A stretch of DNA of 64,000 nucleotides, from contig NZ_JAFBBG010000001.1 in NCBI RefSeq assembly GCF_016907055.1, positions 186,001-250,000 on the forward strand, written 5' to 3'. Below the pieces are notes generated by a model. It was given only the letters and a program-made list of their open reading frames with translations. It was not told the DNA's origin and ran no database searches. Both the position numbers and the translations under genes were made by a program. This DNA comes from Paracholeplasma morum (GTDB taxonomy: Bacteria > Bacillota_I > Bacilli_A > Acholeplasmatales > UBA5453). This document shows positions 1 through 64,000 of this stretch, in pieces (position 1 is the first letter of the stretch; every line of letters starts with the position of its first letter).

Positions 1-369
1 ACCATCTTCGACAATTTGGCTTGCGGTCTTAATCATTGCGCGCTTAAGCGAGTATTCTTTAACAATATCTACATAAGCATCTAAATTGGTTGTCGTTGGA
101 ACTAAGTCAGTGATTTCAGATAGATAGGATACGCCCACGTCTCTCATTGCACCTAGTTGTGCTAGTTCAGTTGATACCGTGGTATAGTCCATTTTCTCTT
201 CTCTTAAAAACAAATTCTTTAGCGCATAAAATATACGTTGATTTCGTTGATCATAAAAATCATCTTCGTTTAGTTTATCCATCAAACTAACCATTACTGC
301 TGGGCTTAGAAATACTGACCCTAAAACGGACTGTTCTGCTTCTAAGCTATACGGCATGGTGCGACTCAT
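1..369 (-). CDS. dnaB: Replicative DNA helicase DnaB, N-terminal part (cut by window edge)
   Basis: This is the first 123 codons of the hexameric replicative helicase (DnaC in Bacillus naming), which unwinds DNA at the replication fork. The translation begins MSRTMPYSLEAEQSVLGSVF, the typical start of the DnaB N-terminal domain, and continues with the helical domain up to the window edge; the RecA-like ATPase domain lies outside. The start ATG at 369 has a GGTGA-type ribosome binding site just before it, overlapping the end of the gdpP-rplI gene 10 bases upstream. The order gdpP, rplI, dnaB is the Bacillus order, which supports the call. Not visible here: Walker motifs and any intein. Confidence 0.95.
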   Translation of the reverse strand, partial: MSRTMPYSLEAEQSVLGSVFLSPAVMVSLMDKLNEDDFYDQRNQRIFYALKNLFLREEKMDYTTVSTELAQLGAMRDVGVSYLSEITDLVPTTTNLDAYVDIVKEYSLKRAMIKTASQIVEDG

Positions 370-378
370 ATAATCACC

Positions 379-822
379 TTATCTTTCTAATACATTAATT
401 TCGAATTGCGCTTTAACATCTTTATGTAGGGATACACTTGCAGTATAAATACCTACAGAGTTAATGTCAGAAACAAGTTCAACTTTTTTCTTATCGAGAC
501 GAATACCTGTTTGTTCTTCAAACGCTTCAACTACTTGTTTGGTTGTAACACTACCGAACAATTTGCCATCGTTACCCATGTTAATATAAATCGTAACCGA
601 TTTGGACTCGATGTCTTGTTTAAGTTTGTTCATTAGTGCTAAATGCTCTTTTTCACGTTCTTTAATCATTTGTTTTTCTGTTTCCAAAGTTTTAATGTTT
701 TCATCTGATGCGATAATGGCTTTAGCGCTAGATAATAAGAATTGACCATAACCATTGGCTACATCAATAATATCGTCTTTTTTACCTCTACCTTTCACGT
801 CTTCAATTAAAATGACTTTCAT
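379..822 (-). CDS. rplI: Ribosomal protein bL9, likely also translated from an internal start
   Basis: This is the in-frame 3' part of the gdpP fusion gene. From the ATG at 822 it encodes 147 residues, the normal size of L9, a large-subunit protein that binds 23S rRNA near the L1 stalk. The sequence shows the N-domain (MKVILIEDVKGRGKKDD), a long charged linker helix and the C-domain. A near-perfect Shine-Dalgarno AAGGAGA at 830-836 lies 7 bases before this ATG, inside the gdpP reading frame. That strongly suggests free L9 is produced by internal initiation, in addition to or instead of a fusion. The dnaB start follows 9 bases downstream. Confidence 0.85.
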   Translation of the reverse strand: MKVILIEDVKGRGKKDDIIDVANGYGQFLLSSAKAIIASDENIKTLETEKQMIKEREKEHLALMNKLKQDIESKSVTIYINMGNDGKLFGSVTTKQVVEAFEEQTGIRLDKKKVELVSDINSVGIYTASVSLHKDVKAQFEINVLER

Positions 823-2814
823 TCTTTCGTCTCCTTCGTCATGTTCTCTTAATAATAGTGTCTTAAGTGTATCAAATACTTCTTCAGGTGATTGATTCTT
901 GATTTGAGTAGCTGCAGAGTTAAGATGTCCGCCACCACCCATTTCTTCCATAATCACTTGTACGTTTACTTCATCATAACTTCTTGCGCTAATCCCAATA
1001 GAATCTTCGTCTACTCGAGCAATTGTAAAGCCTGCTTTTACCCCTTCAATATCCAAAATACGTTCTGATACTTGTGCTAACAATACGCGGTCTCTAATCT
1101 CTGTAGATTGATCAAATACTACCGCAAATCCTTTTGTAACCACAGTAACGTTTTGAAGTAATTCATTGATGAGTAAAGTTCTATCTAAATCCAGTCTCAA
1201 CCATTCTTTAACTCTAACAGAGGAGGCTTCATGTTCTTTTAAGTATGCAGCCGCACCAAATGTTCTCATACCGGTACGGTAGGAGAAAACGTTCGTATCC
1301 ACAAGAATACCACCATACATGATGGTTGCTTCAATCGGAAGTAAGTCGATGTCTTTTTGGTAGAACTCCATCATTTCTGCAACAAGTTCAACTGAGCTTG
1401 ATGCGTATGGTTCAACATACATAAACTCACCATCAAATGTGTTTTCACTGTGTCTATGGTGATCGATAACTGCAACTTTACTTGCTTGATTATAAACATC
1501 GATGTTTGCGATGATATTTGGTGATTGTGTATCCACAATGACTACAAGTGTGTGTTCACCAATAACCTTTAAAGCATCTTTGGATTCAGTAAATGATTTA
1601 AATAATTCTGGATCTTCTTCTTTAATGTAAGGAATTAACTTCTTAACTGTATTATCCATTTCAGGTAAGTCAAATACGATTTTCGCATCCACTTTGCTTG
1701 CAACAGACATTCTAAACACGCCAATCATGGCACCTAGTGCATCAATATCGGCTTGTTTATGGGCAATAATCACTACGTTGGAACTGTTTTCTAATAGTTC
1801 TCTAAAGTTCTGTGATTGAACACGAACGTGTACTCTTGAACTCTTTTCTGAAGCATTGGTTTTACCACCAAAATATGCAATCTTTTCGTTTTGAATGTTA
1901 ACTACTGCCTGGTCACCACCGCGTTTTTCAGCAAGTTCAATTGCATTTTGGGCAAGTGTCCCCAATTCTTCAAAGGAAACTTCCCAAGAAGCAATCCCAA
2001 TTGAAGCAGATACTCTAATTCTATGTTTAGAAGATACCTCACGAATGCGGTTTAATATCTCAAACTTATTTTGAATTACTTTTTGAAGTTCTTCATAATG
2101 CATTGCGATAATCATTCTGTCTTCAGTATAAAGTTTCAAATACCCTTTATGTTCTTGAATCCAGTCAGTGATGATACCTAAGTATTCACCACGAATATTT
2201 GATCTTTCGTAGATGTCAAATCCTGAAAGTGCCTCTTCAACGTTGTCTAGGTAAAGTACTCCGAGTGCTGTTGAACGTGATTGGTATTTTTCTTTAATCT
2301 CTTCACGACTCGTTACATCGAAAAGATAAATTACTTGGTTTTTTAAACTGCTAATCGCATCATACTTCTTATTACCGACTGTAAATAATAAAGCCGCTGA
2401 ACTGGATTCTATGTTTTGATCAAATACAGGATTAAGTTCTTTAAGTAGATGATTTTCAATATCGAATCCAAACACTTTATTAGCATATGGATTACTCCAT
2501 TTCACGGTGTGTGTATCTTTGTCATACAGCAAAATACCGATTGGAAGTTCGTTAAAAGCTTCATCTCCAATTTGTTTAACATGGTAAGATAAGCTTGACC
2601 AAGCGGTTAGTCTGTTATTTAATGATTTAATTTTTTGCTTTCGATTGTTATTTAGTATAAATTCGATTGAAATAACGATAAAACTGATGAATATCACAAT
2701 CAAAATATAGTATATTAAAAAGTCTCTATCGTTAAATGCGCCTTCTTGGTAAGCAATAACGCCAGAAACAATGAAACCCGCAATCGATAAAATTAATCCA
2801 ATAATGCGTTTCAT
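379..2814 (-). CDS. gdpP: GdpP-type c-di-AMP phosphodiesterase fused to ribosomal protein L9
   Basis: The 811-residue product joins two proteins that are separate neighbours in Bacillus. Residues 1-664 are GdpP, a membrane enzyme that cleaves cyclic di-AMP: two membrane segments (about 3-21 and 31-54), a PAS-like region (about 70-170), a degenerate GGDEF domain (about 175-305, remnant GGDQA), and a DHH/DHHA1 domain with HKQADID (352-358), DHHR (451-454) and GGGGH (626-630). Residues 665-811 are complete L9, beginning MKVILIEDVKGRGKK. There is no stop codon between them. I chose the ATG at 2814 because the promoter -10 lies between it and an upstream in-frame ATG at 2844, and because GGGTGG precedes it. 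Family functions are established knowledge; whether the fusion is made as one chain is unknown. Confidence 0.93.
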   Translation of the reverse strand: MKRIIGLILSIAGFIVSGVIAYQEGAFNDRDFLIYYILIVIFISFIVISIEFILNNNRKQKIKSLNNRLTAWSSLSYHVKQIGDEAFNELPIGILLYDKDTHTVKWSNPYANKVFGFDIENHLLKELNPVFDQNIESSSAALLFTVGNKKYDAISSLKNQVIYLFDVTSREEIKEKYQSRSTALGVLYLDNVEEALSGFDIYERSNIRGEYLGIITDWIQEHKGYLKLYTEDRMIIAMHYEELQKVIQNKFEILNRIREVSSKHRIRVSASIGIASWEVSFEELGTLAQNAIELAEKRGGDQAVVNIQNEKIAYFGGKTNASEKSSRVHVRVQSQNFRELLENSSNVVIIAHKQADIDALGAMIGVFRMSVASKVDAKIVFDLPEMDNTVKKLIPYIKEEDPELFKSFTESKDALKVIGEHTLVVIVDTQSPNIIANIDVYNQASKVAVIDHHRHSENTFDGEFMYVEPYASSSVELVAEMMEFYQKDIDLLPIEATIMYGGILVDTNVFSYRTGMRTFGAAAYLKEHEASSVRVKEWLRLDLDRTLLINELLQNVTVVTKGFAVVFDQSTEIRDRVLLAQVSERILDIEGVKAGFTIARVDEDSIGISARSYDEVNVQVIMEEMGGGGHLNSAATQIKNQSPEEVFDTLKTLLLREHDEGDERMKVILIEDVKGRGKKDDIIDVANGYGQFLLSSAKAIIASDENIKTLETEKQMIKEREKEHLALMNKLKQDIESKSVTIYINMGNDGKLFGSVTTKQVVEAFEEQTGIRLDKKKVELVSDINSVGIYTASVSLHKDVKAQFEINVLER

Positions 2815-2834
2815 ATATCCACCCACTTTATAAT

Positions 2835-2863
2835 AGTATACCAAAATCAGCCTTTTATATCAA
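2835..2863 (-). promoter_or_regulatory. Promoter of gdpP-rplI-dnaB
   Basis: TTGATA (2858-2863), a 17-base spacer and TATACT (2835-2840). Transcription would start near 2828, giving a leader of about 14 bases before the ATG at 2814. A perfect 9-bp inverted repeat with a TCAA loop (2851-2872) overlaps the -35 element and could be an operator; it has no T-run, so it is not a terminator. Confidence 0.75.
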
Positions 2864-2973
2864 TATAAAAGGGTGACTTAGAATGATTAGAATCTTGTTC
2901 TATTGAAACTTAAAACGATCGATAAACAGTAAATATTTCCTTTGAAATGAACTTAATCTATTGAAATAAGTAT

Positions 2974-3002
2974 ACAAAAAAACCACTATTTCTAGTGGTT
3001 TA
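2974..3002 (-). terminator. Terminator of rpsF-ssb-rpsR
   Basis: On the minus strand the 8-bp stem AACCACTA/TAGTGGTT (2981-3000, loop of four) is followed by seven T. It lies just after rpsR and before the gdpP promoter. Confidence 0.85.
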
Positions 3003-3015
3003 TATTAGTATCGTA

Positions 3016-3246
3016 CTATTCTTTAACGAATGGTAGTAATGCCATATGTCTTGCACGTTTGATTGCGACTGCAAGTGGACGTTGCCATTTAGCTGATGTT
3101 CCAGTTACACGACGAGGTAAAATTTTGCCTCTATCAGAAATGAAACGCTTTAATAGTTCAACATCTTTGAAATCGATATGATCAACTTTTGCTTGTGTAA
3201 AATAGCATACTTTACGACGTCTTTTAAATCCGCCTCTTTGTTGCAT
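3016..3246 (-). CDS. rpsR: 30S ribosomal protein bS18
   Basis: The 76-residue protein matches S18 in size and in its conserved core ([20 protein letters not shown]). S18 forms a complex with S6 in the platform of the small subunit. It starts with ATG and has AGGAGGC before it. The gene is last in the rpsF-ssb-rpsR operon and is followed by a clear terminator. The N-terminus [16 protein letters not shown] contains a single cysteine; the four-cysteine zinc form is absent. Nothing unusual was seen. Confidence 0.97.
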
Positions 3247-3260
3247 ATTAAGCCTCCTAT

Positions 3261-3683
3261 TTAGAATGGTAAATCTTCTTCACTAGCTAGACTTTTATTA
3301 CTTGAAATGAATGGATCATCGTCTTCTTCAACTTGATAAACTGGTTGAGGTTGTGAATCTTGTTTTTTAGATTCTAAGAATGATACTGAGTCACAAACGA
3401 CTTCTGTAACATATCTTGTTTCCCCATTTTGAGTTTCATAGGTTCTTGTTTGAATTCGACCTTCAATACCGAGTAGTGCACCCTTTTTTACATAGGTTGC
3501 CATGTTTTCGGCTTGTTTGCGCCATACCACACATTGAATAAAATCAGCTTGTCTATCCCCGGATTCACTTGAATATTGACGATCAATCGCCAAAGTAAAT
3601 GAAACCACTGGAATATTATTTTGAGTTCTTTTTTGTTCAGGGTCCTTGGTTATACGACCAACTAAAACTACGCGATTAAGCAT
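3261..3683 (-). CDS. ssb: Single-stranded DNA-binding protein
   Basis: The 140-residue SSB coats single-stranded DNA in replication and repair. It has an N-terminal OB fold ([20 protein letters not shown], then [15 protein letters not shown] at about 47-61) and a low-complexity linker. The acidic tail ends EEDLPF, the standard hook for partner proteins. It lies between rpsF and rpsR with gaps of about 14 bases, the usual Firmicute arrangement, so it is co-transcribed with ribosomal proteins. It is shorter than the Bacillus protein (about 172) because the linker is short. Confidence 0.96.
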
Positions 3684-3695
3684 CTTGAGTCCTCC

Positions 3696-3983
3696 TTATT
3701 CGCCGTCTTTAACAACGATATGGCGAATGACTGATTCTGTGATACCAACGACACGATTGAATTCATCAATAGCTTCTGTAGTGGCGTTAACTAGCTTCCA
3801 TACATAATAGCCTTTTTTGATGTGGTTGATTTCATATGCAAGATCTTTTAATCCGATTTCCTTAAGCTCTAAAACTTCAGATTGTCTTTCTGCGAAAATG
3901 TTGCTTAATGTCGCAATCACGTTCTTAGTTTCTTCACTTTCTAGGTTCGGACGAATGATATACATAATTTCATACTTCTTCAT
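3696..3983 (-). CDS. rpsF: 30S ribosomal protein bS6
   Basis: The 95-residue protein has the S6 signature MKKYEIMYIIRPNLE at the start and GYYVWKLVN in the middle. S6 pairs with S18 in the small-subunit platform. It is the first gene of rpsF-ssb-rpsR, behind its own promoter and a leader of about 70 bases that may carry autoregulation. A strong AAGGAGG precedes the ATG. Confidence 0.97.
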   Translation of the reverse strand: MKKYEIMYIIRPNLESEETKNVIATLSNIFAERQSEVLELKEIGLKDLAYEINHIKKGYYVWKLVNATTEAIDEFNRVVGITESVIRHIVVKDGE

Positions 3984-4052
3984 CTTCTTACCTCCTTATG
4001 GTCTTTTGGTCACACTCTATGGTATGACAAGGATGGTTAACAAAAACCATGC
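3984..4052 (-). promoter_or_regulatory. 5' leader of rpsF, possible S6:S18 autoregulatory element
   Basis: Between the inferred transcription start and rpsF lies a leader of about 70 bases with a 6-bp hairpin (4033-4050, ATGGTT/AACCAT) followed by GACC/GGTC-type repeats. In many bacteria the S6:S18 complex binds a structured element at this place. I could not match that consensus base by base, so the assignment rests on position and is tentative. Confidence 0.35.
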
Positions 4053-4058
4053 TTTGAT

Positions 4059-4087
4059 ATTATAACATAGTTATATCTATTATACAA
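4059..4087 (-). promoter_or_regulatory. Promoter of rpsF-ssb-rpsR
   Basis: TTGTAT (4082-4087), spacer of 17 and a consensus TATAAT (4059-4064). It lies just after cinA, for which no separate terminator is visible, so some read-through from the tatD operon is possible. Confidence 0.75.
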
Positions 4088-4110
4088 ATATATTTTATCG
4101 ATATAATCTC

Positions 4111-4581
4111 TTATTTTGTGAGTAGTTTATAAATCATTTGATAAACTACTTTGATCGCATTCTCTAAAATGAGTTCACGAGGTTCATCTCTTAATTGAAT
4201 ATGGTAGCTATAAACTTCTTCCTTATAGGCAATCGAAAACCATATTTCTCCTACTTGAGAGTTAGCTTGAGCTGTAGGTCCGGCATTACCTGTTATTCCT
4301 ACACCAATATCCGCTTTAGAAAGTTTCTTTATTTGAGAAGCCATTTCGATTGAGATGACTTTTGAGACAATGCCGTGGACATCAAATAGCGTTTCATTAA
4401 TAAGAAGTACATCTCTTTTGGCTTCTTTTGAATAGGTCACGACACTATATTCAATCACGTTGGATGCCCCAGGATTCTTGATTAACTCATAAGCCAATCC
4501 GCCACCTGTGACGGACTCAGCGAATGCTATTTTATAGTCGTAATTGATTAAAACATCGAGTACTTTCTTAGAGATGTCCAT
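4111..4581 (-). CDS. CinA C-terminal domain protein (NMN amidohydrolase-like)
   Basis: The 156-residue protein is the stand-alone CinA C-terminal domain, related to PncC, which deamidates nicotinamide mononucleotide. Family signatures are AESVTGGGLAYEL (about 21-33) and GVGITGNAGPT (about 92-102), with GEIWFSI following. The N-terminal molybdopterin-binding-like half of full CinA is missing, as in many small genomes. It is the last gene of the tatD-htrA-unknown-cinA operon; its ATG lies 2 bases from the previous stop and its GGGAGAG binding site lies inside the upstream gene, suggesting coupled translation. Enzyme activity is inferred from the family only. Confidence 0.85.
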   Translation of the reverse strand: MDISKKVLDVLINYDYKIAFAESVTGGGLAYELIKNPGASNVIEYSVVTYSKEAKRDVLLINETLFDVHGIVSKVISIEMASQIKKLSKADIGVGITGNAGPTAQANSQVGEIWFSIAYKEEVYSYHIQLRDEPRELILENAIKVVYQMIYKLLTK

Positions 4582-4582
4582 G

Positions 4583-5356
4583 TTATCTCTCCCTCAATGG
4601 TATCGCATTTTTTAACGCCGAATACGCATCATAACTTATACGGAAAACCGCTCCATTAAGTAGTTTTAAGGTTATAAAATGATAATCATCCATTCTTGGA
4701 TCTTGATCCAAAAATGTTTGAAAAATGGGAACATATTTTTTATTTCTAGGTTTTTTGGTTGGTACTATATCATCACTTGAAAGGTGAAAGTAATCTATTT
4801 CAGAAATCGAAATTGAAAGTCGAGATTGATCGTTTTTTGTAGGGTCAAGTACTCGTAAGAATATTTCTGATCCATTACCATATACCTTTGGAAGTTTATA
4901 CTCTGTATCTTTAAAATAATCATCAATAAAGATTAGTTGCTGATGATTTGAGAGTAAGTAAATTTTACTTGATCTAAGCGCTTTAACGTGAGGGGACTTG
5001 TGTTGACCTATGTAGTATAAATCAAAGTGTTCTAATCCAGCAAATTTGGTTTCATAAAATGTATCGACTGCACTAAAGTACTTAGAAAGACGTATACTTC
5101 TTGGCACAAATAAAACGTAAATTAAGAGCCCAATTAAAACGACACTAATCAAGTAAGAGACTATGCTTGGTAGCGGTTTAAGGGAATCTGTAACACCAAG
5201 TAAAACCATGAGGAATGCCAATAGCACTAATACTACATGTAGGACTGTTCTTGAAAAACTTGGTACAAGCCATAGCTTTTTAGCCAGTTTTTTCTCATGA
5301 GACTCTCCAAGAGGTTGTCCTGTTTCAATTTTTAGTAACAAGCTGTTTAATGTCAT
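4583..5356 (-). CDS. Uncharacterised membrane protein with two N-terminal membrane segments
   Basis: I do not recognise this 257-residue protein. The first 30 residues are polar and charged (ETGQPLGESHEKKLAKKLW). Two hydrophobic segments follow at about 37-55 and 66-86, and then a soluble domain of about 170 residues with several beta-like stretches (FHLSSDDIVP, ITLKLLNGAVFRISY). It has no signal cleavage site, no cysteine cluster and no recognisable catalytic motif. It sits in a tight operon after the HtrA-like protease (9-base gap) and before cinA (1-base gap), so a role at the membrane linked to envelope quality control is possible, but that is only a contextual guess. Confidence 0.6.
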   Translation of the reverse strand: MTLNSLLLKIETGQPLGESHEKKLAKKLWLVPSFSRTVLHVVLVLLAFLMVLLGVTDSLKPLPSIVSYLISVVLIGLLIYVLFVPRSIRLSKYFSAVDTFYETKFAGLEHFDLYYIGQHKSPHVKALRSSKIYLLSNHQQLIFIDDYFKDTEYKLPKVYGNGSEIFLRVLDPTKNDQSRLSISISEIDYFHLSSDDIVPTKKPRNKKYVPIFQTFLDQDPRMDDYHFITLKLLNGAVFRISYDAYSALKNAIPLRER

Positions 5357-5365
5357 TTAGGCCTC

Positions 5366-6427
5366 CTAGAGCGTAAGCTCAACTACGATAGTAGAAAATA
5401 CTCCTAGAGAATATCTTCTTATGGTTAAATTAAGTTTATCTCCAAATTCTATTTCGCTAATGAGTAGTCTTAACTCGTCGATGCTTTCGATTGGTTGATC
5501 ATTAACATGAGTGATAATATCTCTTTCAAAAATTAATCCCTCAGATGGTCTTAAAGGCGTTAGTGATACTACATACACACCTTTGATTGATTCTTCGATG
5601 TGTTCTGGTCTAACACCCGCATAATTCTTCTCGATAATGTCTGAGATATTTGAGACGGTTACGCCAAGTTTCGGTTGTTCAAACACGACTTTTTTTTCGT
5701 GTCTCATCTTATTTACAATAGGCACTGCTGTTAGCATAGATATTGCAAACCCAATCCCTTCAACAGAGATTTCACCTTCCGGTGTTACGACTGTTGAACG
5801 TTTCCAAGTGTTAAATCCTAATAGATTCCCATTCAGATCAAAGAGTGGTCCTCCACTATTTCCTGGATTGATTGACGCATCATGTTGAATCACTTTTGGA
5901 TTGGATGTTAATCCAACAACGCCTAATGTGGCGGTATTAAAGTAGTCCAAATCTAGTGGTGTTCCGATTGCGATCACAAATGATCCAATTGTAGGTCTAG
6001 CAAAGACTTCACCATCAAACTGTTCTGTTCCAAAATATTGTAAATCTTCAGTTGTTTCAAAGGTTAATAGAGCTAAATCTTCAGGTTCATTCAAAGCATA
6101 CACTTTTGCATCATAGTATTTGGATGCCAACACTCGTAAATAGCTTTGCCCTTCAATAACATGATAGTTCGTAATAACATAGTAACGATAAGATCCTTCA
6201 AGGTCTTCTCTATCATAAATCAGACCAGATCCGTGACCGACACTTAAGTCATATGCTTTTGTATCATATGAGACAATAGCAACCGTGACAGGGCTCAATT
6301 CTTCGTAAACACTAGATATTTGGCTTTGAACATCTTCAAGTGTAAATGTCGTTGTTTCTGTGTTATAACAACCCGATAAGGTAATACTTGCGATGAATAG
6401 TAAAGCTAATCCTAAAAATTTCTTCAT
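5366..6427 (-). CDS. HtrA/DegP-like serine protease, predicted lipoprotein
   Basis: The 353-residue protein is a trypsin-like protease with a C-terminal PDZ domain, the HtrA layout for degrading misfolded exported proteins. The N-terminus has a lipobox (TLSGC, cysteine 20), so it should be anchored outside the membrane by lipid rather than by the usual HtrA membrane helix. The triad is visible: His in TNYHVIEG, Asp in NEPEDLALL and Ser in NPGNSGGPLF. A single PDZ domain (about 250-350) includes GVYVVSLTPLRPSEG. It follows tatD by 4 bases and has AGAAGGAG before the ATG. The lipid anchor is unusual and fits a wall-less cell. Confidence 0.88.
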   Translation of the reverse strand: MKKFLGLALLFIASITLSGCYNTETTTFTLEDVQSQISSVYEELSPVTVAIVSYDTKAYDLSVGHGSGLIYDREDLEGSYRYYVITNYHVIEGQSYLRVLASKYYDAKVYALNEPEDLALLTFETTEDLQYFGTEQFDGEVFARPTIGSFVIAIGTPLDLDYFNTATLGVVGLTSNPKVIQHDASINPGNSGGPLFDLNGNLLGFNTWKRSTVVTPEGEISVEGIGFAISMLTAVPIVNKMRHEKKVVFEQPKLGVTVSNISDIIEKNYAGVRPEHIEESIKGVYVVSLTPLRPSEGLIFERDIITHVNDQPIESIDELRLLISEIEFGDKLNLTIRRYSLGVFSTIVVELTL

Positions 6428-6430
6428 ATA

Positions 6431-7192
6431 TTAAACTCCTTCTAATCTAAATAATTCTATAGCATTTAAGGTGGTAATTTCCTTGATTTCTGATACAGTC
6501 ATTCCTCTTAAATTTGCGATTTCCTCTGCTACATACTTGGTATAAGCAGGTTGGTTTTCTTTTCCTCTATAAGGACTAGGTGCTAAATATGGGCTATCTG
6601 TTTCAATGACTAGTCTATCTAGTGGTACTAACTTAGCCAGCTCTTTTCCTACGAGATTCTTCTTATAGGTGACTGGCCCACCAATACCAATGTAAAAGCC
6701 AAGTTCAATGAACTTATTTGCCCAAACGATGTTTTCACTGAAACAATGCATGACACCACGAACCTGTTTATACGCTTTTAGCACTTCATAAACTTCATTT
6801 ACACTGTTTCTCATATGGATTACAACAGGCAAATCTAGTTTGATTGCAAGTTCTAGTTGCGCTTTGAAAAGACTTATTTGTTTCTCTAGGTTATCTTTTA
6901 CCCAATATAAATCAATGCCAATCTCTCCGATTGCAACTACTTTCTTATTCTTAGTAAATTCAATAACATCTTCTTCAATATAAGGCTCATCCACATAAGA
7001 TGGATGTATTCCTACTGTGGCATAGAGTTCTGGATACCGATTAGCAAGGCTAACGGCATCTGTGTTTGCTTTTGGATACATTCCAATCACGATCATTTTT
7101 TGCACATCAGAAGCCTTTGCGAATGATAGTGTTTCTTCAATTTTGTTTTCAAACTCCTCTATATTTAAGTGGCAATGGGTATCAATAATCAT
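6431..7192 (-). CDS. tatD: TatD family metal-dependent deoxyribonuclease
   Basis: The 253-residue protein is a TatD hydrolase (TIM barrel, two divalent metals), a 3'-5' DNase in characterised members. Visible motifs are MIIDTHCHLN (metal His pair at the start), GEIGIDLYW (metal Glu), VIHMRNS, MHCFSE and ETDSPYLAPSPYRGKENQP near residues 197-216. The length is normal (Bacillus YabD 255). It is the first gene of the four-gene operon ending with cinA, and GAAGGTGA precedes the ATG. The rsmI and metG genes that flank yabD in Bacillus are 30 kb away here. Confidence 0.93.
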   Translation of the reverse strand: MIIDTHCHLNIEEFENKIEETLSFAKASDVQKMIVIGMYPKANTDAVSLANRYPELYATVGIHPSYVDEPYIEEDVIEFTKNKKVVAIGEIGIDLYWVKDNLEKQISLFKAQLELAIKLDLPVVIHMRNSVNEVYEVLKAYKQVRGVMHCFSENIVWANKFIELGFYIGIGGPVTYKKNLVGKELAKLVPLDRLVIETDSPYLAPSPYRGKENQPAYTKYVAEEIANLRGMTVSEIKEITTLNAIELFRLEGV

Positions 7193-7246
7193 AAATTCAC
7201 CTTCTATACTATTTTAACACAGATACGTTAATTCATGATGAATATC

Positions 7247-7277
7247 AAAAAAAAACCACAAGCTTTCACTTGTGGTT
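7247..7277 (-). terminator. Terminator of the str operon after tuf
   Basis: A 9-bp stem AACCACAAG/CTTGTGGTT (7254-7277, loop of six) is followed on the minus strand by nine T. It lies just after tuf. Confidence 0.9.
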
Positions 7278-7291
7278 AGTTGGTTTAAAAA

Positions 7292-8476
7292 CTATTCAAT
7301 AATTGTAGTAACTGAACCCGCACCAACAGTACGTCCACCTTCACGAATTGAGAACTTAGTTCCTTCTTCGATAGCGATTGGGTGAATTAGTTCAACGTTC
7401 ATTACTGTGTTGTCACCTGGCATAACCATTTCTGTACCTTCTTGTAAAGTAATGACACCTGTGATGTCAGTTGTACGGAAATAGAATTGTGGGCGATAGT
7501 TTGAGAAGAATGCTGTATGACGTCCACCTTCTTCTTTTGAAAGAACGTAAACTTGAGCTAAGAATTTGCTATGAGGTTTAACTGAACCTGGTTTAGCTAA
7601 TACTTGACCTCTTTGGATTTTGTCACGTGTAACACCACGTAATAAAGCACCGATGTTGTCTCCAGCTTCTGCCTTGTCTAATAGTTTACGGAACATTTCT
7701 ACCCCAGTAACTACTGTTTTTTGAGTGTCAGCGATACCAACGATTTCAACTTCAGTGTTGACGATGATTGTACCACGTTCAACTCTACCTGTTGCAACTG
7801 TACCACGACCTGTGATTGTGAACACGTCTTCAACTGGCATTAAGAATGGTTTGTCGATTTCACGAACTGGATTGTCGATATATGTATCAACAGCTTCCAT
7901 TAATTCTTCGATTTTGCCAACCCATTTAGCGTCGCCTTCAAGAGCTTTTAACGCTGAACCACGGATGAATGGAACATCATCACCTGGGAAGTCATATTCT
8001 GATAGAAGTTCACGAACTTCCATTTCAACTAAATCGATTAATTCTTCGTCGTCAACCATGTCGCATTTGTTTAAGAATACAACTAGTTTAGGAACCCCAA
8101 CTTGACGTGATAGTAAGATGTGTTCGCGTGTTTGAGGCATTGGGCCGTCTGCAGCTGATACAACTAGGATACCACCGTCCATTTGTGCAGCACCTGTGAT
8201 CATGTTTTTAACATAGTCGGCGTGACCTGGGCAGTCTACGTGTGCATAGTGACGTTTTTCAGTTTGGTATTCAATGTGTGAAGTATTAATAGTAATACCA
8301 CGTTCTTTTTCTTCTGGTGCACTGTCAATTGCAGCGTAATCTCTCTTTTCAGCAAGACCTTTGCCTGCTAAAACAGTTGAAATTGCAGCTGTTAAAGTTG
8401 TTTTACCGTGGTCAACGTGACCAATGGTTCCGACGTTAACGTGTGGTTTTGTACGTTCGAATTTTTGTTTTGCCAT
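7292..8476 (-). CDS. tuf: Elongation factor Tu
   Basis: The 394-residue GTPase delivers aminoacyl-tRNA to the ribosome. The GTP-binding motifs are complete: GHVDHGKTT (19-27), DCPGH (about 81-85) and NKCDM (about 136-140). Domains 2 and 3 follow at normal length. It is the last gene of rpsL-rpsG-fusA-tuf, with an extra promoter of its own in the 88-base gap after fusA. TAAGGAG precedes the ATG. This is the only tuf copy in the window. Confidence 0.99.
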
Positions 8477-8531
8477 TTTCTTATTCTCCTTATAGTATAT
8501 GTTTTTTGTTTTTCTGTTTGTACCAATTAAT

Positions 8532-8560
8532 ATTTTATATTAAATGAAGGTCTTTTGCAA
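8532..8560 (-). promoter_or_regulatory. Internal promoter for tuf
   Basis: TTGCAA (8555-8560), spacer of 17 and TAAAAT (8532-8537) in the fusA-tuf gap. The leader would be about 50 bases. A separate tuf promoter fits the high need for EF-Tu. Confidence 0.6.
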
Positions 8561-8564
8561 GTAC

Positions 8565-10634
8565 CTAGGCGTTACGCTTTTTGATGATTTCTTCGGCGAT
8601 TGACTTAGGTGCTTTTTCATAATGGTCAAATTGCATTACGAATGTTGCACGGCCTTGTGAATTTGAACGTAATGCTGTTGCATATCCGAACATTTCAGAT
8701 AGTGGAACATTGGCTTTAATACCAATTGCATTACCTCTTGATTCTTGAGCTTCAAGTCTACCTCTACGAGATGTAATGTCCCCAATAACGTTACCTACGT
8801 ATTCGTCTGGTACAACAACTTCAACCTTCATGATTGGTTCAAGAATTGTTGCATTACATTTGTCTTTAGCTGCTTTTAAAGCGATAGCTGCGGCAATCTT
8901 ATAAGCCATTTCAGATGAGTCGACATCATGGTATGATCCATCGAATAGGGTTGCTTTAAGATCAAGAACTGGATAACCAGCTAAGATACCATTTGGAAGG
9001 GCTTCTTCAAGACCTTTTTGAACAACACCAATATATTCTCTAGGAACGGTACCACCAACAACAGCATCAACGAATTCAAAGCCTTTGCCTGGGTTTGGTT
9101 CAAACTTGATCCATACGTGACCGTATTGACCTCTACCACCTGATTGACGGATGAATTTACCTTCAATGTCAGCTGCGCTTGTAATCGTTTCTCTGTAAGA
9201 TACTTGTGGATTACCAACGTTAGCTTCTACTTTGAATTCTCTTCTCATACGGTCAACGATGATATCTAAGTGTAATTCACCCATACCAGCAATGATTGTT
9301 TGACCTGTTTCTGAATCTGTGTAAGTTCTGAAAGTTGGATCTTCTTCTGCTAATTTTTGTAAAGCAGTAGACATCTTATCTTGGTCGTTCTTAGTTTTAG
9401 GTTCAACCGCGATGTGAATAACTGGTTCAGGGAACTTCATAGATTCAAGAATGATATGATCTTTTTCGCCTGCAAGTGTATCCCCAGTAGTTGTGTCTTT
9501 TAGACCGATGGCTGCTGCGATATCTCCTGCATAAGCTTCTTTGATTTCTTCTCTGTGGTTCGCATGCATTTGAAGTAAGCGACCAAGACGTTCTTTTTTG
9601 TTTTTGGTTGTATTTAGGATATATGAACCACTTTGTACAGTACCTGAATATATTCTAAAGAAAGTTAATCTTCCCACGAATGGGTCTGTCATAACTTTAA
9701 ATGCTAGAGCAGTGAATGGTTCTGAATCGTCAGATTTTCTGATCATTTCATTACCGTGTTCATCATGACCAATTACGTCAGCAACATCATTTGGAGCTGG
9801 TAGATAGTCAATGACTGTGTCTAACATTAGTTTAACACCTTTGTTTTTGAAAGCTGATCCACAGATAACTGGGAAAAATTCAACTGAAAGTGTTCCTTTA
9901 CGGATTGCTCTTTTTAACATTTCAACTGTGACTTCTTCACCTTCAAGGTAAGAAACCATCATTTCTTCGTCAAATTCAGCAACTGCTTCGATTAATTCAA
10001 CACGTTTTTTAGCAACGATGTCTTTTAAGTTAGCAGGGATTTCAATTTCAGTATAGTTTTCATCCGCATTACCATCATAGTGGTATGCTCTTAATGTTAC
10101 TAAGTCAATGACTCCGTCGAAATTAGCTTCGGAACCAATTGGCCATTGGATTGGTGCTGCTTTAACACCAAGACGGTTGTGGATTGTGCCGATTGAATAT
10201 TGGAAGTCTGCACCTGTTTTATCCATTTTGTTAATGAAAATAACACGTGGAACTTTATATTCAGTAGCTTGACGCCAAACAGTTTCTGTTTGTGGTTCAA
10301 CACCTGCTTGTGCATCTAATACAGTGACAGCTCCATCTAGAACTCTAAGGCTTCTTTGAACTTCAACAGTGAAGTCAACGTGGCCTGGAGTATCGATAAC
10401 GTTAACACGGTGTCCTTTCCAAAATGCAGTGGTTGCTGCAGATGTGATCGTAATACCGCGTTCTTGTTCTTGTTCCATCCAGTCCATTTGGGAAGCTCCA
10501 TCGTGAGTTTCACCAATCTTATGAATTTTACCTGTATGGTAAAGAATACGCTCTGAAGTTGTCGTTTTACCCGCGTCGATATGGGCCATAATCCCAATAT
10601 TACGCGTCTTATTTAGTGGAAATTGACGAGACAT
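8565..10634 (-). CDS. fusA: Elongation factor G
   Basis: The 689-residue GTPase moves tRNAs and mRNA through the ribosome. The G domain shows AHIDAGKTT (17-25), DTPGHVDF (about 81-88) and NKMDK (about 135-139); domains II-V complete the normal EF-G length, with [10 protein letters not shown] in domain IV. It follows rpsG by 18 bases and has AAGGAGT before the ATG. Fusidic acid-site variation was not examined in detail. Confidence 0.99.
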
Positions 10635-10652
10635 ACAAATAACTCCTTCTGA

Positions 10653-11123
10653 TTACCAACGATAGTGAGCGAATGCTTTGTTCGCTTCAGCCATACGGTG
10701 GGTATCTTCACGTTTCTTAACTGCTGCACCTGTTCCATTTGCAGCGTCTATAATTTCTTTTGCTAACTTCTCTTCCATAGTTCTTTCGTGTCTAAGGCGA
10801 GAGTAGTTGATTAACCATCTAAGTCCTAAAGTTGTTTTACGCTCTGCACGCACCTCAACTGGAACTTGATAGTTTTGTCCGCCAATACGTCTTGAACGAA
10901 CTTCAAGTACTGGCATAATATTTTTTAAAGCTTCATTGAAAACATCGATTGGTTCTTTACCAGTTTCAGCTTTGATACGATCAAAAGCTCCATAAAGGAT
11001 GCTTTGAGCAGTACCTTTTTTGCCATCTAACATGATTGTATTGATCACGCGAGTTACAAGTTTTGAGTTGTAAATTGGGTCAGGTAAAACATCACGTTTT
11101 ACGATATGTCCTTTTCTAGGCAT
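10653..11123 (-). CDS. rpsG: 30S ribosomal protein uS7
   Basis: The 156-residue protein matches S7 in full length ([20 protein letters not shown] at the start, [13 protein letters not shown] at the end). S7 nucleates assembly of the 30S head. It is the second gene of the str operon, with AAGGAGG before the ATG. Confidence 0.98.
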
Positions 11124-11175
11124 ATTAATATCCTCCTTTCAGATATACTGAATTAATAGTTTGTTTGTTTAAAGT

Positions 11176-11619
11176 TTATTTTTTCTTTGCTGGTGCAGCT
11201 GCTTGACCTGGTTTAGGACGTTTAGCACCATATTTTGAACGAGCTTGTTTACGGTTAGCAACACCAGATGAGTCTAATGTTCCACGAACGATGTGGTATC
11301 TTACCCCTGGAAGGTCTTTAACACGACCGCCACGAATTAGTACTACGCTATGTTCTTGTAGAGAGTGACCGATACCTGGGATGTAGGCATTAACTTCAAC
11401 ACCGTTAGATAATCTAACACGTGCATACTTACGTAAAGCTGAGTTTGGTTTTTTAGGTGTCATGGTTGTAACACGAACACATACCCCGCGTTTTTGTGGT
11501 GAGTTAACACTTGTTTCTTTCTTCTTTAAAGTGTTTAATCCGATTCCAAGATATGGAGATTTAGATTTTACAACTTTGTCTTGTCTACCGTTTCTTACGA
11601 GTTGTGCAATTGTAGGCAT
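11176..11619 (-). CDS. rpsL: 30S ribosomal protein uS12
   Basis: The protein is 147 residues from the ATG at 11619, which has AAAGGAGAAAG just before it; a longer in-frame reading to 11673 lacks such a site and has no S12 similarity. S12 guards decoding accuracy; the core [20 protein letters not shown] and the lysines linked to streptomycin response are the wild-type form. The C-terminus carries an extra tail rich in Ala, Pro and Lys ([13 protein letters not shown]), a little longer than usual. It is the first gene of the str operon. Confidence 0.98.
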
Positions 11620-11639
11620 ATTCTTTCTCCTTTCTAAGT

Positions 11640-11704
11640 AAACACATGACCGTGTGTTTCTTATTTTTTTCAAAAAATTTATTTTGGCTTTATTATCACC
11701 AAAA
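11640..11704 (-). promoter_or_regulatory. Leader of the str operon with two hairpins
   Basis: The rpsL leader is about 110 bases long. It contains a TTTTGG/CCAAAA hairpin (11682-11704) followed on the minus strand by a T-rich run, which looks like a weak attenuator, and a 7-bp hairpin AAACACA/TGTGTTT (11640-11659) just before the ribosome binding site. No known r-protein leader was matched; the function is inferred. Confidence 0.4.
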
Positions 11705-11739
11705 TGACTTTAACTGTGCGTAATTTTTACAGCGTTTTA

Positions 11740-11768
11740 ATTATACCTTTTAAACGATTTATTGTCAA
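11740..11768 (-). promoter_or_regulatory. Consensus promoter of rpsL-rpsG-fusA-tuf
   Basis: A perfect TTGACA (11763-11768), 17-base spacer and perfect TATAAT (11740-11745). Transcription would start near 11733, downstream of the rpoC terminator. Confidence 0.92.
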
Positions 11769-11789
11769 CCATTTTTATAGGATTTAACA

Positions 11790-11827
11790 TAAAAATATCA
11801 TAGCGCGAGCATAATGCCCGCGCTATG
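11790..11827 (-). terminator. Terminator of rpoB-rpoC
   Basis: A 13-bp GC-rich stem with a 3-base loop (11799-11827, one G-U pair) followed by ATATTTTTA on the minus strand. It separates rpoC from the str promoter and occupies the place where Bacillus has the small L7Ae-like gene (rplGB), which is absent here. Confidence 0.9.
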
Positions 11828-11837
11828 CGATTTTATA

Positions 11838-14800
11838 TTAAGCAATATCTAATTCTTCGTCGTCGTACTCTGGTTTTTCATAGTGGAAGAACTTTTCTTT
11901 CAAGATACCTGTACCAGCAGGGATTAATCCACCGATGATGACATTTTCTTTCAAGCCATGTAGTTCGTCTGTCTTACCATGAATTGCGGCATCTGTAAGA
12001 ATACGTGTTGTTTCTTGGAAGGATGCAGCTGATAAGAATGAATCACTTTGTAGAGACGCGCGTGTGATACCTAATAATTCAGGTTGTCCAACCGCTGGTC
12101 TTAAACGATTCTTAATTGCTTTAAGGTTTGCTCTCTTGAATTCAGCAATTGATACTTTAGAACCTGGTAGTAATTCTGTATCACCTTCAAAAATGATGGT
12201 GATCTTTCTTAACATTTGGTTAACAATGATTTCAAAGTGCTTATCGCCAATTTCTACCCCTTGTGAGCGGTATACTTTTTGAGCTTCTTCGACGATATAT
12301 TTTTGAACAGCTTCAGCAGAAGCTACTCTTAATAATTCTTTTGGATGGATAGATCCTTTATTTAGTCTATCTCCAGCCTTAACAGCTTGTCCACGTTTTA
12401 CTAACAATTGAGCGCTTGAATCTAAAGTATACTTGTATTCTTTAGGTTCTCCGTCTTTCATTTGGTTAGAAATTACAGTGACCATAAAGCCATTCTTAGA
12501 GGATTCAATAGACTTAATCTTACCGTTAACTTCTGTGATAACAGCTTGACCTTTTGGCTTTCTCGCTTCGAATAATTCTTGAATACGTGGAAGACCGGCT
12601 GTGATATCTGATGCAGAGGCAACCCCACCGGTGTGGAATGTACGCATGGTTAACTGTGTACCTGGTTCACCGATTGATTGAGCGGCAATAACACCGACTG
12701 CTTCTCCGACTTCAACAGATTTGTTTGTAGCAAGGTTTCTACCATAACACATCTTACATACACCATTAACTGAATTACATGTTAACACGCTTCTGATTTC
12801 AACTGCAGTAACACCTGCATTTACAATCATTTCGCCAAGTTCGTTTGTAATTAACTTATTAGCTTCAAGTAAGACTTCTTTAGTTTCTGGATGGATAATG
12901 GATTGAGAAGTATAACGGCCGATAATACGGTCATATAACGCGACTGTATCTTTACCGTCATTATCCTTAACTGCTTCCATTACAACGCCCTTTTCAGTGC
13001 CACAGTCTTCAATATCAACAATAACGTCTTGCGATACGTCAACTAAACGTCTTGTTAAGTAACCTGATTCAGCTGTCTTTAAGGCTGTATCGGTAGAACC
13101 CTTACGGGCACCGTGGGTTGAAATAAAGAATTCTGATACGGATAATCCTTCTCTAAAGGATGCTTTAACTGGAATTTCGATGGTTTCCCCTGATGGGTTA
13201 GTCATCAGACCACGCATACCTAATAGTTGGGCGAAGTTTGATTTGTTACCACGGGCTCCTGAATCGTAAATGATATACATATGACCTGTCTTATCAAATT
13301 CGTCCATAACGCCTGCTTGAATGTCAGCACCAGCTTTTGTCCATTCATCGACAACGAGTTTAAGTCTTTCGCTCTCGGTTAATACACCGTCATCGAAGAA
13401 CTCATCTAGTTGAGTAATTTTGGCTTCTGCTGCGCTAAGTCTTTCTTGTTTCTTAGAATAAACAACCATGTCTGAAGCAGATACGGTAATACCAGCTACA
13501 GTTGAGTATTTAAATCCTAAGTCTTTTAATTTGTCTAGCATCTTAGAAGTTTCATTGATTTGGAATTGTTTAAATACTTCCGCAATAATTAAACTTAGAT
13601 ACTTCTTACCAAATGCCTTTGGCGTTTCCATATTCTTAATGTATTCTCTAACATTTAGACCCTTCTTAACAAAGAACTTATCTGGTGTCTTGTTTAATAG
13701 GTTGTCTTCTGAAGGTTCATTCAAGAATGGGAATGATTCTGGTAAGATGTTGTTGAAAATTACTTTACCAAGTGTTGTAACCAAATACGAATTGCGTTGT
13801 TCTTCAGTGAACGCGCTGTTAAGCGATTTTGGATCAAATACAATTTGTGTATGTAAAGTAATGATGTTGTTCTTATAAGCCATGTAAGCTTCGTTAAATC
13901 CTGTAAAGAAGTGGCCTTCATTATCTTCGCCTTTACGAGTCATAGTTAAGTAATAGTTACCTAAAACCATGTCTTGTGAAGGGGTAACAACTGGTTTACC
14001 ATCTTTAGGGTTAAGGATGTTGTTTGAAGCAAGCATTAAGAGTCTAGCTTCAGCTTGAGCTTCGTGTGATAACGGTACGTGTACCGCCATTTGGTCACCG
14101 TCGAAGTCGGCGTTGAATGCTGTTGTAACAAGTGGGTGAAGACGGATTGCTTTCCCTTCAATTAGTTTAGGTTCAAATGCTTGAATACCTAGTCTATGTA
14201 GAGTTGGGGCACGGTTAAGTAATACTGGATGTTCTACTACAACCGCTTCTAATGCACTCCATGCATCGTCATCTAATGCTTCATATGAGCGTTTAGCTGC
14301 TTGGATGGTTTCTTTACGTTTTGTAAGTTCTCTTAATACGAATGGTTTGAATAATGTGATCGCCATTTCTCTTGGAATACCACATTGATACATCTCTAAG
14401 TCCGGTCCAACGATAATAACTGAACGACCTGAGAAGTCAACACGCTTACCAAGTAAGTTTTGACGGAAACGACCTTGTTTACCACGTAACATATCTGATA
14501 GTGATTTTAAGTGTCTGTTTCTTTCAACAACCGCTTTTTTACCACGTTTAGCGTTGTCAATTAAAGCGTCAACCGCTTCTTGTAACATACGTTTTTCATT
14601 CTTCATGATTAAACGAGGTGCATTTTGTTCTTTTTGACGTTTTAGACGGTTGTTTCTGTTAAGAATACGTCTGTAAAGGTCATTAAGGTCAGTGGTTGCG
14701 AAACGGCCACCATCTAGGGCAACCATTGGACGAATGTCTGGTGGAATAACTGGTAGTACATCCAGTACCATCCATTCTGGTTTGTTGTCAGAGTTGTTGA

Positions 14801-15944
14801 AAGCTTCAACCACTTCTAGACGTTTGATAACACGGTCGCGTTTTTGTTTAGAAGGGGATTTAAGTTTCTTTCTTAAGCTCTTAACTTCTTTGTCTAAGTC
14901 GATATCTTGTAAAAGCTTTTTAATCGCTTCAGCACCAGTCATCGCTTTGAACTTGTTGCCATATTGTTCATAGTATTGGTTGTATTCCATTTCAGATAAG
15001 ATTTGTTTCTTAGTGAGTGGTGTATCTCCAGCATCTGTAACAATATAACTTGCTAAATAAACAACTTCTTCAAGTTCTTTAGCTTTAATGTCTAATAGTA
15101 AGGCAATCTTAGATGGGGAGTTCTTTAAGTACCAAGTATGAACAACTGGTGCTTCAAGTTCAATGTGTCCCATACGTTCTCTACGAACTTTGGATTCTGT
15201 GATTTCAACACCACATTTGTCACAAATTTGACCCTTATCTAAATTACGTTTTTTACCACATAGACATTGGTAATCTTTGGTTGGACCGAAGATTCTTTCG
15301 CAGAATAGTCCGCCTTCTTCAGGTTTTAAAGTACGGTAGTTAATGGTTTCGTGTTTTAAGACTTCACCATAGCTCCATGCTCTAATTTCTTCAGGAGAAG
15401 CTAATCTAATCTTTAAATGAGAATAGTCAGTTGAACCGTAAGTTTTTGGTTTTGGTTTTAGAAGTGCCGCTTTAACGAAAGCATCTACACTAATAGGTGT
15501 GTTAACTTCTTCCTCTACTAAGGTAGCTTCAACATGTTCATGGTGATGAACAAGTTCGCTCTTATCTGGCATGTTGACGCCATACATAGCATAAATCACT
15601 TCTAATTCATCATATAATAACCCATCATGTGCAATTACATCATGTAGTTGTTCGGCATTTAAAGCTAATAAGGCTTTTGTTTCAGAAATATTGATTTCTT
15701 CTAAAGCTGATTCTAGTTCTTTCGATAAAGCTAGGTTTTCAACTAATACAGGCAATTGATATTTCTTTAAGACATTGGCTGCCACTTCATCGAAAGCAGC
15801 CTCTGTCTTTAATAATAGTCTTAATTCTTTTAATGTGAATGTATTGAAATCCTCAAGGGTATCAATACCAGAAAGGGTTAAATATTCTTTTGTTTCTGAA
15901 GAGAGTTTTAAATCTTCAACAAGGACTTTTTTATCTTTTGCCAT
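11838..15944 (-). CDS. rpoC: RNA polymerase beta' subunit with an unusual N-terminal extension
   Basis: The 1368-residue subunit holds the catalytic magnesium site (NADFDGDQM). The conserved protein begins only at about residue 168 ([20 protein letters not shown]), followed by the zinc cysteines C227, C229, C241 and C244. The first 165 residues have no counterpart in Bacillus RpoC. Residues 8-64 align without gaps to the RpoA C-terminal domain encoded at 54.5 kb (shared E-L-LS, L, GI-TL and spaced leucines), and residues 67-123 look like a diverged second copy. A His/acid-rich linker (131-150) joins them to the core. It follows rpoB by 3 bases. The core call is certain; the extension's fold is inferred. 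Confidence 0.98.
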
Positions 15945-15947
15945 ATG

Positions 15948-18900
15948 TTAGAATCCCCCTTTTCTTTCAAACGGATTGGTTTGATCTACCAGTGATTTAT
16001 TAACTTCATTTTCACCAGTCTCAGCATCAATTAATTCAACGTATAAACCTAAAGATTGAAGCTCTCTAGTCAATACGCGGAAGGATTCTGGAATGTGTGA
16101 ATCTGGAATTGGTTTACCATCGGTAATCGCACGGTATACTTTGTTACGTCCGATGATATCATCTGACTTAACAGTAAGAATTTCTTTAAGTGTATGAGCA
16201 GCACCATAAGCATAGAGTGCCCAAACTTCCATTTCCCCGAAACGTTGTCCACCATTTTGGGCTTTACCACCCATAGGTTGTTGGGTAACGAGTGTGTATG
16301 GTCCAACAGAACGAGCATGTAGCTTGTCATCAACCATGTGGGATAACTTGATCATATACATGACACCTACAGAAACTCTATTTTCATAAGGTTCGCCTGT
16401 ACGGCCATCGTACAATGTTTGTTTTCCATCAGGAGCCATGCCAGCTTCAGCCATAATATCAGCTAAGTCAGCTTGTGTAAGTCCATCAAATACTGGTGTT
16501 GCCACTTTAACACCTAACTTCTTAGCAGCCATACCTAAATGGATTTCTAAGATTTGTCCGATATTCATACGTGAAGGAACCCCAAGTGGGTTTAACATGA
16601 TATCAATAGGTGTTCCATCTGCCATGTACGGCATATCTTCTCTTGGAAGAATTTTAGAGATAACCCCTTTATTACCGTGTCTTCCGGCCATCTTGTCACC
16701 TTCGCTAATTTTACGTTTCTTAACGATATAGACACGAATAACCTCGTTGACGCCTGGCCCGAGTTCATCGCCATTAGACTTCGAGAAGTATTGAATGGAT
16801 TGAACAATCCCGCCACCACCATGAGGTACTCTTAATGAAGTATCTCTAACTTCTCTAGCTTTTTCATTAAAGATTGCTTGTAGAAGTTTTTCTTCTGGTG
16901 TTGGTTCAGTTTGTCCTTTTGGCGTAATCTTACCAACTAAGATGTCGCCTTCTTTAACTTCAGTACCTAAAACTACGATACCTCTGTCATCAAGATATTT
17001 TAGAGCATCCGCAGATGCGTTTGGAATTTCTCTTGTGATTTCTTCTTTACCAAGTTTGGTATCACGGCATTCAATTTGATGTTCATCAATGTGAATTGAA
17101 GTGTACACGTCATCTCTGACTAAGTTTTCACTCATGATGACGGCATCTTCATAGTTATAACCTTCCCAAGTCATAAACGCTACTACAACGTTTCTTCCTA
17201 GGGCAAGTTCAGCTTTACTAATGGATGGTCCATCAGCGATTACATCACCTTTTTGAACATATTCTCCAATTGAAACGATTGGTTTTTGGAGAATCGCAGT
17301 GTCTTGGTTAGAACGCAAGAATTGAGTAAGTGGATATGCTTCAACCTTAAGAAGATCTGTCATCTTAGCTTGTCTAATTTGATCATAAGCTTCCCAGTTA
17401 AATGCTTGGTCCTTATCATAAACTACTTTGCCACGAGGTGTCTTAAGTGACGCTTCTGGTTTAATCGCAATTTTGATGATTCTTGAATCGGCATACACAA
17501 CAATACCTTCAACGCCAGAGACAATCGCACTACCAGAGTCTTTTGCGGCTCTGTGTTCAATACCTGTACCAACAATTGGTGAATCCGGTATTAATAGTGG
17601 AACTGCTTGACGTTGCATGTTCGCACCCATTAGGGCACGTGAGGCATCATCGTGTTCCAAGAATGGAATCGATGAAGTCGCAACCGATACAATTTGTTTT
17701 GGAGATACGTCTTGGAAATCTACTCTTGAAGACGGGAATGCCTTCGTTTCACCCATAAAGCGTCCAATAATTGTTTCTGTTTGGAAACCACCATCTTCAT
17801 CTAGTTGAATGTCAGCAGAAGCAATAACGAATTGTTCTTCTTCACCCGCTGTTAAGTATACAAATTCATCTGTAACGACGTGGCGTTTTGGATTGGACTT
17901 ATCTACTCTTAAGTATGGTGTTTGAATGAATCCGTATTCATCTACACGAGCATAAGATGCTAAAGATGAAATCAGACCAATTGATGGACCTTCAGGTGTT
18001 TCAATTGGACAGATTCTACCATAGTGAGATTCGTGAACGTCACGAACTTCGACGCCGGCTCTGTCTCTTGCAAGACCACCAGTACCTAGGGCAGAAACTC
18101 TTCTCTTTTGAGTTAACTCAGCAAGTGGGTTGATTTGATCCATGAACTGAGACAATTGAGAGCTTCCGAAGAATTCCTTAAGTGATGCAGTTAATGGTTT
18201 GATATTGATAAGAGATTGAAGGCTTGCTTCTCTAGCATCAGCTGTAGACATCTTATCTTTAATGTTCTTCTCAAGTTTAGCTAAACCGATTCTGAACTGA
18301 TTCTTTAATAGTTCCCCAATTAAACGTAAGCGTCTATTGGATAAGTGGTCAATGTCGTCTGTCTTACCAACACCATCGTATAGGTTTAGGTAGTAAGAAA
18401 CAGAGGCAATGATGTCTGAAACTGTAATGTGTAATCTAGATTCTCTAGAGTCATGTCCAATGATTTCGATGACTTCTTTAGAATCGCCAGTCGCTGGTTT
18501 AACCAATACAGATTCAACATAAGATGCACGACGTTCAGATTCTTTTCTGAAGAATTCATATTTTTTACCTGATACCAAGAAGTACTTGATGACGTTTTCA
18601 TCTAGTTTGTTTCTATGGAATTGTAGGTCTAAAAGGTTGGATTCTGTGATTTCTGAACCGGCATAAATGATAGGTTTGTGGTCTTTTGCTACTTCAGCTG
18701 TTTCGTGACGTCTATAATCTTCAAGAATATCGATGTCGCACTTAGCGTAAACAGTAGTATATCTTAAATCTTCAATAGACTTAAGGTTGATTTTGTTTGC
18801 ATAAATTTGATGATAAACTTCATCAGTAACTTCAGTACCTTCGTAGAATAATACAGAATCATCCATTAATAGAATGTCTTTTTCAACAAATGTACGTAAG

Positions 18901-20399
18901 TATCTTAGTGATTGATACGTTAAGCCTTCGCGGTTCATCAACAATGTATGTCTAACATCACTTGTTAATGGTGTGCCAGCTTCAACGATGATTTCACCAG
19001 AAATTAAGTTAACAATGTTTTCTTCAACAATGATTTCTTTTTTGTACTCAATTGGGGTAACACCATCAATTTTTCCATAAAGTTCTAATAATTGTTTTGC
19101 CTTGTTACCATCTTTTTCATAAACAACTGTGCCATGTTCATCTTTCCTTTGGAACATGATATTGTTTCTGTTTTTGTATAATAAGGTTCTGATTTCAGGT
19201 GTAATCTTAGTACGAGCAGCTACGAGTAAGCCAACATCTTTAGAATCTGCTGGCATGAAAAGAATGTCTTCTTTAGCGTATTGTTCGAATAAGTCAGATG
19301 TTTTAATACCGAACACTTCTGTTTCAGACTCATTTTGTAAGCTTGCTTCTTTAGAAAGAATTACTTTTCTTAAAGCAGCTTTGTTTTGCTTGATTACTTC
19401 AATGGATTCAACATCCACGATTTGGTCTTTTTCAATCAATACTTTTTTAGTGATTGGATCAATGATGTCTTGAGCATAACGGTATATAGCAGGTTGGTTT
19501 GACGCTGTAATACCTTGTGCAATGGTCATCAAGCGCGAAACAACATCCAGCTTTTGTTTGTATTTGTAACGTCCAACTTCTTCTAAGTCATAACGTCTTT
19601 GATCAAATAAACGGGTTCTTACGAACTCTTTGGCAGCTGAGACAGGAATTTTTTCACCTTGTCTTAGTTTTGCATATAAATCTTCGATAGCAGCATCACT
19701 GGAAATGATGCCTTCTTTTTCATCTTTTTTGAAAGTTTCATCCAACATTTTCTTATAGGTTGGGAATAATTTCTTGATTTCTTCGATGCCGTCAAAACCG
19801 AAAGCTTGAAGTAAAGCTGTTAAAGAAACTTTCTTAGAACGGTCAAGTTTACCGTAAAATATATTCTTTGCACCCATTTCATATTCTAGCCAAGCACCAC
19901 GAGTTGGGATGACTTGAGATAAGAAACGATGTGTATTCGTCTTTTTGTCAAAATCACTTGTGTAATAAACCCCAGCAGAACGAACAATTTGTGAGACGAC
20001 GACACGTTCAGCACCATTAATGATAAAAGTACCGACTGGAGTCATGTATTGGAAATCACCCATAAAGAGTTGTTTTTCAATAACGGTCCCTGCGAGTACG
20101 TTTTCAAGTCTTACTGTTACAAACAGTGGTTTTGAATAACTTGTGTCTCTAATCTTTGAATTGATAATGTCATACTTAGGTTCTTCAAATCGGTGGTTAG
20201 TAAAGTACAGTTTGAAATCACCATTATACGATTCGATAGGCGAAATATCTTCGAAAAGCTTTGCGAGCCCTTCATTAACAAACCAATCAAACGATTTAGT
20301 CTGAATTTCGATCAAATCTGGCAATTCAATCTCATGACGCATTTTCGAGTAGTTGCGTCTAACTGCTTTCTTACCGTACTGCACTGTACGATATCCCAT
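15948..20399 (-). CDS. rpoB: RNA polymerase beta subunit with a large lobe insertion
   Basis: The 1483-residue subunit is about 290 residues longer than Bacillus RpoB (1193). Most of the excess lies between residues 314 (DPITKKVLIEKDQ) and 645 (IEIIGHD), where Bacillus has only about 65. The inserted part contains several copies of a short unit built like the DPxTGEVL...G..L motif, for example at 464-490, 516-540 and 576-600. The rifampicin region (742-780) is conserved, but the residue equal to E. coli His526 is Gln (Q764). The start ATG at 20399 follows AGGAG. The gene heads the rpoB-rpoC operon behind its own promoter. Core function is certain; the insertion's role is unknown. Confidence 0.98.
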   Translation of the reverse strand: MGYRTVQYGKKAVRRNYSKMRHEIELPDLIEIQTKSFDWFVNEGLAKLFEDISPIESYNGDFKLYFTNHRFEEPKYDIINSKIRDTSYSKPLFVTVRLENVLAGTVIEKQLFMGDFQYMTPVGTFIINGAERVVVSQIVRSAGVYYTSDFDKKTNTHRFLSQVIPTRGAWLEYEMGAKNIFYGKLDRSKKVSLTALLQAFGFDGIEEIKKLFPTYKKMLDETFKKDEKEGIISSDAAIEDLYAKLRQGEKIPVSAAKEFVRTRLFDQRRYDLEEVGRYKYKQKLDVVSRLMTIAQGITASNQPAIYRYAQDIIDPITKKVLIEKDQIVDVESIEVIKQNKAALRKVILSKEASLQNESETEVFGIKTSDLFEQYAKEDILFMPADSKDVGLLVAARTKITPEIRTLLYKNRNNIMFQRKDEHGTVVYEKDGNKAKQLLELYGKIDGVTPIEYKKEIIVEENIVNLISGEIIVEAGTPLTSDVRHTLLMNREGLTYQSLRYLRTFVEKDILLMDDSVLFYEGTEVTDEVYHQIYANKINLKSIEDLRYTTVYAKCDIDILEDYRRHETAEVAKDHKPIIYAGSEITESNLLDLQFHRNKLDENVIKYFLVSGKKYEFFRKESERRASYVESVLVKPATGDSKEVIEIIGHDSRESRLHITVSDIIASVSYYLNLYDGVGKTDDIDHLSNRRLRLIGELLKNQFRIGLAKLEKNIKDKMSTADAREASLQSLINIKPLTASLKEFFGSSQLSQFMDQINPLAELTQKRRVSALGTGGLARDRAGVEVRDVHESHYGRICPIETPEGPSIGLISSLASYARVDEYGFIQTPYLRVDKSNPKRHVVTDEFVYLTAGEEEQFVIASADIQLDEDGGFQTETIIGRFMGETKAFPSSRVDFQDVSPKQIVSVATSSIPFLEHDDASRALMGANMQRQAVPLLIPDSPIVGTGIEHRAAKDSGSAIVSGVEGIVVYADSRIIKIAIKPEASLKTPRGKVVYDKDQAFNWEAYDQIRQAKMTDLLKVEAYPLTQFLRSNQDTAILQKPIVSIGEYVQKGDVIADGPSISKAELALGRNVVVAFMTWEGYNYEDAVIMSENLVRDDVYTSIHIDEHQIECRDTKLGKEEITREIPNASADALKYLDDRGIVVLGTEVKEGDILVGKITPKGQTEPTPEEKLLQAIFNEKAREVRDTSLRVPHGGGGIVQSIQYFSKSNGDELGPGVNEVIRVYIVKKRKISEGDKMAGRHGNKGVISKILPREDMPYMADGTPIDIMLNPLGVPSRMNIGQILEIHLGMAAKKLGVKVATPVFDGLTQADLADIMAEAGMAPDGKQTLYDGRTGEPYENRVSVGVMYMIKLSHMVDDKLHARSVGPYTLVTQQPMGGKAQNGGQRFGEMEVWALYAYGAAHTLKEILTVKSDDIIGRNKVYRAITDGKPIPDSHIPESFRVLTRELQSLGLYVELIDAETGENEVNKSLVDQTNPFERKGGF

Positions 20400-20474
20400 A
20401 TAGCCACTCTCCTATCTTTCTTCGAGCCGATGCATTATATTATATATAATCAATACATCTTTTTGCATTTTACT

Positions 20475-20503
20475 ATATTATCACATATATTCATATATGT
20501 CAA
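20475..20503 (-). promoter_or_regulatory. Promoter of rpoB-rpoC with a palindrome in the spacer
   Basis: TTGACA (20498-20503), 17-base spacer and TAATAT (20475-20480). A perfect 8-2-8 inverted repeat ACATATAT-TC-ATATATGT (20483-20500) fills the spacer and touches the -35 element, as an operator might; it is AT-only apart from its ends, so chance cannot be excluded. Confidence 0.7.
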
Positions 20504-20511
20504 TAAAATTT

Positions 20512-21108
20512 TCAAATCTTTTGAGATTTCAATATGAAATACCCTTTATTTTTCTTGATTACTTCACAGTTTCCAAATAAGTTTTTTAATTGTTTTTGTG
20601 AAGATTCTGCCCCTTGTTTTTTCTGGATCACAATCCAAAATTCACCCATTGGTAGTAAGTGGTTATACGATTCTTCATAGAGACGATAGATAACTTCTTT
20701 CCCAGCTCGAATCGGCGGGTTTAACCAAATAACATCGAACTGATCATGGATGTTGGTATAACCATCACTAGGTATAATAAGCGCTTCTACTTTGTTTTCT
20801 CTCGTATTAACCTTAGCAATTTCGCAAGCGCGTTCATTCACATCACTCATCGTAAGACTTACCTTAGGGTATTTTTTTGACATCAATACGCCTATTGGAC
20901 CATATCCACACCCTAAATCAAGCGCTTTAAATGGTTTATCTTCATAAGTAAATGCATTAATTAACGTCTCACTGCCAAAGTCTAAATAATCTCTTGAGAA
21001 GATTCCGCTATCAGTCAAAAAACGGTAAATATTACCGTTAAATTTGAACTGATAGCTTCTAATTTCGTGCTTTAGACTTGGATTGTTATCAAAGTATTGT
21101 CCACTCAT
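20512..21108 (-). CDS. RsmC-like class I methyltransferase (YbxB family)
   Basis: The 198-residue protein has the SAM-binding motif LDLGCGYGPIGVLMSKKYP (about 69-87) and the NPPIRAGK motif (about 130-137) typical of RsmC-type guanine-N2 rRNA methyltransferases acting on 16S rRNA. Bacillus YbxB lies in the same place between rplL and rpoB, which supports the match. The N-terminal non-catalytic duplicate of E. coli RsmC is absent. TGAGGATAA precedes the ATG. The exact rRNA target is inferred from the family. Confidence 0.85.
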   Translation of the reverse strand: MSGQYFDNNPSLKHEIRSYQFKFNGNIYRFLTDSGIFSRDYLDFGSETLINAFTYEDKPFKALDLGCGYGPIGVLMSKKYPKVSLTMSDVNERACEIAKVNTRENKVEALIIPSDGYTNIHDQFDVIWLNPPIRAGKEVIYRLYEESYNHLLPMGEFWIVIQKKQGAESSQKQLKNLFGNCEVIKKNKGYFILKSQKI

Positions 21109-21121
21109 TATTTATCCTCAT

Positions 21122-21155
21122 TTGTAAAGCGAAAAACCTGAGGTATACTCAGGTT
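21122..21155 (-). terminator. Terminator after rplL
   Basis: An 8-bp stem AACCTGAG/CTCAGGTT (21135-21155) followed by TTTTTCGCTTT on the minus strand, in the gap between rplL and the methyltransferase. It may be leaky, since no clear promoter was seen for the methyltransferase. Confidence 0.75.
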
Positions 21156-21171
21156 TAACATATGTTGTTAA

Positions 21172-21540
21172 TTACTTAATTTCAACATCTGCGCCAGCTG
21201 CAACTAATTTTTCTTTAGCTGCTTCAGCGTCTTCTTTCTTAACTTTTTCTTTGACTACAGCGCCTGCAGTTTCAGTCATAGTCTTCGCTTCAACTAATCC
21301 AAGACCAGTTAATTCACGAACAACTTTGATTACGTCTAATTTCTTAGCGCCGAATCCCTTTAAGATTACATCAAATTCAGTTTTTTCTTCAACTACTGCT
21401 GCAGCTGCTGCTGGAGCTGCTGATACTGCAGTTGGATCGATACCGAATTCTTCTTTTAAACCGTCAACTAATTCTTTGATTTCAAGAATTGACATTTCTT
21501 TTAATGCTTCAATAAAAGCTGCTTTAGTTAATTTTGCCAT
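21172..21540 (-). CDS. rplL: 50S ribosomal protein bL12 (L7/L12)
   Basis: The 122-residue stalk protein binds translation factors. It shows the N-terminal dimerisation helix pair, an Ala-rich hinge ([13 protein letters not shown], about 40-52) and the conserved C-terminal domain ([27 protein letters not shown]). It follows rplJ by 39 bases in the L10 operon, with AAGGAGAA before the ATG. Confidence 0.98.
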
Positions 21541-21579
21541 TGTTATATTCTCCTTATAAGTTTGTTTTTAATAATTGGC

Positions 21580-22071
21580 TTATTCTTCTGGATTAGCAAT
21601 CATGTTTAATCCGATTGCTAATTCGCGCACTGGCATTAACATACCAGCTGCAAGTTGAGTAAGTAATGTTTCGTATGATGGTAATGTAGCAAGTGCATAT
21701 AGTTCTTCAACTGATGCAGTTTTGCCTTCAATGATACCAGTGCTCATAGAAACGTTCTTGTGTGTCTTTGCGAATTCATAAATAACACGCGCAGGTGCAA
21801 CTACGTCATCATTTGAGAAAACGATAGCTTTAGCACCAACGAAGAATTCAGCAATTTCGGCATGTCCTGTTAAAGCAACAGCACGACGAGCAATATTGTT
21901 TTTGTAAACTGTCGCATCGCATCCATTTTTTCTTAATTCGATACGAAGTTCAGTAAAATCTTTAACTGATAAACCTGGATAATCAAAAGCAACGATCGTT
22001 TTTGCTTCTTGGATTCTTCCAACCAGTAGATCTACCTGACTCTTTTTGCGCTCTAAAATAGCGTTGTTCAT
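21580..22071 (-). CDS. rplJ: 50S ribosomal protein uL10
   Basis: The 163-residue protein anchors the L12 dimers to 23S rRNA. The N-terminal half (VGRIQEAKTIVAFDYPGLSVKD) and the hydrophobic C-terminal helix that holds L12 are typical. It lies directly behind an L10 leader RNA, through which L10-L12 is known to control its own operon in Bacillus. AGGAGGAA precedes the ATG. Confidence 0.98.
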   Translation of the reverse strand: MNNAILERKKSQVDLLVGRIQEAKTIVAFDYPGLSVKDFTELRIELRKNGCDATVYKNNIARRAVALTGHAEIAEFFVGAKAIVFSNDDVVAPARVIYEFAKTHKNVSMSTGIIEGKTASVEELYALATLPSYETLLTQLAAGMLMPVRELAIGLNMIANPEE

Positions 22072-22072
22072 C

Positions 22073-22205
22073 TGGTTTCCTCCTATTTTTTTAATAATAA
22101 AACCCTCAATGCCAAGACAAAAGAGGGTTAAAAATTCACAAGTTAATTTCCTCGGTAGGAAATTAAGCTCATGGGCACCTACTGTCTTTGGCAGTATTAA
22201 GTTTT
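22073..22205 (-). ncRNA. L10 leader (ribosomal protein regulatory RNA)
   Basis: The region between rplA and rplJ has the L10-leader hallmarks on the minus strand: ACTGCCAAAGACAGTAGGTG near the start, an AATTTCCT/AGGAAATT stem at about 22146-22165, and a hairpin AACCCTC/GAGGGTT (22101-22129) followed by TTTTATTATT, which resembles a terminator. In B. subtilis L10(L12)4 binding to this leader causes transcription attenuation. The family match is by recognition; the mechanism here is inferred. Confidence 0.85.
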
Positions 22206-22209
22206 TAAA

Positions 22210-22902
22210 TTATGCCTTTAATGATTCTTCATCAAGGCGAATACCAGGTCCCATTGTAGATGATACAGTGATATTCTTCATGTATACACCTTTAACAGTA
22301 GTTGGTTTTAGACGATTCATTGTTTGATAAATTGCTTTCGCGTTTTCTGTTAGTTTTTCAACTCCAAATGATACTTTACCAATTGGGGCTTGAATGTTAC
22401 CAACTTTGTCTACGCGGTATTCGATCTTACCATTTTTGATTTCATGAACAGCTTTTGTTACATCCATAGTAACTGTACCTGTCTTAGGGTTCGGCATTAG
22501 GCCTTTTGGACCTAAAACTCTACCTAATTTACCAAGTTCAGCCATCATATCTGGTGTAGCTACCATGACATCAAAATCGAACCAGCCACCAGCAATTTTT
22601 TGGATCAAGTCAGAATCACCGACATGGTCAGCGCCTGCTGCTTGAGCATCTTTTGCTTTTTCACCGCGAGCAATAACTACTACGCGTTGAGTTTTACCGG
22701 TTCCGTGAGGTAATACAATGGCACCACGAAGATTTTGTTCAGCCTTACGTGGGTCAATGTTTAAACGAAAAGCAATTTCAACGGTTGCATCAAACTTCAC
22801 TGTGGATGTTTTTGCAACTAAGTCAAACGCTTCAGCTGTTGAGTATTTGACATTTTTGTCAACTAGCTTTGCAGCTTCAACGTATTTCTTTCCTCTTTTC
22901 AT
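22210..22902 (-). CDS. rplA: 50S ribosomal protein uL1
   Basis: The 230-residue protein forms the L1 stalk that helps release deacylated tRNA. Typical motifs are [16 protein letters not shown] at the start and [14 protein letters not shown] (about 125-138). The ATG at 22902 is preferred over a longer reading to 22947 because AGGAGGAAAC precedes it and the family begins here. A possible L1 binding site lies 18 bases upstream, suggesting autoregulation. Confidence 0.98.
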
Positions 22903-22919
22903 ATTGTTTCCTCCTAAAA

Positions 22920-22946
22920 TGTGGTCTAGCGGGATATCCTCCCACA
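22920..22946 (-). promoter_or_regulatory. Possible L1-binding operator upstream of rplA
   Basis: On the minus strand this 27-base element has outer arms TGTGG/CCACA enclosing GGAGG and GACC strands. It resembles the L1 site of 23S rRNA (GGTGGGAGG paired near GACC) and resembles a second copy upstream of rplK. The next stem, at 22947-22972, is an AT-rich hairpin. The role is inferred. Confidence 0.5.
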
Positions 22947-22989
22947 ATTTAGATGATGATATCTAAATTATTTAAAACGTGAAGACAAA

Positions 22990-23415
22990 TTAGTCTTCGA
23001 TTACAACGCCCATGTTTCTTGCAGTACCTTCAAGAATGTTCATCGCTGCTTCAACAGTGTATGCGTTTAAATCTGGCATCTTAATTGTTGCAATTTCTCT
23101 TAGCTTATCGCGTTTGATAGTTGCCACTTTATTCTTCTTAGCGTTACTTGAACCGCTTTGAATGTTTGCCGCTTTTTTGATTAAGTCACTTGCTGGTGGT
23201 GTTTTTAAAACAAATGTAAATGAACGATCATCATAAACTGAAATCACCACTGGAACGACATAACCTGCTTTGTCTCTTGTTTGTTCATTAAATTGAGTGC
23301 AGAATTGAGGAATATTAACGCCTGCTTGACCTAGTGCTGGTCCAACTGGTGGCGCTGGATTTGCCTTGCCTGCTGCAATTTGTAATTTAACAACTTTTAC
23401 GACTTTTTTAGCCAT
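22990..23415 (-). CDS. rplK: 50S ribosomal protein uL11
   Basis: The 141-residue protein (standard length) binds the GTPase-associated centre of 23S rRNA. The proline-rich [15 protein letters not shown] at about 19-33 is diagnostic. I chose the ATG at 23415, the normal L11 start; an in-frame TTG three codons earlier is less likely. AAAGGAGG lies upstream. It heads the rplK-rplA-rplJ-rplL run. Confidence 0.98.
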
Positions 23416-23445
23416 GTGACACAACCTCCTTTATCCTATGAGTAT

Positions 23446-23480
23446 GTGGTCAACGGAATACTAATCAGTAATCCTTCCAC
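23446..23480 (-). promoter_or_regulatory. Possible L1-binding operator in the rplK leader
   Basis: Outer arms GTGG/CCAC enclose an inner stem (GGATTACT/AGTATTCC, one mismatch) and an asymmetric internal loop with AA on one side and GTTGA on the other. The flanks GTGGAAGG and GACCAC match the element before rplA. A second hairpin (GTGTA/TACAC) lies just upstream in the leader. Confidence 0.5.
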
Positions 23481-23506
23481 TTCGGTGTATCCGTACACGC
23501 CTTTGT

Positions 23507-23535
23507 ATTTTATCATTAGTCTTCGACTTTGTCAA
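23507..23535 (-). promoter_or_regulatory. Promoter of the rplK operon
   Basis: A perfect TTGACA (23530-23535), spacer of 17 and TAAAAT (23507-23512). The -35 element overlaps the last codons of the gene at 23516-23938. Confidence 0.85.
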
Positions 23536-23938
23536 CAACATTATTTGATGTTCCGCTTAACGACTCAATCTTATTGAAGAAGCGGTCGACGTTTATCGCA
23601 TGATATGGGTATTTATTACGCTTTAAAGAATAGTTAAACGCAACAAACCTTTCATCCTTCAAAATGACCTTCATATACCTCTCTTTGAAGTTGTATTTTC
23701 CCAGTTCAATTTCAATAATATCGCTATACTTAATTTCATAAAAATCACCTATGTAAGTAAGCTTTACTAAACCATCAAATGTATATATTTTAAATCCCAA
23801 ATCATCAAAGTCTAGTATTGCTTCTGGAAATCCCAAAATAATGTTTCCATCGTTGGGTAATATTCCTATTTTAAATGGATGATTAAGGTGTGTTTTTGTA
23901 GCTTCTTCTATTTGAATAATCATCTTGTCTATGTTCAT
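23516..23938 (-). CDS. Uncharacterised small protein, PH-like beta fold possible
   Basis: I do not recognise this 140-residue protein. It begins with an amphipathic helix (MNIDKMIIQIEEATKTHL) and then alternates short beta-like strands (FKIGILPNDGNIILGF, GFKIYTFDGLVKLTYI, MKVILKDERFVAFNY) before a C-terminal helix, a pattern seen in bacterial PH-like domains. It has no signal peptide or membrane segment. The ATG at 23938 follows AAGGAGG. It lies between nusG and rplK, where most Firmicutes have nothing, and shares a 75-base upstream region with the divergent catE-like gene, so it may respond to the same regulator. Confidence 0.6.
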   Translation of the reverse strand: MNIDKMIIQIEEATKTHLNHPFKIGILPNDGNIILGFPEAILDFDDLGFKIYTFDGLVKLTYIGDFYEIKYSDIIEIELGKYNFKERYMKVILKDERFVAFNYSLKRNKYPYHAINVDRFFNKIESLSGTSNNVVDKVED

Positions 23939-23961
23939 AAAAGCCTCCTTGAGCAAATGTT

Positions 23962-23990
23962 TTGATATTTCGATTTCGAACTATTATAAT
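23962..23990 (+). promoter_or_regulatory. Promoter of the catE-like gene with an embedded MhqR-type operator
   Basis: TTGATA (23962-23967), spacer of 17 and TATAAT (23985-23990). The spacer holds TTCGATTTCGAA (23969-23980), which differs by one base from the perfect palindrome TTCGAATTCGAA found in the same position in the mhqO-like promoter at 50.9 kb. Confidence 0.8.
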
Positions 23991-24013
23991 AAGTGGTGTA
24001 TAGAGGTGATACC

Positions 24014-24847
24014 ATGTCATTATACCATAATAATCAGGCGATTTATCCAAAATCAATCGCTTTAAACGTCAAGGATCTCAAAAAAATGGTCCAGTTCTAC
24101 AAAGATATCCTAGGATTTAAGTTACACGAATCAAAAGAAGGTTTTGCTAGTTTTACGGCTAATGGAAAAGATGTTCTATTAGAACTTTATCAAACAAACA
24201 GTGTTAGTACAAACGTTGCACTATACCATGTAGCCTATTTGTTCAATTCTAAAGAAGCTTTAGCTAGCATATTCAGACATATCTTAGTACAAAAGTACCC
24301 TATGACAGGTGGCGCAGACCACACTGTAAGTGATGCACTATACTTAGATGATCCAGAAGGCAACGGCATCGAGTTGTATTTTGACACACAGCCTGATGCT
24401 TGGGATGATATTGAAGCACATCCAGAAAGGCTTCAAAACTATCCATTCCCATATGATGAGTATTTACGTATGGCTAAAAAGTTTTACTCTATCGACTCTA
24501 ATACCATTATTGGTCATATACACTTACACACAATAAACTTAAAAGATGCAGTGAAGTTTTATGAAACGGTTTTTGGATACGATACGATTGCGAAAGTGCC
24601 ATCAGCATATTTCATGTCTAGTCAAAGATACCATCATCACATCGCATTAAACACTTGGCGTGTTCCAACCGTATTTGACGATAAGAATCTTGGGTTAAAA
24701 TACATTGTGCTTGAGACCGAAGCTAATGAGGTCAGAGAACAACTTCTTAACCGTATCAATCCTTTGGACAACGCTACTTCAAACAATGATGTAGTATTGT
24801 TCAAAGATGCTAACGGATATGCTTACAAGATCAAAACTCAAAAATAA
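24014..24847 (+). CDS. catE: CatE-like ring-cleaving dioxygenase (VOC family)
   Basis: The 277-residue protein has two VOC (glyoxalase/extradiol dioxygenase) halves, like Bacillus CatE, a catechol-2,3-dioxygenase. Shared features include SDALYLDDPEGNGIELYFD in the first half and IIGHIHLHTINLKDAVKFY plus HHHIALN in the second, which hold likely iron ligands. The ATG at 24014 follows AGAGGTGAT. It is one of only three plus-strand genes here, divergent from the 140-residue gene and convergent with nusG. The promoter carries an operator shared with the MhqR/MhqO locus. The likely role is removing quinones or catechols; the true substrate is unknown. Confidence 0.85.
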   Translation: MSLYHNNQAIYPKSIALNVKDLKKMVQFYKDILGFKLHESKEGFASFTANGKDVLLELYQTNSVSTNVALYHVAYLFNSKEALASIFRHILVQKYPMTGGADHTVSDALYLDDPEGNGIELYFDTQPDAWDDIEAHPERLQNYPFPYDEYLRMAKKFYSIDSNTIIGHIHLHTINLKDAVKFYETVFGYDTIAKVPSAYFMSSQRYHHHIALNTWRVPTVFDDKNLGLKYIVLETEANEVREQLLNRINPLDNATSNNDVVLFKDANGYAYKIKTQK

Positions 24848-24872
24848 AAAAACACCGCGAGGTGTTTTTATT
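24846..24872. terminator. Bidirectional terminator between catE-like gene and nusG
   Basis: A 6-bp stem AACACC/GGTGTT (24851-24866) with A-run on the left and T-run on the right can end both converging transcripts. Confidence 0.85.
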
Positions 24873-25416
24873 TTGATATAACTTTGCCTACTTGGTCAAA
24901 TGAGAATTCAGTCGGTGTTCCACGACCAAACATTTCAATTGCAATAATAACTGTTTCTTTTTGGTTATCAAAGGAAACGACATCACCAGCTTGACCAGCA
25001 AATGGTCCACCAATGATTTCGACACGATCACCAATAGCGTGTTTAAACGTAGGTTTTTCAATGATTCCAACCTTAAGAAGGATTTGATTAATTTCTTCTT
25101 GTGGAAGTGGAACTGGTTTTGTTCTACCACCTGAAGACCCTAAGAATCCCGTAACTTTCGGTGTATTTCTAATCACGTGCCATGAATCGTCTGTGATAAT
25201 CATCTCAACGAATACATAACCCGGGAACATTTTACGAACTTTCTCTTTTACATTACCATTCTTGTCTTTTTCAGTATAATGCTCTTCTGGTAACACCACA
25301 CGGAAAATAAGGTTTTGCATCCCCATTGACTCGATTCTTCTTTCCAAGTCTTCCTTGACTGAAGATTCATAGCCAGAATAGGTTTGCACGATATACCAGC
25401 GGCGAGGATTAATCAT
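24868..25416 (-). CDS. nusG: Transcription termination/antitermination factor NusG
   Basis: The 182-residue protein has the NGN domain (RRWYIVQTYSGYESSVK; FPGYVFVEM at about 65-73) and the C-terminal KOW domain (GDRVEIIGGPFAGQAG at about 127-142). It couples RNA polymerase to pausing, termination or the ribosome. Its ATG overlaps the TGA of secE (ATGA), so translation is probably coupled. It ends in the shared terminator with the catE-like gene. Confidence 0.98.
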   Translation of the reverse strand: MINPRRWYIVQTYSGYESSVKEDLERRIESMGMQNLIFRVVLPEEHYTEKDKNGNVKEKVRKMFPGYVFVEMIITDDSWHVIRNTPKVTGFLGSSGGRTKPVPLPQEEINQILLKVGIIEKPTFKHAIGDRVEIIGGPFAGQAGDVVSFDNQKETVIIAIEMFGRGTPTEFSFDQVGKVISK

Positions 25417-25826
25417 TCAAATAAGCTCCCCGTAATGTTCGCTAATAATAAATCATATAAGAAGAATAATAACGCAAAAAATATAACGAATACTAAGACA
25501 CGAACACCAGCATCAGCGAATGTTTTCCATGATGCCCATGACATTTTCTTTAGTTCTGGTAATGCTGGAACAAAGAATGGGTAGATAACCAATAATAAAC
25601 CTAGGATAGAAATCCCTAATAAGATTCCTGCGAATAAATTAGGATAATCAGAAATAATAGGAATTGGGCCATCTTTTGTGCTCAATATTCCACTTAAAAT
25701 CATGATAGATAGTGCTAAAGATAAAGACGCTAACACACCTAACAATAGATTTTCCCATGGATAATCCGTTGTTAAAATCTCAACAATCTTACTCTTCTTT
25801 TCTGTATTTTTCTCTTTTACTGCCAT
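25413..25826 (-). CDS. secE: Preprotein translocase subunit SecE, three-helix form
   Basis: The 137-residue protein has two extra N-terminal membrane helices (about 24-46 and 65-88) before the conserved SecE amphipathic region (ELKKMSWASWKTFADAGVRVL at about 90-110) and final helix (to about 128). Most Firmicutes have a one-helix SecE of about 60 residues; the three-helix layout is that of E. coli. SecE stabilises SecY, encoded at 58-59 kb. The gene ends in TGA, showing that TGA is a stop here. It follows rpmG directly, with the binding site TAGGAGG overlapping the rpmG stop. Confidence 0.93.
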   Translation of the reverse strand: MAVKEKNTEKKSKIVEILTTDYPWENLLLGVLASLSLALSIMILSGILSTKDGPIPIISDYPNLFAGILLGISILGLLLVIYPFFVPALPELKKMSWASWKTFADAGVRVLVFVIFFALLFFLYDLLLANITGSLFE

Positions 25827-25836
25827 AAGAAGCCTC

Positions 25837-25986
25837 CTATTTACTTTCTTTGTGAGTCGTATGTTTATTGCACTTTACACAGAACTTCTTAATTTCCAAA
25901 CGCTCTTTTTGAGTTTGTTTGTTCTTAGTTGTTGTGTAGTTTCTACTTAAGCATTCCTCACAGATTAAAATCACTTTTTCTCGCAT
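25837..25986 (-). CDS. rpmG: 50S ribosomal protein bL33, zinc-binding form
   Basis: The 49-residue protein reads [20 protein letters not shown] at its start and ends with [15 protein letters not shown]. The two CxxC pairs (C9/C12 and C36/C39) mark the zinc-containing L33 type. It lies between the sigma factor gene and secE as in Bacillus. Its ATG is preceded directly by seven T and by GGTGG inside a hairpin, so both its ribosome binding site and the transcript may be controlled by that structure. Confidence 0.95.
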
Positions 25987-26006
25987 AAAAAAACCACCTT
26001 TGTGGT
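25987..26006 (-). promoter_or_regulatory. Hairpin with T-run directly before the rpmG start
   Basis: ACCAC-AAAG-GTGGT plus seven T on the minus strand ends exactly at the rpmG ATG. The 3' arm carries the only Shine-Dalgarno-like GGTGG. It lies downstream of a good promoter, so it could act as an attenuator or hide the binding site. The stem is only 5 bp, so termination may be weak. Confidence 0.5.
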
Positions 26007-26019
26007 CATTTGCACATGT

Positions 26020-26048
26020 ATTTTAACATTTACAAATGACTTAGTCAA
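26020..26048 (-). promoter_or_regulatory. Promoter of rpmG-secE-nusG
   Basis: TTGACT (26043-26048), spacer of 17 and TAAAAT (26020-26025), giving a leader of only about 26 bases that consists mostly of the hairpin before rpmG. Confidence 0.7.
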
Positions 26049-26063
26049 TATATTATACCCTAT

Positions 26064-26594
26064 TTACATAGATTGTGATAGTTTTTTCTTAATTCGATAA
26101 ATTGCATTATAAACTTGTTTAGATGCTAAATTTGTGCGGTTTGCAATGCTAGAAATCGATTCTTGATTAAGATAGTAACTACGGTAGATTTCTTCCTCTA
26201 AAGGACTCTTGAAGCATAAAGGTCTAAAATATTCTTTGGGTTCTTCCTCTATGAATAAGGGCGCCCTTCTAGCTTCGTCAATCAATGTATCTATTTGGTT
26301 GTAATATTTCTTTCTTTTATTAGTCAGATTGATAAACTTTCGTTCTAGTATGGTCTCAAAGTATTTAAAGAAGGTTTTATTGAAGCTTTCCTTAAACGTC
26401 AATATGGCCTTATGTAGCATGATTAAGCCTTCCTGATGAAAGTCCTCACGCTCACTATCAAAAACATAAAACTGACTGATTTTCTTGTGTATGAATTTAT
26501 CATACTTTTCAAACATAATCTCTAAAGCCATCATGTCCTGTTGATCACGAACCAAATAGATCAGTTCGTAGTCATTGTAGGCTTTATAATTCAT
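26064..26594 (-). CDS. SigH-like alternative sigma factor
   Basis: The 176-residue protein looks like a sigma-70 family factor reduced to regions 2 and 4. Region 2 is seen at about 10-75 (DYELIYLVRDQQDMMALEIM; EDFHQEGLIMLHKAI) and a region-4 helix-turn-helix at about 145-172 (SISSIANRTNLASKQVYNAI). Bacillus sigH occupies the same position between rlmB/yacP and rpmG, so it is probably the SigH descendant; yacP itself is missing. In Mycoplasma genitalium a comparable factor drives recombination genes. Its targets here cannot be read from the window. AAAGGAGAC precedes the ATG. Confidence 0.82.
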   Translation of the reverse strand: MNYKAYNDYELIYLVRDQQDMMALEIMFEKYDKFIHKKISQFYVFDSEREDFHQEGLIMLHKAILTFKESFNKTFFKYFETILERKFINLTNKRKKYYNQIDTLIDEARRAPLFIEEEPKEYFRPLCFKSPLEEEIYRSYYLNQESISSIANRTNLASKQVYNAIYRIKKKLSQSM

Positions 26595-26603
26595 ATGTCT
26601 CCT

Positions 26604-27299
26604 TTATAGATCTGCAATTTGATATAGAATCAGTGCTGCGGCAACACTGGCATTCAATGAATTCACTTTGCCTTTCATTGGGATATTAACTAAGTAATCA
26701 CATGATTGTTTAGTTAAGTGTGAAATACCTTCCCCTTCATTGCCGATAATTACAGCAATACTTACGGAGGTATCGATTTGTTTATAAGTTTTATCTGCGT
26801 GCATGTCTGTACCAATCACCCAAAATCCGTTTGATTTAAGCTTGTTTATGGTTTGATTGATATTTCCCACTTGGATAACATTCACGTATTCTAATGCACC
26901 AACTGCTGTTTTAGCTACTGTTGCAGTTAACTCTACGCTTCTATTTTTAGGAAGAATAACTGCATCAATTTTAGTTGCTTCAACACTTCTTAAAATAGCG
27001 CCTAGATTATGTGGATCTTCGATTTGATCAAGGATGAGTACTTTTTTCTTGCTTCCATCAAATAAAAACTCTAAATCCTTATATCGATAAGGTTCGACAT
27101 CTGCAACAATCCCTTGATGGTTTTGGTTGTCAGTCATCGTATTGAGCTCGTGTTTGGAAACCAATTCAAAGGATAGCTTATTTGAGTTGATAAAATTGAT
27201 CAACTTCTGATCGGTTTTCTTTTCGTCTAAAAAGAGTTTATAGATCGCTCTCTTGGCTACAATTGCTTCTTTTACTGTATTTTTTCCATATATAATCAT
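26604..27299 (-). CDS. rlmB: 23S rRNA 2'-O-methyltransferase RlmB/TrmH family
   Basis: The 231-residue SpoU-type enzyme has a substrate-binding N-domain (MIIYGKNTVKEAI) and a knotted methyltransferase domain: LDQIEDPHNLGAILRS (about 91-106), IGNEGEGIS (about 188-196) and NIPMKGKVNSLNASVAAALI (about 207-226). It probably methylates a guanosine of 23S rRNA as RlmB does. Order cysS-mrnC-rlmB is ancestral, here interrupted by the P-type ATPase gene. AAAGAGGG precedes the ATG. Confidence 0.93.
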   Translation of the reverse strand: MIIYGKNTVKEAIVAKRAIYKLFLDEKKTDQKLINFINSNKLSFELVSKHELNTMTDNQNHQGIVADVEPYRYKDLEFLFDGSKKKVLILDQIEDPHNLGAILRSVEATKIDAVILPKNRSVELTATVAKTAVGALEYVNVIQVGNINQTINKLKSNGFWVIGTDMHADKTYKQIDTSVSIAVIIGNEGEGISHLTKQSCDYLVNIPMKGKVNSLNASVAAALILYQIADL

Positions 27300-27326
27300 A
27301 TATACCCTCTTTTTACTTTTTTTACT

Positions 27327-29789
27327 TTAAATGTTTGCAAGTTTCATCAATATGTTCTTGATTTGTTGTCTAATAAATCCAGGTATTGAAGACACAACAG
27401 TCATAAGTGGGTATGAAGCTTGTAGTAAAACAATTAATAACAAGAATTGCTCCACCGGTAACCTTGAGACCAATTCACCAGTTCCCGAAGTGAAATAATC
27501 TTTCCACAATGAGTTAAACTCAAAGAAATCCGGGAAGACAATAACCGCTACGATGAATAAGCTGAACATTACTGTAAATAGAATTTTCCTTGTTCCTGTA
27601 AATGGTCTTAATACACGTAATAAAACCATAAACCCAGTAAATGTCGCAGAAATAACGATTAAGGTTGAAGATTGTGTTTTGTCAATGTTTAATATCGGTG
27701 TTAATGCGAATATCACAAGTGTGTTTAATACAACTACAATCGCACCAGGTAATGCCCTCTTCAAGACGTTCATCAAGAATTTACCTCTAACCTGATTGGT
27801 ATTAGGCTCTAGTGCAATCACAAAGGACGGAATACCAATTACAAGGAAATCAATCATGAATAATTGAGAAGTAGTGATTGGATATGACCCTTTGGATAAT
27901 ATCGCAATAATCGCTAACATGAAGGAGAATATTGTCTTCGTTAAGAATAATACAGCACCCTTTTGGACGTTGTTGATAACGCGTCTTCCTTCATTAACTA
28001 CTTTTGGCATGGATGAGAAATTCGAATCCATTAAAACTAAGTGGCTGACGTTTCTCGCTGCTTCACTACCTGAAGCCATAGCGATGGATGTGTCCGCCTC
28101 TTTTAGGGCTAAGATGTCATTAACACCGTCGCCAGTCATTGCGACCGTTCTACCACTTTGTTTAAGTGATGCGATTAAAAGTTTCTTTTGACCTGGGGAA
28201 ACACGCCCAAATACCGTGTATTTATCGGCAGCACGAATAACATCTTTATCACTCATACCATCTAGGCTAATGTACTTATCCGCATCATCAATACCAGCAC
28301 GTTTGGAAATATGCGAAACCGTCATTGGATTGTCACCAGAGATAACTTTTACATCAACACCATGTGTCTTAAAGTATTCAATGGTCAAAATCGCATCTGG
28401 ACGAATGGTATCTTCAATAATGATCAAACCAATTGCTTGAACATCTGATGGGAGTTTATCTTGATCAATGCCATTTTTTGAATGGGCAAGTGCTAATACT
28501 CTATAGCCTTCTTTTGAGTATTTTTCAACATCCTGAGAAATTTCTTTATAGGCCTCACCTTTTAATGCAAACTCCGGTGCGCCTAATACGAAGGTTCCAT
28601 ATTTATCAAATTCAACTGCAGAGAGCTTTCTTGAACTTGAAAATGGAATCACATTGGTTGTTTTGATTTTTCTGGCAGTTCCAAATTTTAGTTCTAAAGC
28701 CTCTGAAGTGAGGTTTTTTTCTTCTAGAGAAGCCATCATTGTCGGAATCGCCTTTTTAACTGGCATTCCTGAAGCATTGACGTATTCAATGACTGTTTTC
28801 ACAGCCATTGTCCCATCCGTGATGGTACCCGTTTTATCTAAACACAAAGTATCGATTCTAGCTAACATTTCGATACAATAAAGTTCTTGAACGAGTGTGT
28901 TATTTTGAGCAAGTCGTAATACCCCAACGGCTAAGGTTGTTGAAGTTAATAAGAATAATCCTGAAGGAATCATCCCTACAACCGCACCAGAGGTTCCTCT
29001 TACAGCTTCTTGATACGTTGCCCCACCTTGAAGTTGCATCCAGAAAAGCACGGCGCCAATTGGGACGATTAGTAACCCAACGGTTCTAATGACCATACGT
29101 AAAGACTTCAATAAGTCTGATTTAGGTTTACGATATTTCTTAGCTTGTCTTGATAGGTTTTCGATATAGGACTCTTTACCTGTTTTAGTCACTTGAGCGA
29201 AACAGTGTCCGGAGACAACGAATGAACCACTTAATAACTCATCACCAGGTTTTTTTAAAATAGGATCGGATTCACCTGTTAATAAGGACTCATTTACTTC
29301 GATTGAGCCACTTCTTACCACGCAGTCAGCACTAATTTGCTTACCGCTTGATAGTTTAAGAATGTCATCCAATACCAAATCTTGAATCATGATTTCTTGT
29401 TCTTCTTTATCGCGAATAACTGAACCAGTTGGCGCAGACAAAAGACTCAACTTATCAATGGTTTTCTTAGCTCTAATTTCTTGATAGATACCAATACCAA
29501 CGTTAAGTGAAATGATGACAACAAAAAACAAATCTTTGAATGCGCCAATGGTAATCAACCATGTCGCAATCCCAATATTCAATAGGTTAAAAAGCGTTAA
29601 GACGTTCGAAAGTACAATCGCTTTGATTGTCTTTGAACTACCTGAAGAAACCTTATTGGACATCCCTGCATGAATTCGTTGTTCAACCTCTTCATAGGTC
29701 AATCCGATTGTTAAGTCAGGATCGTGACGAATTACTTCAATAACTTCTGTAACTTCATGTTTCTTGGATTTAGGTTTGACTTGTTCCAT
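27327..29789 (-). CDS. Cation-transporting P-type ATPase (CtpE/Exp7-like)
   Basis: The 820-residue pump has all P-type ATPase hallmarks: TGES in the actuator domain, the phosphorylation site DKTGTITDG, GDNPMTV and the hinge GDGVNDILALKEAD. About ten membrane helices frame these domains. The M4 motif GMIPSGLFLLTS resembles the CtpE/Exp7 group, for which calcium transport has been reported in mycobacteria; the ion here is uncertain. The start ATG at 29789, with GGGAGGTG before it, gives a normal N-terminus and lies 4 bases from the end of mrnC; a longer reading into mrnC is rejected. It interrupts the conserved mrnC-rlmB pair. Confidence 0.9.
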   Translation of the reverse strand: MEQVKPKSKKHEVTEVIEVIRHDPDLTIGLTYEEVEQRIHAGMSNKVSSGSSKTIKAIVLSNVLTLFNLLNIGIATWLITIGAFKDLFFVVIISLNVGIGIYQEIRAKKTIDKLSLLSAPTGSVIRDKEEQEIMIQDLVLDDILKLSSGKQISADCVVRSGSIEVNESLLTGESDPILKKPGDELLSGSFVVSGHCFAQVTKTGKESYIENLSRQAKKYRKPKSDLLKSLRMVIRTVGLLIVPIGAVLFWMQLQGGATYQEAVRGTSGAVVGMIPSGLFLLTSTTLAVGVLRLAQNNTLVQELYCIEMLARIDTLCLDKTGTITDGTMAVKTVIEYVNASGMPVKKAIPTMMASLEEKNLTSEALELKFGTARKIKTTNVIPFSSSRKLSAVEFDKYGTFVLGAPEFALKGEAYKEISQDVEKYSKEGYRVLALAHSKNGIDQDKLPSDVQAIGLIIIEDTIRPDAILTIEYFKTHGVDVKVISGDNPMTVSHISKRAGIDDADKYISLDGMSDKDVIRAADKYTVFGRVSPGQKKLLIASLKQSGRTVAMTGDGVNDILALKEADTSIAMASGSEAARNVSHLVLMDSNFSSMPKVVNEGRRVINNVQKGAVLFLTKTIFSFMLAIIAILSKGSYPITTSQLFMIDFLVIGIPSFVIALEPNTNQVRGKFLMNVLKRALPGAIVVVLNTLVIFALTPILNIDKTQSSTLIVISATFTGFMVLLRVLRPFTGTRKILFTVMFSLFIVAVIVFPDFFEFNSLWKDYFTSGTGELVSRLPVEQFLLLIVLLQASYPLMTVVSSIPGFIRQQIKNILMKLANI

Positions 29790-29793
29790 CAGA

Positions 29794-30177
29794 TTACACC
29801 TCCCTGTTGGCGATTGAAATCGATAATTCAATGACTTCATCTGCACGTTTGATATCTTTTAAATACAAATAGCCAATGAGTGCTTCAAAACCAGTTGATC
29901 TTTGATAGTCTTCCATATCAATGTTTTTTCTGCCTGGTCCTGAGGCATTACGGCCTTTTTTGAAATAGTTAGTTTCTTCCTCTGTGAGCGTACCTTCGTT
30001 AATCAAAGTCATAATGATTTTAGATTGTGCTACCCCAGAAGTGTAATGAATTGCTTTTTTATGCAAACTGTTAACTTTAGTAATGCCCAATGAAAGCAGG
30101 TACTTACGAATCGATAATTCATAATAAACATCCCCAATATATGCTAGGGCAACGCCATTAAGTAAGTGCGCCTCCAT
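29794..30177 (-). CDS. mrnC: Mini-ribonuclease III (23S rRNA maturation)
   Basis: The 127-residue protein is an RNase III catalytic domain without an RNA-binding domain. It trims 23S rRNA precursor ends in Bacillus. The signature ALAYIGDVYYELSIRKYL and the second acidic motif TGFEALIGYLYL are both present. Its ATG overlaps the cysS stop (TAATG), as expected for the ancestral cysS-mrnC pair, and the overlap suggests coupled translation. Confidence 0.95.
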   Translation of the reverse strand: MEAHLLNGVALAYIGDVYYELSIRKYLLSLGITKVNSLHKKAIHYTSGVAQSKIIMTLINEGTLTEEETNYFKKGRNASGPGRKNIDMEDYQRSTGFEALIGYLYLKDIKRADEVIELSISIANREV

Positions 30178-31490
30178 TAAAGGACACCCATTTCAACAAG
30201 TTGGATTCTAAGTTTATCGGCTTCTTGGTATCGTTTTTCAGCTCTGGCTTGTTGCCAAGCTAAGTACTGCTCGATTTGTTCTTTGGATAAAGGCATCAAA
30301 TCGAGTTCGATTCCAAGAATGCGTAACATTAAAGCGATGGTATGATAGCCTATCGCAATCTCTTTTACGTCTTTTGAACGATTCATATTTTTCAATTGTT
30401 CATAAATGACGCTTAATGCGTTTGCAACATTAAAGTCATCATCCATGGCAGATTTAAATTGTTCTAGAGCTTCTAGGTTGAGATCCACTTGATTGTGTTT
30501 GTTTACAGAAATCTCCAAGAACGCTTGTTTCATCGCTCTTTTGATTCGTTGCCATTCGTTATCAAACTGTTTCATCAGTTCATCTGTATAATTGATTGGC
30601 TGTCTGTAATGGTGAGACAACAATAAGAGTCTATATGATTGGTATTCATAGCTTTCTAATAAGTCTTTGACTAAAATGATGTTGCCAACAGACTTACTCA
30701 TTTTTTGATCGCCAAAATTGAGTCTACCGACATGCATCCAAATGTTTGCTAACTCATGGTTGTCATGCGCACAACTTTGAGCCATTTCATTTTCATGGTG
30801 CGGGAACTTCAAATCAGATCCACCACCATGAATATCTATTTTGTGATTGAAAATCGTATGGTTCATGACCGCGCATTCTGTATGCCAACCAGGTCTGCCT
30901 TTCCCCCAAGGAGAATCGAACGCAATCCCTTCTGAGGTTTGCTTCCACAATGTGAAATCAAATGGTGTTTCTTTTTGACTATCCAGCTCAATCCTTGCAC
31001 CGACATTTAAGTTTTCTAAAACTTGTTTACTCAATTGACCATAATCCTTGATTCTAGTTACTCTAAAGTACACTGAATCTCCACTATGATAGGCATAGCC
31101 TTTCTCAATTAAATCGTTGATGTAGAAAATCATATCTGCGATGTAGTTGGTTGCTTTTGGCATTAAATCTGGAAGTTCACTGCCCAAAGCAATCGAGTCT
31201 TTGATGAATGCGTCTGTAAATGTTTGTGTTAAAACCTTCTCATCGATTTTTAACTTCTGAGATTCCTCGATAATTTTATCATCAACATCCGTAATGTTCG
31301 AAACATACGTAACTTGATAGCCCAAATAAGTGAAATACCTCTTTACAACATCAAAAAACACAACTGGTCTTGCGTTTCCTATGTGAATGTAGTTGTAGAC
31401 AGTTGGTCCACATACATACATGGTTAATTTATTTTCATGAACTGGCTTAAAAACTTCTTTCTCACCAGATAACGTATTGAATAATTTCAA
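30177..31490 (-). CDS. cysS: Cysteinyl-tRNA synthetase
   Basis: The 437-residue enzyme charges tRNA-Cys. It has the HIGH-type motif YIHIGNARP, KMSKS in GDQKMSKSVGN, and zinc ligands in YVCGP, WHTECAV and FPHHENE. It is about 30 residues shorter than Bacillus CysS, mainly at the C-terminus. The start is TTG at 31490, preceded by AGGTGG at a short spacing; no ATG fits the conserved beginning (KLFNTLSGEKEVF). It begins the cysS-mrnC-ATPase-rlmB-sigma run. Confidence 0.96.
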   Translation of the reverse strand: MKLFNTLSGEKEVFKPVHENKLTMYVCGPTVYNYIHIGNARPVVFFDVVKRYFTYLGYQVTYVSNITDVDDKIIEESQKLKIDEKVLTQTFTDAFIKDSIALGSELPDLMPKATNYIADMIFYINDLIEKGYAYHSGDSVYFRVTRIKDYGQLSKQVLENLNVGARIELDSQKETPFDFTLWKQTSEGIAFDSPWGKGRPGWHTECAVMNHTIFNHKIDIHGGGSDLKFPHHENEMAQSCAHDNHELANIWMHVGRLNFGDQKMSKSVGNIILVKDLLESYEYQSYRLLLLSHHYRQPINYTDELMKQFDNEWQRIKRAMKQAFLEISVNKHNQVDLNLEALEQFKSAMDDDFNVANALSVIYEQLKNMNRSKDVKEIAIGYHTIALMLRILGIELDLMPLSKEQIEQYLAWQQARAEKRYQEADKLRIQLVEMGVL

Positions 31491-31512
31491 ATTTCCACCT
31501 CATTATTATTAT

Positions 31513-31541
31513 ATTATAAATAATAATACTCAAAAACACAA
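31513..31541 (-). promoter_or_regulatory. Probable promoter of cysS
   Basis: TATAAT (31513-31518) with TTGTGT (31536-31541) at 17 bases. The -35 lies inside the terminator hairpin of the preceding gene, an economical overlap. Confidence 0.5.
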
Positions 31542-31564
31542 GTTTTTAGGCGTTTTTGAGTATT
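31520..31564 (-). terminator. Terminator of the DUF2779 gene
   Basis: A 13-bp stem AATACTCAAAAAC/GTTTTTGAGTATT (31525-31564) followed by an ATTATTTAT tail on the minus strand. Overlaps the cysS promoter. Confidence 0.7.
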
Positions 31565-31579
31565 GTCTTTCTAAAGGGA

Positions 31580-33403
31580 TTATCTAATGCCTGCAGTCTT
31601 TCGAAGTTCATTAAGTATTTCAACCATCGCCCATGTATCTTGTTTACAATAATTCTTCAAATCACGGTAGTTTCTTTCGAATGTTTTAGGATCCATTTTT
31701 GGGAATAATGAGTATGTTACCAATGCTTCTGATCCATTTCCAATTGGCATCCCTTTATAGGTTAAATTAGAAAATAATGGCAAGACTTTTTTAATTGAAT
31801 AGGAGCCGTTTAAATCTGTATGGTAATAATTGATCTTTTTTGCCTCTTCTTCATCGTACCCTAAGTTCTTATACAGTTTGGTGTTTCCTTTAACAATGTC
31901 CATTAAATCAAACAGTCTATCTGCGATGTCAAGCAAGCGTTCTTTATATGCAGGAAATAGCCTAGCTAACTCATTTATACGTGTTTTTTCAAACGCTATG
32001 TTATAGACTAAAACAGAGCCTCCGTCTGGCTTAATGACGTCGATCATTCCTTTAATTAAAGCCTCGCGTGGATCATCATGATCTTTAGCTAGGAAGCCAT
32101 AATGATCGCGTTCTTTATCACATACGCCGGGCGTGCGTTCGACATGTATTGAGTATTGAAATAAAGACTGCATATAAGGGACTTCGCCTTTATACCTAGG
32201 CAGTGGACAAGGAAATGATTCAAAGTCTAAATGGTAAATTGGGTACCTTAGTTCATGAATTCCTTCCCTTATCTTTCGGTAATTGTAATATGGTTCCTCG
32301 GATTCAATCACACGTCTTTGTATGATGTTGTTTTCTCTAGTTAACCAAGACTCATCAATATCCAGTGCATTAACAACACCTTCGTTGATTAAATCATATC
32401 TATCGTGTTTTTCTCCAGTTGTATCGGTAAACCCGTGATGGTTATTAAGATAGGTTAATATGCTATTCTTAGCAGGCACATGACTCCAGCAAATATCATA
32501 GAATTGACATTGCTTACGGTCTTTTCTTTGGCAGTGCTTCCCAACAGGTACAGGGTTAGCATTCATTGTATTAAGGTGATCAATTACCACATTCATATCC
32601 GCTTCTATAATCGGCATATACCGTTCTGTGATTGATGTAAAATCGATAAAAACAATGATGTTATCTTGATAGACTGGTTGGTTGTTTAGGTCGTATGTCC
32701 CATCAAACACATAGTCTTTATTTAAAACAGCTAGGTAATACTTACCTGGCTTATTAGGCGTATCTTTGGAATGCTCAATCACATACCTTTGAAATGCTAA
32801 GTCATAAACATATCTACCAACGTCTGAAAATCGGTCTAATAGTTTATCTAATTTCTTCTCGTACTTATCATCTACTGAGAATCCCAAATCTTTTGTAAGC
32901 ATTAAAATGCCTTCAGGCGAGAAAGCAAACATCGATTCTTTTTCATGCTTCATATCTAAATATTTTCTAGAAGTGGTTGCCTTAGTTTCAAAGATTCTAA
33001 AGTGATTTTCTTCTTCTAAATAGCCATCCAGAAAGCAGTAAAAGTAATACCCATTCTTTTCCATCTCGAACTTCTTTTGTTTATAAGTATCTAACATGTT
33101 AAACGTGAATTCACCACTAAACTTCCCTTTAACCGCATTTGCAGTTAATCCTTCTATTGCGTTATAGTAGGGCATCATCGCGTTTAATTGAATGTCTTCT
33201 TTTTCAATGAGGTCTTCGTCATTTTCATCGTACATGTCACTAAGCAGTAACTCTGTTTTCGCAAGATTTTCTGAAGTCATTAAATCGTCCATGTTGTCAG
33301 AAAAAGTAACTAGAGCATTGCGTTTTTTACGATAGATTTCTTCTAGTGGAGCATATCTAGAACATCTAATAATATTGGTAAAACCGGTTTTGGAAATCTT
33401 CAT
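31580..33403 (-). CDS. DUF2779 protein with predicted RecB-like and DnaQ-like nuclease domains
   Basis: The 607-residue protein appears to hold two nucleases. The N-terminal part has a PD-(D/E)xK core (D126, then E139-T-K141) and four cysteines C14, C291, C299 and C305, spaced like the iron-sulfur cluster of Cas4/AddB proteins. The C-terminal part (about 388-607, DUF2779) has a DEDD exonuclease pattern: D393-F-E395, YNIAFEKTRI at 467-476, and Y585-CKQ-D589. It is likely a DNA or RNA processing enzyme, but no partner or substrate is known. It stands alone with its own promoter and terminator; AAAGAGGTG precedes the ATG. Catalytic assignments are my reading of motifs. Confidence 0.78.
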   Translation of the reverse strand: MKISKTGFTNIIRCSRYAPLEEIYRKKRNALVTFSDNMDDLMTSENLAKTELLLSDMYDENDEDLIEKEDIQLNAMMPYYNAIEGLTANAVKGKFSGEFTFNMLDTYKQKKFEMEKNGYYFYCFLDGYLEEENHFRIFETKATTSRKYLDMKHEKESMFAFSPEGILMLTKDLGFSVDDKYEKKLDKLLDRFSDVGRYVYDLAFQRYVIEHSKDTPNKPGKYYLAVLNKDYVFDGTYDLNNQPVYQDNIIVFIDFTSITERYMPIIEADMNVVIDHLNTMNANPVPVGKHCQRKDRKQCQFYDICWSHVPAKNSILTYLNNHHGFTDTTGEKHDRYDLINEGVVNALDIDESWLTRENNIIQRRVIESEEPYYNYRKIREGIHELRYPIYHLDFESFPCPLPRYKGEVPYMQSLFQYSIHVERTPGVCDKERDHYGFLAKDHDDPREALIKGMIDVIKPDGGSVLVYNIAFEKTRINELARLFPAYKERLLDIADRLFDLMDIVKGNTKLYKNLGYDEEEAKKINYYHTDLNGSYSIKKVLPLFSNLTYKGMPIGNGSEALVTYSLFPKMDPKTFERNYRDLKNYCKQDTWAMVEILNELRKTAGIR

Positions 33404-33423
33404 ATTAGCACCTCTTTAGAGTT

Positions 33424-33451
33424 ATTGTACCACAGGATGGTTTTGGGTAAA
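33424..33451 (-). promoter_or_regulatory. Probable promoter of the DUF2779 gene
   Basis: TTTACC (33446-33451), spacer of 16 and TACAAT (33424-33429). An 11-bp AT-only inverted repeat (33458-33483, loop TCTT) lies just upstream. Confidence 0.5.
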
Positions 33452-33503
33452 GTATCTAATTATATATATCTTTATATATAATTTTTAAATCCGTTTTTCA
33501 AGG

Positions 33504-33551
33504 ATAAATAAAACCCCATGTTTTCCAAACGCTTGGATAAAACATGGGGTT
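33504..33551 (-). terminator. Terminator of gltX-lipoprotein
   Basis: A long stem of 13 bp AACCCCATGTTTT with its complement plus an inner CCAA/TTGG pair (33512-33551), followed by TTTTATTTAT on the minus strand. Confidence 0.9.
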
Positions 33552-33563
33552 AATAATTTTGTG

Positions 33564-35222
33564 TTAATTAACTAAAATTTGATCTAGGATTGCGTTAACA
33601 AAGTCAGATTCAAAATAACTTTCTAAGGCTTCCCCATCTAACTCAAGATTGTCTAGTGTAACAATTGTGTCATTAGCGAAATTGTATACGATTTGCCCTT
33701 CATATGAGACGTCGTTAATTTGAAGTGTCCCACCAAAATACGCAGCGTTTGCAGTCACATTATTACCAATGACGTTTGAAACTCTTAATGTATCTAGGGT
33801 AGTTCCAATCACATTGATATCAAAGTTTAATGATACACTTTTTGATATTCTATCAGGTGCTTGATAGCCGATTAAGCCTGCAAGATAGATATCTTCAAAT
33901 GCAGTAACCACTTCTTTACCTACCTCACCTAGAGTGATGGATCCTGTTGCTAGTCCTTCAGTGACTACATTATTGGATGAACCAATAAGACCACCAACTG
34001 CTAATTGGTCATCATCTGATTGAATTACGGCATTGTTTGAAAGATTTTTAATTAAAATATCTGCATTTGCATAAGCATAATAAATATCACTATTACGATT
34101 AGATCCTAGTAATCCACCTACATAAACGCTTGCTGGAGCATCTACTTTATTCTCAGTGATTAAAGTGATTGCTACAGTAACATCCACTGTAATGTCTACA
34201 GTTGACTTAGCATTTTCTAATTTAGATTTAACTTGATAATCATTATCTAGTGAACCGATTAATCCACCAATATAGCTGGTATCTGACGAGTTTACGGTTA
34301 GCGTTCCACTAGATTCTACATTGCTGATTTTTGAAGCTTTCGCACGGCCAACTAATAGCCCTACATATGGTTCTGTTCTTCCAGATGTGGTAACAGACAT
34401 GGTTAGGTTTTCAACTTTTGTATCTTTAATTTGACTTGAAGGTTCTGAATAGCCTACTAGACCCCCTAAAAAGATTTCACCAGTTCTTGAGAACACGGTA
34501 GTGAAACTTGAGTCTTTAAGGGTAACATTTTCGACAATACCAGCATTTCTACCAGAAAGAATTCCGATGTATTGGCTGCTTGATTTCAAGTTTAATGTAA
34601 CATTCTCAATCACTAAGTTCTTAATGGTACCTTTATTATAACCAAATAAACCTGTGTATGTGGTTAAGGCTTCCATCTTCAAATTCTTAATGGTTTTGCC
34701 GTTACCATCAAACTTACCATTGAATGCGCTAGATCCTAAAGCATTTTGGAAGTTTGCATTTTCAAAGTCTAAGTCGTTCATTAGTTTATAGTAAGCTGTT
34801 AAGTCGTTTTTAATGTTTTTAAAATCATCTATTGTTTGGATAAGTTTTGGTTCTGTCTCTGATCCACCCAATGTGGTTGTTGTACCTTTGGATGAAGCCA
34901 TCTTATGATTCTTTCCATCGTAACTTGCATATACATTCACTGTGTAAGTATATCCAATGCTTAAACCATCAAAAGTGACCGAATATTCACCGTTTGATAA
35001 TGATGGTGATTTACGTGTGATTTCTTTTCCATCATAGTAAATCACAACTGTAATCAAATTAGGCGTTAATTCTTCATCTGGGTCAGTAACTTCTAAATCA
35101 AACGACATAGATGTACGTTGTGCTTGTAAATTAATAATCTCAATCTTAATTTTGGATGTCGATTGGCAAGCTACTAGTAAAGTAGTTGCAAACAAAGCGA
35201 TGATTAACCATAGTTTCTTCAT
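33564..35222 (-). CDS. Surface lipoprotein with GLUG-type repeats
   Basis: The 552-residue protein has a lipobox (LLVAC, cysteine 19), so it should be lipid-anchored outside the cell. A fibronectin III-like or Ig-like domain (about 24-115) comes first. From about 150 to 480 there are about seven repeats with the GLUG-type core (GLFGYN, GILSGRN, GGLVGYS, GLLVGRA, GGLIGS, GGLLGSN, GGLIGSS, AGLIGYQ), separated by 30-50 residues, which should form a right-handed beta-solenoid. Such proteins often serve adhesion or surface contact. Its ATG overlaps the gltX stop (TAATG), an odd partner for a surface protein. Exact function unknown. Confidence 0.82.
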   Translation of the reverse strand: MKKLWLIIALFATTLLVACQSTSKIKIEIINLQAQRTSMSFDLEVTDPDEELTPNLITVVIYYDGKEITRKSPSLSNGEYSVTFDGLSIGYTYTVNVYASYDGKNHKMASSKGTTTTLGGSETEPKLIQTIDDFKNIKNDLTAYYKLMNDLDFENANFQNALGSSAFNGKFDGNGKTIKNLKMEALTTYTGLFGYNKGTIKNLVIENVTLNLKSSSQYIGILSGRNAGIVENVTLKDSSFTTVFSRTGEIFLGGLVGYSEPSSQIKDTKVENLTMSVTTSGRTEPYVGLLVGRAKASKISNVESSGTLTVNSSDTSYIGGLIGSLDNDYQVKSKLENAKSTVDITVDVTVAITLITENKVDAPASVYVGGLLGSNRNSDIYYAYANADILIKNLSNNAVIQSDDDQLAVGGLIGSSNNVVTEGLATGSITLGEVGKEVVTAFEDIYLAGLIGYQAPDRISKSVSLNFDINVIGTTLDTLRVSNVIGNNVTANAAYFGGTLQINDVSYEGQIVYNFANDTIVTLDNLELDGEALESYFESDFVNAILDQILVN

Positions 35223-36562
35223 TAAAAATTCTCCATTAATTCTAAAGTTTTTTCGATTCTATCTAGGACAAGTTCTTTACCTAGTAACGATAATGATTTA
35301 GGTAGGTCTGGGCCGTGTAAGATACCTGTAGTCGCAATTCTGCATGGCATGAATAAGGACTTACCTTTAACTTCTAATCCCTTACCTACTTCTTTAATTA
35401 GATCTTTGATTGCATTAGCTGAAAAATCACTTTGAGTTAAACCTTCTTTAAATGCTTTGATCACATTTAAAGCATTTGGTTCTTGTTTCAAGAATTCAAT
35501 CGCTTCATCTTCTACCACAAAAGCTTGATGGAAGAACTCATGGTGTAACTCAACAATTTGCGCCCCATATACCGTTCTATCATGTAGTAGTGAGCATAGA
35601 TCACTTACCCATTCTTTGTTTGCCACATCAATGTTAGCTTTTTCTAAATGAGGTGTACATAATTCCACGAAGTCTTCATGAGACATTTTCTTAATGTATT
35701 CCTTATTGATATAAGCTAATTTTTGAACATCAAACATTGCTGGTGCTTTAGATAATCTTGAGGAATCAAAGTTTTGAATGATTTCTTCAAGTGATAGAAT
35801 TTCTTGATTGATAGATGGACTCCATCCAAGTAACGCAATGAAGTTTAACAAAGCTTCTGGTAGATAGCCTAATTCGCGATATTGTTGTATAAACTGAACA
35901 ATAGAGTGATCACGTTTGGATAGCTTCTTTTTCTTTTCATTAACAATGATTGTCATGTGTCCAAATGTTGGTATATCCCATCCAAAGGCTTCATAAACCA
36001 TCATTTGTTTAGGGGTATTAGTAATGTGTTCTTCACCTCTTAAAACGTGTGTAATCGCCATTAAATGGTCATCGATAACAACCGCAAAGTTATAGGTAGG
36101 AATCCCGTTATCCTTAACCATGATCCAGTCTTCTACTTCTTTAGATTGGAATCTTAAGGTGCCTCTAACTAAGTCATTAAAGACATATTCTTTATTTTCA
36201 GGCACTCTAAAACGAATCGCAAATTTAGTCGATCCTTCTTTGTACTCTTTATAGGCATAACCCATTTCTAATAGCTTTAGAGCATACTCTTTGTAAAGGT
36301 CTAAACGCTCTAATTGACGATAAGGTCCATAAGCGCCACCTTTGTCTGGGGATTCATCCCAATCTAATCCTAACCAACTTAAGTTAGAGAGTTGTGATTG
36401 CTCTCCACCAACAACATTTCTTTTAATATCCGTGTCTTCAATACGAATAATAAAATCGCCATCATGACTCTTGGCATATAAGTAATTAAAAATTGCAGTT
36501 CTAGCGTTACCAATGTGTAATAATCCCGTTGGGCTTGGTGCATATCTAACGCGTACTTTCAT
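35222..36562 (-). CDS. gltX: Glutamyl-tRNA synthetase
   Basis: The 446-residue enzyme charges tRNA-Glu (and tRNA-Gln in bacteria using the amidotransferase route). It has YAPSPTGLLHIGNARTA (7-23) and KLSKRDHS as the KMSKS equivalent. The ATG at 36562 is the conserved family start; the longer reading to 36631 adds a hydrophobic stretch that is untranslated leader across the promoter. It is a little shorter than Bacillus GltX (483). It is followed by the lipoprotein with an overlapping TAATG. Confidence 0.97.
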   Translation of the reverse strand: MKVRVRYAPSPTGLLHIGNARTAIFNYLYAKSHDGDFIIRIEDTDIKRNVVGGEQSQLSNLSWLGLDWDESPDKGGAYGPYRQLERLDLYKEYALKLLEMGYAYKEYKEGSTKFAIRFRVPENKEYVFNDLVRGTLRFQSKEVEDWIMVKDNGIPTYNFAVVIDDHLMAITHVLRGEEHITNTPKQMMVYEAFGWDIPTFGHMTIIVNEKKKKLSKRDHSIVQFIQQYRELGYLPEALLNFIALLGWSPSINQEILSLEEIIQNFDSSRLSKAPAMFDVQKLAYINKEYIKKMSHEDFVELCTPHLEKANIDVANKEWVSDLCSLLHDRTVYGAQIVELHHEFFHQAFVVEDEAIEFLKQEPNALNVIKAFKEGLTQSDFSANAIKDLIKEVGKGLEVKGKSLFMPCRIATTGILHGPDLPKSLSLLGKELVLDRIEKTLELMENF

Positions 36563-36587
36563 ACAAAAACCCTCTTTCGCAAATATA

Positions 36588-36616
36588 ATTATAATATAAT
36601 TAATCCATATAAACAA
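36588..36616 (-). promoter_or_regulatory. Promoter of gltX
   Basis: TTGTTT (36611-36616), spacer of 17 and TATAAT (36588-36593), directly after the rpsI terminator. Confidence 0.7.
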
Positions 36617-36645
36617 GAAAAAAAAGGGCAATCACATGATTGCCC
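36617..36645 (-). terminator. Terminator of rplM-rpsI
   Basis: A palindromic stem GGGCAATC...GATTGCCC (36626-36645) followed by eight or nine T on the minus strand. Confidence 0.93.
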
Positions 36646-36652
36646 ACCAAAA

Positions 36653-37048
36653 TTAACGTTTTGAGAATTGTGAAGCTCTACGAGCTTTCTTAAGACCGTA
36701 TTTTTTACGTTCTTTAGCACGTGGATCTCTTGTTACTAAACCAGCAGGTTTAAGCGTTAATCTTAACTCTTGGTTTACTTCAAGAAGTGCTCTAGTGATA
36801 CCGTGACGGATTGCTCCAGCTTGTCCAGTGATGCCTCCACCATAAACATTTACAGACACATCAAAGCGACCTTCATTTTCAGTTAGTGCTAATGGTTGTA
36901 AAACGTCAAGGCGTGTAGCTGCTGAAGGAATATATTCTTCGAATTCACGTCCGTTAATAACAAACTTACCTGAACCTGAAGTTAAAATTACTCTTGCAAC
37001 TGAGCTTTTGCGGCGGCCTGTACCTAAATATTGAACGACTTTTGCCAT
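36653..37048 (-). CDS. rpsI: 30S ribosomal protein uS9
   Basis: The 131-residue protein has the S9 C-terminal tail ([17 protein letters not shown]) that reaches the P site. The ATG at 37048 ([15 protein letters not shown]) is the family start, with GGAGGT before it; the longer reading to 37108 lies inside rplM. It forms the conserved rplM-rpsI pair. Confidence 0.98.
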
Positions 37049-37049
37049 A

Positions 37050-37487
37050 TTATAATACCTCCAACTTTTCTGGTTTTTGTGCAATGTGTGGGTGTTCATT
37101 ACCTGCATATACGTATAATTTCTTATACATATCTCTACCTAATGTAGTATGAGGTAACATACCTTGAACTGCTTTTTCAACCATTCTTGTTGGGAATTTA
37201 GCCATTAAGTCTTTCGCTTTAGTTTCTTTCAAGCTTCCAGCGTATTCACTGTGTTGGTAGTAGATCTTATCGTTCCACTTTTTCCCTGTTAATTCAATTT
37301 TTTCTGCATTAATAACGATAACATAATCTCCACAGTCTACATGAGGTGCATATTGTGTGTTTAGTTTTCCTCTTAATACTGACGCTACTTGAGTCGCTAA
37401 GCGGCCAAGTGTTTTGCCTTCTGCGTCAATCACATACCATTTTCTTTGAATGGTTTGTGCGTTAGGCATTGTTGTTGTTCTCATCAT
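37050..37487 (-). CDS. rplM: 50S ribosomal protein uL13
   Basis: The 145-residue protein has the L13 motifs [33 protein letters not shown] and [17 protein letters not shown]13 is an early 23S rRNA assembly protein. Two ATG codons lie next to each other at 37487 and 37484; AGAGGA precedes both. It is first in the operon, behind a promoter flanked by a long inverted repeat. Confidence 0.97.
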
Positions 37488-37500
37488 TTGTGTTCCTCTC

Positions 37501-37565
37501 CTTATAGTAAGATATAAGGGCTATTTTTGGGCTTTTAAAACGTACCGAAGATATCTTACTATAAG
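37501..37565. repeat. Perfect 15-bp inverted repeat around the rplM promoter and leader
   Basis: The arm CTTATAGTAAGATAT (37501-37515) and its exact reverse complement (37551-37565) are 35 bases apart. One arm covers the promoter -10 and part of the spacer; the other lies next to the rplM ribosome binding site. Since transcription should start between the arms, this acts, if at all, at the DNA level or from an upstream transcript. Confidence 0.8.
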
Positions 37566-37581
37566 TAAGTATAAATGTCAA
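37553..37581 (-). promoter_or_regulatory. Promoter of rplM-rpsI
   Basis: TTGACA (37576-37581), spacer of 17 and TAAGAT (37553-37558). The leader to rplM is about 58 bases, with CCC/GGG elements, in the place where Bacillaceae have an L13 leader; I did not match that consensus. Confidence 0.75.
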
Positions 37582-37633
37582 CATAAAAGAGTATCATTTT
37601 ATTTCAACATTTGTTTTAAAATCCAATAGAAGC

Positions 37634-38533
37634 CTATACAATTGTTTTGCGTTTAAAGTTACCTTGAATGGTTTTGACTGGTTGCGTAATCATGAACGCT
37701 TTAGGATCAAAATCCTGAACAAGTTTGCGAATCTTCGATAATTCATATGAAGAAATCACAACCATAACCATGGTCTTTTCTTGGTGCGAATATGCCCCTT
37801 CGACTCTGCTTAGGGTTACACCACGATAGACTTGTTCCAAAATAAGTTGACATAATTGATCTGGATTTTGCGTAATAATTTCTACTTTTAAGAAATGATA
37901 CGCTGTGTGAATCTTGTCAGTAACAATGGTTGATACAATGATACGAATGATCGTATATGCAGCAACGCTTGCTGAACCGAATACGAGCGCACCGGCTAAT
38001 GCAATCGTAATATTTAAAACCAATGATACGAAACCGACGCTTGTACCATGTCTCAATGAATAATACTGTGCAACGATGTCGAGTCCGCCTGTAGAGGTAC
38101 CATATTTAAGTGCTCCACCAACGCCAACACCGACTAATAATCCACCCATTACAGCTAAGACGAAAGTATCAGTAATCCCAACATCAACTATCGGAATAAA
38201 TCCTAAAATTGTTGTTTGAATTAAGACAGATACGATAGAGTAAATGGTGAATCGTTTTGACACTCCAAACCAACCTAATATAAGAATTGGAATGTTTCCC
38301 AATAAAACAAATATCCCTAAAAACGTATTTCCGGCATTCACGTTAAATCGCGTTATTAAGATATTTCTCACTAATTGCCCTAAGCCTGGAATACCTCCAG
38401 TATAAAGCGGTTCTAAAGAGGCTTCTAGAAACCACGCAACCCCAATACCATAAATAATGGTAAATACAGTTACTGTGATTAGAGCCCTAATCTCGAGCCA
38501 AAGTTTTGGATTATTTGAAATCAGTTTCGACAT
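37634..38533 (-). CDS. YitT family membrane protein
   Basis: The 299-residue protein has five to six membrane segments (about 15-35, 60-82, 88-110, 118-140, 160-190) with the glycine-rich GGLLVGVGVGGALKYGTSTGGLDI typical of the family, and a C-terminal cytoplasmic DUF2179 domain (about 205-285). YitT-family proteins are widespread in Firmicutes, often in several copies; function is not established. It starts 1 base after metG, with AAAGGGATAAC before the ATG, so the two are co-transcribed under the T-box. No terminator is visible downstream. Confidence 0.88.
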   Translation of the reverse strand: MSKLISNNPKLWLEIRALITVTVFTIIYGIGVAWFLEASLEPLYTGGIPGLGQLVRNILITRFNVNAGNTFLGIFVLLGNIPILILGWFGVSKRFTIYSIVSVLIQTTILGFIPIVDVGITDTFVLAVMGGLLVGVGVGGALKYGTSTGGLDIVAQYYSLRHGTSVGFVSLVLNITIALAGALVFGSASVAAYTIIRIIVSTIVTDKIHTAYHFLKVEIITQNPDQLCQLILEQVYRGVTLSRVEGAYSHQEKTMVMVVISSYELSKIRKLVQDFDPKAFMITQPVKTIQGNFKRKTIV

Positions 38534-38534
38534 G

Positions 38535-40088
38535 TTATCCCTTTAAGATTTCTTCAAGTTTTTCTTCTGGATTAAAACGTTCAAATAAAACTTCTGGTTT
38601 GTTCAATGTTGTTGTTTCAAACCCACCAAAAGTAACGATTGAATCAAAAGTATTTTTGGTTGTATTAATTTGATTTAAGATCTTTTCCGCAGTTTCCGGA
38701 ATGAAAGCTTGGAGTAATACTGCTGTGAAACGGACGGTTTCAATCAGTTCATATAACACACCATCTAGTTCATCTTGACTGGAATCATCTTTGAACAATT
38801 TCCAAGGTTCTGTGACATCAATGAACTTGTTTGCCGATCTAAGAACTTTCATGATTTCTTCGATGGCATCAGACACTTTATATGCATCCATTTTTTCTCT
38901 AACTTTATTCAATAGACTATTACATGCATCGACTAAAGAAATTTCGTAAGCTACTTTGGTATTAGCTTTTTTGATTACGCCACCTCTATATTTGTTAGCC
39001 ATACCGATTGTACGGTTAACAAGGTTACCAAGTGTGTTTGCTAAATCTGTATTATTACGTTCAATCAATAACTCATAAGTCAGATTACCATCAGCTGCAT
39101 ATGGAATTTCGTGTAATACATAATATCTTAACGTGTCTTTCTTAAAATGTGTTAAGATATCGTCCACATATAGTGTATTACCAACTGATTTACTCATTTT
39201 ACTCTTATCGATTAACACCCATGGGTGTCCAAATACCGTCTTAGGTAGTGGTAAATCTAACGCCATTAACATGATTGGCCAGTAAATCGTATGGAATCTC
39301 AAAATATCTTTACCAATTAAATGAATGTCTGCTGGCCAGTATTTTGAGTATTTCTCTGAAGGGGTTAAAGATCCATCTAACCCTAAGCCACTAATATAGT
39401 TTGTTAGAGCATCGATCCATACGTAGGTTACGTGTTTCTTATCGAATGTTGGAATACCCCATTTAAAGGATGTTCTAGATACCGATAAGTCTTGAAGTGG
39501 TTCTGTTAGGAAGTTGTTAATCATTTCATTCTTTCTGGTTTCAGGGAGAATGAATTCAGGGTGTGATTCAATGTAGTCAACCAAACGTTTTTGATATTTT
39601 TTCAAATCAAAGAAATACGTTTCTTCTTCAGTCCAAACCAGTTTGTCTCCATTAGGACCCTTACCATCTACGATGTCTTTATCGGCGATGAAAGATTCTT
39701 CAGAAACACTATACCAACCTGAGTATTTACCTAAATAAATATCTCCTTGGTCATAAAGCTTCTTGAAAATAGCTTGAACGACTTCATAATGATTCTTATC
39801 TGTTGTTCTAACAAAATGATCATATGAAACATCAACTGAAGCATAAATGCGTTTAATTTCGCCTGAAATCTTATCTGTAAATGACTTTGGATCAAGGTTA
39901 TGTTCCATAGCTCTTGATTCAATTTTTTGCCCGTGTTCATCAGTTCCTGTTTGAAAATAAACATCGAAGCCGTCTAATCTTTTAAATCTGGCGATTGCAT
40001 CCGCTAGGATTGCTTCATAGACATTCCCCACGTGTGGAATGGCACTTGCATATGCAATTGCTGTGGAAATATAAAACGGTTTTTTCAT
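38535..40088 (-). CDS. metG: Methionyl-tRNA synthetase
   Basis: The 517-residue enzyme charges tRNA-Met. Motifs are IPHVGNVYEAILAD (HIGH equivalent at 19-22) and KSKMSKSVGNTLY. It lacks the C-terminal tRNA-binding domain of Bacillus MetS (664 residues), a common short form. It lies behind a T-box leader, so expression should rise when tRNA-Met is uncharged. GGTGAATC precedes the ATG. Confidence 0.97.
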   Translation of the reverse strand: MKKPFYISTAIAYASAIPHVGNVYEAILADAIARFKRLDGFDVYFQTGTDEHGQKIESRAMEHNLDPKSFTDKISGEIKRIYASVDVSYDHFVRTTDKNHYEVVQAIFKKLYDQGDIYLGKYSGWYSVSEESFIADKDIVDGKGPNGDKLVWTEEETYFFDLKKYQKRLVDYIESHPEFILPETRKNEMINNFLTEPLQDLSVSRTSFKWGIPTFDKKHVTYVWIDALTNYISGLGLDGSLTPSEKYSKYWPADIHLIGKDILRFHTIYWPIMLMALDLPLPKTVFGHPWVLIDKSKMSKSVGNTLYVDDILTHFKKDTLRYYVLHEIPYAADGNLTYELLIERNNTDLANTLGNLVNRTIGMANKYRGGVIKKANTKVAYEISLVDACNSLLNKVREKMDAYKVSDAIEEIMKVLRSANKFIDVTEPWKLFKDDSSQDELDGVLYELIETVRFTAVLLQAFIPETAEKILNQINTTKNTFDSIVTFGGFETTTLNKPEVLFERFNPEEKLEEILKG

Positions 40089-40144
40089 AGATTCACCATA
40101 CGATACTCAATAGATGATTGAGTAGCCTTTCTTCATTAATACAT

Positions 40145-40357
40145 TAAAAAACGCCCTTAAAAAATCTAAGGACGAAAGATCGCGGTACCACCTTAGTTCT
40201 AGACGAATCGTCCAGCACTCATACACTTAACGCGTGCTCACGGCTTAACCTACCTATCGGAAAAGCGGCTCGAGAACCATGTTCATTTCAGTCTCTGTTT
40301 GTTTACACCACCCACAAACTCTCTATTAGAAGACAAAAAACTACTCTTTCTTTCATT
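40145..40357 (-). ncRNA. T-box leader of metG
   Basis: The 372-base gap between rsmI and metG holds this T-box. On the minus strand it shows AATGAAAGAAAGAGTAG at the base of stem I, a GGTGT/AAC bulge region, a specifier loop with GAACATGG (AUG, methionine), the conserved T-box AAGGTGGTACCGCG (40182-40195) and the terminator stem CGTCCTTA/TAAGGGCG (40152-40174) followed by six T. Uncharged tRNA-Met should pair with the T-box bulge and prevent termination. The T-box core is unmistakable; the specifier codon is my reading and is consistent with metG. Confidence 0.93.
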
Positions 40358-40367
40358 GCCTATTCTT

Positions 40368-40396
40368 ATTATATATAATATAATCTCTAAAAACAA
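40368..40396 (-). promoter_or_regulatory. Promoter of the metG T-box transcript
   Basis: TTGTTT (40391-40396), spacer of 17 and TATAAT (40368-40373), just upstream of the T-box. Confidence 0.7.
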
Positions 40397-40441
40397 TCAA
40401 AACTTTAAGGATGGCATTTTTTACGTAAATCGGCTCATCCT

Positions 40442-40473
40442 AAAAAGAAAAATCAAACAATTACTGTTTGATT
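40442..40473 (-). terminator. Terminator at the end of the ecfA1-rsmI operon
   Basis: The stem AATCAAACA/TGTTTGATT (40451-40473) includes the rsmI stop codon and is followed by TTTTTCTTTTTA on the minus strand. Confidence 0.85.
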
Positions 40474-41309
40474 CCACCCTTATTAACAACGGTTTGATAA
40501 ACCTCATTTTTATGTACTTTATAGTCTTTAGCAACTTTTTTGATAGCATCTTTTTCCGAATAACCAAGTTTAACATAGTCTAATACGTCTTGATACATAT
40601 CGCCACTATTAAGTGTCTCGTTATCTCTACCACTCACTAAAATAACAAACTCACCTTTTTCGTTGATGTCTGTTTCAATCAGTTTTGAGGCAGTTTCTTC
40701 ATAGTAGGTTTCAAATTGCTTGGTAAGTTCTTTCGCTAACACTACTTTTCGGTCTCCAAGCGTCTTTAAAACACTGGCTAACGTTTGTTTGACTCTATCG
40801 CCACGCTCATAAAAAATAAGCGTATGAGGTAAGCCCGATAACCGGTTGAGTTCTTCTTCACGTTTAGATTCTGTACGGTCGAGGAATCCAAAGAATGTGA
40901 ACGGTTGTGGTGCTAACCCGGAGGCAATTAGTGCCGTTACAAACGCGGTTGCTCCTGGTATGGCTACAACAGGATATAAGTCTTTTACTTCAAGAACTAA
41001 ATCGTATCCTGGGTCCGAAATCGCTGGCGTCCCTGCATCGGTTACAAGCCCAACCGATTCCCCATTGTTCAAGTGATTTAGGACTAGTAAAGCGGCTTCT
41101 TTCTTATTGTGTTCGTGATAACTCTTAATCGGTTTTTTAATTTGATAATGACTCATTAGTTTGAGCGTGTTTCTAGTATCCTCAGCAAAAACAACTGAAA
41201 CCGTCTCAAGTGTTTCAATTGCTCTTAGTGAAATATCTTTTAAATTGCCAATTGGGGTTGCGATTAGATAGAGTGTTGGTTTTTGATCCACAAAACTTTG
41301 TCTAATCAT
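40461..41309 (-). CDS. rsmI: 16S rRNA 2'-O-methyltransferase RsmI
   Basis: The 282-residue tetrapyrrole-methylase-fold enzyme methylates cytidine 1402 of 16S rRNA in characterised bacteria. Motifs are LYLIATPIGNLKDISLRA (about 14-31), EDTRNTLKLM, VTDAGTPAISDPG and FGFLDRTESKREEEL. Its ATG overlaps the stop of the preceding gene (TAATG). It is the last gene of a ten-gene operon; the yabB-rsmI neighbourhood is ancestral. Confidence 0.96.
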   Translation of the reverse strand: MIRQSFVDQKPTLYLIATPIGNLKDISLRAIETLETVSVVFAEDTRNTLKLMSHYQIKKPIKSYHEHNKKEAALLVLNHLNNGESVGLVTDAGTPAISDPGYDLVLEVKDLYPVVAIPGATAFVTALIASGLAPQPFTFFGFLDRTESKREEELNRLSGLPHTLIFYERGDRVKQTLASVLKTLGDRKVVLAKELTKQFETYYEETASKLIETDINEKGEFVILVSGRDNETLNSGDMYQDVLDYVKLGYSEKDAIKKVAKDYKVHKNEVYQTVVNKGGIKQ

Positions 41310-41719
41310 TAGTCAATCACAACGCGTTTAGCTTGTTCATGCCAATCGCGTTCTGCGTAAATAATACGCATGAGCTCTTTACGTTTTGCAACACCAATTT
41401 TAAACTTTCTACGACAGGTATCGATAAAGAAATGTTCTGATGTATTATATAAATCATCAAACATGGATAGTTTAAGTAAGTTAAGCAAGACAATGTGTCT
41501 CGTTACTTTTGGAGTTGAAATGAAGAAATCAATTGTTACATCCAAGTCAGATGCAAGTGAGTAGGTATACTCTTGATAAATATCATCACCAACTTCAGCA
41601 AGCATCATGTTCAAAATACGCTTTTCAAAGCTGGTTGGTTCACCATCGACTGCAACCATGTGAATGGCCAAGTCTAGGAATTTAAGTTTTTCTTTACGGT
41701 TTAATAGACTCAGTAACAT
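41309..41719 (-). CDS. Uncharacterised all-helical protein, TerB-like
   Basis: The 136-residue protein is mostly helical. The stretch LDLAIHMVAVDGEPTSFEKRILNMM resembles the start of TerB/DjlA-type helical domains, which have an acidic DGE motif, but the match is weak. It lacks membrane segments. The ATG at 41719 follows GGAGGG. It overlaps the end of the yabB-like gene by 26 bases and the start of rsmI by one base, so all three are probably translated together. In Bacillus this position is held by yazA (GIY-YIG), which is not what is seen here. Confidence 0.55.
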   Translation of the reverse strand: MLLSLLNRKEKLKFLDLAIHMVAVDGEPTSFEKRILNMMLAEVGDDIYQEYTYSLASDLDVTIDFFISTPKVTRHIVLLNLLKLSMFDDLYNTSEHFFIDTCRRKFKIGVAKRKELMRIIYAERDWHEQAKRVVID

Positions 41720-42452
41720 ATGAATCCCTCCCAATGTTATATATGTCTAAAATGGCTTTAGTCCATCTATCTTTATTATACACGATTAATGGTTTTAATA
41801 CGACTAACCCACCTGGTTGTCTGCCCTTTACAGCTTCGATCAACACATGGTTAGGATTCGTATTCCTTCGTGGTAAAACAAACTGCATTCTTTTGGGCTC
41901 AAGATTGTACTCGCGTAATAGACTTAGAATATCTGTGAGTCTATCCGGTCTATGGATCATATAAAATGAGCCACCATTATTTAGAAGTTGGTTTGCTTCT
42001 TTGATTAAATCTTCCAAAGTCATTTTGACTTCATGACGCGCAATCGTCAAATAATCGTTTTTGTTTGTTCTTGAAGTGTGATCGACTTTAAAGAACGGCG
42101 GATTAGAAATGACTATGTCAAATCCAAATTTACCAACTTTGTTGGATATCCCAACAAAATCGTCGTGAATGATCTCAATTTGATGAGATAGTTGATTGGT
42201 TTTTACATTCAGTTTTGCGAGTTCATACGATTTTTCTTGAATCTCAACACCAATTATTTGAGCCTGTGTGGATATCGATAAGTAAAGTGGTATGGCCGCA
42301 TTTCCTGTCCCTAAATCAATCATTTTCTTCAACTTTTTATTATGTCTTACAAATGAAGCTAGTAAGATCGAATCAATTGAAAAACTGAACATTTCTGAGT
42401 CTTGAAAGATTTTAATTCTTTCATACCCTAATAAATCATTTTGAACGAGCAT
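41694..42452 (-). CDS. yabB: TrmN6-like tRNA adenine-N6 methyltransferase (YabB)
   Basis: The 252-residue class I methyltransferase has the SAM motif MIDLGTGNAAIPLYLS and the catalytic NPPF in IVISNPPFFKVD, typical of adenine-N6 enzymes acting on tRNA1(Val) A37. The start (MLVQNDLLGYERIKIFQDSEMFSFSIDS) is the family signature. It overlaps ricT by 17 bases upstream and the TerB-like gene by 26 bases downstream. Position after ricT matches Bacillus, though yabA is absent. Confidence 0.9.
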   Translation of the reverse strand: MLVQNDLLGYERIKIFQDSEMFSFSIDSILLASFVRHNKKLKKMIDLGTGNAAIPLYLSISTQAQIIGVEIQEKSYELAKLNVKTNQLSHQIEIIHDDFVGISNKVGKFGFDIVISNPPFFKVDHTSRTNKNDYLTIARHEVKMTLEDLIKEANQLLNNGGSFYMIHRPDRLTDILSLLREYNLEPKRMQFVLPRRNTNPNHVLIEAVKGRQPGGLVVLKPLIVYNKDRWTKAILDIYNIGRDSYVTESIKP

Positions 42453-43242
42453 CTTCCAGTAATTCCTTTAGAGGTATTTGTCCAAATGAACCATCTTCAT
42501 AAGCAAGTTTAAGTGTTTGTCTCAAAATATTGATGGAGATAACGGTTGCGTGGCCATCTTTGGTTTTAACTTTTTGGCCAACGTCTGGCATGTTCTCTCT
42601 TAATTCTTCATAAACGCTATTTTCAAACTTAATGCAGCATAATAATTTGCCACAGTTTCCACTAATTTTTTGTGGGTTCAATGATAGGTTTTGATTCTTA
42701 GCCATTTTAATGGATACGTTATCAAACTCACCAATAAATGTTGTACAACATGTAATTAGGCCACATGGTCCAATACCGCCAATAAATTTAGCTCCGTCTC
42801 TTGAGCCTACTTGTCGTAGTTCAATTCGAGTACGGTACGATTCAGACAAGTCTTTTACAAGTTGTCTAAAGTCTACTCTGCCTTCTGATTCAAAATAAAC
42901 CACTAAGCGATCTCTATCTAAGGTATATTCCGCTGCCAAGAGCTTCATATCAAGACTGTTTCTTCTTGCAAGTTCCTTGGTTTTTTGGAGAACCTCATGT
43001 TCAAGACTCTTATTATATTCGTGTTCAGAAATATCGTTTTCTGTTGCTATTCTTAAGATTGGTTTAATCTCATTTTGTAAAGATAATTCGTCTACTTCGA
43101 CTAACTTGCCGACTACTTTACCCAACTCAACACCTCTAATGGTTTCAACAACAACCTTTGTTCCATCAGCGACATTAAAGCTCAAAGGGTTGAAGTAATA
43201 GCGCTTGCCAGCTTGTCTAAACTGTATTTGTGCTACAAGCAT
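42436..43242 (-). CDS. ricT: RicT/YaaT PSP1-domain protein
   Basis: The 268-residue protein has the PSP1 domain with the cysteine pattern GLITCCTTF and GKLLCCIKFE that binds an iron-sulfur cluster in Bacillus RicT. There it works with RicA and RicF to help RNase Y mature mRNAs. The operon position holB-ricT-yabB is the same as in Bacillus. GAGGATG precedes the ATG. Whether RicA/RicF partners exist cannot be seen in this window. Confidence 0.93.
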   Translation of the reverse strand: MLVAQIQFRQAGKRYYFNPLSFNVADGTKVVVETIRGVELGKVVGKLVEVDELSLQNEIKPILRIATENDISEHEYNKSLEHEVLQKTKELARRNSLDMKLLAAEYTLDRDRLVVYFESEGRVDFRQLVKDLSESYRTRIELRQVGSRDGAKFIGGIGPCGLITCCTTFIGEFDNVSIKMAKNQNLSLNPQKISGNCGKLLCCIKFENSVYEELRENMPDVGQKVKTKDGHATVISINILRQTLKLAYEDGSFGQIPLKELLEDARSK

Positions 43243-43256
43243 ATATTCACATCCTC

Positions 43257-44192
43257 TTAGTTTTCTAAGGACAACACCAATTGTATAAATGCCATCTCTA
43301 TATTAATATTATAGTTTAATCTGTATAAAATCTCTTGAATTTGTTTCAAAGAATTCGAGATTTTTTCTAAAGACATATTATCGCATAAGATGCTATAGTC
43401 TTCTTTGAATGTATTAAATGCGATTACTTCATCGGTTTTACTCTTTAAAATATCCAAATAATATACCATTAAAAGTTCTAAGAAATAAACTAGTAATTGT
43501 TTTTCACTTCTAAATGTTTGGAGTTTTGGTTCCAATAAGAACCACAAAGAATCTTTTTTTAGTAGGGCTTGATGATACCCCTTTAAACTATCAACAACAA
43601 AATAGATTTGATCGTTTAAGGCCATTGCTGACACAACTTCCTTATCTTTATTCAAATAAGGTAAACATTCGGCCATTAATGGGTCTATTCCATCTTGTAT
43701 CAGTTCTTCTGTTAAGTCTTTTTCACTTCTAGGTTTTAGATAAATGATTTGACTACGAGATTGAATCGTTGGTAAGACAACATCTTGATTATCTGTCAAT
43801 AAAATACCAATCGTTTCTTTTGAAAGTGGTTCTTCTAAGAACTTTAAAAGGCCATTAGCTGCTGCTGTGGATAACTTATCGACTTCATCAATGATATAAA
43901 TACGTTTCCCACTGGTTAATGATGTTTTAGAAAACTCATTTTGTAGGCTTGCGATTTGCTCCTTTTTAATGTTTTGTCCAGAGGGTTCAATGAACATTAA
44001 GTTAATATGTCCTTCTGTCTCTAGTTTTTCCTTGGTATAACCTTCTTTAAATAAAAAGGCAGCAATCGAAAAAGCCAGTTCTTTTTTACCAGATCCCTTT
44101 GGGCCTGTAAATAAGTATAGGTGGCTTAATCTATCTTTATTCACTGCTTTTTTAAACATATCAAGAATGGTTTGTTGTTTTATTTTTTCCAT
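43257..44192 (-). CDS. holB: DNA polymerase III subunit delta'
   Basis: The 311-residue protein is part of the clamp loader. The AAA+ Walker A is seen as TGPKGSGKKELAF (about 29-41) and sensor/SRC-like LLKFLEEPL at about 114-122; IDEVDKL represents Walker B. The zinc module of full delta' is not present. It overlaps tmk by 13 bases and follows the order tmk-holB-ricT-yabB known from Bacillus, without yaaQ and yaaR. Confidence 0.9.
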   Translation of the reverse strand: MEKIKQQTILDMFKKAVNKDRLSHLYLFTGPKGSGKKELAFSIAAFLFKEGYTKEKLETEGHINLMFIEPSGQNIKKEQIASLQNEFSKTSLTSGKRIYIIDEVDKLSTAAANGLLKFLEEPLSKETIGILLTDNQDVVLPTIQSRSQIIYLKPRSEKDLTEELIQDGIDPLMAECLPYLNKDKEVVSAMALNDQIYFVVDSLKGYHQALLKKDSLWFLLEPKLQTFRSEKQLLVYFLELLMVYYLDILKSKTDEVIAFNTFKEDYSILCDNMSLEKISNSLKQIQEILYRLNYNINIEMAFIQLVLSLEN

Positions 44193-44794
44193 AGATGCAC
44201 ATCCTTCAAATGTGCTTTGACATCGTTAATTAAACCCTCAATTGACTGATCGCCATTGATGATAATATAGCGTTTGTCATAGCGTTTAGATAGTGCTAAG
44301 TATCCTTCTCTTACTTTATGGTGAAAGTCTAGTTGTTCCAAGTCTAAACGGTTATTAACGCGTGATTGGATTCTAGCCATTCCCACTTCTGGTGCTTGGT
44401 CTATATAAAATGTAATATCAGGCATATAGTCCAGGGCAAATGTATTAATTTTTAGTACTTCTTCAACCCCGAGCCCTCTTGCATAACCTTGATAGGCTAA
44501 GGATGAGTCAATAAAGCGGTCGCATAACACTACTTTATTGTCATTTAATGCTGGGATAATGACTTCTTCTAAATGTTGAACTCTACTAGCAGCAAAAAGT
44601 AGTGCTTCTGTTTTCGCCTTAATGCCTTTGTTGTCGATATCTAGAATGATTTGTCTAATCTTTTCGGCAATAATAGACCCGCCCGGTTCTCTAGTTATGA
44701 CAACTTCAATATTTTTGGTCTCAAAAAAACCTTTTAAGGCTTGAATTAAGGTTGTTTTACCTGAACCTTCTCCACCTTCAAATGTGATAAACAT
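44180..44794 (-). CDS. tmk: Thymidylate kinase
   Basis: The 204-residue enzyme phosphorylates dTMP. It has Walker A GGEGSGKTTLIQALK (about 6-20), the DR(Y/F)IDSSLAYQG motif and the TREPGG motif. The ATG at 44794 has AGGAGG upstream; the longer reading to 44809 would begin with TTG inside the binding site. It lies 15 bases after truA. Confidence 0.96.
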   Translation of the reverse strand: MFITFEGGEGSGKTTLIQALKGFFETKNIEVVITREPGGSIIAEKIRQIILDIDNKGIKAKTEALLFAASRVQHLEEVIIPALNDNKVVLCDRFIDSSLAYQGYARGLGVEEVLKINTFALDYMPDITFYIDQAPEVGMARIQSRVNNRLDLEQLDFHHKVREGYLALSKRYDKRYIIINGDQSIEGLINDVKAHLKDVHLWKK

Positions 44795-44809
44795 ATGATG
44801 CCTCCTCAA

Positions 44810-45532
44810 TTAATATCCGACTTCTTTTAAGTAAAGCCCTTCTGGATTGGCGGTCTTTCCGACCAATTGTCTATTTTGTGTTTCTAGTATTTCTTTAATA
44901 ACTGTGACTTCTTTTTTGCCTCGACCGATATCGATTAAGGTACCTACCATACTTCTAACCATGTATTTTAAGAAACTATTGCCTAAAAAGGTGAAGATTA
45001 AGTGTGTAGGTGTTTCTTGTAGTGTCGCTTGATAGATTGTTTTAATGGTTGGCTTGCCTAATACATAGGCGCCAAAACCTTTAAAGTCATAGGTGCCTAT
45101 GAAACTATCGATTGCTTGTTGCATTTTAGCTACATCTAAAGGGTACTTAACATAGGTCTCATGATTTCTTTCGAATAGGTTATAGTCCCTAGAAATCAAA
45201 TAGACATATTCCTTTGTTTTAGCGCTGTGTCTTGCGTGAAAGGCCTCAGTAACCACCTCGACATTTAAAACGCGAATATCGAGTGGTAAATAGGTGTTTA
45301 ATGCCCTAAGCCATTCATGACTTCCCATTTGATTTGTAGTATCAAAATGATAGACTTGACCAAGCGCATGCACACCTTTGTCTGTTCTTCCAGAACCAAA
45401 AATAACAATAGGCTCTTTAGCAATCCCACTAGATACTTCTTCGATGATGGATTGAATCCCTATGGCATTGGGTTGTGACTGAAACCCTTGATAGTTTGTG
45501 CCATCATAAGCAACGACTACTTTAAAACGCAT
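44810..45532 (-). CDS. truA: tRNA pseudouridine synthase A
   Basis: The 240-residue enzyme makes pseudouridine at positions 38-40 of tRNAs. The catalytic aspartate is in GSGRTDKGVHALGQ (about 49-62). The ATG at 45532 lies 10 bases inside the ecfT gene end and gives the normal family start (RFKVVVAYDGTNYQG). The ecfT-truA pairing is ancestral in Firmicutes. Confidence 0.96.
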   Translation of the reverse strand: MRFKVVVAYDGTNYQGFQSQPNAIGIQSIIEEVSSGIAKEPIVIFGSGRTDKGVHALGQVYHFDTTNQMGSHEWLRALNTYLPLDIRVLNVEVVTEAFHARHSAKTKEYVYLISRDYNLFERNHETYVKYPLDVAKMQQAIDSFIGTYDFKGFGAYVLGKPTIKTIYQATLQETPTHLIFTFLGNSFLKYMVRSMVGTLIDIGRGKKEVTVIKEILETQNRQLVGKTANPEGLYLKEVGY

Positions 45533-46496
45533 GAATAACACCCGTATTTAATAATATAACAACTGTGAGTAAAATTGCTAGGACTAAAAGGGTAATAATA
45601 TCAACCCATGCAAATTTCATGACATCAATCTTCGTTCTTGGATCTCCAATAACATAGCCCCTTGCTTCCATCGCATTGGCCAAGTCTTCAGCTCTTTTAA
45701 ACGATATGATGAAGATTGGAATCAATAAGGAAATGATTTGTCCGATTTTCTTTTTAAGTGTTGATTCACTAAATTCTACCCCACGTGAGGCTTGAGCCTT
45801 CATGATTTTAGTGGTTTCTTCCATTAGAGTCGGAATGAAACGTAGGGTTAGTGATAACATCATTGAGATTTCAGCAACCGGAAATCTAACAATCTTAAGT
45901 GGTTTCATTACGGATTCAAGTCCGTTATTCAAATCTGTGGTCATGGTTGTAAAAGTTAATAATGAGGATAACAGCACAACTATGAAAATTCTAAATAGGA
46001 TAAACCCTGTTCTGATGAGTCCACCAGAATAGATTGTAAAATCATAAGAGAATAGTTTCCCATATGGCAAGAATGCTTGAATAACAAATAACAAGATTAC
46101 TACAAGAATAAAGGCAATTGATCTTAATTTAATGCGTTTCTTATATAGGTTGTATAGGACAATTAATAAAATCATAGCTGCTATAGATGAGAAGCTTAGG
46201 TGCATCTTAGTCTCTAACAGAACACTACCTGTTTTGATGTTAAATATTTGTAATACAAACGTGAATGTTAATAAGAATAATAGTGCCCTCATTCCTTTTA
46301 TCATCTTCATAAAAGGTAATCCGGTTGAAAGTACCATAATCAGGACAAGCCCCAACAAAATCGCCATTAATTCAAAATTAGGGACTAGGAATGTAATAAC
46401 CAACCCTAATACTAAAGCGATGATTTTTGCTCTTGGGTCCATTTTGTATATCCATGAGTTTCCATGGATGTATTGACCGATTGTTACATTATTCAT
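45522..46496 (-). CDS. ecfT: ECF transporter transmembrane component EcfT
   Basis: The 324-residue membrane protein links ATPases EcfA1 and EcfA2 to substrate-binding S proteins for vitamins or metals. The signatures ARG/ASRGVEF (QASRGVEF) and ANAMEARGYVIG interact with the ATPases. It is about 60 residues longer than the usual 265 because of extra membrane segments around 105-160. It overlaps ecfA2 by 8 bases and truA by 11. No S component is encoded in this window. Confidence 0.94.
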   Translation of the reverse strand: MNNVTIGQYIHGNSWIYKMDPRAKIIALVLGLVITFLVPNFELMAILLGLVLIMVLSTGLPFMKMIKGMRALLFLLTFTFVLQIFNIKTGSVLLETKMHLSFSSIAAMILLIVLYNLYKKRIKLRSIAFILVVILLFVIQAFLPYGKLFSYDFTIYSGGLIRTGFILFRIFIVVLLSSLLTFTTMTTDLNNGLESVMKPLKIVRFPVAEISMMLSLTLRFIPTLMEETTKIMKAQASRGVEFSESTLKKKIGQIISLLIPIFIISFKRAEDLANAMEARGYVIGDPRTKIDVMKFAWVDIITLLVLAILLTVVILLNTGVIHAF

Positions 46497-47337
46497 GGTA
46501 GACCTCCTTTAAATACATAAGGAGTTCTTCTTCCGTAAACACTTGTTTAAATGGAATGTCTAATTTCTTAGATAAGTGTTCCATCATGCGGTATGCATTT
46601 GGTTTAGCTAAGTGTAGTTTTTCAAACTCATCTGTAAGGAATAAGATTTCTCTTGTTCCATCAAACTTAACTTTACCCTTATCCATCACCAAAATGCGTT
46701 TAGCATAACGGCTAACGATATCCATGTCATGCGTAATTAAGACGATGGTCTTGTTGTATTTTATATGTAAATCATTAAATAGAGCCATCATTTCTGCTGA
46801 GCCTTTAGGATCTAGACCTCTCGTTGGTTCGTCTAAGACTAACATATCCGGTTCCATTGCAAGAATTCCCGCAATCGCAACACGTCTCATTTGTCCACCA
46901 CTAATTCTAAATGGGCTTTTCATAAGGAGTTCATCGTCAATACCCACGAGTTTAGCGGCTTCTCTAGCTTTCTTTTCTGCTTCAGCATCCGATAAACCAA
47001 AGTTCTTTGGTCCAAACATAATGTCTTTTAGAATGGTTTCCTCAAATAATTGATATTCTGGAAACTGAAAAACCAAACCAACTTTTTTTCTAATTGGTCC
47101 GACTACCGCGTTTTTCTTTAAAGGAATTGTGTGTTCATAAATCTGAATTTGTCCTTTTGTTGGCATCAAAAGGGCATTCATGTGTTGAACAAGCGTTGTT
47201 TTACCACTACCTGTTTGACCACAGATTGCGACGAACTCATGATCATTAATCGCTAATGTAATTTGATTGAGCGCTTCATAAGACTCATTTTTTACGCCAC
47301 GGTAAAAATAGCTTACTTGGTTAAACTGTATGCCCAT
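46489..47337 (-). CDS. ecfA2: ECF transporter ATPase EcfA2
   Basis: The 282-residue ABC ATPase has Walker A GQTGSGKTTLVQH (about 39-51), the Q-loop FQFPEYQLFE, signature ISGGQMRRVAIAG and Walker B MLVLDEPTRGLDP. The FPEYQLFE form of the Q-loop is typical of EcfA2 rather than EcfA1. It overlaps ecfA1 by 25 bases and ecfT by 8 bases. Confidence 0.95.
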   Translation of the reverse strand: MGIQFNQVSYFYRGVKNESYEALNQITLAINDHEFVAICGQTGSGKTTLVQHMNALLMPTKGQIQIYEHTIPLKKNAVVGPIRKKVGLVFQFPEYQLFEETILKDIMFGPKNFGLSDAEAEKKAREAAKLVGIDDELLMKSPFRISGGQMRRVAIAGILAMEPDMLVLDEPTRGLDPKGSAEMMALFNDLHIKYNKTIVLITHDMDIVSRYAKRILVMDKGKVKFDGTREILFLTDEFEKLHLAKPNAYRMMEHLSKKLDIPFKQVFTEEELLMYLKEVYHE

Positions 47338-48128
47338 AGTTCATCTACCAATTCTTTCTTGTTTTTAAGTACTTCATCGTTTTTAACTTGATCATAGACT
47401 CTCATGCCAAATGGGATGTCTAGTTCAGTTTGTTCTAAAATATCTTTGTGTTTGAAAACATCATCTGGTTTCCCCGTTAATGCGACTTTACCCTTATTTA
47501 ATACAATCAGTTGATCAGAAAGCCTTGCAAACTCTAAGTCATGCGTAACGGTAATAATTGTTTTGCGGTACTCCTTGTTTAATCTGATGATAAAATCCGT
47601 AATGTCTTTAACCCCTTCTGGGTCAAGCATCGATGTGGCTTCATCGAATATCATAATGTCTTGATTCATTGCAAGCGCACCAGCAATGGCAACGCGTTGT
47701 TTTTGTCCGCCTGAAAGTTGGTGTGGTTCCTTATCCATATAAGCTTCCATACCGACTAGTTCGGCATATTCATTGATGAGTTCAATCATTTTTGGTTGTG
47801 GTACACATTGGTTTTCTAGACCAAAAGCAATATCGTGTTTAACCGTAACTCCAACAAATTGATTATCTGGATTTTGAAACACAATTCCAACACGTTTTCT
47901 AATATCGTGAACCGTTTCTTTCTTTAGTTCGATACCATCTATTTTAATGGTTCCACTATCTGCCTTTAATAAGCCAATTAACAGCTTTGCAAGTGTAGAT
48001 TTACCTGAACCATTATGACCAACGATGCATACCCAAGTGCCTTCTTCGATTGAAAAAGACAAATCTTGAATGGCTTCGTCTTTATTATTATAAGAAAATT
48101 TTAAATTTGATACTTCTATTTTTGCCAT
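47313..48128 (-). CDS. ecfA1: ECF transporter ATPase EcfA1
   Basis: The 271-residue ABC ATPase has Walker A GHNGSGKSTLAKLL, FQNPDNQFVG as Q-loop (EcfA1 type), signature LSGGQKQRVAIAG and Walker B IMIFDEATSMLDPEG. It starts the ten-gene operon. AAAGAGGG precedes the ATG and an extended -10 promoter lies 27 bases upstream. In many Firmicutes this gene directly follows rplQ; here rplQ is 6 kb away. Confidence 0.95.
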   Translation of the reverse strand: MAKIEVSNLKFSYNNKDEAIQDLSFSIEEGTWVCIVGHNGSGKSTLAKLLIGLLKADSGTIKIDGIELKKETVHDIRKRVGIVFQNPDNQFVGVTVKHDIAFGLENQCVPQPKMIELINEYAELVGMEAYMDKEPHQLSGGQKQRVAIAGALAMNQDIMIFDEATSMLDPEGVKDITDFIIRLNKEYRKTIITVTHDLEFARLSDQLIVLNKGKVALTGKPDDVFKHKDILEQTELDIPFGMRVYDQVKNDEVLKNKKELVDELWAYSLTK

Positions 48129-48154
48129 TTAAATACCCTCTTTACCATTAATCT

Positions 48155-48163
48155 ATTATATCA
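48155..48163 (-). promoter_or_regulatory. Extended -10 promoter of the ecfA1-rsmI operon
   Basis: TGATATAAT on the minus strand (an extended TGn plus TATAAT). No good -35 is seen, which is usual for this promoter type. It is divergent from trxA. Confidence 0.6.
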
Positions 48164-48206
48164 TAATAATTGTTGCATTTAACTAGATTTATGCCCCATC
48201 TTTATG

Positions 48207-48212
48207 TATAAT
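48207..48212 (+). promoter_or_regulatory. -10 element of trxA-trxB
   Basis: TATAAT about 33 bases before the trxA ATG. The -35 position holds only TAGATT, so the promoter is weakly defined; TG lies directly before the -10. Confidence 0.45.
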
Positions 48213-48244
48213 AGGCTAGGAATATTAATTATAGGAGGTGCCTT

Positions 48245-48556
48245 ATGGCCATTACCGTTACAAAAGAAAACTTCAAGAGTTTAGTATTAGACTCAAAAGA
48301 ACCAGTTTTAGTAGACTTCTGGGCTGCTTGGTGCAGACCTTGTCAAATGCTTGGACCAATCGTTGACTCTCTTTCAACTGAAGTTGAAGGATTAGCTAAA
48401 GTAGTTAAAATCAACGTGGATGAACAACCTGAACTTGCAAATGAATTTAGAATCATGAGCATTCCAACCATCCTTGTGTTCAAAAACGGAAAAGTTGCAA
48501 ACCAAGCAATTGGTGTACGTTCTAAAGACGAGCTAAGAAAACTATTAGGCGTTTAA
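48245..48556 (+). CDS. trxA: Thioredoxin
   Basis: The 103-residue protein has the active site WAAWCRPCQ (C30 and C33). The usual WCGPC glycine is replaced by Arg, which can shift redox behaviour. MSIPTILVFKNGK supplies the conserved cis-proline. It lies 1 base before the reductase gene, so the two form a pair. TAGGAGGTG precedes the ATG. Confidence 0.96.
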   Translation: MAITVTKENFKSLVLDSKEPVLVDFWAAWCRPCQMLGPIVDSLSTEVEGLAKVVKINVDEQPELANEFRIMSIPTILVFKNGKVANQAIGVRSKDELRKLLGV

Positions 48557-48557
48557 G

Positions 48558-49409
48558 ATGTACGATACAATCATCATCGGTAAAGGGCCTGCTGGAATTT
48601 CAGCGGCCATTTATTTAAAAAGATCTAATAAGCACGTATTAGTTATCGGAAAAGACAATGGGTCACTCTATGATGGTGTCATGATTGACAACTATTATGG
48701 ATTTCCTGGAGGAATTTCTGGTACTGAGCTTATTGAACGTGGCGTAAAACAGGCTACAGAATTTGGGATTGAAGTGCTTCAAGAGGAAGTGATTGCAATC
48801 GATAAATTGGATCATTTTACAGTAACCACAAATAAGAATACTTACGAGGCAAAAACAGTACTGCTTGCTACAGGTAAACCAAGAACGACTTTAAGGATTA
48901 AAGGATTTCAACAATATAGAGGCAAGGGCATTAGTTTTTGTGTAACTTGTGATGGGTTCTTCTTTAGAGGTAAACACTTAGCATTGATTGGATATAATGA
49001 CTTTATGCTTCATGAACTCAAAGACATGGAGTTCTTAACTGACAAAATCACCATTTTTACAAATGGTAACCCACTTACTGTTCCTGTAGAAGGGTATCCA
49101 GTTGTAGAAGACAAAATCATTGAAATCACAGGCGATGGTGAAGTTGCAAAGAGTATACTCACTGAAAATGGCGAATATGCCATTGATGGAATCTTTGTAG
49201 CTTTAGGTAGCCCAGGTGCAGTCGATTTTGCAACAAGAATTGGTGCGCTCGTTGAGGGCAGTAACTTAGTCGTTAACGAAGATTTCCAAACAAACATTGA
49301 AGGTCTATTTGCAGCTGGAGATACTGTTGGTGGCGTATTGCAAGTCGCAAAAGCCGCTGCAGATGGTATGCATGCTGCAATCGCATTAAAGAAAATACTA
49401 AAAAAATAA
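48558..49409 (+). CDS. Thioredoxin reductase-like flavoprotein without an NADPH motif
   Basis: The 283-residue protein has the FAD motif IIGKGPAGISAAIYL (6-20), the redox pair CVTC (128-131) and the C-terminal FAD motif EGLFAAGDTVGG (248-259). The NADPH-binding part is changed: the usual GGGxSAxEEA is LIGYNDFMLHE (143-153), and the HRR arginines that hold the NADPH phosphate are absent. Clostridial ferredoxin-dependent thioredoxin reductases (FFTR) also lost these motifs, so this may use ferredoxin or another donor. Its place right after trxA supports a thioredoxin partner. The electron donor is inferred. Confidence 0.82.
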   Translation: MYDTIIIGKGPAGISAAIYLKRSNKHVLVIGKDNGSLYDGVMIDNYYGFPGGISGTELIERGVKQATEFGIEVLQEEVIAIDKLDHFTVTTNKNTYEAKTVLLATGKPRTTLRIKGFQQYRGKGISFCVTCDGFFFRGKHLALIGYNDFMLHELKDMEFLTDKITIFTNGNPLTVPVEGYPVVEDKIIEITGDGEVAKSILTENGEYAIDGIFVALGSPGAVDFATRIGALVEGSNLVVNEDFQTNIEGLFAAGDTVGGVLQVAKAAADGMHAAIALKKILKK

Positions 49410-49437
49410 GACAAATCAGATTTGTCTTTTCTTTTTA
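49402..49437. terminator. Bidirectional terminator between trxB-like and marR-like genes
   Basis: The stem AAGACAAAT/ATTTGTCTT (49408-49428) has T-rich flank on the right for the plus strand and A-run on the left for the minus strand. Confidence 0.85.
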
Positions 49438-49455
49438 TAAAGCCATTTACCAGCT

Positions 49456-49887
49456 TTATTCACAGCTACATTTACTAGCGGCTGTACCTAGTTTTTTCAG
49501 TAGTTCTTGTAGTGTTTTTTCTTCTGCCTCTGTTAGAACTTTTAGCACTTTTTTAATGTTTGCTTCATGAGCTGGATATACTTTATCCATCTTATTCTTA
49601 CCCTCATCGGTTAGTCTCAAGATGAAGCTTCGTTTGTCCTTAATAGATTTCTCTCTAACAATATAACCACGTTTTGCTAAGTTGTCTAGTACATAGGTCA
49701 TACTCGAATTTGCGATCAAAACTTTGTCCGTTACTTCTTGAACAGTAAGTTCACCTTTATGATAAAGGGCTTCAAGCGTTCCAAACTCACTGACATTTAA
49801 TCCATACTGTTCAATATCTTTTTTAATAATTCCTTCAAAACTGTTTTTAGCTCTGAATAGAATAGTAACTGTTTTTAAATCTCTCAT
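49456..49887 (-). CDS. MarR family regulator, MhqR-like
   Basis: The 143-residue winged-helix regulator has the MarR core (FGTLEALYHKGELTVQEV at about 37-54; RGYIVREKSIKDKRSFILRLTDEG at about 73-96). The C-terminus ends AASKCSCE; the two cysteines could sense quinones or thiol stress. Its ATG overlaps the stop of the dioxygenase gene (TAATG), as in Bacillus mhq-type units. The likely operator is TTCGAATTCGAA in the shared promoter and a near copy before the catE-like gene 27 kb away. Target sites are inferred from sequence identity between the two promoters and the known MhqR site type. Confidence 0.82.
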   Translation of the reverse strand: MRDLKTVTILFRAKNSFEGIIKKDIEQYGLNVSEFGTLEALYHKGELTVQEVTDKVLIANSSMTYVLDNLAKRGYIVREKSIKDKRSFILRLTDEGKNKMDKVYPAHEANIKKVLKVLTEAEEKTLQELLKKLGTAASKCSCE

Positions 49888-50873
49888 TAGAAATACTCCT
49901 TATTAAAGATTTTATCACTGCGTTTTGTATCAATTGGTCTTACAACACTTTCCACATAAGCACGGCGATTTCTAAATCTTGGTGGCAATGCTAACGTTTC
50001 ACCTAAGTTCTCTAGCGTTTCTTCATCGTCGATGAATCCTGGACCTTCTGTAGCAAACTCAAATAGAATTCCTTTATATAGTCTAGTGTATAAAGATTCG
50101 AAATAGAATCTATCCACATAACCAGAGTTTGGTGCGCCAAGTGCATTCAAGTAACCTTCCCAATCGGTTAAGGCAGCTTTATCTTTAACTCTGAATGCTA
50201 CGTGGTGAACAGATCCGAATCCTTGTTGGGCTTCTGGCATCATCAATTGATGCTCAATGATGACTCTACCGTTGTTTCCACCTTTACCCATTTCATATAA
50301 TGTATAAGGCTTCTCTTGAGCGATGACTCTCATGCCTAGGAATCTGCTTAACACACCATCCATTTTATCCACGTCTGCTACTCTAAAGAAAATTGGACCT
50401 AAACCCATTATCGCATATTCATCAGGTACTGGGCCTTTACGCCATGGGTGATTATCATATTCTACAGTATCTGTCTCATCTGAGAATATCGCATACGCTT
50501 GATCGTCAAAATCATTAAAGAACAGTACCTTCTTGCCAAACATGGTTTTGATTGGTTCATGAGGCACGTGGTAGTGATCCAAACGTTTAACCCAATAATT
50601 CAGTGCTTCATCTGTTAATACTCTAAAGCCAGTTCTCGAGATTTCATTCGTCCCTCTAACTGCTTTTCTAATCCCTCTAAAATCAAAGAAGGTCATATCA
50701 GTTCCAGCTTGCCCAATTTCATCGGCAAAGAATAAGTGGTAAGTATTAATATCATCTTGGTTAACTGTTTTCTTTACAAGTCTAATACCTAATACTCTTG
50801 TAAAAAAATCATAAATAAGTTTTGCGTCACTTGTAATTGCAGTAACGTGGTGAATACCATTTACTTGTAACAT
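49887..50873 (-). CDS. MhqO-like ring-cleaving dioxygenase (VOC family)
   Basis: The 328-residue protein is like Bacillus MhqO, a putative hydroquinone or catechol dioxygenase. Iron-ligand motifs are GIHHVTAIT at the start, FGSVHHVAFRVKD in the second half and ILFEFATEGPGF near residue 270. The pattern VKKTVNQDDINTYHLFFAD is typical. The ATG at 50873 is preferred: an in-frame ATG at 50891 would sit on the transcription start. It is co-transcribed with the MarR regulator. Substrate unknown. Confidence 0.87.
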   Translation of the reverse strand: MLQVNGIHHVTAITSDAKLIYDFFTRVLGIRLVKKTVNQDDINTYHLFFADEIGQAGTDMTFFDFRGIRKAVRGTNEISRTGFRVLTDEALNYWVKRLDHYHVPHEPIKTMFGKKVLFFNDFDDQAYAIFSDETDTVEYDNHPWRKGPVPDEYAIMGLGPIFFRVADVDKMDGVLSRFLGMRVIAQEKPYTLYEMGKGGNNGRVIIEHQLMMPEAQQGFGSVHHVAFRVKDKAALTDWEGYLNALGAPNSGYVDRFYFESLYTRLYKGILFEFATEGPGFIDDEETLENLGETLALPPRFRNRRAYVESVVRPIDTKRSDKIFNKEYF

Positions 50874-50896
50874 ATTAGTCACATCCTTCATTTACT

Positions 50897-50925
50897 ATTA
50901 TATTTCGAATTCGAATTATATTCAA
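50897..50925 (-). promoter_or_regulatory. Promoter of mhqO-marR with a perfect palindromic operator
   Basis: TTGAAT (50920-50925), spacer of 17 and TATAAT (50897-50902). The spacer holds the perfect 12-bp palindrome TTCGAATTCGAA (50904-50915), similar to the CGAATTCG core of the Bacillus MhqR site. Confidence 0.85.
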
Positions 50926-50935
50926 GACATTTGCT

Positions 50936-50965
50936 TTAAAAAACAACCACAATATTGTGGCTGTT
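50936..50965 (-). terminator. Terminator of padR-HAAS operon
   Basis: A near-perfect stem (50942-50965, with one G-T pair) around CCACAATATTGTGG followed by six T on the minus strand. Confidence 0.8.
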
Positions 50966-50970
50966 CATAA

Positions 50971-51951
50971 TTAGCGTTTCTTAGTTAGCTTGTACCATCT
51001 AGTTGTCAGTTCAATTAGTGTTACAAACCATGCAATAGCCAACCCACCTCTAATGAAGCGATCTGCATATAGATTTAGTGTATCTACTGACTTTTCTGAT
51101 GCAACTGATATGGCATTAACGAAAGCTGGTTCAAATGGAGAGACTGATAGTAAGTATACTGTAAAGGCAATTAATGATGCTACTTCTAGGATGCTAAATA
51201 CTAAACCAGATTTAATATTAAAACGTCTATAAACGATTCTGTAAATAGATCCAGCTAATCCGATTAGCATTCCAACACCGCATATTAGAGCTATCCAAAG
51301 TGACTCAGTCGTTTTTAGTATATGGCCATTATAAATGAAGTTAATGTTATCATCTAAGATAATGTTAATGTCACTGTAGTTGGATAAAATGAACCACAAG
51401 AAGAATCCACCGAAAACAACTGTTAGAATGACTTCGACGATAGCATCTGTTCTTTCACTCTTCAAGTCTTTATTTTCTGGAACTTTTGCAAGTTTGGTTG
51501 GATCGAACTCATCTGTTTTTTGGTTGTAATCCAAGGACCAAAATATAACAGTTACTACAGCAAATGCGAAGAAGATAGATCCGAATAAATCCCCGGTAAT
51601 TTCTGTAAGAATTGTACTAAGAATCTTAATCCCTGTTTGTTCTAGGATGCCTGATACAACTGCTGATACAATATTTATCGAAACAAATACGATCAATACA
51701 ATTTTGAGTACTTTGATATAATCATCATAAAGTCTTGGAGAGATGACATATCTCTTCTTTTCTTTGTATTCAAGTGCAAGCACATCCGGTCTACCTAATT
51801 GTTTTAAAACCTTAATTGTATTTGCTTCAGAGATATCATCTCCAAGCATATCTAATATATTTCCTCTTAATTCATCTTCAATATCTTTGCGCTTTGATTC
51901 TTCAAGGCGTTTGGTTACGTCATATATGTAACGTTCAATTAGATCATTCAT
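50971..51951 (-). CDS. HAAS-domain membrane protein
   Basis: The 326-residue protein begins with a HAAS-type helical domain (about 1-60: RLEESKRKDIEDELRGNILDML and VLKQLGRPDVLALEY) and then has about six membrane segments (about 76-98, 118-140, 165-190, 215-235, 255-275, 300-320). Such proteins are often paired with a PadR regulator and act in envelope or transport responses; the function is not known. Its ATG overlaps the padR stop by 4 bases. No enzyme motif was seen. Confidence 0.82.
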   Translation of the reverse strand: MNDLIERYIYDVTKRLEESKRKDIEDELRGNILDMLGDDISEANTIKVLKQLGRPDVLALEYKEKKRYVISPRLYDDYIKVLKIVLIVFVSINIVSAVVSGILEQTGIKILSTILTEITGDLFGSIFFAFAVVTVIFWSLDYNQKTDEFDPTKLAKVPENKDLKSERTDAIVEVILTVVFGGFFLWFILSNYSDINIILDDNINFIYNGHILKTTESLWIALICGVGMLIGLAGSIYRIVYRRFNIKSGLVFSILEVASLIAFTVYLLSVSPFEPAFVNAISVASEKSVDTLNLYADRFIRGGLAIAWFVTLIELTTRWYKLTKKR

Positions 51952-52289
51952 TTTTCTTCTCCTTCAATTAATTGTCTCATTTGCTTTGTGTTATACTCCC
52001 ATGTATTAAGTAAGTGACTTAATACTTCATCACCAAATTCGCTTAGCATATAATACTTTCTAGGTCTTGATTCCGTCGTATCCCAATTAGATACTAGTAA
52101 CCCTTGTGTCTCTAAACGTCTAAGTAGTGGGTATAGTGTCCCAGCTTCTATCTGAATGGCCTTTTCTTCTAGCGCTTGTAACAACGAGTACCCGTATTGC
52201 TCTTTTTTTAATAAATATAATACTTGTAGGGTCTGTGTTCCCCTTTTTAACTCAACTTCGAAGTTAGTTATGAGTGTGTCTTTATCCAC
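51948..52289 (-). CDS. PadR family transcriptional regulator
   Basis: The 113-residue protein is a small PadR winged-helix repressor (YGYSLLQALEEKAIQIEAGTLYPLLRRLETQGLL, about 32-65). The start is GTG at 52289, preceded by CGAGGTGAT; a longer reading through 52337 would begin upstream of the promoter -10. It is co-transcribed with the HAAS membrane protein, the standard PadR/HAAS pair, and probably represses its own promoter through a palindrome in the spacer. Confidence 0.88.
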   Translation of the reverse strand: MDKDTLITNFEVELKRGTQTLQVLYLLKKEQYGYSLLQALEEKAIQIEAGTLYPLLRRLETQGLLVSNWDTTESRPRKYYMLSEFGDEVLSHLLNTWEYNTKQMRQLIEGEEK

Positions 52290-52307
52290 TGTATCACCTC
52301 GACTATT

Positions 52308-52337
52308 ATTATACTGTATGTCATACACTATTGTCAA
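52308..52337 (-). promoter_or_regulatory. Promoter of padR with spacer palindrome
   Basis: TTGACA (52332-52337), spacer of 18 and TATAAT (52308-52313). TGTATG-T-CATACA (52315-52327) is a perfect 6-1-6 inverted repeat inside the spacer and a likely PadR operator. Confidence 0.82.
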
Positions 52338-52355
52338 TAATATAATGTTAAATAT

Positions 52356-52390
52356 TATAAAATAAAAGCCAGAGAACAGTATTCTCTGGC
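52356..52390 (-). terminator. Terminator of pepF
   Basis: The 9-bp stem GCCAGAGAA/TTCTCTGGC (52368-52390) followed by TTTTATTTTA on the minus strand. Confidence 0.92.
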
Positions 52391-52396
52391 GTCATG

Positions 52397-54088
52397 TTAT
52401 AAAACAGTATCGTCAATTGTGTCTAAAAACGCAAATAACGGTTCAATTGTCTTCTTGATCGTGCCATCAACGAATGGACTTTCAAGTGAAGCTGACTTCA
52501 TTAATTCAACAAATCCTTTTGATCCACCTAGTTTACATAACGCTACATAACTATTCCATGCTTCTTTATGGTCTTTATGGTTTCTAATCCAGTATTGGAA
52601 CGCACATACTTGAGCTAGTGTATAATCGATATAATAGAATGGGCTATCGAATATATGGATTTGACGATACCAGAACGTTCCACTATCTAGGAAAGTATCA
52701 TCATCGTAATCTTTGTCAGGTAAGTAGATTTTTTCCAGTCTTCTCCAAGTGTCTTTACGTTCTTTTGGAGTCATGGTTGGGTTTTGGTATACTTCGTGTT
52801 GGAATTCATCAACCAATGCCCCATATGGTAAGAATGAGATTGCGCTTGATAGATGGTTAAAATAGTATTTGGTTGCATCTTCTTTGAAGAAACTTTCCAT
52901 CCATGGCCATGCGAAGAATTCCATACTCATTGAATGAATCTCACAAGCTTCATAGCCTGGGAATCTTTGACTTGGATTAATAAAATCTTTAGCTTGGTAT
53001 ACTTGGAAAGCATGCCCTGCTTCATGGGTTAATACGTCAACGTCATGACTAGTACCATTGAAATTTGCAAAAATGAATGGTGCTTTGTAACCCGGTATAA
53101 ACGTGCAGTACCCTCCACTGGCTTTGCCTTTTTTAGAATCCAGTTCCAATAACTCAGATTCCTTCATAAATGTGAAGAATTCGTGTGTTTCTTTAGAAAG
53201 TTCTTGATACATTTTAGTAGCTTGTTCTAGTTGCCAAGTTACATCACCCTTTGGTGTTGGGTTTCCTGATAAGAAAGCGATTGTATCATAACTCTTAAGG
53301 TCTTTAATCCCTAAGCGAACGCTCTTTCTTTTACCCAGTTTTCGTACCATAGGTACGACATCTCTCTTGATTTGTTCGCGGTAAGCTCTGACATCAGTCT
53401 CATCATAGTCAGTTCTACCTAAACGTTTGTATCCTAGCGATACATAGTTAGGATAGCCCAAAAGGACTGCTTGTTCGGTTCTCACTTTAACTAATTGATC
53501 ATATAATTCATCCAGTTCTGATTCAATGGACTTAAAGAACCCTGAAACAGCCAACTGAGCTTGATGTCTAATCTCTCTATCAATGTTTTGTGTGAACGGA
53601 GACATTTGAGAAAGATTGTAAGTCCCACCTTGGAACTCTATTTGTGCTGAAGCAATTAACTTAGCATATTTGCTACCAAGTTTGTTTTCTTCAACCATCA
53701 AAGGAATAATCTTCTCATCAAATGATTGAAGTTGAACTTCAATTTGGTCAAAATAGTATTGTCCAAAAGCATCAATCAATTCTTGTTTGAATGGAGAAGC
53801 TACCACTTCCTTTTGAAACTCGTTCCCGTAGTTTTGGATGGTTGGCAAAACCTCATCCATGAAATCAGTCTCTGTCGTATAGAATTCATCTTGGGTATTT
53901 AATGAGTATCTAATTGAGACAAGTTGTTGCATCGTATCCACTTCATCGGAAATCTTGAATACATTTTTTATCACTTCAATTTGTGTTTGTGCATCTTTGG
54001 CATTTTTAAATTGTTCGATTGAAGCTTCATATTTAGCTTTAATCTCATCTATGTTTGGCCTTTGATATAAATAATCTTTAAACTTCAT
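52397..54088 (-). CDS. pepF: M3 family oligoendopeptidase
   Basis: The 563-residue zinc peptidase has the HEAGHAFQVYQ motif (zinc HExxH at about residues 352-356) and the downstream EIHSMSMEFF that supplies the third ligand. It cleaves short peptides in the cytoplasm. The ATG at 54088 follows AAAGGAGAG; the longer reading to 54109 lies across that site. It stands alone between rplQ and the padR pair, with its own terminator. Confidence 0.92.
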   Translation of the reverse strand: MKFKDYLYQRPNIDEIKAKYEASIEQFKNAKDAQTQIEVIKNVFKISDEVDTMQQLVSIRYSLNTQDEFYTTETDFMDEVLPTIQNYGNEFQKEVVASPFKQELIDAFGQYYFDQIEVQLQSFDEKIIPLMVEENKLGSKYAKLIASAQIEFQGGTYNLSQMSPFTQNIDREIRHQAQLAVSGFFKSIESELDELYDQLVKVRTEQAVLLGYPNYVSLGYKRLGRTDYDETDVRAYREQIKRDVVPMVRKLGKRKSVRLGIKDLKSYDTIAFLSGNPTPKGDVTWQLEQATKMYQELSKETHEFFTFMKESELLELDSKKGKASGGYCTFIPGYKAPFIFANFNGTSHDVDVLTHEAGHAFQVYQAKDFINPSQRFPGYEACEIHSMSMEFFAWPWMESFFKEDATKYYFNHLSSAISFLPYGALVDEFQHEVYQNPTMTPKERKDTWRRLEKIYLPDKDYDDDTFLDSGTFWYRQIHIFDSPFYYIDYTLAQVCAFQYWIRNHKDHKEAWNSYVALCKLGGSKGFVELMKSASLESPFVDGTIKKTIEPLFAFLDTIDDTVL

Positions 54089-54108
54089 AAAATCACTCTC
54101 CTTTTTCA

Positions 54109-54114
54109 ATTATA
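54109..54114 (-). promoter_or_regulatory. -10 element of pepF
   Basis: TATAAT 21 bases before the pepF ATG; the -35 region (TATTCA) is poor, so the call is weak. Confidence 0.4.
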
Positions 54115-54137
54115 CACCGATTTTGTTGATATGAATA

Positions 54138-54163
54138 CAAAAAAAGCACGCCTAAGCGTGCTT
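54138..54163 (-). terminator. Terminator after rplQ, end of the alpha operon
   Basis: The 8-bp stem AAGCACGC/GCGTGCTT (54144-54163) followed by a T-run on the minus strand. Confidence 0.92.
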
Positions 54164-54170
54164 ACTTGTA

Positions 54171-54533
54171 TTATTCAACAAATTGAATGACTGCCATTGG
54201 TGCTGTATCACCTAAACGTGGCAATGTCTTGATAACGCGTGTGTATCCACCGTTTCTATCTTTGTATTTTGGAGCAAGTTCACCAAAAAGTTTTTGTAAT
54301 GCTGTTTGTCCTTCTTTTGCATCTTCAGCTCTAACGAATGCTGCAGCTTGGCGTCTAGCGGCTAAAGTGCCTTTTTTACCAAGTGTAACCATTCTGTCAG
54401 CGAATTTGCGAAGTTCTTTAGCTTTAGCTTCTGTGGTTTCGATTTGTCCATGAATAATTAGGTCCGTTACAAGGTCTCTAAGTAATGCTTTTCTTTGATC
54501 ACTTGTACGTCTTAATCTGCTATATCCTGCCAT
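54171..54533 (-). CDS. rplQ: 50S ribosomal protein bL17
   Basis: The 120-residue protein has the family start [20 protein letters not shown] and the C-terminal motif [19 protein letters not shown]17 sits near the exit tunnel. It ends the alpha operon; the ecfA genes that usually follow are 6 kb to the left. Confidence 0.98.
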
Positions 54534-54544
54534 AGTAGTTCTCC

Positions 54545-55549
54545 TTATTCGTTGTCATCGTCAGAAGCAATGTCTAGTTTTCTACCATTGGAATATCCAG
54601 CAGCAAATCCTAAACCTAAATCTTCTAACTTCTCTTTAACTTCTTTTAATGATTTACGTCCTAGATTACGAACACGCATCATTTCTTCTTCAGTCTTCTT
54701 AGTTAACTCAGCAAGTGTATTAATACCTGCACGTTTTAAACAGTTAAATGAGCGAACTGATAAATCAAGCTCTTCAATTGGTTTTTCAAGCTTGTGTGTG
54801 TTAGTTTCGCTAACTTTTTCAGACATGAAACTCATTTCGTGTGTTGTAGAATCTAAGTCCACAACGACTGATAAGTAATCAATCATCATTTTAGCTGCCA
54901 ATGATAAAGCTTCATGAGCTTTAATTGCGCCATTGGTTTCAACTTCCATGATTAGTTTGTCATAGTCAGCATCGTTATCAACACGAGTTTTTTCAACTTC
55001 GTAGGACACACGATTAATTGGTGTATAAATGGAGTCAATCGCAATTACACCAATAGAGTTGTTGTATTTCTTGTTTTTTACGGAACCTACATACCCGATA
55101 CCGCGTCTAACGGTCATGTACATAGAAAGTTTGCCGCCTTCAACCACAGTGGCAATCACTTGGTCTGGATTAATCACTTTGATTTCATTATCATGAATGA
55201 TATCCGAAGCGGTAACAACACCTGCGCCGTTTTGATGGATCTCAATTTCTTTTTCAAAATTAGGATCCGTTGAATCAACGGAAAGTACCACTTTTTTAAG
55301 ATTTAAGACAATGCTCATTACGTCTTCCATAACACCTTCTAGTGTTGAGAATTCGTGTTCCGCACCTTCAATCTTAACATTGACAATTGCTGCGCCTGGT
55401 AGTGATGATAATAACACACGGCGTAACGAGTTACCAATTGTAATCCCATAGCCTCTTTCGAGAGGGCTAATGGTACAGATTGCTTTAGTGTTATCACTTG
55501 AGGTAGACTCAACCTTTACTTCTGGTTTCGAAAATTTAAGATCTTGCAA
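54545..55549 (-). CDS. rpoA: RNA polymerase alpha subunit
   Basis: The 334-residue subunit has the N-terminal assembly domain ([26 protein letters not shown]) and the C-terminal DNA-binding domain (about 262-320) with GINTLAEL and [13 protein letters not shown]; the arginine/asparagine/glycine residues that contact UP elements are conserved. It begins with TTG at 55549, preceded by AGGAGGT. The C-terminal domain is the closest match in the window to the extra N-terminal repeats of RpoC. Confidence 0.98.
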
Positions 55550-55578
55550 AATGATTACCTCCTTATATTAAATAGAAA

Positions 55579-55965
55579 TTATCCACGTGGGCGTTTTGGT
55601 GGACGGCATCCGTTATGTGGAACTGGTGTTACGTCTTTGATTGCTGTAATTTCAAGACCTGCTGCTTGGATAGAACGAATTGCTGCTTCTCTACCTGGGC
55701 CTGGGCCTTTTACTGATACTTCAACTTTGATCACACCATGATCGATTGCTGCTTTCGCTGCTGCATCAGCAGACATTTGAGCTGCATAAGGTGTAGATTT
55801 ACGTGAACCTTTAAATCCTAGTGCACCTGCACTGCTCCAAGCGATGGCATTGCCTCCTTGGTCAGTGATGGTTACGATTGTATTGTTAAACGTGGTATGA
55901 ATGTGAGCCATTCCAAGCGGAATATTCTTCTTTACACGACGTTTAGTTGTTTTTTTACCTGCCAT
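55579..55965 (-). CDS. rpsK: 30S ribosomal protein uS11
   Basis: The 128-residue protein has the S11 motifs [21 protein letters not shown] and [12 protein letters not shown] at the C-terminus. S11 lies in the platform near the decoding region. It forms part of infA-rpmJ-rpsM-rpsK-rpoA-rplQ. Confidence 0.98.
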
Positions 55966-55976
55966 GATGACCCTCC

Positions 55977-56342
55977 TTATTTCTTCTTATTCGCAATAGT
56001 CTTAGCTTTACCTTTGCGAGTACGTGCATTATTTCTAGTGTTTTGTCCTCTTACTGGTAAACCTTTTCTATGACGAATACCACGATAAGAACCAATTTCC
56101 ATTAAACGTTTGATGTTTAAGGTAATTTCTCTTCTTAAGTCACCTTCTACTTGGTATTTAGTGACTTCAGTACGAATACGGTTCAATTCATCTTCTGTTA
56201 AGTCTTTTACTCTTGTATCTTCAGATACTTGAGCTTCTAATAAAATTTTCTCTGATAAGTTTCTTCCAATGCCATAAACATAGGTTAAGGCAATAACAAT
56301 TCTCTTGTCTCTTGGAATATCAATACCTGCTATACGTGCCAT
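55977..56342 (-). CDS. rpsM: 30S ribosomal protein uS13
   Basis: The 121-residue protein has [20 protein letters not shown] at the start and the [18 protein letters not shown] tail. S13 contacts the P-site tRNA and the 50S subunit. AGGAGAAAA precedes the ATG. Confidence 0.98.
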
Positions 56343-56354
56343 ATTTTTCTCCTA

Positions 56355-56468
56355 TTATCCTTGACGTTGTTTGTGTTTTGGATTTTCACAAATAACGATT
56401 ACTTTGCCCTTGCGTTTAACAACTTTGCATTTATCGCAAATAGGCTTTACTGATGCTCTTACTTTCAT
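56355..56468 (-). CDS. rpmJ: 50S ribosomal protein bL36
   Basis: The 37-residue protein reads [20 protein letters not shown] at the start and carries C11, C14, C27 and H32, the zinc-binding pattern of type A L36. It lies between infA and rpsM as usual. AGGAGGAAAT precedes the ATG. Confidence 0.96.
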
Positions 56469-56479
56469 GTGATTTCCTC

Positions 56480-56698
56480 CTACCTGCGGCGATACGTTAT
56501 TCTGCCGCGTGTTAAATCATATGGTGATAACTCTACTGTTACGCTATCACCAGGTAAAATGCGAATGTTGTGCATGCGGATTTTACCAGATACATGTGCG
56601 AGTACTACGTGCCCATTTTCAAGTTCTACTTTAAATTTGGTATTTGGTAGTACTTCGACTACTTTTGCTTGTACTTCAATTAAATCTTCTCTTGCCAT
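56480..56698 (-). CDS. infA: Translation initiation factor IF-1
   Basis: The 72-residue OB-fold protein has the family length and motifs ([45 protein letters not shown]). It blocks the A site during initiation. AGGAGGATAT precedes the ATG and it follows map by 12 bases. Confidence 0.98.
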
Positions 56699-56710
56699 AA
56701 ATATCCTCCT

Positions 56711-57457
56711 TTAAAGCTCTGTCAATATTTCGCAACCAGTTTCTGTTATCGCAATCATGTGTTCAAAGTGTGCACTATTCTTTCTATCGATTGTAATGGT
56801 TGTCCAATTATCCGATAAAATTCTAACACGCTTTGTTCCAATATTGATCATTGGTTCAACACAGATGGTCATGCCTGGTTTTAACAAGGCACCATATCCA
56901 GGTTTGCCAAAATTTGGGACGTACGGATCTTCATGCAAGTTCTTTCCAATGCCATGACCTGTAAATTCTTCTACAATGCCATAACCATGTGGTTTCACAT
57001 AGGCTTCGATTGCTGCAGAAATATCCGATACTCGATTTCCTGGTTTAGCCATTTTAAGGCCTTCAAACAATGATTGTAAAGTAACCTCTAACAATTGTTC
57101 GTCAGCTTTCGAAATGTTTCCAACTGGATAAGTCCAAGCACTATCAGCATGATAGCCCTTATACATTACGCCAATATCTAATGAAACAATATCTCCGTCT
57201 TTCAAAACACGATCGGATGGTATACCATGTACAACCTCTTCATTTACCGATAGACAGACTGAGCCAGGGAAACCATTATAACCTTTAAAGGAAGGTATTC
57301 CGCCTAATTGTCTAATAAATGTTTCAGCAATCTCATCGAGAGCTTTTGTTGTGATTCCAGGTTTTATATGTTTTTTTACTTCTTCACGAGTTTGGGCAAC
57401 CATACGGCCGGCTTCTCTCATGATGTCAATTTCTCTTTGTGATTTTAAAATAATCAT
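56711..57457 (-). CDS. map: Methionine aminopeptidase, type I
   Basis: The 248-residue enzyme removes the starting methionine from new proteins. Metal ligands are visible in [14 protein letters not shown] (two Asp), [12 protein letters not shown] (His), CVEPM (Glu) and the C-terminal [11 protein letters not shown] (Glu). It overlaps adk by 4 bases in the secY-adk-map-infA run. Confidence 0.98.
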
Positions 57458-58104
57458 TTGATTCCTTCTAACTTGTTTATAACACGTTCTGTCACTTCTT
57501 CGATAGTGCCGTTTCCGTCAATACATAAGAAGTTCTTTCTAGCTTTATAAAAGTCAATAATTGGTTGAGTTTGTTCATGATAAATGACCAATCTACGTTT
57601 TGTAATTTCAACTGTATCGTCTTCACGTTGAACAAGTGGGCTACCGCATTTATCGCATATACCATCAACTTGTGGTTTATGGTTTTCGATATGATAGGTT
57701 TCTCCGCATTTTTTACAAACTCTTCTACCAGTGATTCGTTTTAACAAAATGTTTTCATTTGAATCTAGATAGATAACAAAATCAACTTTCCAGCCATATT
57801 GCATAAGGATGTGTTCAAAATCCTCAGCTTGTCTAAGGTTTCTAGGATAGCCATCTAATAAGAAGCCATTCTTCACATCTTTAGCGAGTAGTCTTTCACG
57901 AACAATGTCATTTGTAAGAGAGTCATTGACAAATTTACCTGCATTAATTTGCGCCTGAACAAGTTTCCCAACGGGGGATGCTTTTTGAATTTCTTCTCTA
58001 AACATCGCACCCGTTGAAATATGAGGTATGTTGTAGTGCTTGGTTAAATTTGATGCAAGCGATCCTTTACCGACCCCTGGAGGTCCCATAACGATTAGTC
58101 TCAT
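57454..58104 (-). CDS. adk: Adenylate kinase with zinc-binding lid
   Basis: The 216-residue enzyme converts AMP and ATP to two ADP. It has the P-loop [14 protein letters not shown] (about 7-20) and DGYPRNLRQ; the lid carries four cysteines (CKKCGETYH and CDKCGSPL), the Gram-positive zinc form. It follows secY by 24 bases. Confidence 0.98.
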
Positions 58105-58128
58105 AAAGAATACCTCTTCTCTTGTTTT

Positions 58129-59436
58129 TTAGAATATGCCTTTATATTCTTGATTGTTTGCTTCTGTTTCAATTTGGTTAGTTGTTTCCATAGCAACCCC
58201 AACCACAATTAATAATGAAGTCCCACCTAATACAATTGCTTGTGATTCAGTGCCATTAAATCCAAATACTACCGAAGTAATGATTGGAAGTGCAGCTAGA
58301 ATCACTAAGTAAACTGTACCAAGTAGAGTGATTTTGAACATTAACTTCGCAATGAAGTTTTGAGTGTCCATACCAGGTCTAACACCAGGAATGTATGAAT
58401 TTGACTTAGATAGGTTATCGGCAACTTTTTCTGGATTCATCATTAAGAATGAATAGAAGAATGAGAAGACGATAATTAATCCTACATAAAGTACGAAACC
58501 AATTGGTTGTTGATAGTTAAAGATTTGATTTAACCATGATTCAAGACTGGTCATTGTACTTGTGTCTTTATCAAACATACCGACGATGGAAAGTGGAATA
58601 CTTAAAATCGTTGAAGCGAAGATGACCGGAATAACCCCTGAAGTATTTAACTTAATAGGAAGGTTGGATTCTGTCTTTCCTTGGCCTGCTTGACGGTTGG
58701 CATATTGAATAGGTACCTTGCGTTTTGCAAGTTCTAAATAGGTAACACCTAGTAATACTGCTAAGTAAATTAGAATGATTGAAATGAAGATTACAATATC
58801 CCATCCGCCACCACCGTTAGTGATGTACTTTTGCCATAAAATGGTAACCATAGATGGTAATGATGTAATAATACCGGCAACGATTAATAAACTGGTTCCG
58901 TTTCCGACACCTTTTCTTGTGATAAGATCTGCTAACCACATTGCAAATGCTGTACCAGCAGTTACAACTAATGACATGTAGATATATAAGAATGGTGAAG
59001 GTACTAGAATATCAATGATTAATTCGTTACCTGCAATCCCTAACCCTAGTAATAATACTAGTGATTGAACGAATGCTAGTACTAAACCTAAAATACGAGT
59101 TGTTTTGTTAAGTTTTGCTTTGCCTGCTTCGCCTTGTTCGCTCCATTCCTTAAGAATAGGCACAATATCCATTTGCAATAATTGAATTACGATGGATGCC
59201 GTAATGTAAGGCGATATCCCCATCGCCATGATGGAGAAACGTCCAAGCGCATTACCCGTGAAGTTGTTTAGGATTGCTAGGAATCCGTTGCTTGCTACGA
59301 AATCTGTAATACTAGAAGTATCAAGTAATGGAATTGGAATCCATGTTGTGATACGGAACAAGAACAATAATGCTAGGGTAATACCAATTCTTTTTAATAA
59401 TTGTACGTTTGAAAATATCGCTTTAATTCGGTACAT
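58129..59436 (-). CDS. secY: Preprotein translocase subunit SecY
   Basis: The 435-residue channel protein has ten membrane segments and the SecY motifs GISPYITASIVIQLLQ and PGMDTQNFI; the cytoplasmic loop (QAGQGKTESNLPIKLNTSGVIPVIFAS) is normal. It forms the Sec channel with SecE encoded at 25.4 kb. It lies directly after rplO (1 base). Confidence 0.98.
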   Translation of the reverse strand: MYRIKAIFSNVQLLKRIGITLALLFLFRITTWIPIPLLDTSSITDFVASNGFLAILNNFTGNALGRFSIMAMGISPYITASIVIQLLQMDIVPILKEWSEQGEAGKAKLNKTTRILGLVLAFVQSLVLLLGLGIAGNELIIDILVPSPFLYIYMSLVVTAGTAFAMWLADLITRKGVGNGTSLLIVAGIITSLPSMVTILWQKYITNGGGGWDIVIFISIILIYLAVLLGVTYLELAKRKVPIQYANRQAGQGKTESNLPIKLNTSGVIPVIFASTILSIPLSIVGMFDKDTSTMTSLESWLNQIFNYQQPIGFVLYVGLIIVFSFFYSFLMMNPEKVADNLSKSNSYIPGVRPGMDTQNFIAKLMFKITLLGTVYLVILAALPIITSVVFGFNGTESQAIVLGGTSLLIVVGVAMETTNQIETEANNQEYKGIF

Positions 59437-59437
59437 G

Positions 59438-59875
59438 TTAAATTACCTCAGCCGTTCCGCCCGCTTGTTGGATTAACTCAAGAGCTTGTTTTGAAAATTG
59501 GTTTGCTTTGATTGTTAGTTTCTTTTCTAAAGCACCATTTGCTAACACTTTAACGCCTGACTGTAATTTTCCGATTAATTTTGTTTCTAATAATAATTCT
59601 GGTGTAACAACTGTGCCATCTTCAAACACGTTTAATTGTGTTAAGTTGATGATTGCATAATCTTTACGGTTTACGTTCGTAAATCCACGCTTAGGAAGAC
59701 GTTGGAAGAAAGGGATTTGTCCACCTTCAAAACCAGGACGCACGCCGCCACCGGATCTAGAGCCTTGACCTTTTTGGCCTCTACCAGAAGTTTTACCTTG
59801 TCCAGTAGCTGTACCACGTCCGAGTCTTTTACGATTCTTACGAGCACCTTCATTTGGTCTTAATTCGTTTAACAT
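59438..59875 (-). CDS. rplO: 50S ribosomal protein uL15
   Basis: The 145-residue protein has the glycine-rich N-terminal extension ([21 protein letters not shown], of which [12 protein letters not shown] is diagnostic) and a C-terminal globular domain. L15 is a late 50S assembly protein. It ends right before secY. Confidence 0.98.
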
Positions 59876-59888
59876 AGTTTCTCCCCCT

Positions 59889-60068
59889 TTACGCGATTTC
59901 TTTAACAGTCACAAGATGAGCGATGGTATTAACCATGCCGATAATCGCATCGTTGGATTCTTTAACAACTGTTTGGTTTAATTTTTTTAAGCCCAATGCA
60001 TGAGCGGTTTTAACTTGATTTGGATTACGTCCAATTAAGCTTCTCTTTAGTGTAATTTCTAATTTCAT
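59889..60068 (-). CDS. rpmD: 50S ribosomal protein uL30
   Basis: The 59-residue protein reads [20 protein letters not shown] at the start, with [13 protein letters not shown] in the middle, the standard bacterial L30. It lies between rpsE and rplO with 4- and 13-base gaps. Confidence 0.96.
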
Positions 60069-60072
60069 AGTC

Positions 60073-60573
60073 TTACACCAAACTTTCTAATGCAACACCT
60101 CTAAGTGCTGCAACTTGTTCTTTTGTCTTTAATGATTCTAAACCAGCAAAAGTAGCTCTTACCATGTTGATTGGTGATTTTGAACCTAATGACTTAGACA
60201 AGATGTTATTGATACCTGCTAATTCGCAAATTGTACGAACTGGACCACCTGCGATAACCCCAGTACCTTCAGAAGCTGGTCTTAAGAAAACTTTACCTGC
60301 TCCGAATTCACCTGTTACTGTATGTGGAATTGTGTTGTTAACAATTGCAACTTTAACAAGATTCTTTTTAGCATCTTCAACTGCTTTTTTGATTGCATCA
60401 GGTACTTCTTGAGCTTTACCTAATCCAAATCCAACGGTACCGTTATGGTCCCCAACAACAACTAGTGCGGCAAATCTAAAGCGGCGTCCACCTTTAACAA
60501 CCTTTGTTACGCGGTTAATGGCGACCACGCGGTCTTCAAATAATTCGACTTCTTTTTCTCTTTGTTTACGCAT
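60073..60573 (-). CDS. rpsE: 30S ribosomal protein uS5
   Basis: The 166-residue protein has the double-stranded RNA-binding-like N-domain ([20 protein letters not shown]) and the loop [15 protein letters not shown] involved in accuracy and spectinomycin response. It follows rplR by 11 bases. Confidence 0.98.
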
Positions 60574-60584
60574 GATTACCCTCC

Positions 60585-60938
60585 TTAGAATTTCAAGCCA
60601 GCTTCTCTAGCTGCCTCTGCTAATGCTTTAATACGTCCATGGTATAAATAACCACTTCTGTCGAATACGACTTCAGTCACGCCACCTGCAATACCACGTT
60701 CAGCAATTAATTTGCCTACAGCTTGTGCAGAAGCGATGTTTGAACTGTTTAAGTTTAATTCTTTGCTATTTGCTTGGAATAAAGTCGTTTGGTTGACGTC
60801 GTCAATAAGTTGTGCATAGAAAGCTGTGTTAGAGCGATATACACTTAAACGAGGTCTTGCTGCTGTGCCTGAAAGATTCTTTCTAATACGAAGGTGTCTT
60901 TTTTGGCGTGATACATTGCTTGATTGTTTATTGATCAT
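60585..60938 (-). CDS. rplR: 50S ribosomal protein uL18
   Basis: The 117-residue 5S rRNA-binding protein has the motifs [20 protein letters not shown] and [20 protein letters not shown]. It lies between rplF and rpsE. Confidence 0.98.
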
Positions 60939-60953
60939 ATATGTGCCCTCCTA

Positions 60954-61496
60954 CTATTTCTTAGCAGTCTTACCTTCCTTGCGACGAACATTTTCATCTT
61001 TGTAACGAATACCTTTACCTTTGTATGGTTCTGGTTTACGTACTTGACGGATGTTTGCTGCAAATTCACCAATGACTTGCTTATCGATACCTGTAATGAT
61101 AACATCGGTATTTTTTGGAAGTGATACTTCTACACCAGCTGGGATTTCCATATTAACTAAATGTGAATACCCTGCGTTGATAACAAGTGTTCTTCCTTCT
61201 AAAGATGCTCTATAACCTACACCACGGATTTCTAATTGCTTAGTGAATCCAGTAGAAACACCAGTAATCATGTTAGCTAAAACAGCTCTTGTTGTTCCGT
61301 GTAGCTTACGGTCATTGTTTACATCTGATTCTCTAGTAACTTTAATTTCTTGATCATGTTGTGCAATTGCTACACGATCAGAAAATTGGAAACTAAGTTC
61401 GCCTTTTGGGCCTTTTACTGTGACTAAGTTATCTGCCGTAACATTAACGGTAACACCGGCAGGAACGTGAATCACTTTATTACCTATACGTGACAT
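60954..61496 (-). CDS. rplF: 50S ribosomal protein uL6
   Basis: The 180-residue protein consists of the two L6 repeats; MSRIGNKVIHVPAGV at the start and RKPEPYKGKGIRYKDE near the end are diagnostic. It binds 23S rRNA near the factor site. Confidence 0.98.
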   Translation of the reverse strand: MSRIGNKVIHVPAGVTVNVTADNLVTVKGPKGELSFQFSDRVAIAQHDQEIKVTRESDVNNDRKLHGTTRAVLANMITGVSTGFTKQLEIRGVGYRASLEGRTLVINAGYSHLVNMEIPAGVEVSLPKNTDVIITGIDKQVIGEFAANIRQVRKPEPYKGKGIRYKDENVRRKEGKTAKK

Positions 61497-61513
61497 GTCA
61501 TTTCCTCCTTATA

Positions 61514-61912
61514 TTACCAAATGTAGGCGAGTACTTCGCCACCGATTTGTTGTTTACGTGCATCTCTGTCTGTCATGATGCCTTTTGATGTCGAAATAAC
61601 TGCAATTCCTAAACCGTTTAATACGGAAGGTAATTGACTTGCTTGCGCATAAACACGTAAGCCTGGTTTCGATATCCTCTTTAAGCCTTTAATAACGCGT
61701 TCATTATTTGCGGCATATTTTAAAGTAACTACTGTGAAATTAGCAGCACCTTCTTGTTTTGTCGTGAAATCCACGATGAAACCTTCTTGCTTAAGAACAT
61801 TTAGAATGTCCGTTTTAAGTCTAGATGTAGGGATTTCTACTTTCTCATGACGCATTGTGTTCGCGTTGCGGATACGAGTTAGTAAATCCGCAATTGGATC
61901 AGTCATAACCAT
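61514..61912 (-). CDS. rpsH: 30S ribosomal protein uS8
   Basis: The 132-residue protein has [19 protein letters not shown] at the start and [20 protein letters not shown] at the end. In E. coli S8 represses the spc operon; no site was identified here. Confidence 0.98.
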
Positions 61913-61927
61913 ATTATTTCCTCCTTC

Positions 61928-62113
61928 TTACCAGCTGGCTTTTTTAACGCCAGGTAGTTCGCCTTTATAGGCTAATTCACGAAAACAAATACGGCAAACT
62001 CCAAATTTTTGGTATACTGCGTGCGGACGGCCACAAACTGTGCATCTTGTGTAAGCTCTTGTTGAGAACTTAGCTACACGTTGTTGCTTCGCAATCATAG
62101 ATTTTTTAGCCAT
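61928..62113 (-). CDS. rpsZ: 30S ribosomal protein uS14, zinc-binding form
   Basis: The 61-residue short S14 (type Z) has two CxxC pairs ([20 protein letters not shown]) that bind zinc. It lies between rplE and rpsH in the usual spc order. Confidence 0.97.
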
Positions 62114-62124
62114 GTTTATTCTCC

Positions 62125-62664
62125 TTATTTTTTAAACGGTAAACCAAGTGAAGTTAATAATGCTCTACCTTCTTCATCTGATTTTGCCGTTGTTACGATG
62201 ACAATGTCCATGCCTCGTACTTTTTTCACTTTATCGAAATTAACTTCTGGGAAAATTAATTGTTCTTTAACACCTAGTGTATAGTTACCACGTCCGTCGA
62301 ATGCATCTTTTGAGATACCACGGAAGTCTCTAACACGAGGTAATGAGATTGAAATTAATTTGTCTAAGAAGTAATACATTCTTTCTCCACGTAATGTTAC
62401 TTTGCAACCAATTGGCATTCCTTCACGAAGTTTAAAGTTCGCAATAGAATTCTTAGCTTTTGTAACAACTGGTTTTTGACCAGTAATAACGGTTAGTTCT
62501 TCAACCGCGTCGTCAAGTACTTTTGGATTAGCAACTGCGTCGCCGATCCCCATATTGATTACGATCTTTTCGATCTTTGGTACTTGCATAACGGTAGTGT
62601 AGTTGAATGCTTTAATTAATTCGGGTTTGGTGAGGGTTTCGTATTTTTCTCTTAATCTACTCAT
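62125..62664 (-). CDS. rplE: 50S ribosomal protein uL5
   Basis: The 179-residue protein (standard length) binds 5S rRNA and the P-site tRNA region. The ATG at 62664 has AAGGAG before it; a TTG two codons earlier is rejected. Motifs include [20 protein letters not shown] and [14 protein letters not shown]. Confidence 0.98.
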
Positions 62665-62678
62665 AGTCAAACTCCTTC

Positions 62679-63020
62679 TTATTTATCAAGGCTAGCGCCT
62701 GATTTTTTCGCATAACGGACTTTCTTACCGTCTACGACTTTGTAACCAACGCGAGTTGGAACATTTAATTTAGGGTCGAGAATCATAACATTGGATGCAT
62801 GAATTGGTGCTTCAACTTCCAAGATTTGACCTTTTTCGTTTTGTTGAGTTGGTCTTTGGTGTTTTTTTACCTTGTTTACGCCTTCAACTAATAGACGGTC
62901 TTCACCAGGAAATGCTTTTAATACTTTACCAGTTGTTTGAATCTTTTTGCCTTTTTTATCGACTTTATGTTTGTCTTTACCAGCGATTACTACAACTGTA
63001 TCTCCAGCTTTAATGTTCAT
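62679..63020 (-). CDS. rplX: 50S ribosomal protein uL24
   Basis: The 113-residue protein has the KOW motif ([15 protein letters not shown]) and [19 protein letters not shown]. The ATG at 63020 with AAGGAGGAC before it is preferred over the longer reading to 63050. It is an early 50S assembly protein. Confidence 0.97.
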
Positions 63021-63030
63021 GATGTCCTCC

Positions 63031-63399
63031 TTATAATACTTCTGGAGCAAGGGATACGATCTTCATGAAGTTCTTATCTCTTAACTCTCTAGCCACTGGC
63101 CCGAAAATACGAGTTCCACGTGGGTTTAAGTCTTCCTTAATAATTACTGCTGCATTATCATCAAATTTGATGTATGAGCCATCTGGACGTCTTAAGCCAG
63201 AAACTGTTCTTACGACTACAGCTTTGACAACGTCACCCTTTTTAACGATACCGCCTGGTGTAGCCTTTTTAACAGTAACAACCACAACGTCTCCGATATT
63301 CGCATAACGACGGCGGGTACCACCTAATACTTTGATGACTAAGACTTCACGTGCGCCACTGTTATCAGCGACATTTAATCTTGTTTCTTGTTGAATCAT
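63031..63399 (-). CDS. rplN: 50S ribosomal protein uL14
   Basis: The 122-residue protein has [20 protein letters not shown] and [20 protein letters not shown], both diagnostic for L14, which sits at the subunit interface. AAGGAGGG precedes the ATG. Confidence 0.98.
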
Positions 63400-63411
63400 G
63401 ATAGTCCCTCC

Positions 63412-63666
63412 TTATTTTGCTTCGGAAACAACTTCTACTAATCTAAAACGTTTAGTAGCTGAAAGTGGACGTGTTTCCATTATAGTTACTACGTCTCCAA
63501 CCTTTGCAACGTTGTTTTCGTCATGCGCATGATATTTTTTGGAAACTTTTACGCGTTTCCCATATAAACTGTGTTTTTTGTAAGTGTCAACAACCACTGT
63601 GATCGTTTTAGTCATTTTGGTAGATACCACAGTACCTGTGAACACTTTTCTATTGTTTCTTTCCAT
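63412..63666 (-). CDS. rpsQ: 30S ribosomal protein uS17
   Basis: The 84-residue OB-fold protein starts at the ATG at 63666 ([20 protein letters not shown]), with AAGGAGGAT before it; the longer reading to 63693 overlaps rpmC. Length is normal. Confidence 0.98.
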
Positions 63667-63676
63667 AGTATCCTCC

Positions 63677-63865
63677 TTATTCGTTACGTTCACTAATGAT
63701 TGTCTTCATTTGTGCAATTAATTTACGTACTTGACTTATACGTGCAGTGTTTTCTAATTGACCAACAGCAAGTTGAAAACGTAGATTGAATAATTCAATT
63801 TTTAATTCGTCAATACGTTTGTTTAAGTCAGCAGTGCTGATTTTACGAATTTCGATAGCTTTCAT
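63677..63865 (-). CDS. rpmC: 50S ribosomal protein uL29
   Basis: The 62-residue two-helix protein ([39 protein letters not shown]) lies at the tunnel exit and docks trigger factor and SRP. Its ATG overlaps the rplP stop (TAATG). Confidence 0.97.
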
Positions 63866-64000
63866 TATTGGTCACCCACCTTACGAATAATTTTTGATGA
63901 AACAGGAAGTTTGTGTGATGCAAGTCTTAATGCTTCTGCAGCAACCTCATCTGCAACTCCTGAAATTTCAAACATAATTTTCCCGGTTTTAACAACTGCA
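63865..64000 (-). CDS. rplP: 50S ribosomal protein uL16, C-terminal part (cut by window edge)
   Basis: The last 44 codons are present and read [20 protein letters not shown] followed by [16 protein letters not shown], the conserved C-terminus of L16. The rest lies beyond the right edge. Confidence 0.95.

Follow-up and report, generated by a model that had tools for sequence, protein, structure and literature searches.

How many proteins does a bacterium make from a single reading frame in which gdpP runs without a stop into rplI, the gene for ribosomal protein L9, and does the fused form matter to the cell? Such a frame lies in a stretch of 64,000 nucleotides of the Paracholeplasma morum genome (contig NZ_JAFBBG010000001.1, positions 186,001 to 250,000), referred to here as the window. 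Reading through it bore out the original prediction that GdpP and L9 form one frame: 811 codons on the minus strand (379-2814) lead from the ATG at 2814 to the TAA at 381-379, without a stop to part GdpP from L9, and an alternative TTG at 2844 would add 10 amino acids. The L9 ATG (822-820) and the AAGGAGA (836-830) were also found where they had been placed, separated by 7 bases. The neighbouring genes, named by eye from their translations, are rpsR, ssb and rpsF on the 5′ side and dnaB on the 3′ side. An L9 search of the window's genome, a draft of 29 contigs, returned no second L9 gene. The fused gene may be transcribed on its own, given a promoter-like site just upstream of gdpP and a hairpin after rpsR (Table 1); promoter-like sites in the region were no more numerous than in shuffled sequences.

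Table 1. Features of the fused gdpP-rplI gene and its upstream region. Positions are those of the window; residues are those of the fused protein.
Feature	Residues	Window position	Strand	Basis or remark
gdpP-rplI fused frame		379..2814	-	NF011110, 871 bits, residues 30-811
GdpP part, predicted membrane c-di-AMP phosphodiesterase	1-664	823..2814	-	Pfam domains and 9n0l
N-terminal region, putative membrane anchor	1-60	2635..2814	-	Hydrophobic; two predicted long helices
PAS domain of GdpP part	79-167		-	Pfam
GGDEF-like domain of GdpP part	188-311		-	Pfam
DHH domain	346-503	1306..1779	-	H352, D356, D358, D428, D451-H452-H453 invariant
DHHA1 domain	577-650	865..1086	-	GGGH 627-630 invariant
Internal Shine-Dalgarno AAGGAGA for L9		830..836	-	Within GdpP-L9 linker codons; kept in relatives
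Internal ATG, candidate start of free L9	Met665	820..822	-	Start codon kept in 153/153 fusions
bL9 part, 147 aa, N and C domains complete	665-811	379..822	-	TIGR00158, Pfam, 1div
Promoter-like TTGATA-17-TATACT with TG (extended -10), just upstream of gdpP		2835..2863	-	Suggestive only
Terminator-like hairpin between rpsR and gdpP		2980..3001	-	Sequence

By its domains and catalytic residues, the GdpP part is a predicted c-di-AMP phosphodiesterase. The Pfam models PAS_GdpP (PF21370), GGDEF_GdpP (PF24898), DHH (PF01368) and DHHA1 (PF02272) matched it in this order, all above the gathering score, and the nearest solved GdpP homologue of the window protein was 9n0l (E 5.6e-83). The catalytic residues (HxxxDxD, D and DHH, and the GGGH of DHHA1) were invariant across 30 aligned sequences. 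The L9 part was recognized by TIGR00158 (113 bits; cut-off 58.6) and by Pfam L9_N (PF01281) and L9_C (PF03948), each above its cut-off, with 1div as its structural match (E 1.4e-32). An AlphaFold2 model of the fusion gave confident individual domains and a domain arrangement without confidence (pTM 0.39); it placed N-terminal helices at residues 2-23 and 30-89, and the long helix joining the two bL9 domains at 704-736.

The fusion architecture is already catalogued by NCBI, and hence is not new. The NCBIfam model NF011110 (PRK14538), named 'putative bifunctional signaling protein/50S ribosomal protein L9', has the same architecture over almost its whole length: it scored 871.2 bits on the window protein (cut-off 707), with residues 30-811 aligned to positions 53-835 of the 838 in the model. 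More distant members of the class scored below this cut-off. The family name covers the fusion alone and says nothing of an internal start, of two products or of selection acting on the tail. Our literature search, which covered few subscription papers, found no paper on the fusion, on PRK14538, on a start inside the frame or on how selection acts on the tail, and no proteomic data for the gene.

To place the fusion among relatives, we surveyed the order, a sample that was not preselected for the fusion, unlike the set of 153 fusions used below. All 132 genomes with a match, phytoplasmas included, carried gdpP and rplI fused (132 of 134 genomes had a match, and the other two are 81-83% complete); a few genes were partial, cut by contig ends, and no intact gene was split. 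Genomes that seemed to be without the fusion or L9 (G004, G062, G106, G394, G400 and G410) are drafts of 64-83% completeness, and in G050 (93% complete) the gene is present as a fragment. The stop region, whose comparison in related genomes had been proposed along with the original prediction, was free of stops in 40 of 41 relatives, which had the same frame. An L9 search of the order located L9 essentially always within the fusion, with a separate second copy in two genomes only, G014 and G116. Another genome (G081) holds two copies of the whole fusion. An apparent extra L9 in G117 was rejected, as its two matches are one gene cut by contig ends.

The fused clade takes in Acholeplasma laidlawii, A. 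oculi, Anaeroplasma, onion yellows phytoplasma and 'Ca. P. tritici', and outside the order the fusion occurs in families f9, f16, f19, f23 and f24 of the class; matches in a phylum-level scan for fusions all fell within this same class. The fusion is ancient, found throughout the order and in at least five families beyond it, and no local accident. Separate, adjacent gdpP and rplI genes were found in families f7, f10, f11, f12, f15, f17, f20, f21 and f22, and at seven of the loci that we examined the two frames were in phase with one stop between them. Neighbouring families have the two genes side by side, in some cases in phase and parted by just one stop, so a lost stop between gdpP and rplI, deep in the clade, is the most likely origin of the fusion. 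A quick GdpP tree explained the fused rows by at most two changes, and the stop loss was probably a single event. The mechanism of origin proposed in the original prediction thus agrees with the neighbouring families; the scale is not that of a recent stop loss in one strain but of a much older event. In family f7, which lies near the fused clade on the tree, gdpP and rplI are separate at both L163 (genome G137) and L164 (G148), and at L163 only one stop parts the two frames, which are in phase; these separate genes may be either the ancestral state or a reversal, between which the tree does not decide.

We then considered whether the internal ATG is used. The codon at Met1 of L9 was ATG in 134 and GTG in 19 of the 153 fusions, and never any other. 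GTG makes up 15% of the valine codons in the genes with a GTG start, and no other valine codon occurred at the internal start; ATG and GTG replaced each other at this site at least eight times on the tree. A pattern restricted to ATG and GTG, with repeated switching between them, argues that the internal codon acts as a start codon rather than reflecting a preference for a residue. Shine-Dalgarno energies pointed the same way: the median at the internal L9 start was -8.6 in the 153 fusions, compared with -0.8 for a control set of 2,665 other ATGs lying in frame within these fusion genes, and energies of -5 or stronger were found at 91% (139/153) of L9 starts and 6% of control ATGs. In the window, the Shine-Dalgarno duplex energy of L9 (-8.8) was similar to those of gdpP (-9.0) and dnaB (-8.3). 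The Shine-Dalgarno sequence surpassed the mean of synonymous recodings of the linker in 111 of 151 genes, and linker glycines were encoded by GGA in 165 of 257 cases, GGT being dominant elsewhere. In 14 of 15 genomes (p 0.0015) the L9 part came nearer than the GdpP part to the codon use of ribosomal-protein genes, a small effect in a set of related genomes.

With start codon and Shine-Dalgarno sequence conserved far above control ATGs, free L9 is very probably made from the internal start. This is in line with the original proposal that the gene yields both the fusion and free L9, the internal signals being present in almost all of the 153 fusions. Weak internal Shine-Dalgarno sequences were seen in G014 and G116, in some phytoplasmas and in one borderline genome. 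Several phytoplasma-like genomes (L111-L127) had a weak sequence at the L9 start and, where dnaB was found, at dnaB as well; these reduced genomes may rely less on Shine-Dalgarno pairing. Production of free L9 is less certain in the phytoplasmas with a weak internal site.

Evidence that the fused product is itself of use came from the linker. Across the tree of the 153 fusions its last six codons accumulated at least 490 nucleotide changes, and 7% of possible linker changes create a stop. Were a split harmless, about 34 stops should have appeared, and not one was seen; this expectation is a rough one that assumes uniform, unconstrained change in a set picked as fused. On average over the last eight codons, about six single-base changes would each create a stop. 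We rejected overlap with the Shine-Dalgarno sequence as a force that keeps stops out, because stops in the last two codons spare that sequence and separate-gene relatives have them. Those same relatives show that a gdpP/rplI split can be a workable arrangement.

A second, independent line of evidence came from G014 and G116, where a tandem free rplI directly follows gdpP-rplI (loci L041 and L106 respectively). The two fused and two free L9 sequences were each other's nearest relatives, which indicates a local duplication; it is one event in two sister species with draft genomes, seen in two assemblies. The free copy has its own Shine-Dalgarno sequence, AAAGGAG, and keeps 27 of 31 L9-conserved positions (4 lost). 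The fused copy has lost its Shine-Dalgarno sequence and 10-11 of the 31 positions, including G24, Y25 and G90, and is probably no longer translated as free L9. Between G014 and G116, dN/dS was 0.115 for the fused L9, 0.148 for GdpP and 0.135 for the free L9; dN was lower than dS (Fisher 2e-16), significantly so for each of the three. A tail that probably yields no free L9 any more is thus still under constraint. On this evidence the two species represent a natural case of two L9 roles separating, and their diverged tails favour, in those two species, something other than standard ribosome binding. Collectively, the lack of stops where about 34 were expected and the constrained tail in G014 and G116 argue that the fused product matters, and it appears to be kept by selection. 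The idea that the fused L9 might be a mere spare domain found no support: L9 was never split off in the order, and the tail is under purifying selection in these two genomes.

We therefore favour, with a probability of roughly 0.7, a reading in which one gene gives two nested products and the L9 tail does something for GdpP besides supplying L9. Translation from the ATG at 2814 would yield an 811-residue membrane GdpP, with its DHH/DHHA1 domains, that ends in a whole bL9 module, and independent initiation at the ATG at 822, from its own Shine-Dalgarno sequence, would yield a 147-residue bL9 in ribosomal amounts. An ancestral pair of adjacent gdpP and rplI genes would have lost its stop, probably once and deep in the clade, and the fused form would then have been selected. 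If selection keeps the fused form, the L9 tail has a job for GdpP; we infer this function, and the accumulation of both proteins, from sequence conservation. Our favoured job, put forward tentatively, is that the tail docks GdpP at ribosomes or rRNA near the membrane. For an L9 module attached to a membrane enzyme, ribosome docking may be the simplest task, with a structural role as the main alternative. In that variant two products would also be made, and the fused tail would serve only the folding, oligomerization or stability of GdpP, without ribosome contact. We regard this as somewhat unlikely: it would fit the strong constraint on the G014 and G116 tails after they lost ribosomal-L9 positions such as G24 and Y25, whereas all other tails keep the full L9 signature, a point confounded by the fact that the same DNA encodes free L9. 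A more elaborate scheme, which we consider unlikely, is that the tail docks the phosphodiesterase on ribosomes, or free L9 competes with it for rRNA, so that c-di-AMP breakdown would be tied to the supply of ribosomes or to translation near the membrane; after the duplication, the tail would have specialized in another direction and left the ribosomal job to the free copy.

Readings with a single useful product were less probable. If only free L9 were used, the fusion would be a harmless read-through of a lost stop and its L9 tail a passenger. The strongly conserved internal start and Shine-Dalgarno sequence are compatible with this, as is the presence of a sole L9 copy in almost all genomes, which would be enough by itself to constrain the L9 sequence. 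However, stops between the Shine-Dalgarno sequence and the ATG would leave the former intact and none occurred in the order, and the fused copy without a Shine-Dalgarno sequence still had a dN/dS of 0.115 where a free copy supplies L9; a passenger tail is thus quite improbable. Conversely, only the fusion might be made, so that ribosomes would receive L9 on membrane GdpP and those bearing it would be tethered to the membrane. The single frame without a stop and the weak internal sites of some phytoplasmas would agree with such an arrangement, but it is very improbable in view of a start codon retained by all 153 fusions, a strong Shine-Dalgarno sequence in 139 of them, loss of that sequence in the two genomes with a free L9, and codon usage in the L9 part that differs from that in the GdpP part. 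L9 is also required at ribosome abundance. Finally, the draft state of the window genome, with its 29 contigs, would leave room for a stop removed by a sequencing or assembly error, but this is refuted by the intact relatives, all of which, in independent assemblies as well as complete genomes, have the same frame.

Nested in-frame starts that give a long and a short product are known from E. coli infB and cheA. The present gene resembles these in having a second ribosome binding site within the frame from which a C-terminal product would be made. In contrast to infB and cheA, this gene joins two once-separate genes, and its short product would be a ribosomal protein, its long product a second-messenger enzyme of the membrane. 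The GdpP (YybT) of Bacillus and Staphylococcus likewise has a PAS domain, a degenerate GGDEF domain and DHH/DHHA1 with their catalytic residues, preceded by membrane helices that are putative in the fusion, and rplI and dnaB follow its gene; there, however, a stop closes gdpP, and rplI stands as a gene of its own. In Gram-positives, gdpP is co-transcribed with rplI (PMC5575661, PMC3711813). A ribosomal protein carried on a second-messenger enzyme throughout an order that includes phytoplasmas with genomes of 500-900 kb suggests that c-di-AMP control is physically linked to ribosomes or to their supply of protein. Annotation of the gene as one 'bifunctional' protein would make these wall-less bacteria seem to be without rplI, because one stretch of DNA serves two products. 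In G014 and G116 the duplicated pair is a natural experiment, ready at hand, on whether the fused tail functions in its own right.

Two further reading frames of the window were identified by eye, both on the minus strand. A 156-aa ORF at 4111-4581 resembles a stand-alone C-terminal domain of CinA (competence/damage-inducible). A 353-aa ORF at 5366-6427 combines a lipoprotein-like signal, ITLSGC, with a trypsin-like GNSGGPL motif and probably encodes an HtrA-type surface protease.

Follow-up and report, generated by a model that had tools for sequence, protein, structure and literature searches.

A candidate MhqR-type operator in the promoter of a CatE-like dioxygenase gene of Paracholeplasma morum, with a possible Spx layer

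The window analyzed here, a 64,000-nucleotide stretch of the Paracholeplasma morum genome (positions 186,001 to 250,000 of contig NZ_JAFBBG010000001.1), codes for a CatE-like and an mhqO-like dioxygenase, each preceded by a candidate operator of the MhqR type. The relevant features are as follows.

23516..23938, minus strand: divergent conserved 140-aa protein, sharing an intergenic region with the CatE-like gene
23952..23958, plus strand: AGCAAAT element, candidate Spx/alpha-CTD box, with AGCA beginning 33 bp upstream of the -10 (-45 to -42)
23962..23967, plus strand: -35 hexamer (TTGATA) of the CatE-like gene
23966..23983, plus strand: site 1, 9-9 bp MhqR-type candidate operator TATTTCGAT-TTCGAACTA, core at 23969-23980
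23985..23990, plus strand: -10 hexamer (TATAAT) of the CatE-like gene
24014..24847, plus strand: CatE-like VOC ring-cleaving dioxygenase, 277 aa (ATG at 24014; the listed open reading frame begins at 23993)
49456..49887, minus strand: mhqR-like MarR repressor, 143 aa, best PDB match 9qdr
49887..50891, minus strand: mhqO-like ring-cleaving dioxygenase, 334 aa (the probable start is an internal ATG at 50873)
50897..50935, minus strand: mhqO-mhqR promoter (AGCA at 50935-50932, -35 TTGAAT at 50925-50920, -10 TATAAT at 50902-50897)
50904..50915, minus strand: site 2, perfect palindrome TTCGAATTCGAA, MhqR-type candidate operator of mhqO-mhqR

An earlier note on this DNA had described both enzymes as ring-cleaving dioxygenases of the VOC family, and database searches agree, with a Pfam Glyoxalase match for the CatE-like protein (6.5e-21) and PDB matches for the mhqO-like protein to 1zsw (3.8e-68) and to Bacillus subtilis MhqO 3oaj (7.6e-54). 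The CatE-like protein is ∼34% identical to staphylococcal CatE2-type proteins with the His/Glu motifs conserved, and by sequence the predicted dioxygenase has the VOC fold, conserved His/Glu ligands, and length (about 270 to 300 aa) of the CatE type; its PDB search returned nothing beyond weak FosB matches. The divergent 140-aa protein adjoins catE in each of the six operator-bearing members of the genus and has many invariant residues. It matches no Pfam or NCBIfam family, its single-sequence AlphaFold model has a mean pLDDT of 35, and it may be a co-user of the site 1 operator.

The CatE-like promoter carries 11 of 12 consensus bases in its -35 and -10 hexamers, and the TTGATA-17-TATAAT arrangement with a site in the spacer, as described previously, is confirmed at 23962-23990. 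The site 1 core (TTCGATTTCGAA, 23969-23980) is an imperfect palindrome. The sites at the two dioxygenase genes had been reported to occupy the same place, which is nearly correct in that both lie in the spacer, but the site 1 12-mer begins 16 bp upstream of the -10 and that of site 2 begins 13 bp upstream, 3 bp nearer. The Staphylococcus aureus MhqR operator, TATCTCGAA-ATCGAAATA, is proven by gel shift (PMC6798810, in the available portion of the article). Read as its reverse complement, TAGTTCGAAATCGAAATA, site 1 agrees with this operator at 16 of 18 bases by visual count and shares its centre, so that the mismatched middle of site 1 does not speak against its being an operator.

The MarR protein encoded next to mhqO has 9qdr as its best PDB match (E 1.2e-29, the next match being at 1.1e-11), with 41% identity (alignment A1). 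This structure ("MarR family transcriptional regulator") is taken to be S. aureus MhqR (SaMhqR) from residue positions in PMC12893000, where the available text assigns DNA contacts to S65, S66, and the wing residues D88, K89, and R90, and the quinone pocket to F11, F39, E43, and H111. The counterparts of F39, E43, H111, S65, S66, Y69, D88, and R90 are invariant in A1, and that of K89 is nearly so. Numbered on the window protein, the DNA-contact residues S61, S62, D84, and R86 are invariant, K85 is nearly invariant, and the quinone-pocket counterparts F35, E39, and H107 are kept. V91 and Y92 differ (Ser, Phe). No Phe aligns with SaMhqR F11 (V7 in A1), the Phe of the window protein lying a helical turn further along, at position 11. 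By sequence, the mhqO-adjacent MarR gene is an MhqR orthologue.

MhqR orthologues (>100 bits) are present in 16 of 41 genomes. In relatives, mhqR lies within mhqO-mhqR-mhqD operons with the palindrome at the head, whereas four sister species have it as a single gene preceded by an imperfect copy. Of the 16 genomes with an MhqR orthologue, 14 contain the exact palindrome, compared with 3 of the 25 without one, although the P value of 2e-6 is only indicative, as the genomes are related. Genome G002 has four operator-like sites and no detected MhqR orthologue; its assembly is 85% complete, and this reflects either gene loss or a gap.

Within the window, the palindrome has two matches if one mismatch is allowed, where 0.23 ± 0.49 would be expected, and 3 of 100 shuffled windows contain at least two; with at most two mismatches, 5 are found against 5.16 expected. 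The earlier note had proposed a genome-wide search with one mismatch. The whole genome (1,556,252 bases) contains three exact palindromes, all no more than 70 bp upstream of genes, namely, those for mhqO(-mhqR), an MhqD-like esterase, and a luciferase-like (LLM) monooxygenase. The eight one-mismatch sites occur at about the rate of the reversed-pattern control (9 on each strand), and only site 1 is in a promoter, the other seven being inside reading frames. The one-mismatch class is not enriched, and a lone one-mismatch site carries no significance at the scale of the genome; what establishes site 1 is its promoter position and its conservation in orthologues. Two of the one-mismatch palindromes are 120 bp apart in the 471-aa frame of a secreted-looking protein (L006 and L007, G000 contig 2). 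This protein has a YGTH motif resembling that of perforin-like proteins.

The pattern TTCGAWWTCGAA occurs 35 times in seven genomes of the genus, compared with none for the reversed control. Exact copies of TTCGAATTCGAA are upstream of catE-like, mhqO, mhqD, LLM monooxygenase, or NADPH-FMN-reductase genes in 18 of 19 cases, the remaining one (L238, in G005) being inside a gene. Sites with one central change are upstream of such genes or of a nitroreductase gene in 7 of 13 cases, with five in genes and one uncertain, a monooxygenase-type site of G003 that lies close to the end of its contig and lacks a visible monooxygenase gene downstream (it is nonetheless among the 32 promoters considered below). 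None of the three TTCGATATCGAA control sites in the genus is upstream of a quinone or redox gene. Four sites (L220, L229, L234, and L223) were classed as upstream after reading of the proteins, as open reading frame starts were over-extended. We also note a monooxygenase gene in G005 (L080 and L240) that has two in-frame stops with its operator and AGCA box intact.

Each of the six genus members with the closely related catE-like gene carries the site upstream of it, and the palindrome is perfect in the five besides P. morum, whose CatE orthologues are 41 to 47% identical to the window protein. The site is absent at the CatE homologues of G005 and of eight genomes elsewhere in the order, outside the genus, so such control of catE would be a local feature. 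The MhqD-like protein (G000 contig 9) is homologous to MhqD, and its gene is operon-linked in relatives; its best NCBIfam match, NF047577, scores 177.5 bits, below the equivalog cutoff of 325. Within the genus, the palindrome is found at mhqO, mhqD, CatE-like, monooxygenase, FMN-reductase, and nitroreductase promoters. The small quinone or catechol regulon of the mhqO-linked MarR protein proposed in the earlier note is supported by the MhqR orthology, the co-occurrence of palindrome and repressor, and these genus promoters, but that account had missed two additional P. morum members, mhqD and the LLM monooxygenase gene, as well as the AGCA element of Spx type.

We consider it highly probable, from homology and conservation, that site 1 serves as an operator of the MhqR-type repressor encoded at 49456-49887, with an Spx layer that is less certain. 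That site 1 is simply a chance AT-rich near-palindrome within a plain sigma-A promoter might be suggested by the near-control rate of one-mismatch matches genome-wide, but a chance origin is ruled out by the conservation of the site in the same place in six of six genus orthologues with proteins so divergent, and we regard it as scarcely credible. A different regulator, such as another MarR paralogue, could also read the palindrome, as there are three further weak MarR matches in the genome, and G002 has operators in the company of no detected MhqR orthologue. This is improbable, however, in that no protein other than the mhqO-linked one is a close match to MhqR, the palindrome precedes mhqO(-mhqR-mhqD) operons in many species and co-occurs with MhqR, and the site is nearly identical to the known MhqR operator. 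Control of catE by the genome's HxlR (RrpB/YodB-like) regulator was also considered and set aside, as the HxlR gene is beside an FMN reductase gene on contig 3, and the catE promoter bears an MhqR-type site.

The AGCA element upstream of site 1 has a characteristic position. In 32 operator-bearing promoters in which the -10 was chosen blind, by core-promoter score alone, AGCA begins 33 bp upstream of the -10 in 22, and 25 have the GC core; these include orthologous promoters and are not independent, yet they represent different genes and three operator registers. Two promoters overlooked by the blind choice, G004_llm and G002_nitroR, were counted as misses in the 22 of 32, though both match AGCA-N29-TATAAT. 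Any AGCA offset besides 33 is seen once at most. The operator registers are -16 (catE and LLM), -13 (mhqO-mhqR), and -44 (mhqO-mhqD, mhqD, and FMN reductase), and AGCA is phased with the -10 and not with the operator. In a set of 80 named loci, the operator is near an mhq gene in 36 (40 sites), with AGCA at offset 33 at 11 of the 40 sites and at any other offset at one; in the Bacillales and staphylococcal loci, the operator is mostly placed differently and is without the AGCA box. Genome-wide, AGCA-N29-TATAAT occurs 69 times compared with 38 in a reversed control, a modest excess with several matches inside genes, and among the first 100 of 176 matches this AGCA/TATAAT gap is found 8 times, other gaps averaging 3.1.

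In the B. subtilis trxB and nfrA promoters, AGCA at -45 to -42 is needed for activation by Spx and its GC is indispensable, as given in the available portion of PMC2801614. The P. morum genome encodes Spx (NF002459, 175.7 bits; cutoff, 123), with CSSC as its CxxC switch. It is possible, though less likely than not, that AGCA is instead an UP-element-like site or a site for some other activator, which bears only on the Spx layer; the first base of the element varies in relatives (AGCA, TGCA, and GGCA), as this would allow. Against this are the exact correspondence to the position of the trxB and nfrA Spx box, GC included, the presence of an Spx gene, and occurrence of the element at thioredoxin-reductase-like, glutathione peroxidase, MsrB-cluster, and DsbA-like promoters. 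A role as an Spx box is thus the reading that we carry forward.

AGCA-N29-TATAAT precedes genes of these four types (L297, L298, L307, L286, L290, L281, and L275), and these promoters of the genus are a candidate Spx regulon. It is also present in the promoter of an NADPH-FMN reductase gene divergent from that of an HxlR/RrpB-like regulator (L271:1491-2454, G000 contig 3), a locus in which a second redox repressor may be combined with the same AGCA box. The thioredoxin promoter (window positions 48174-48212) has TGCA at the same 33-bp distance upstream of its TATAAT, which may be a variant Spx-type box, and trxA and a thioredoxin-reductase-like gene are convergent to mhqR.

Most likely, given the strong homology and conservation, MhqR blocks polymerase until a quinone binds. 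Without quinone, an MhqR dimer on the spacer would exclude RNA polymerase, and filling of the MhqR pocket by a quinone or methylhydroquinone would release the repressor and allow the detoxifying enzymes to be made. With less certainty, AGCA at -45 would be read by Spx together with the alpha-CTD of RNA polymerase, and Spx, oxidized under the same stress, would recruit polymerase there. Full expression would then depend on the operator being free and on thiol (disulfide) stress at once, quinones having both effects. We infer such dual control by MhqR repression and Spx activation, the Spx part from box position and the presence of Spx.

This arrangement resembles the B. subtilis MhqR regulon (mhqNOP, mhqED, mhqA, and azoR2) in having a MarR repressor, a 9-9 operator with a TCGAA-TTCGA core, ring-cleaving dioxygenases, and an MhqD esterase; sister species also have counterparts of the nitroreductase and the FMN/quinone reductase. 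CatE of B. subtilis, in contrast, is under YodB/CatR, and S. aureus catE and catE2 belong to QsrR (both from the available portion of PMC6798810), whereas the CatE-like gene here bears an MhqR-type candidate operator. S. aureus mhqRED shares the closest solved repressor, 9qdr, and the operator with 16 of 18 bases in common with site 1, but MhqR there is described, in the accessible part of the source, as controlling only mhqRED from an operator covering -6 to +12; in P. morum and its relatives, the operators are in the spacer or at -44 and at several units. The trxB and nfrA promoters of B. subtilis share the AGCA position and an Spx protein, but the candidate Spx box here appears to be combined with an MhqR-type operator.

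A MhqR regulon that recruited a CatE-like gene is apparently undescribed in mollicutes. Our search of openly available papers found none pairing MhqR with Mollicutes or Acholeplasma, or with Spx and AGCA. The single paper there that combines Spx with Mycoplasma and Acholeplasma is a 2016 promoter study of three mollicute species (PMC5138195), the available portion of which suggests SpxA as a stress regulator, reports no MarR/MhqR regulon, and does not mention MarR. We lean slightly toward a broader view, in which promoters for quinone detoxification in Acholeplasmatales, Izemoplasmatales, and Erysipelotrichaceae-like bacteria would be two-input gates, MhqR sensing quinones and Spx sensing thiol oxidation through AGCA at a constant spacing from the -10, with MhqR also acting as an anti-activator where the two overlap at -44, and in which MhqR of this genus would have taken over the CatE-like branch that is under YodB/CatR or QsrR in Bacilli. 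Loss of mhqR favors L-form growth of B. subtilis, according to the available text of PMC4510147, and we note that natural wall-less bacteria retain mhqR, unlike the L-forms helped by its loss. Regulation in the wall-less, genome-reduced mollicutes is poorly known, and this case supplies a concrete, testable regulon with operators, members, and a second candidate sensor.
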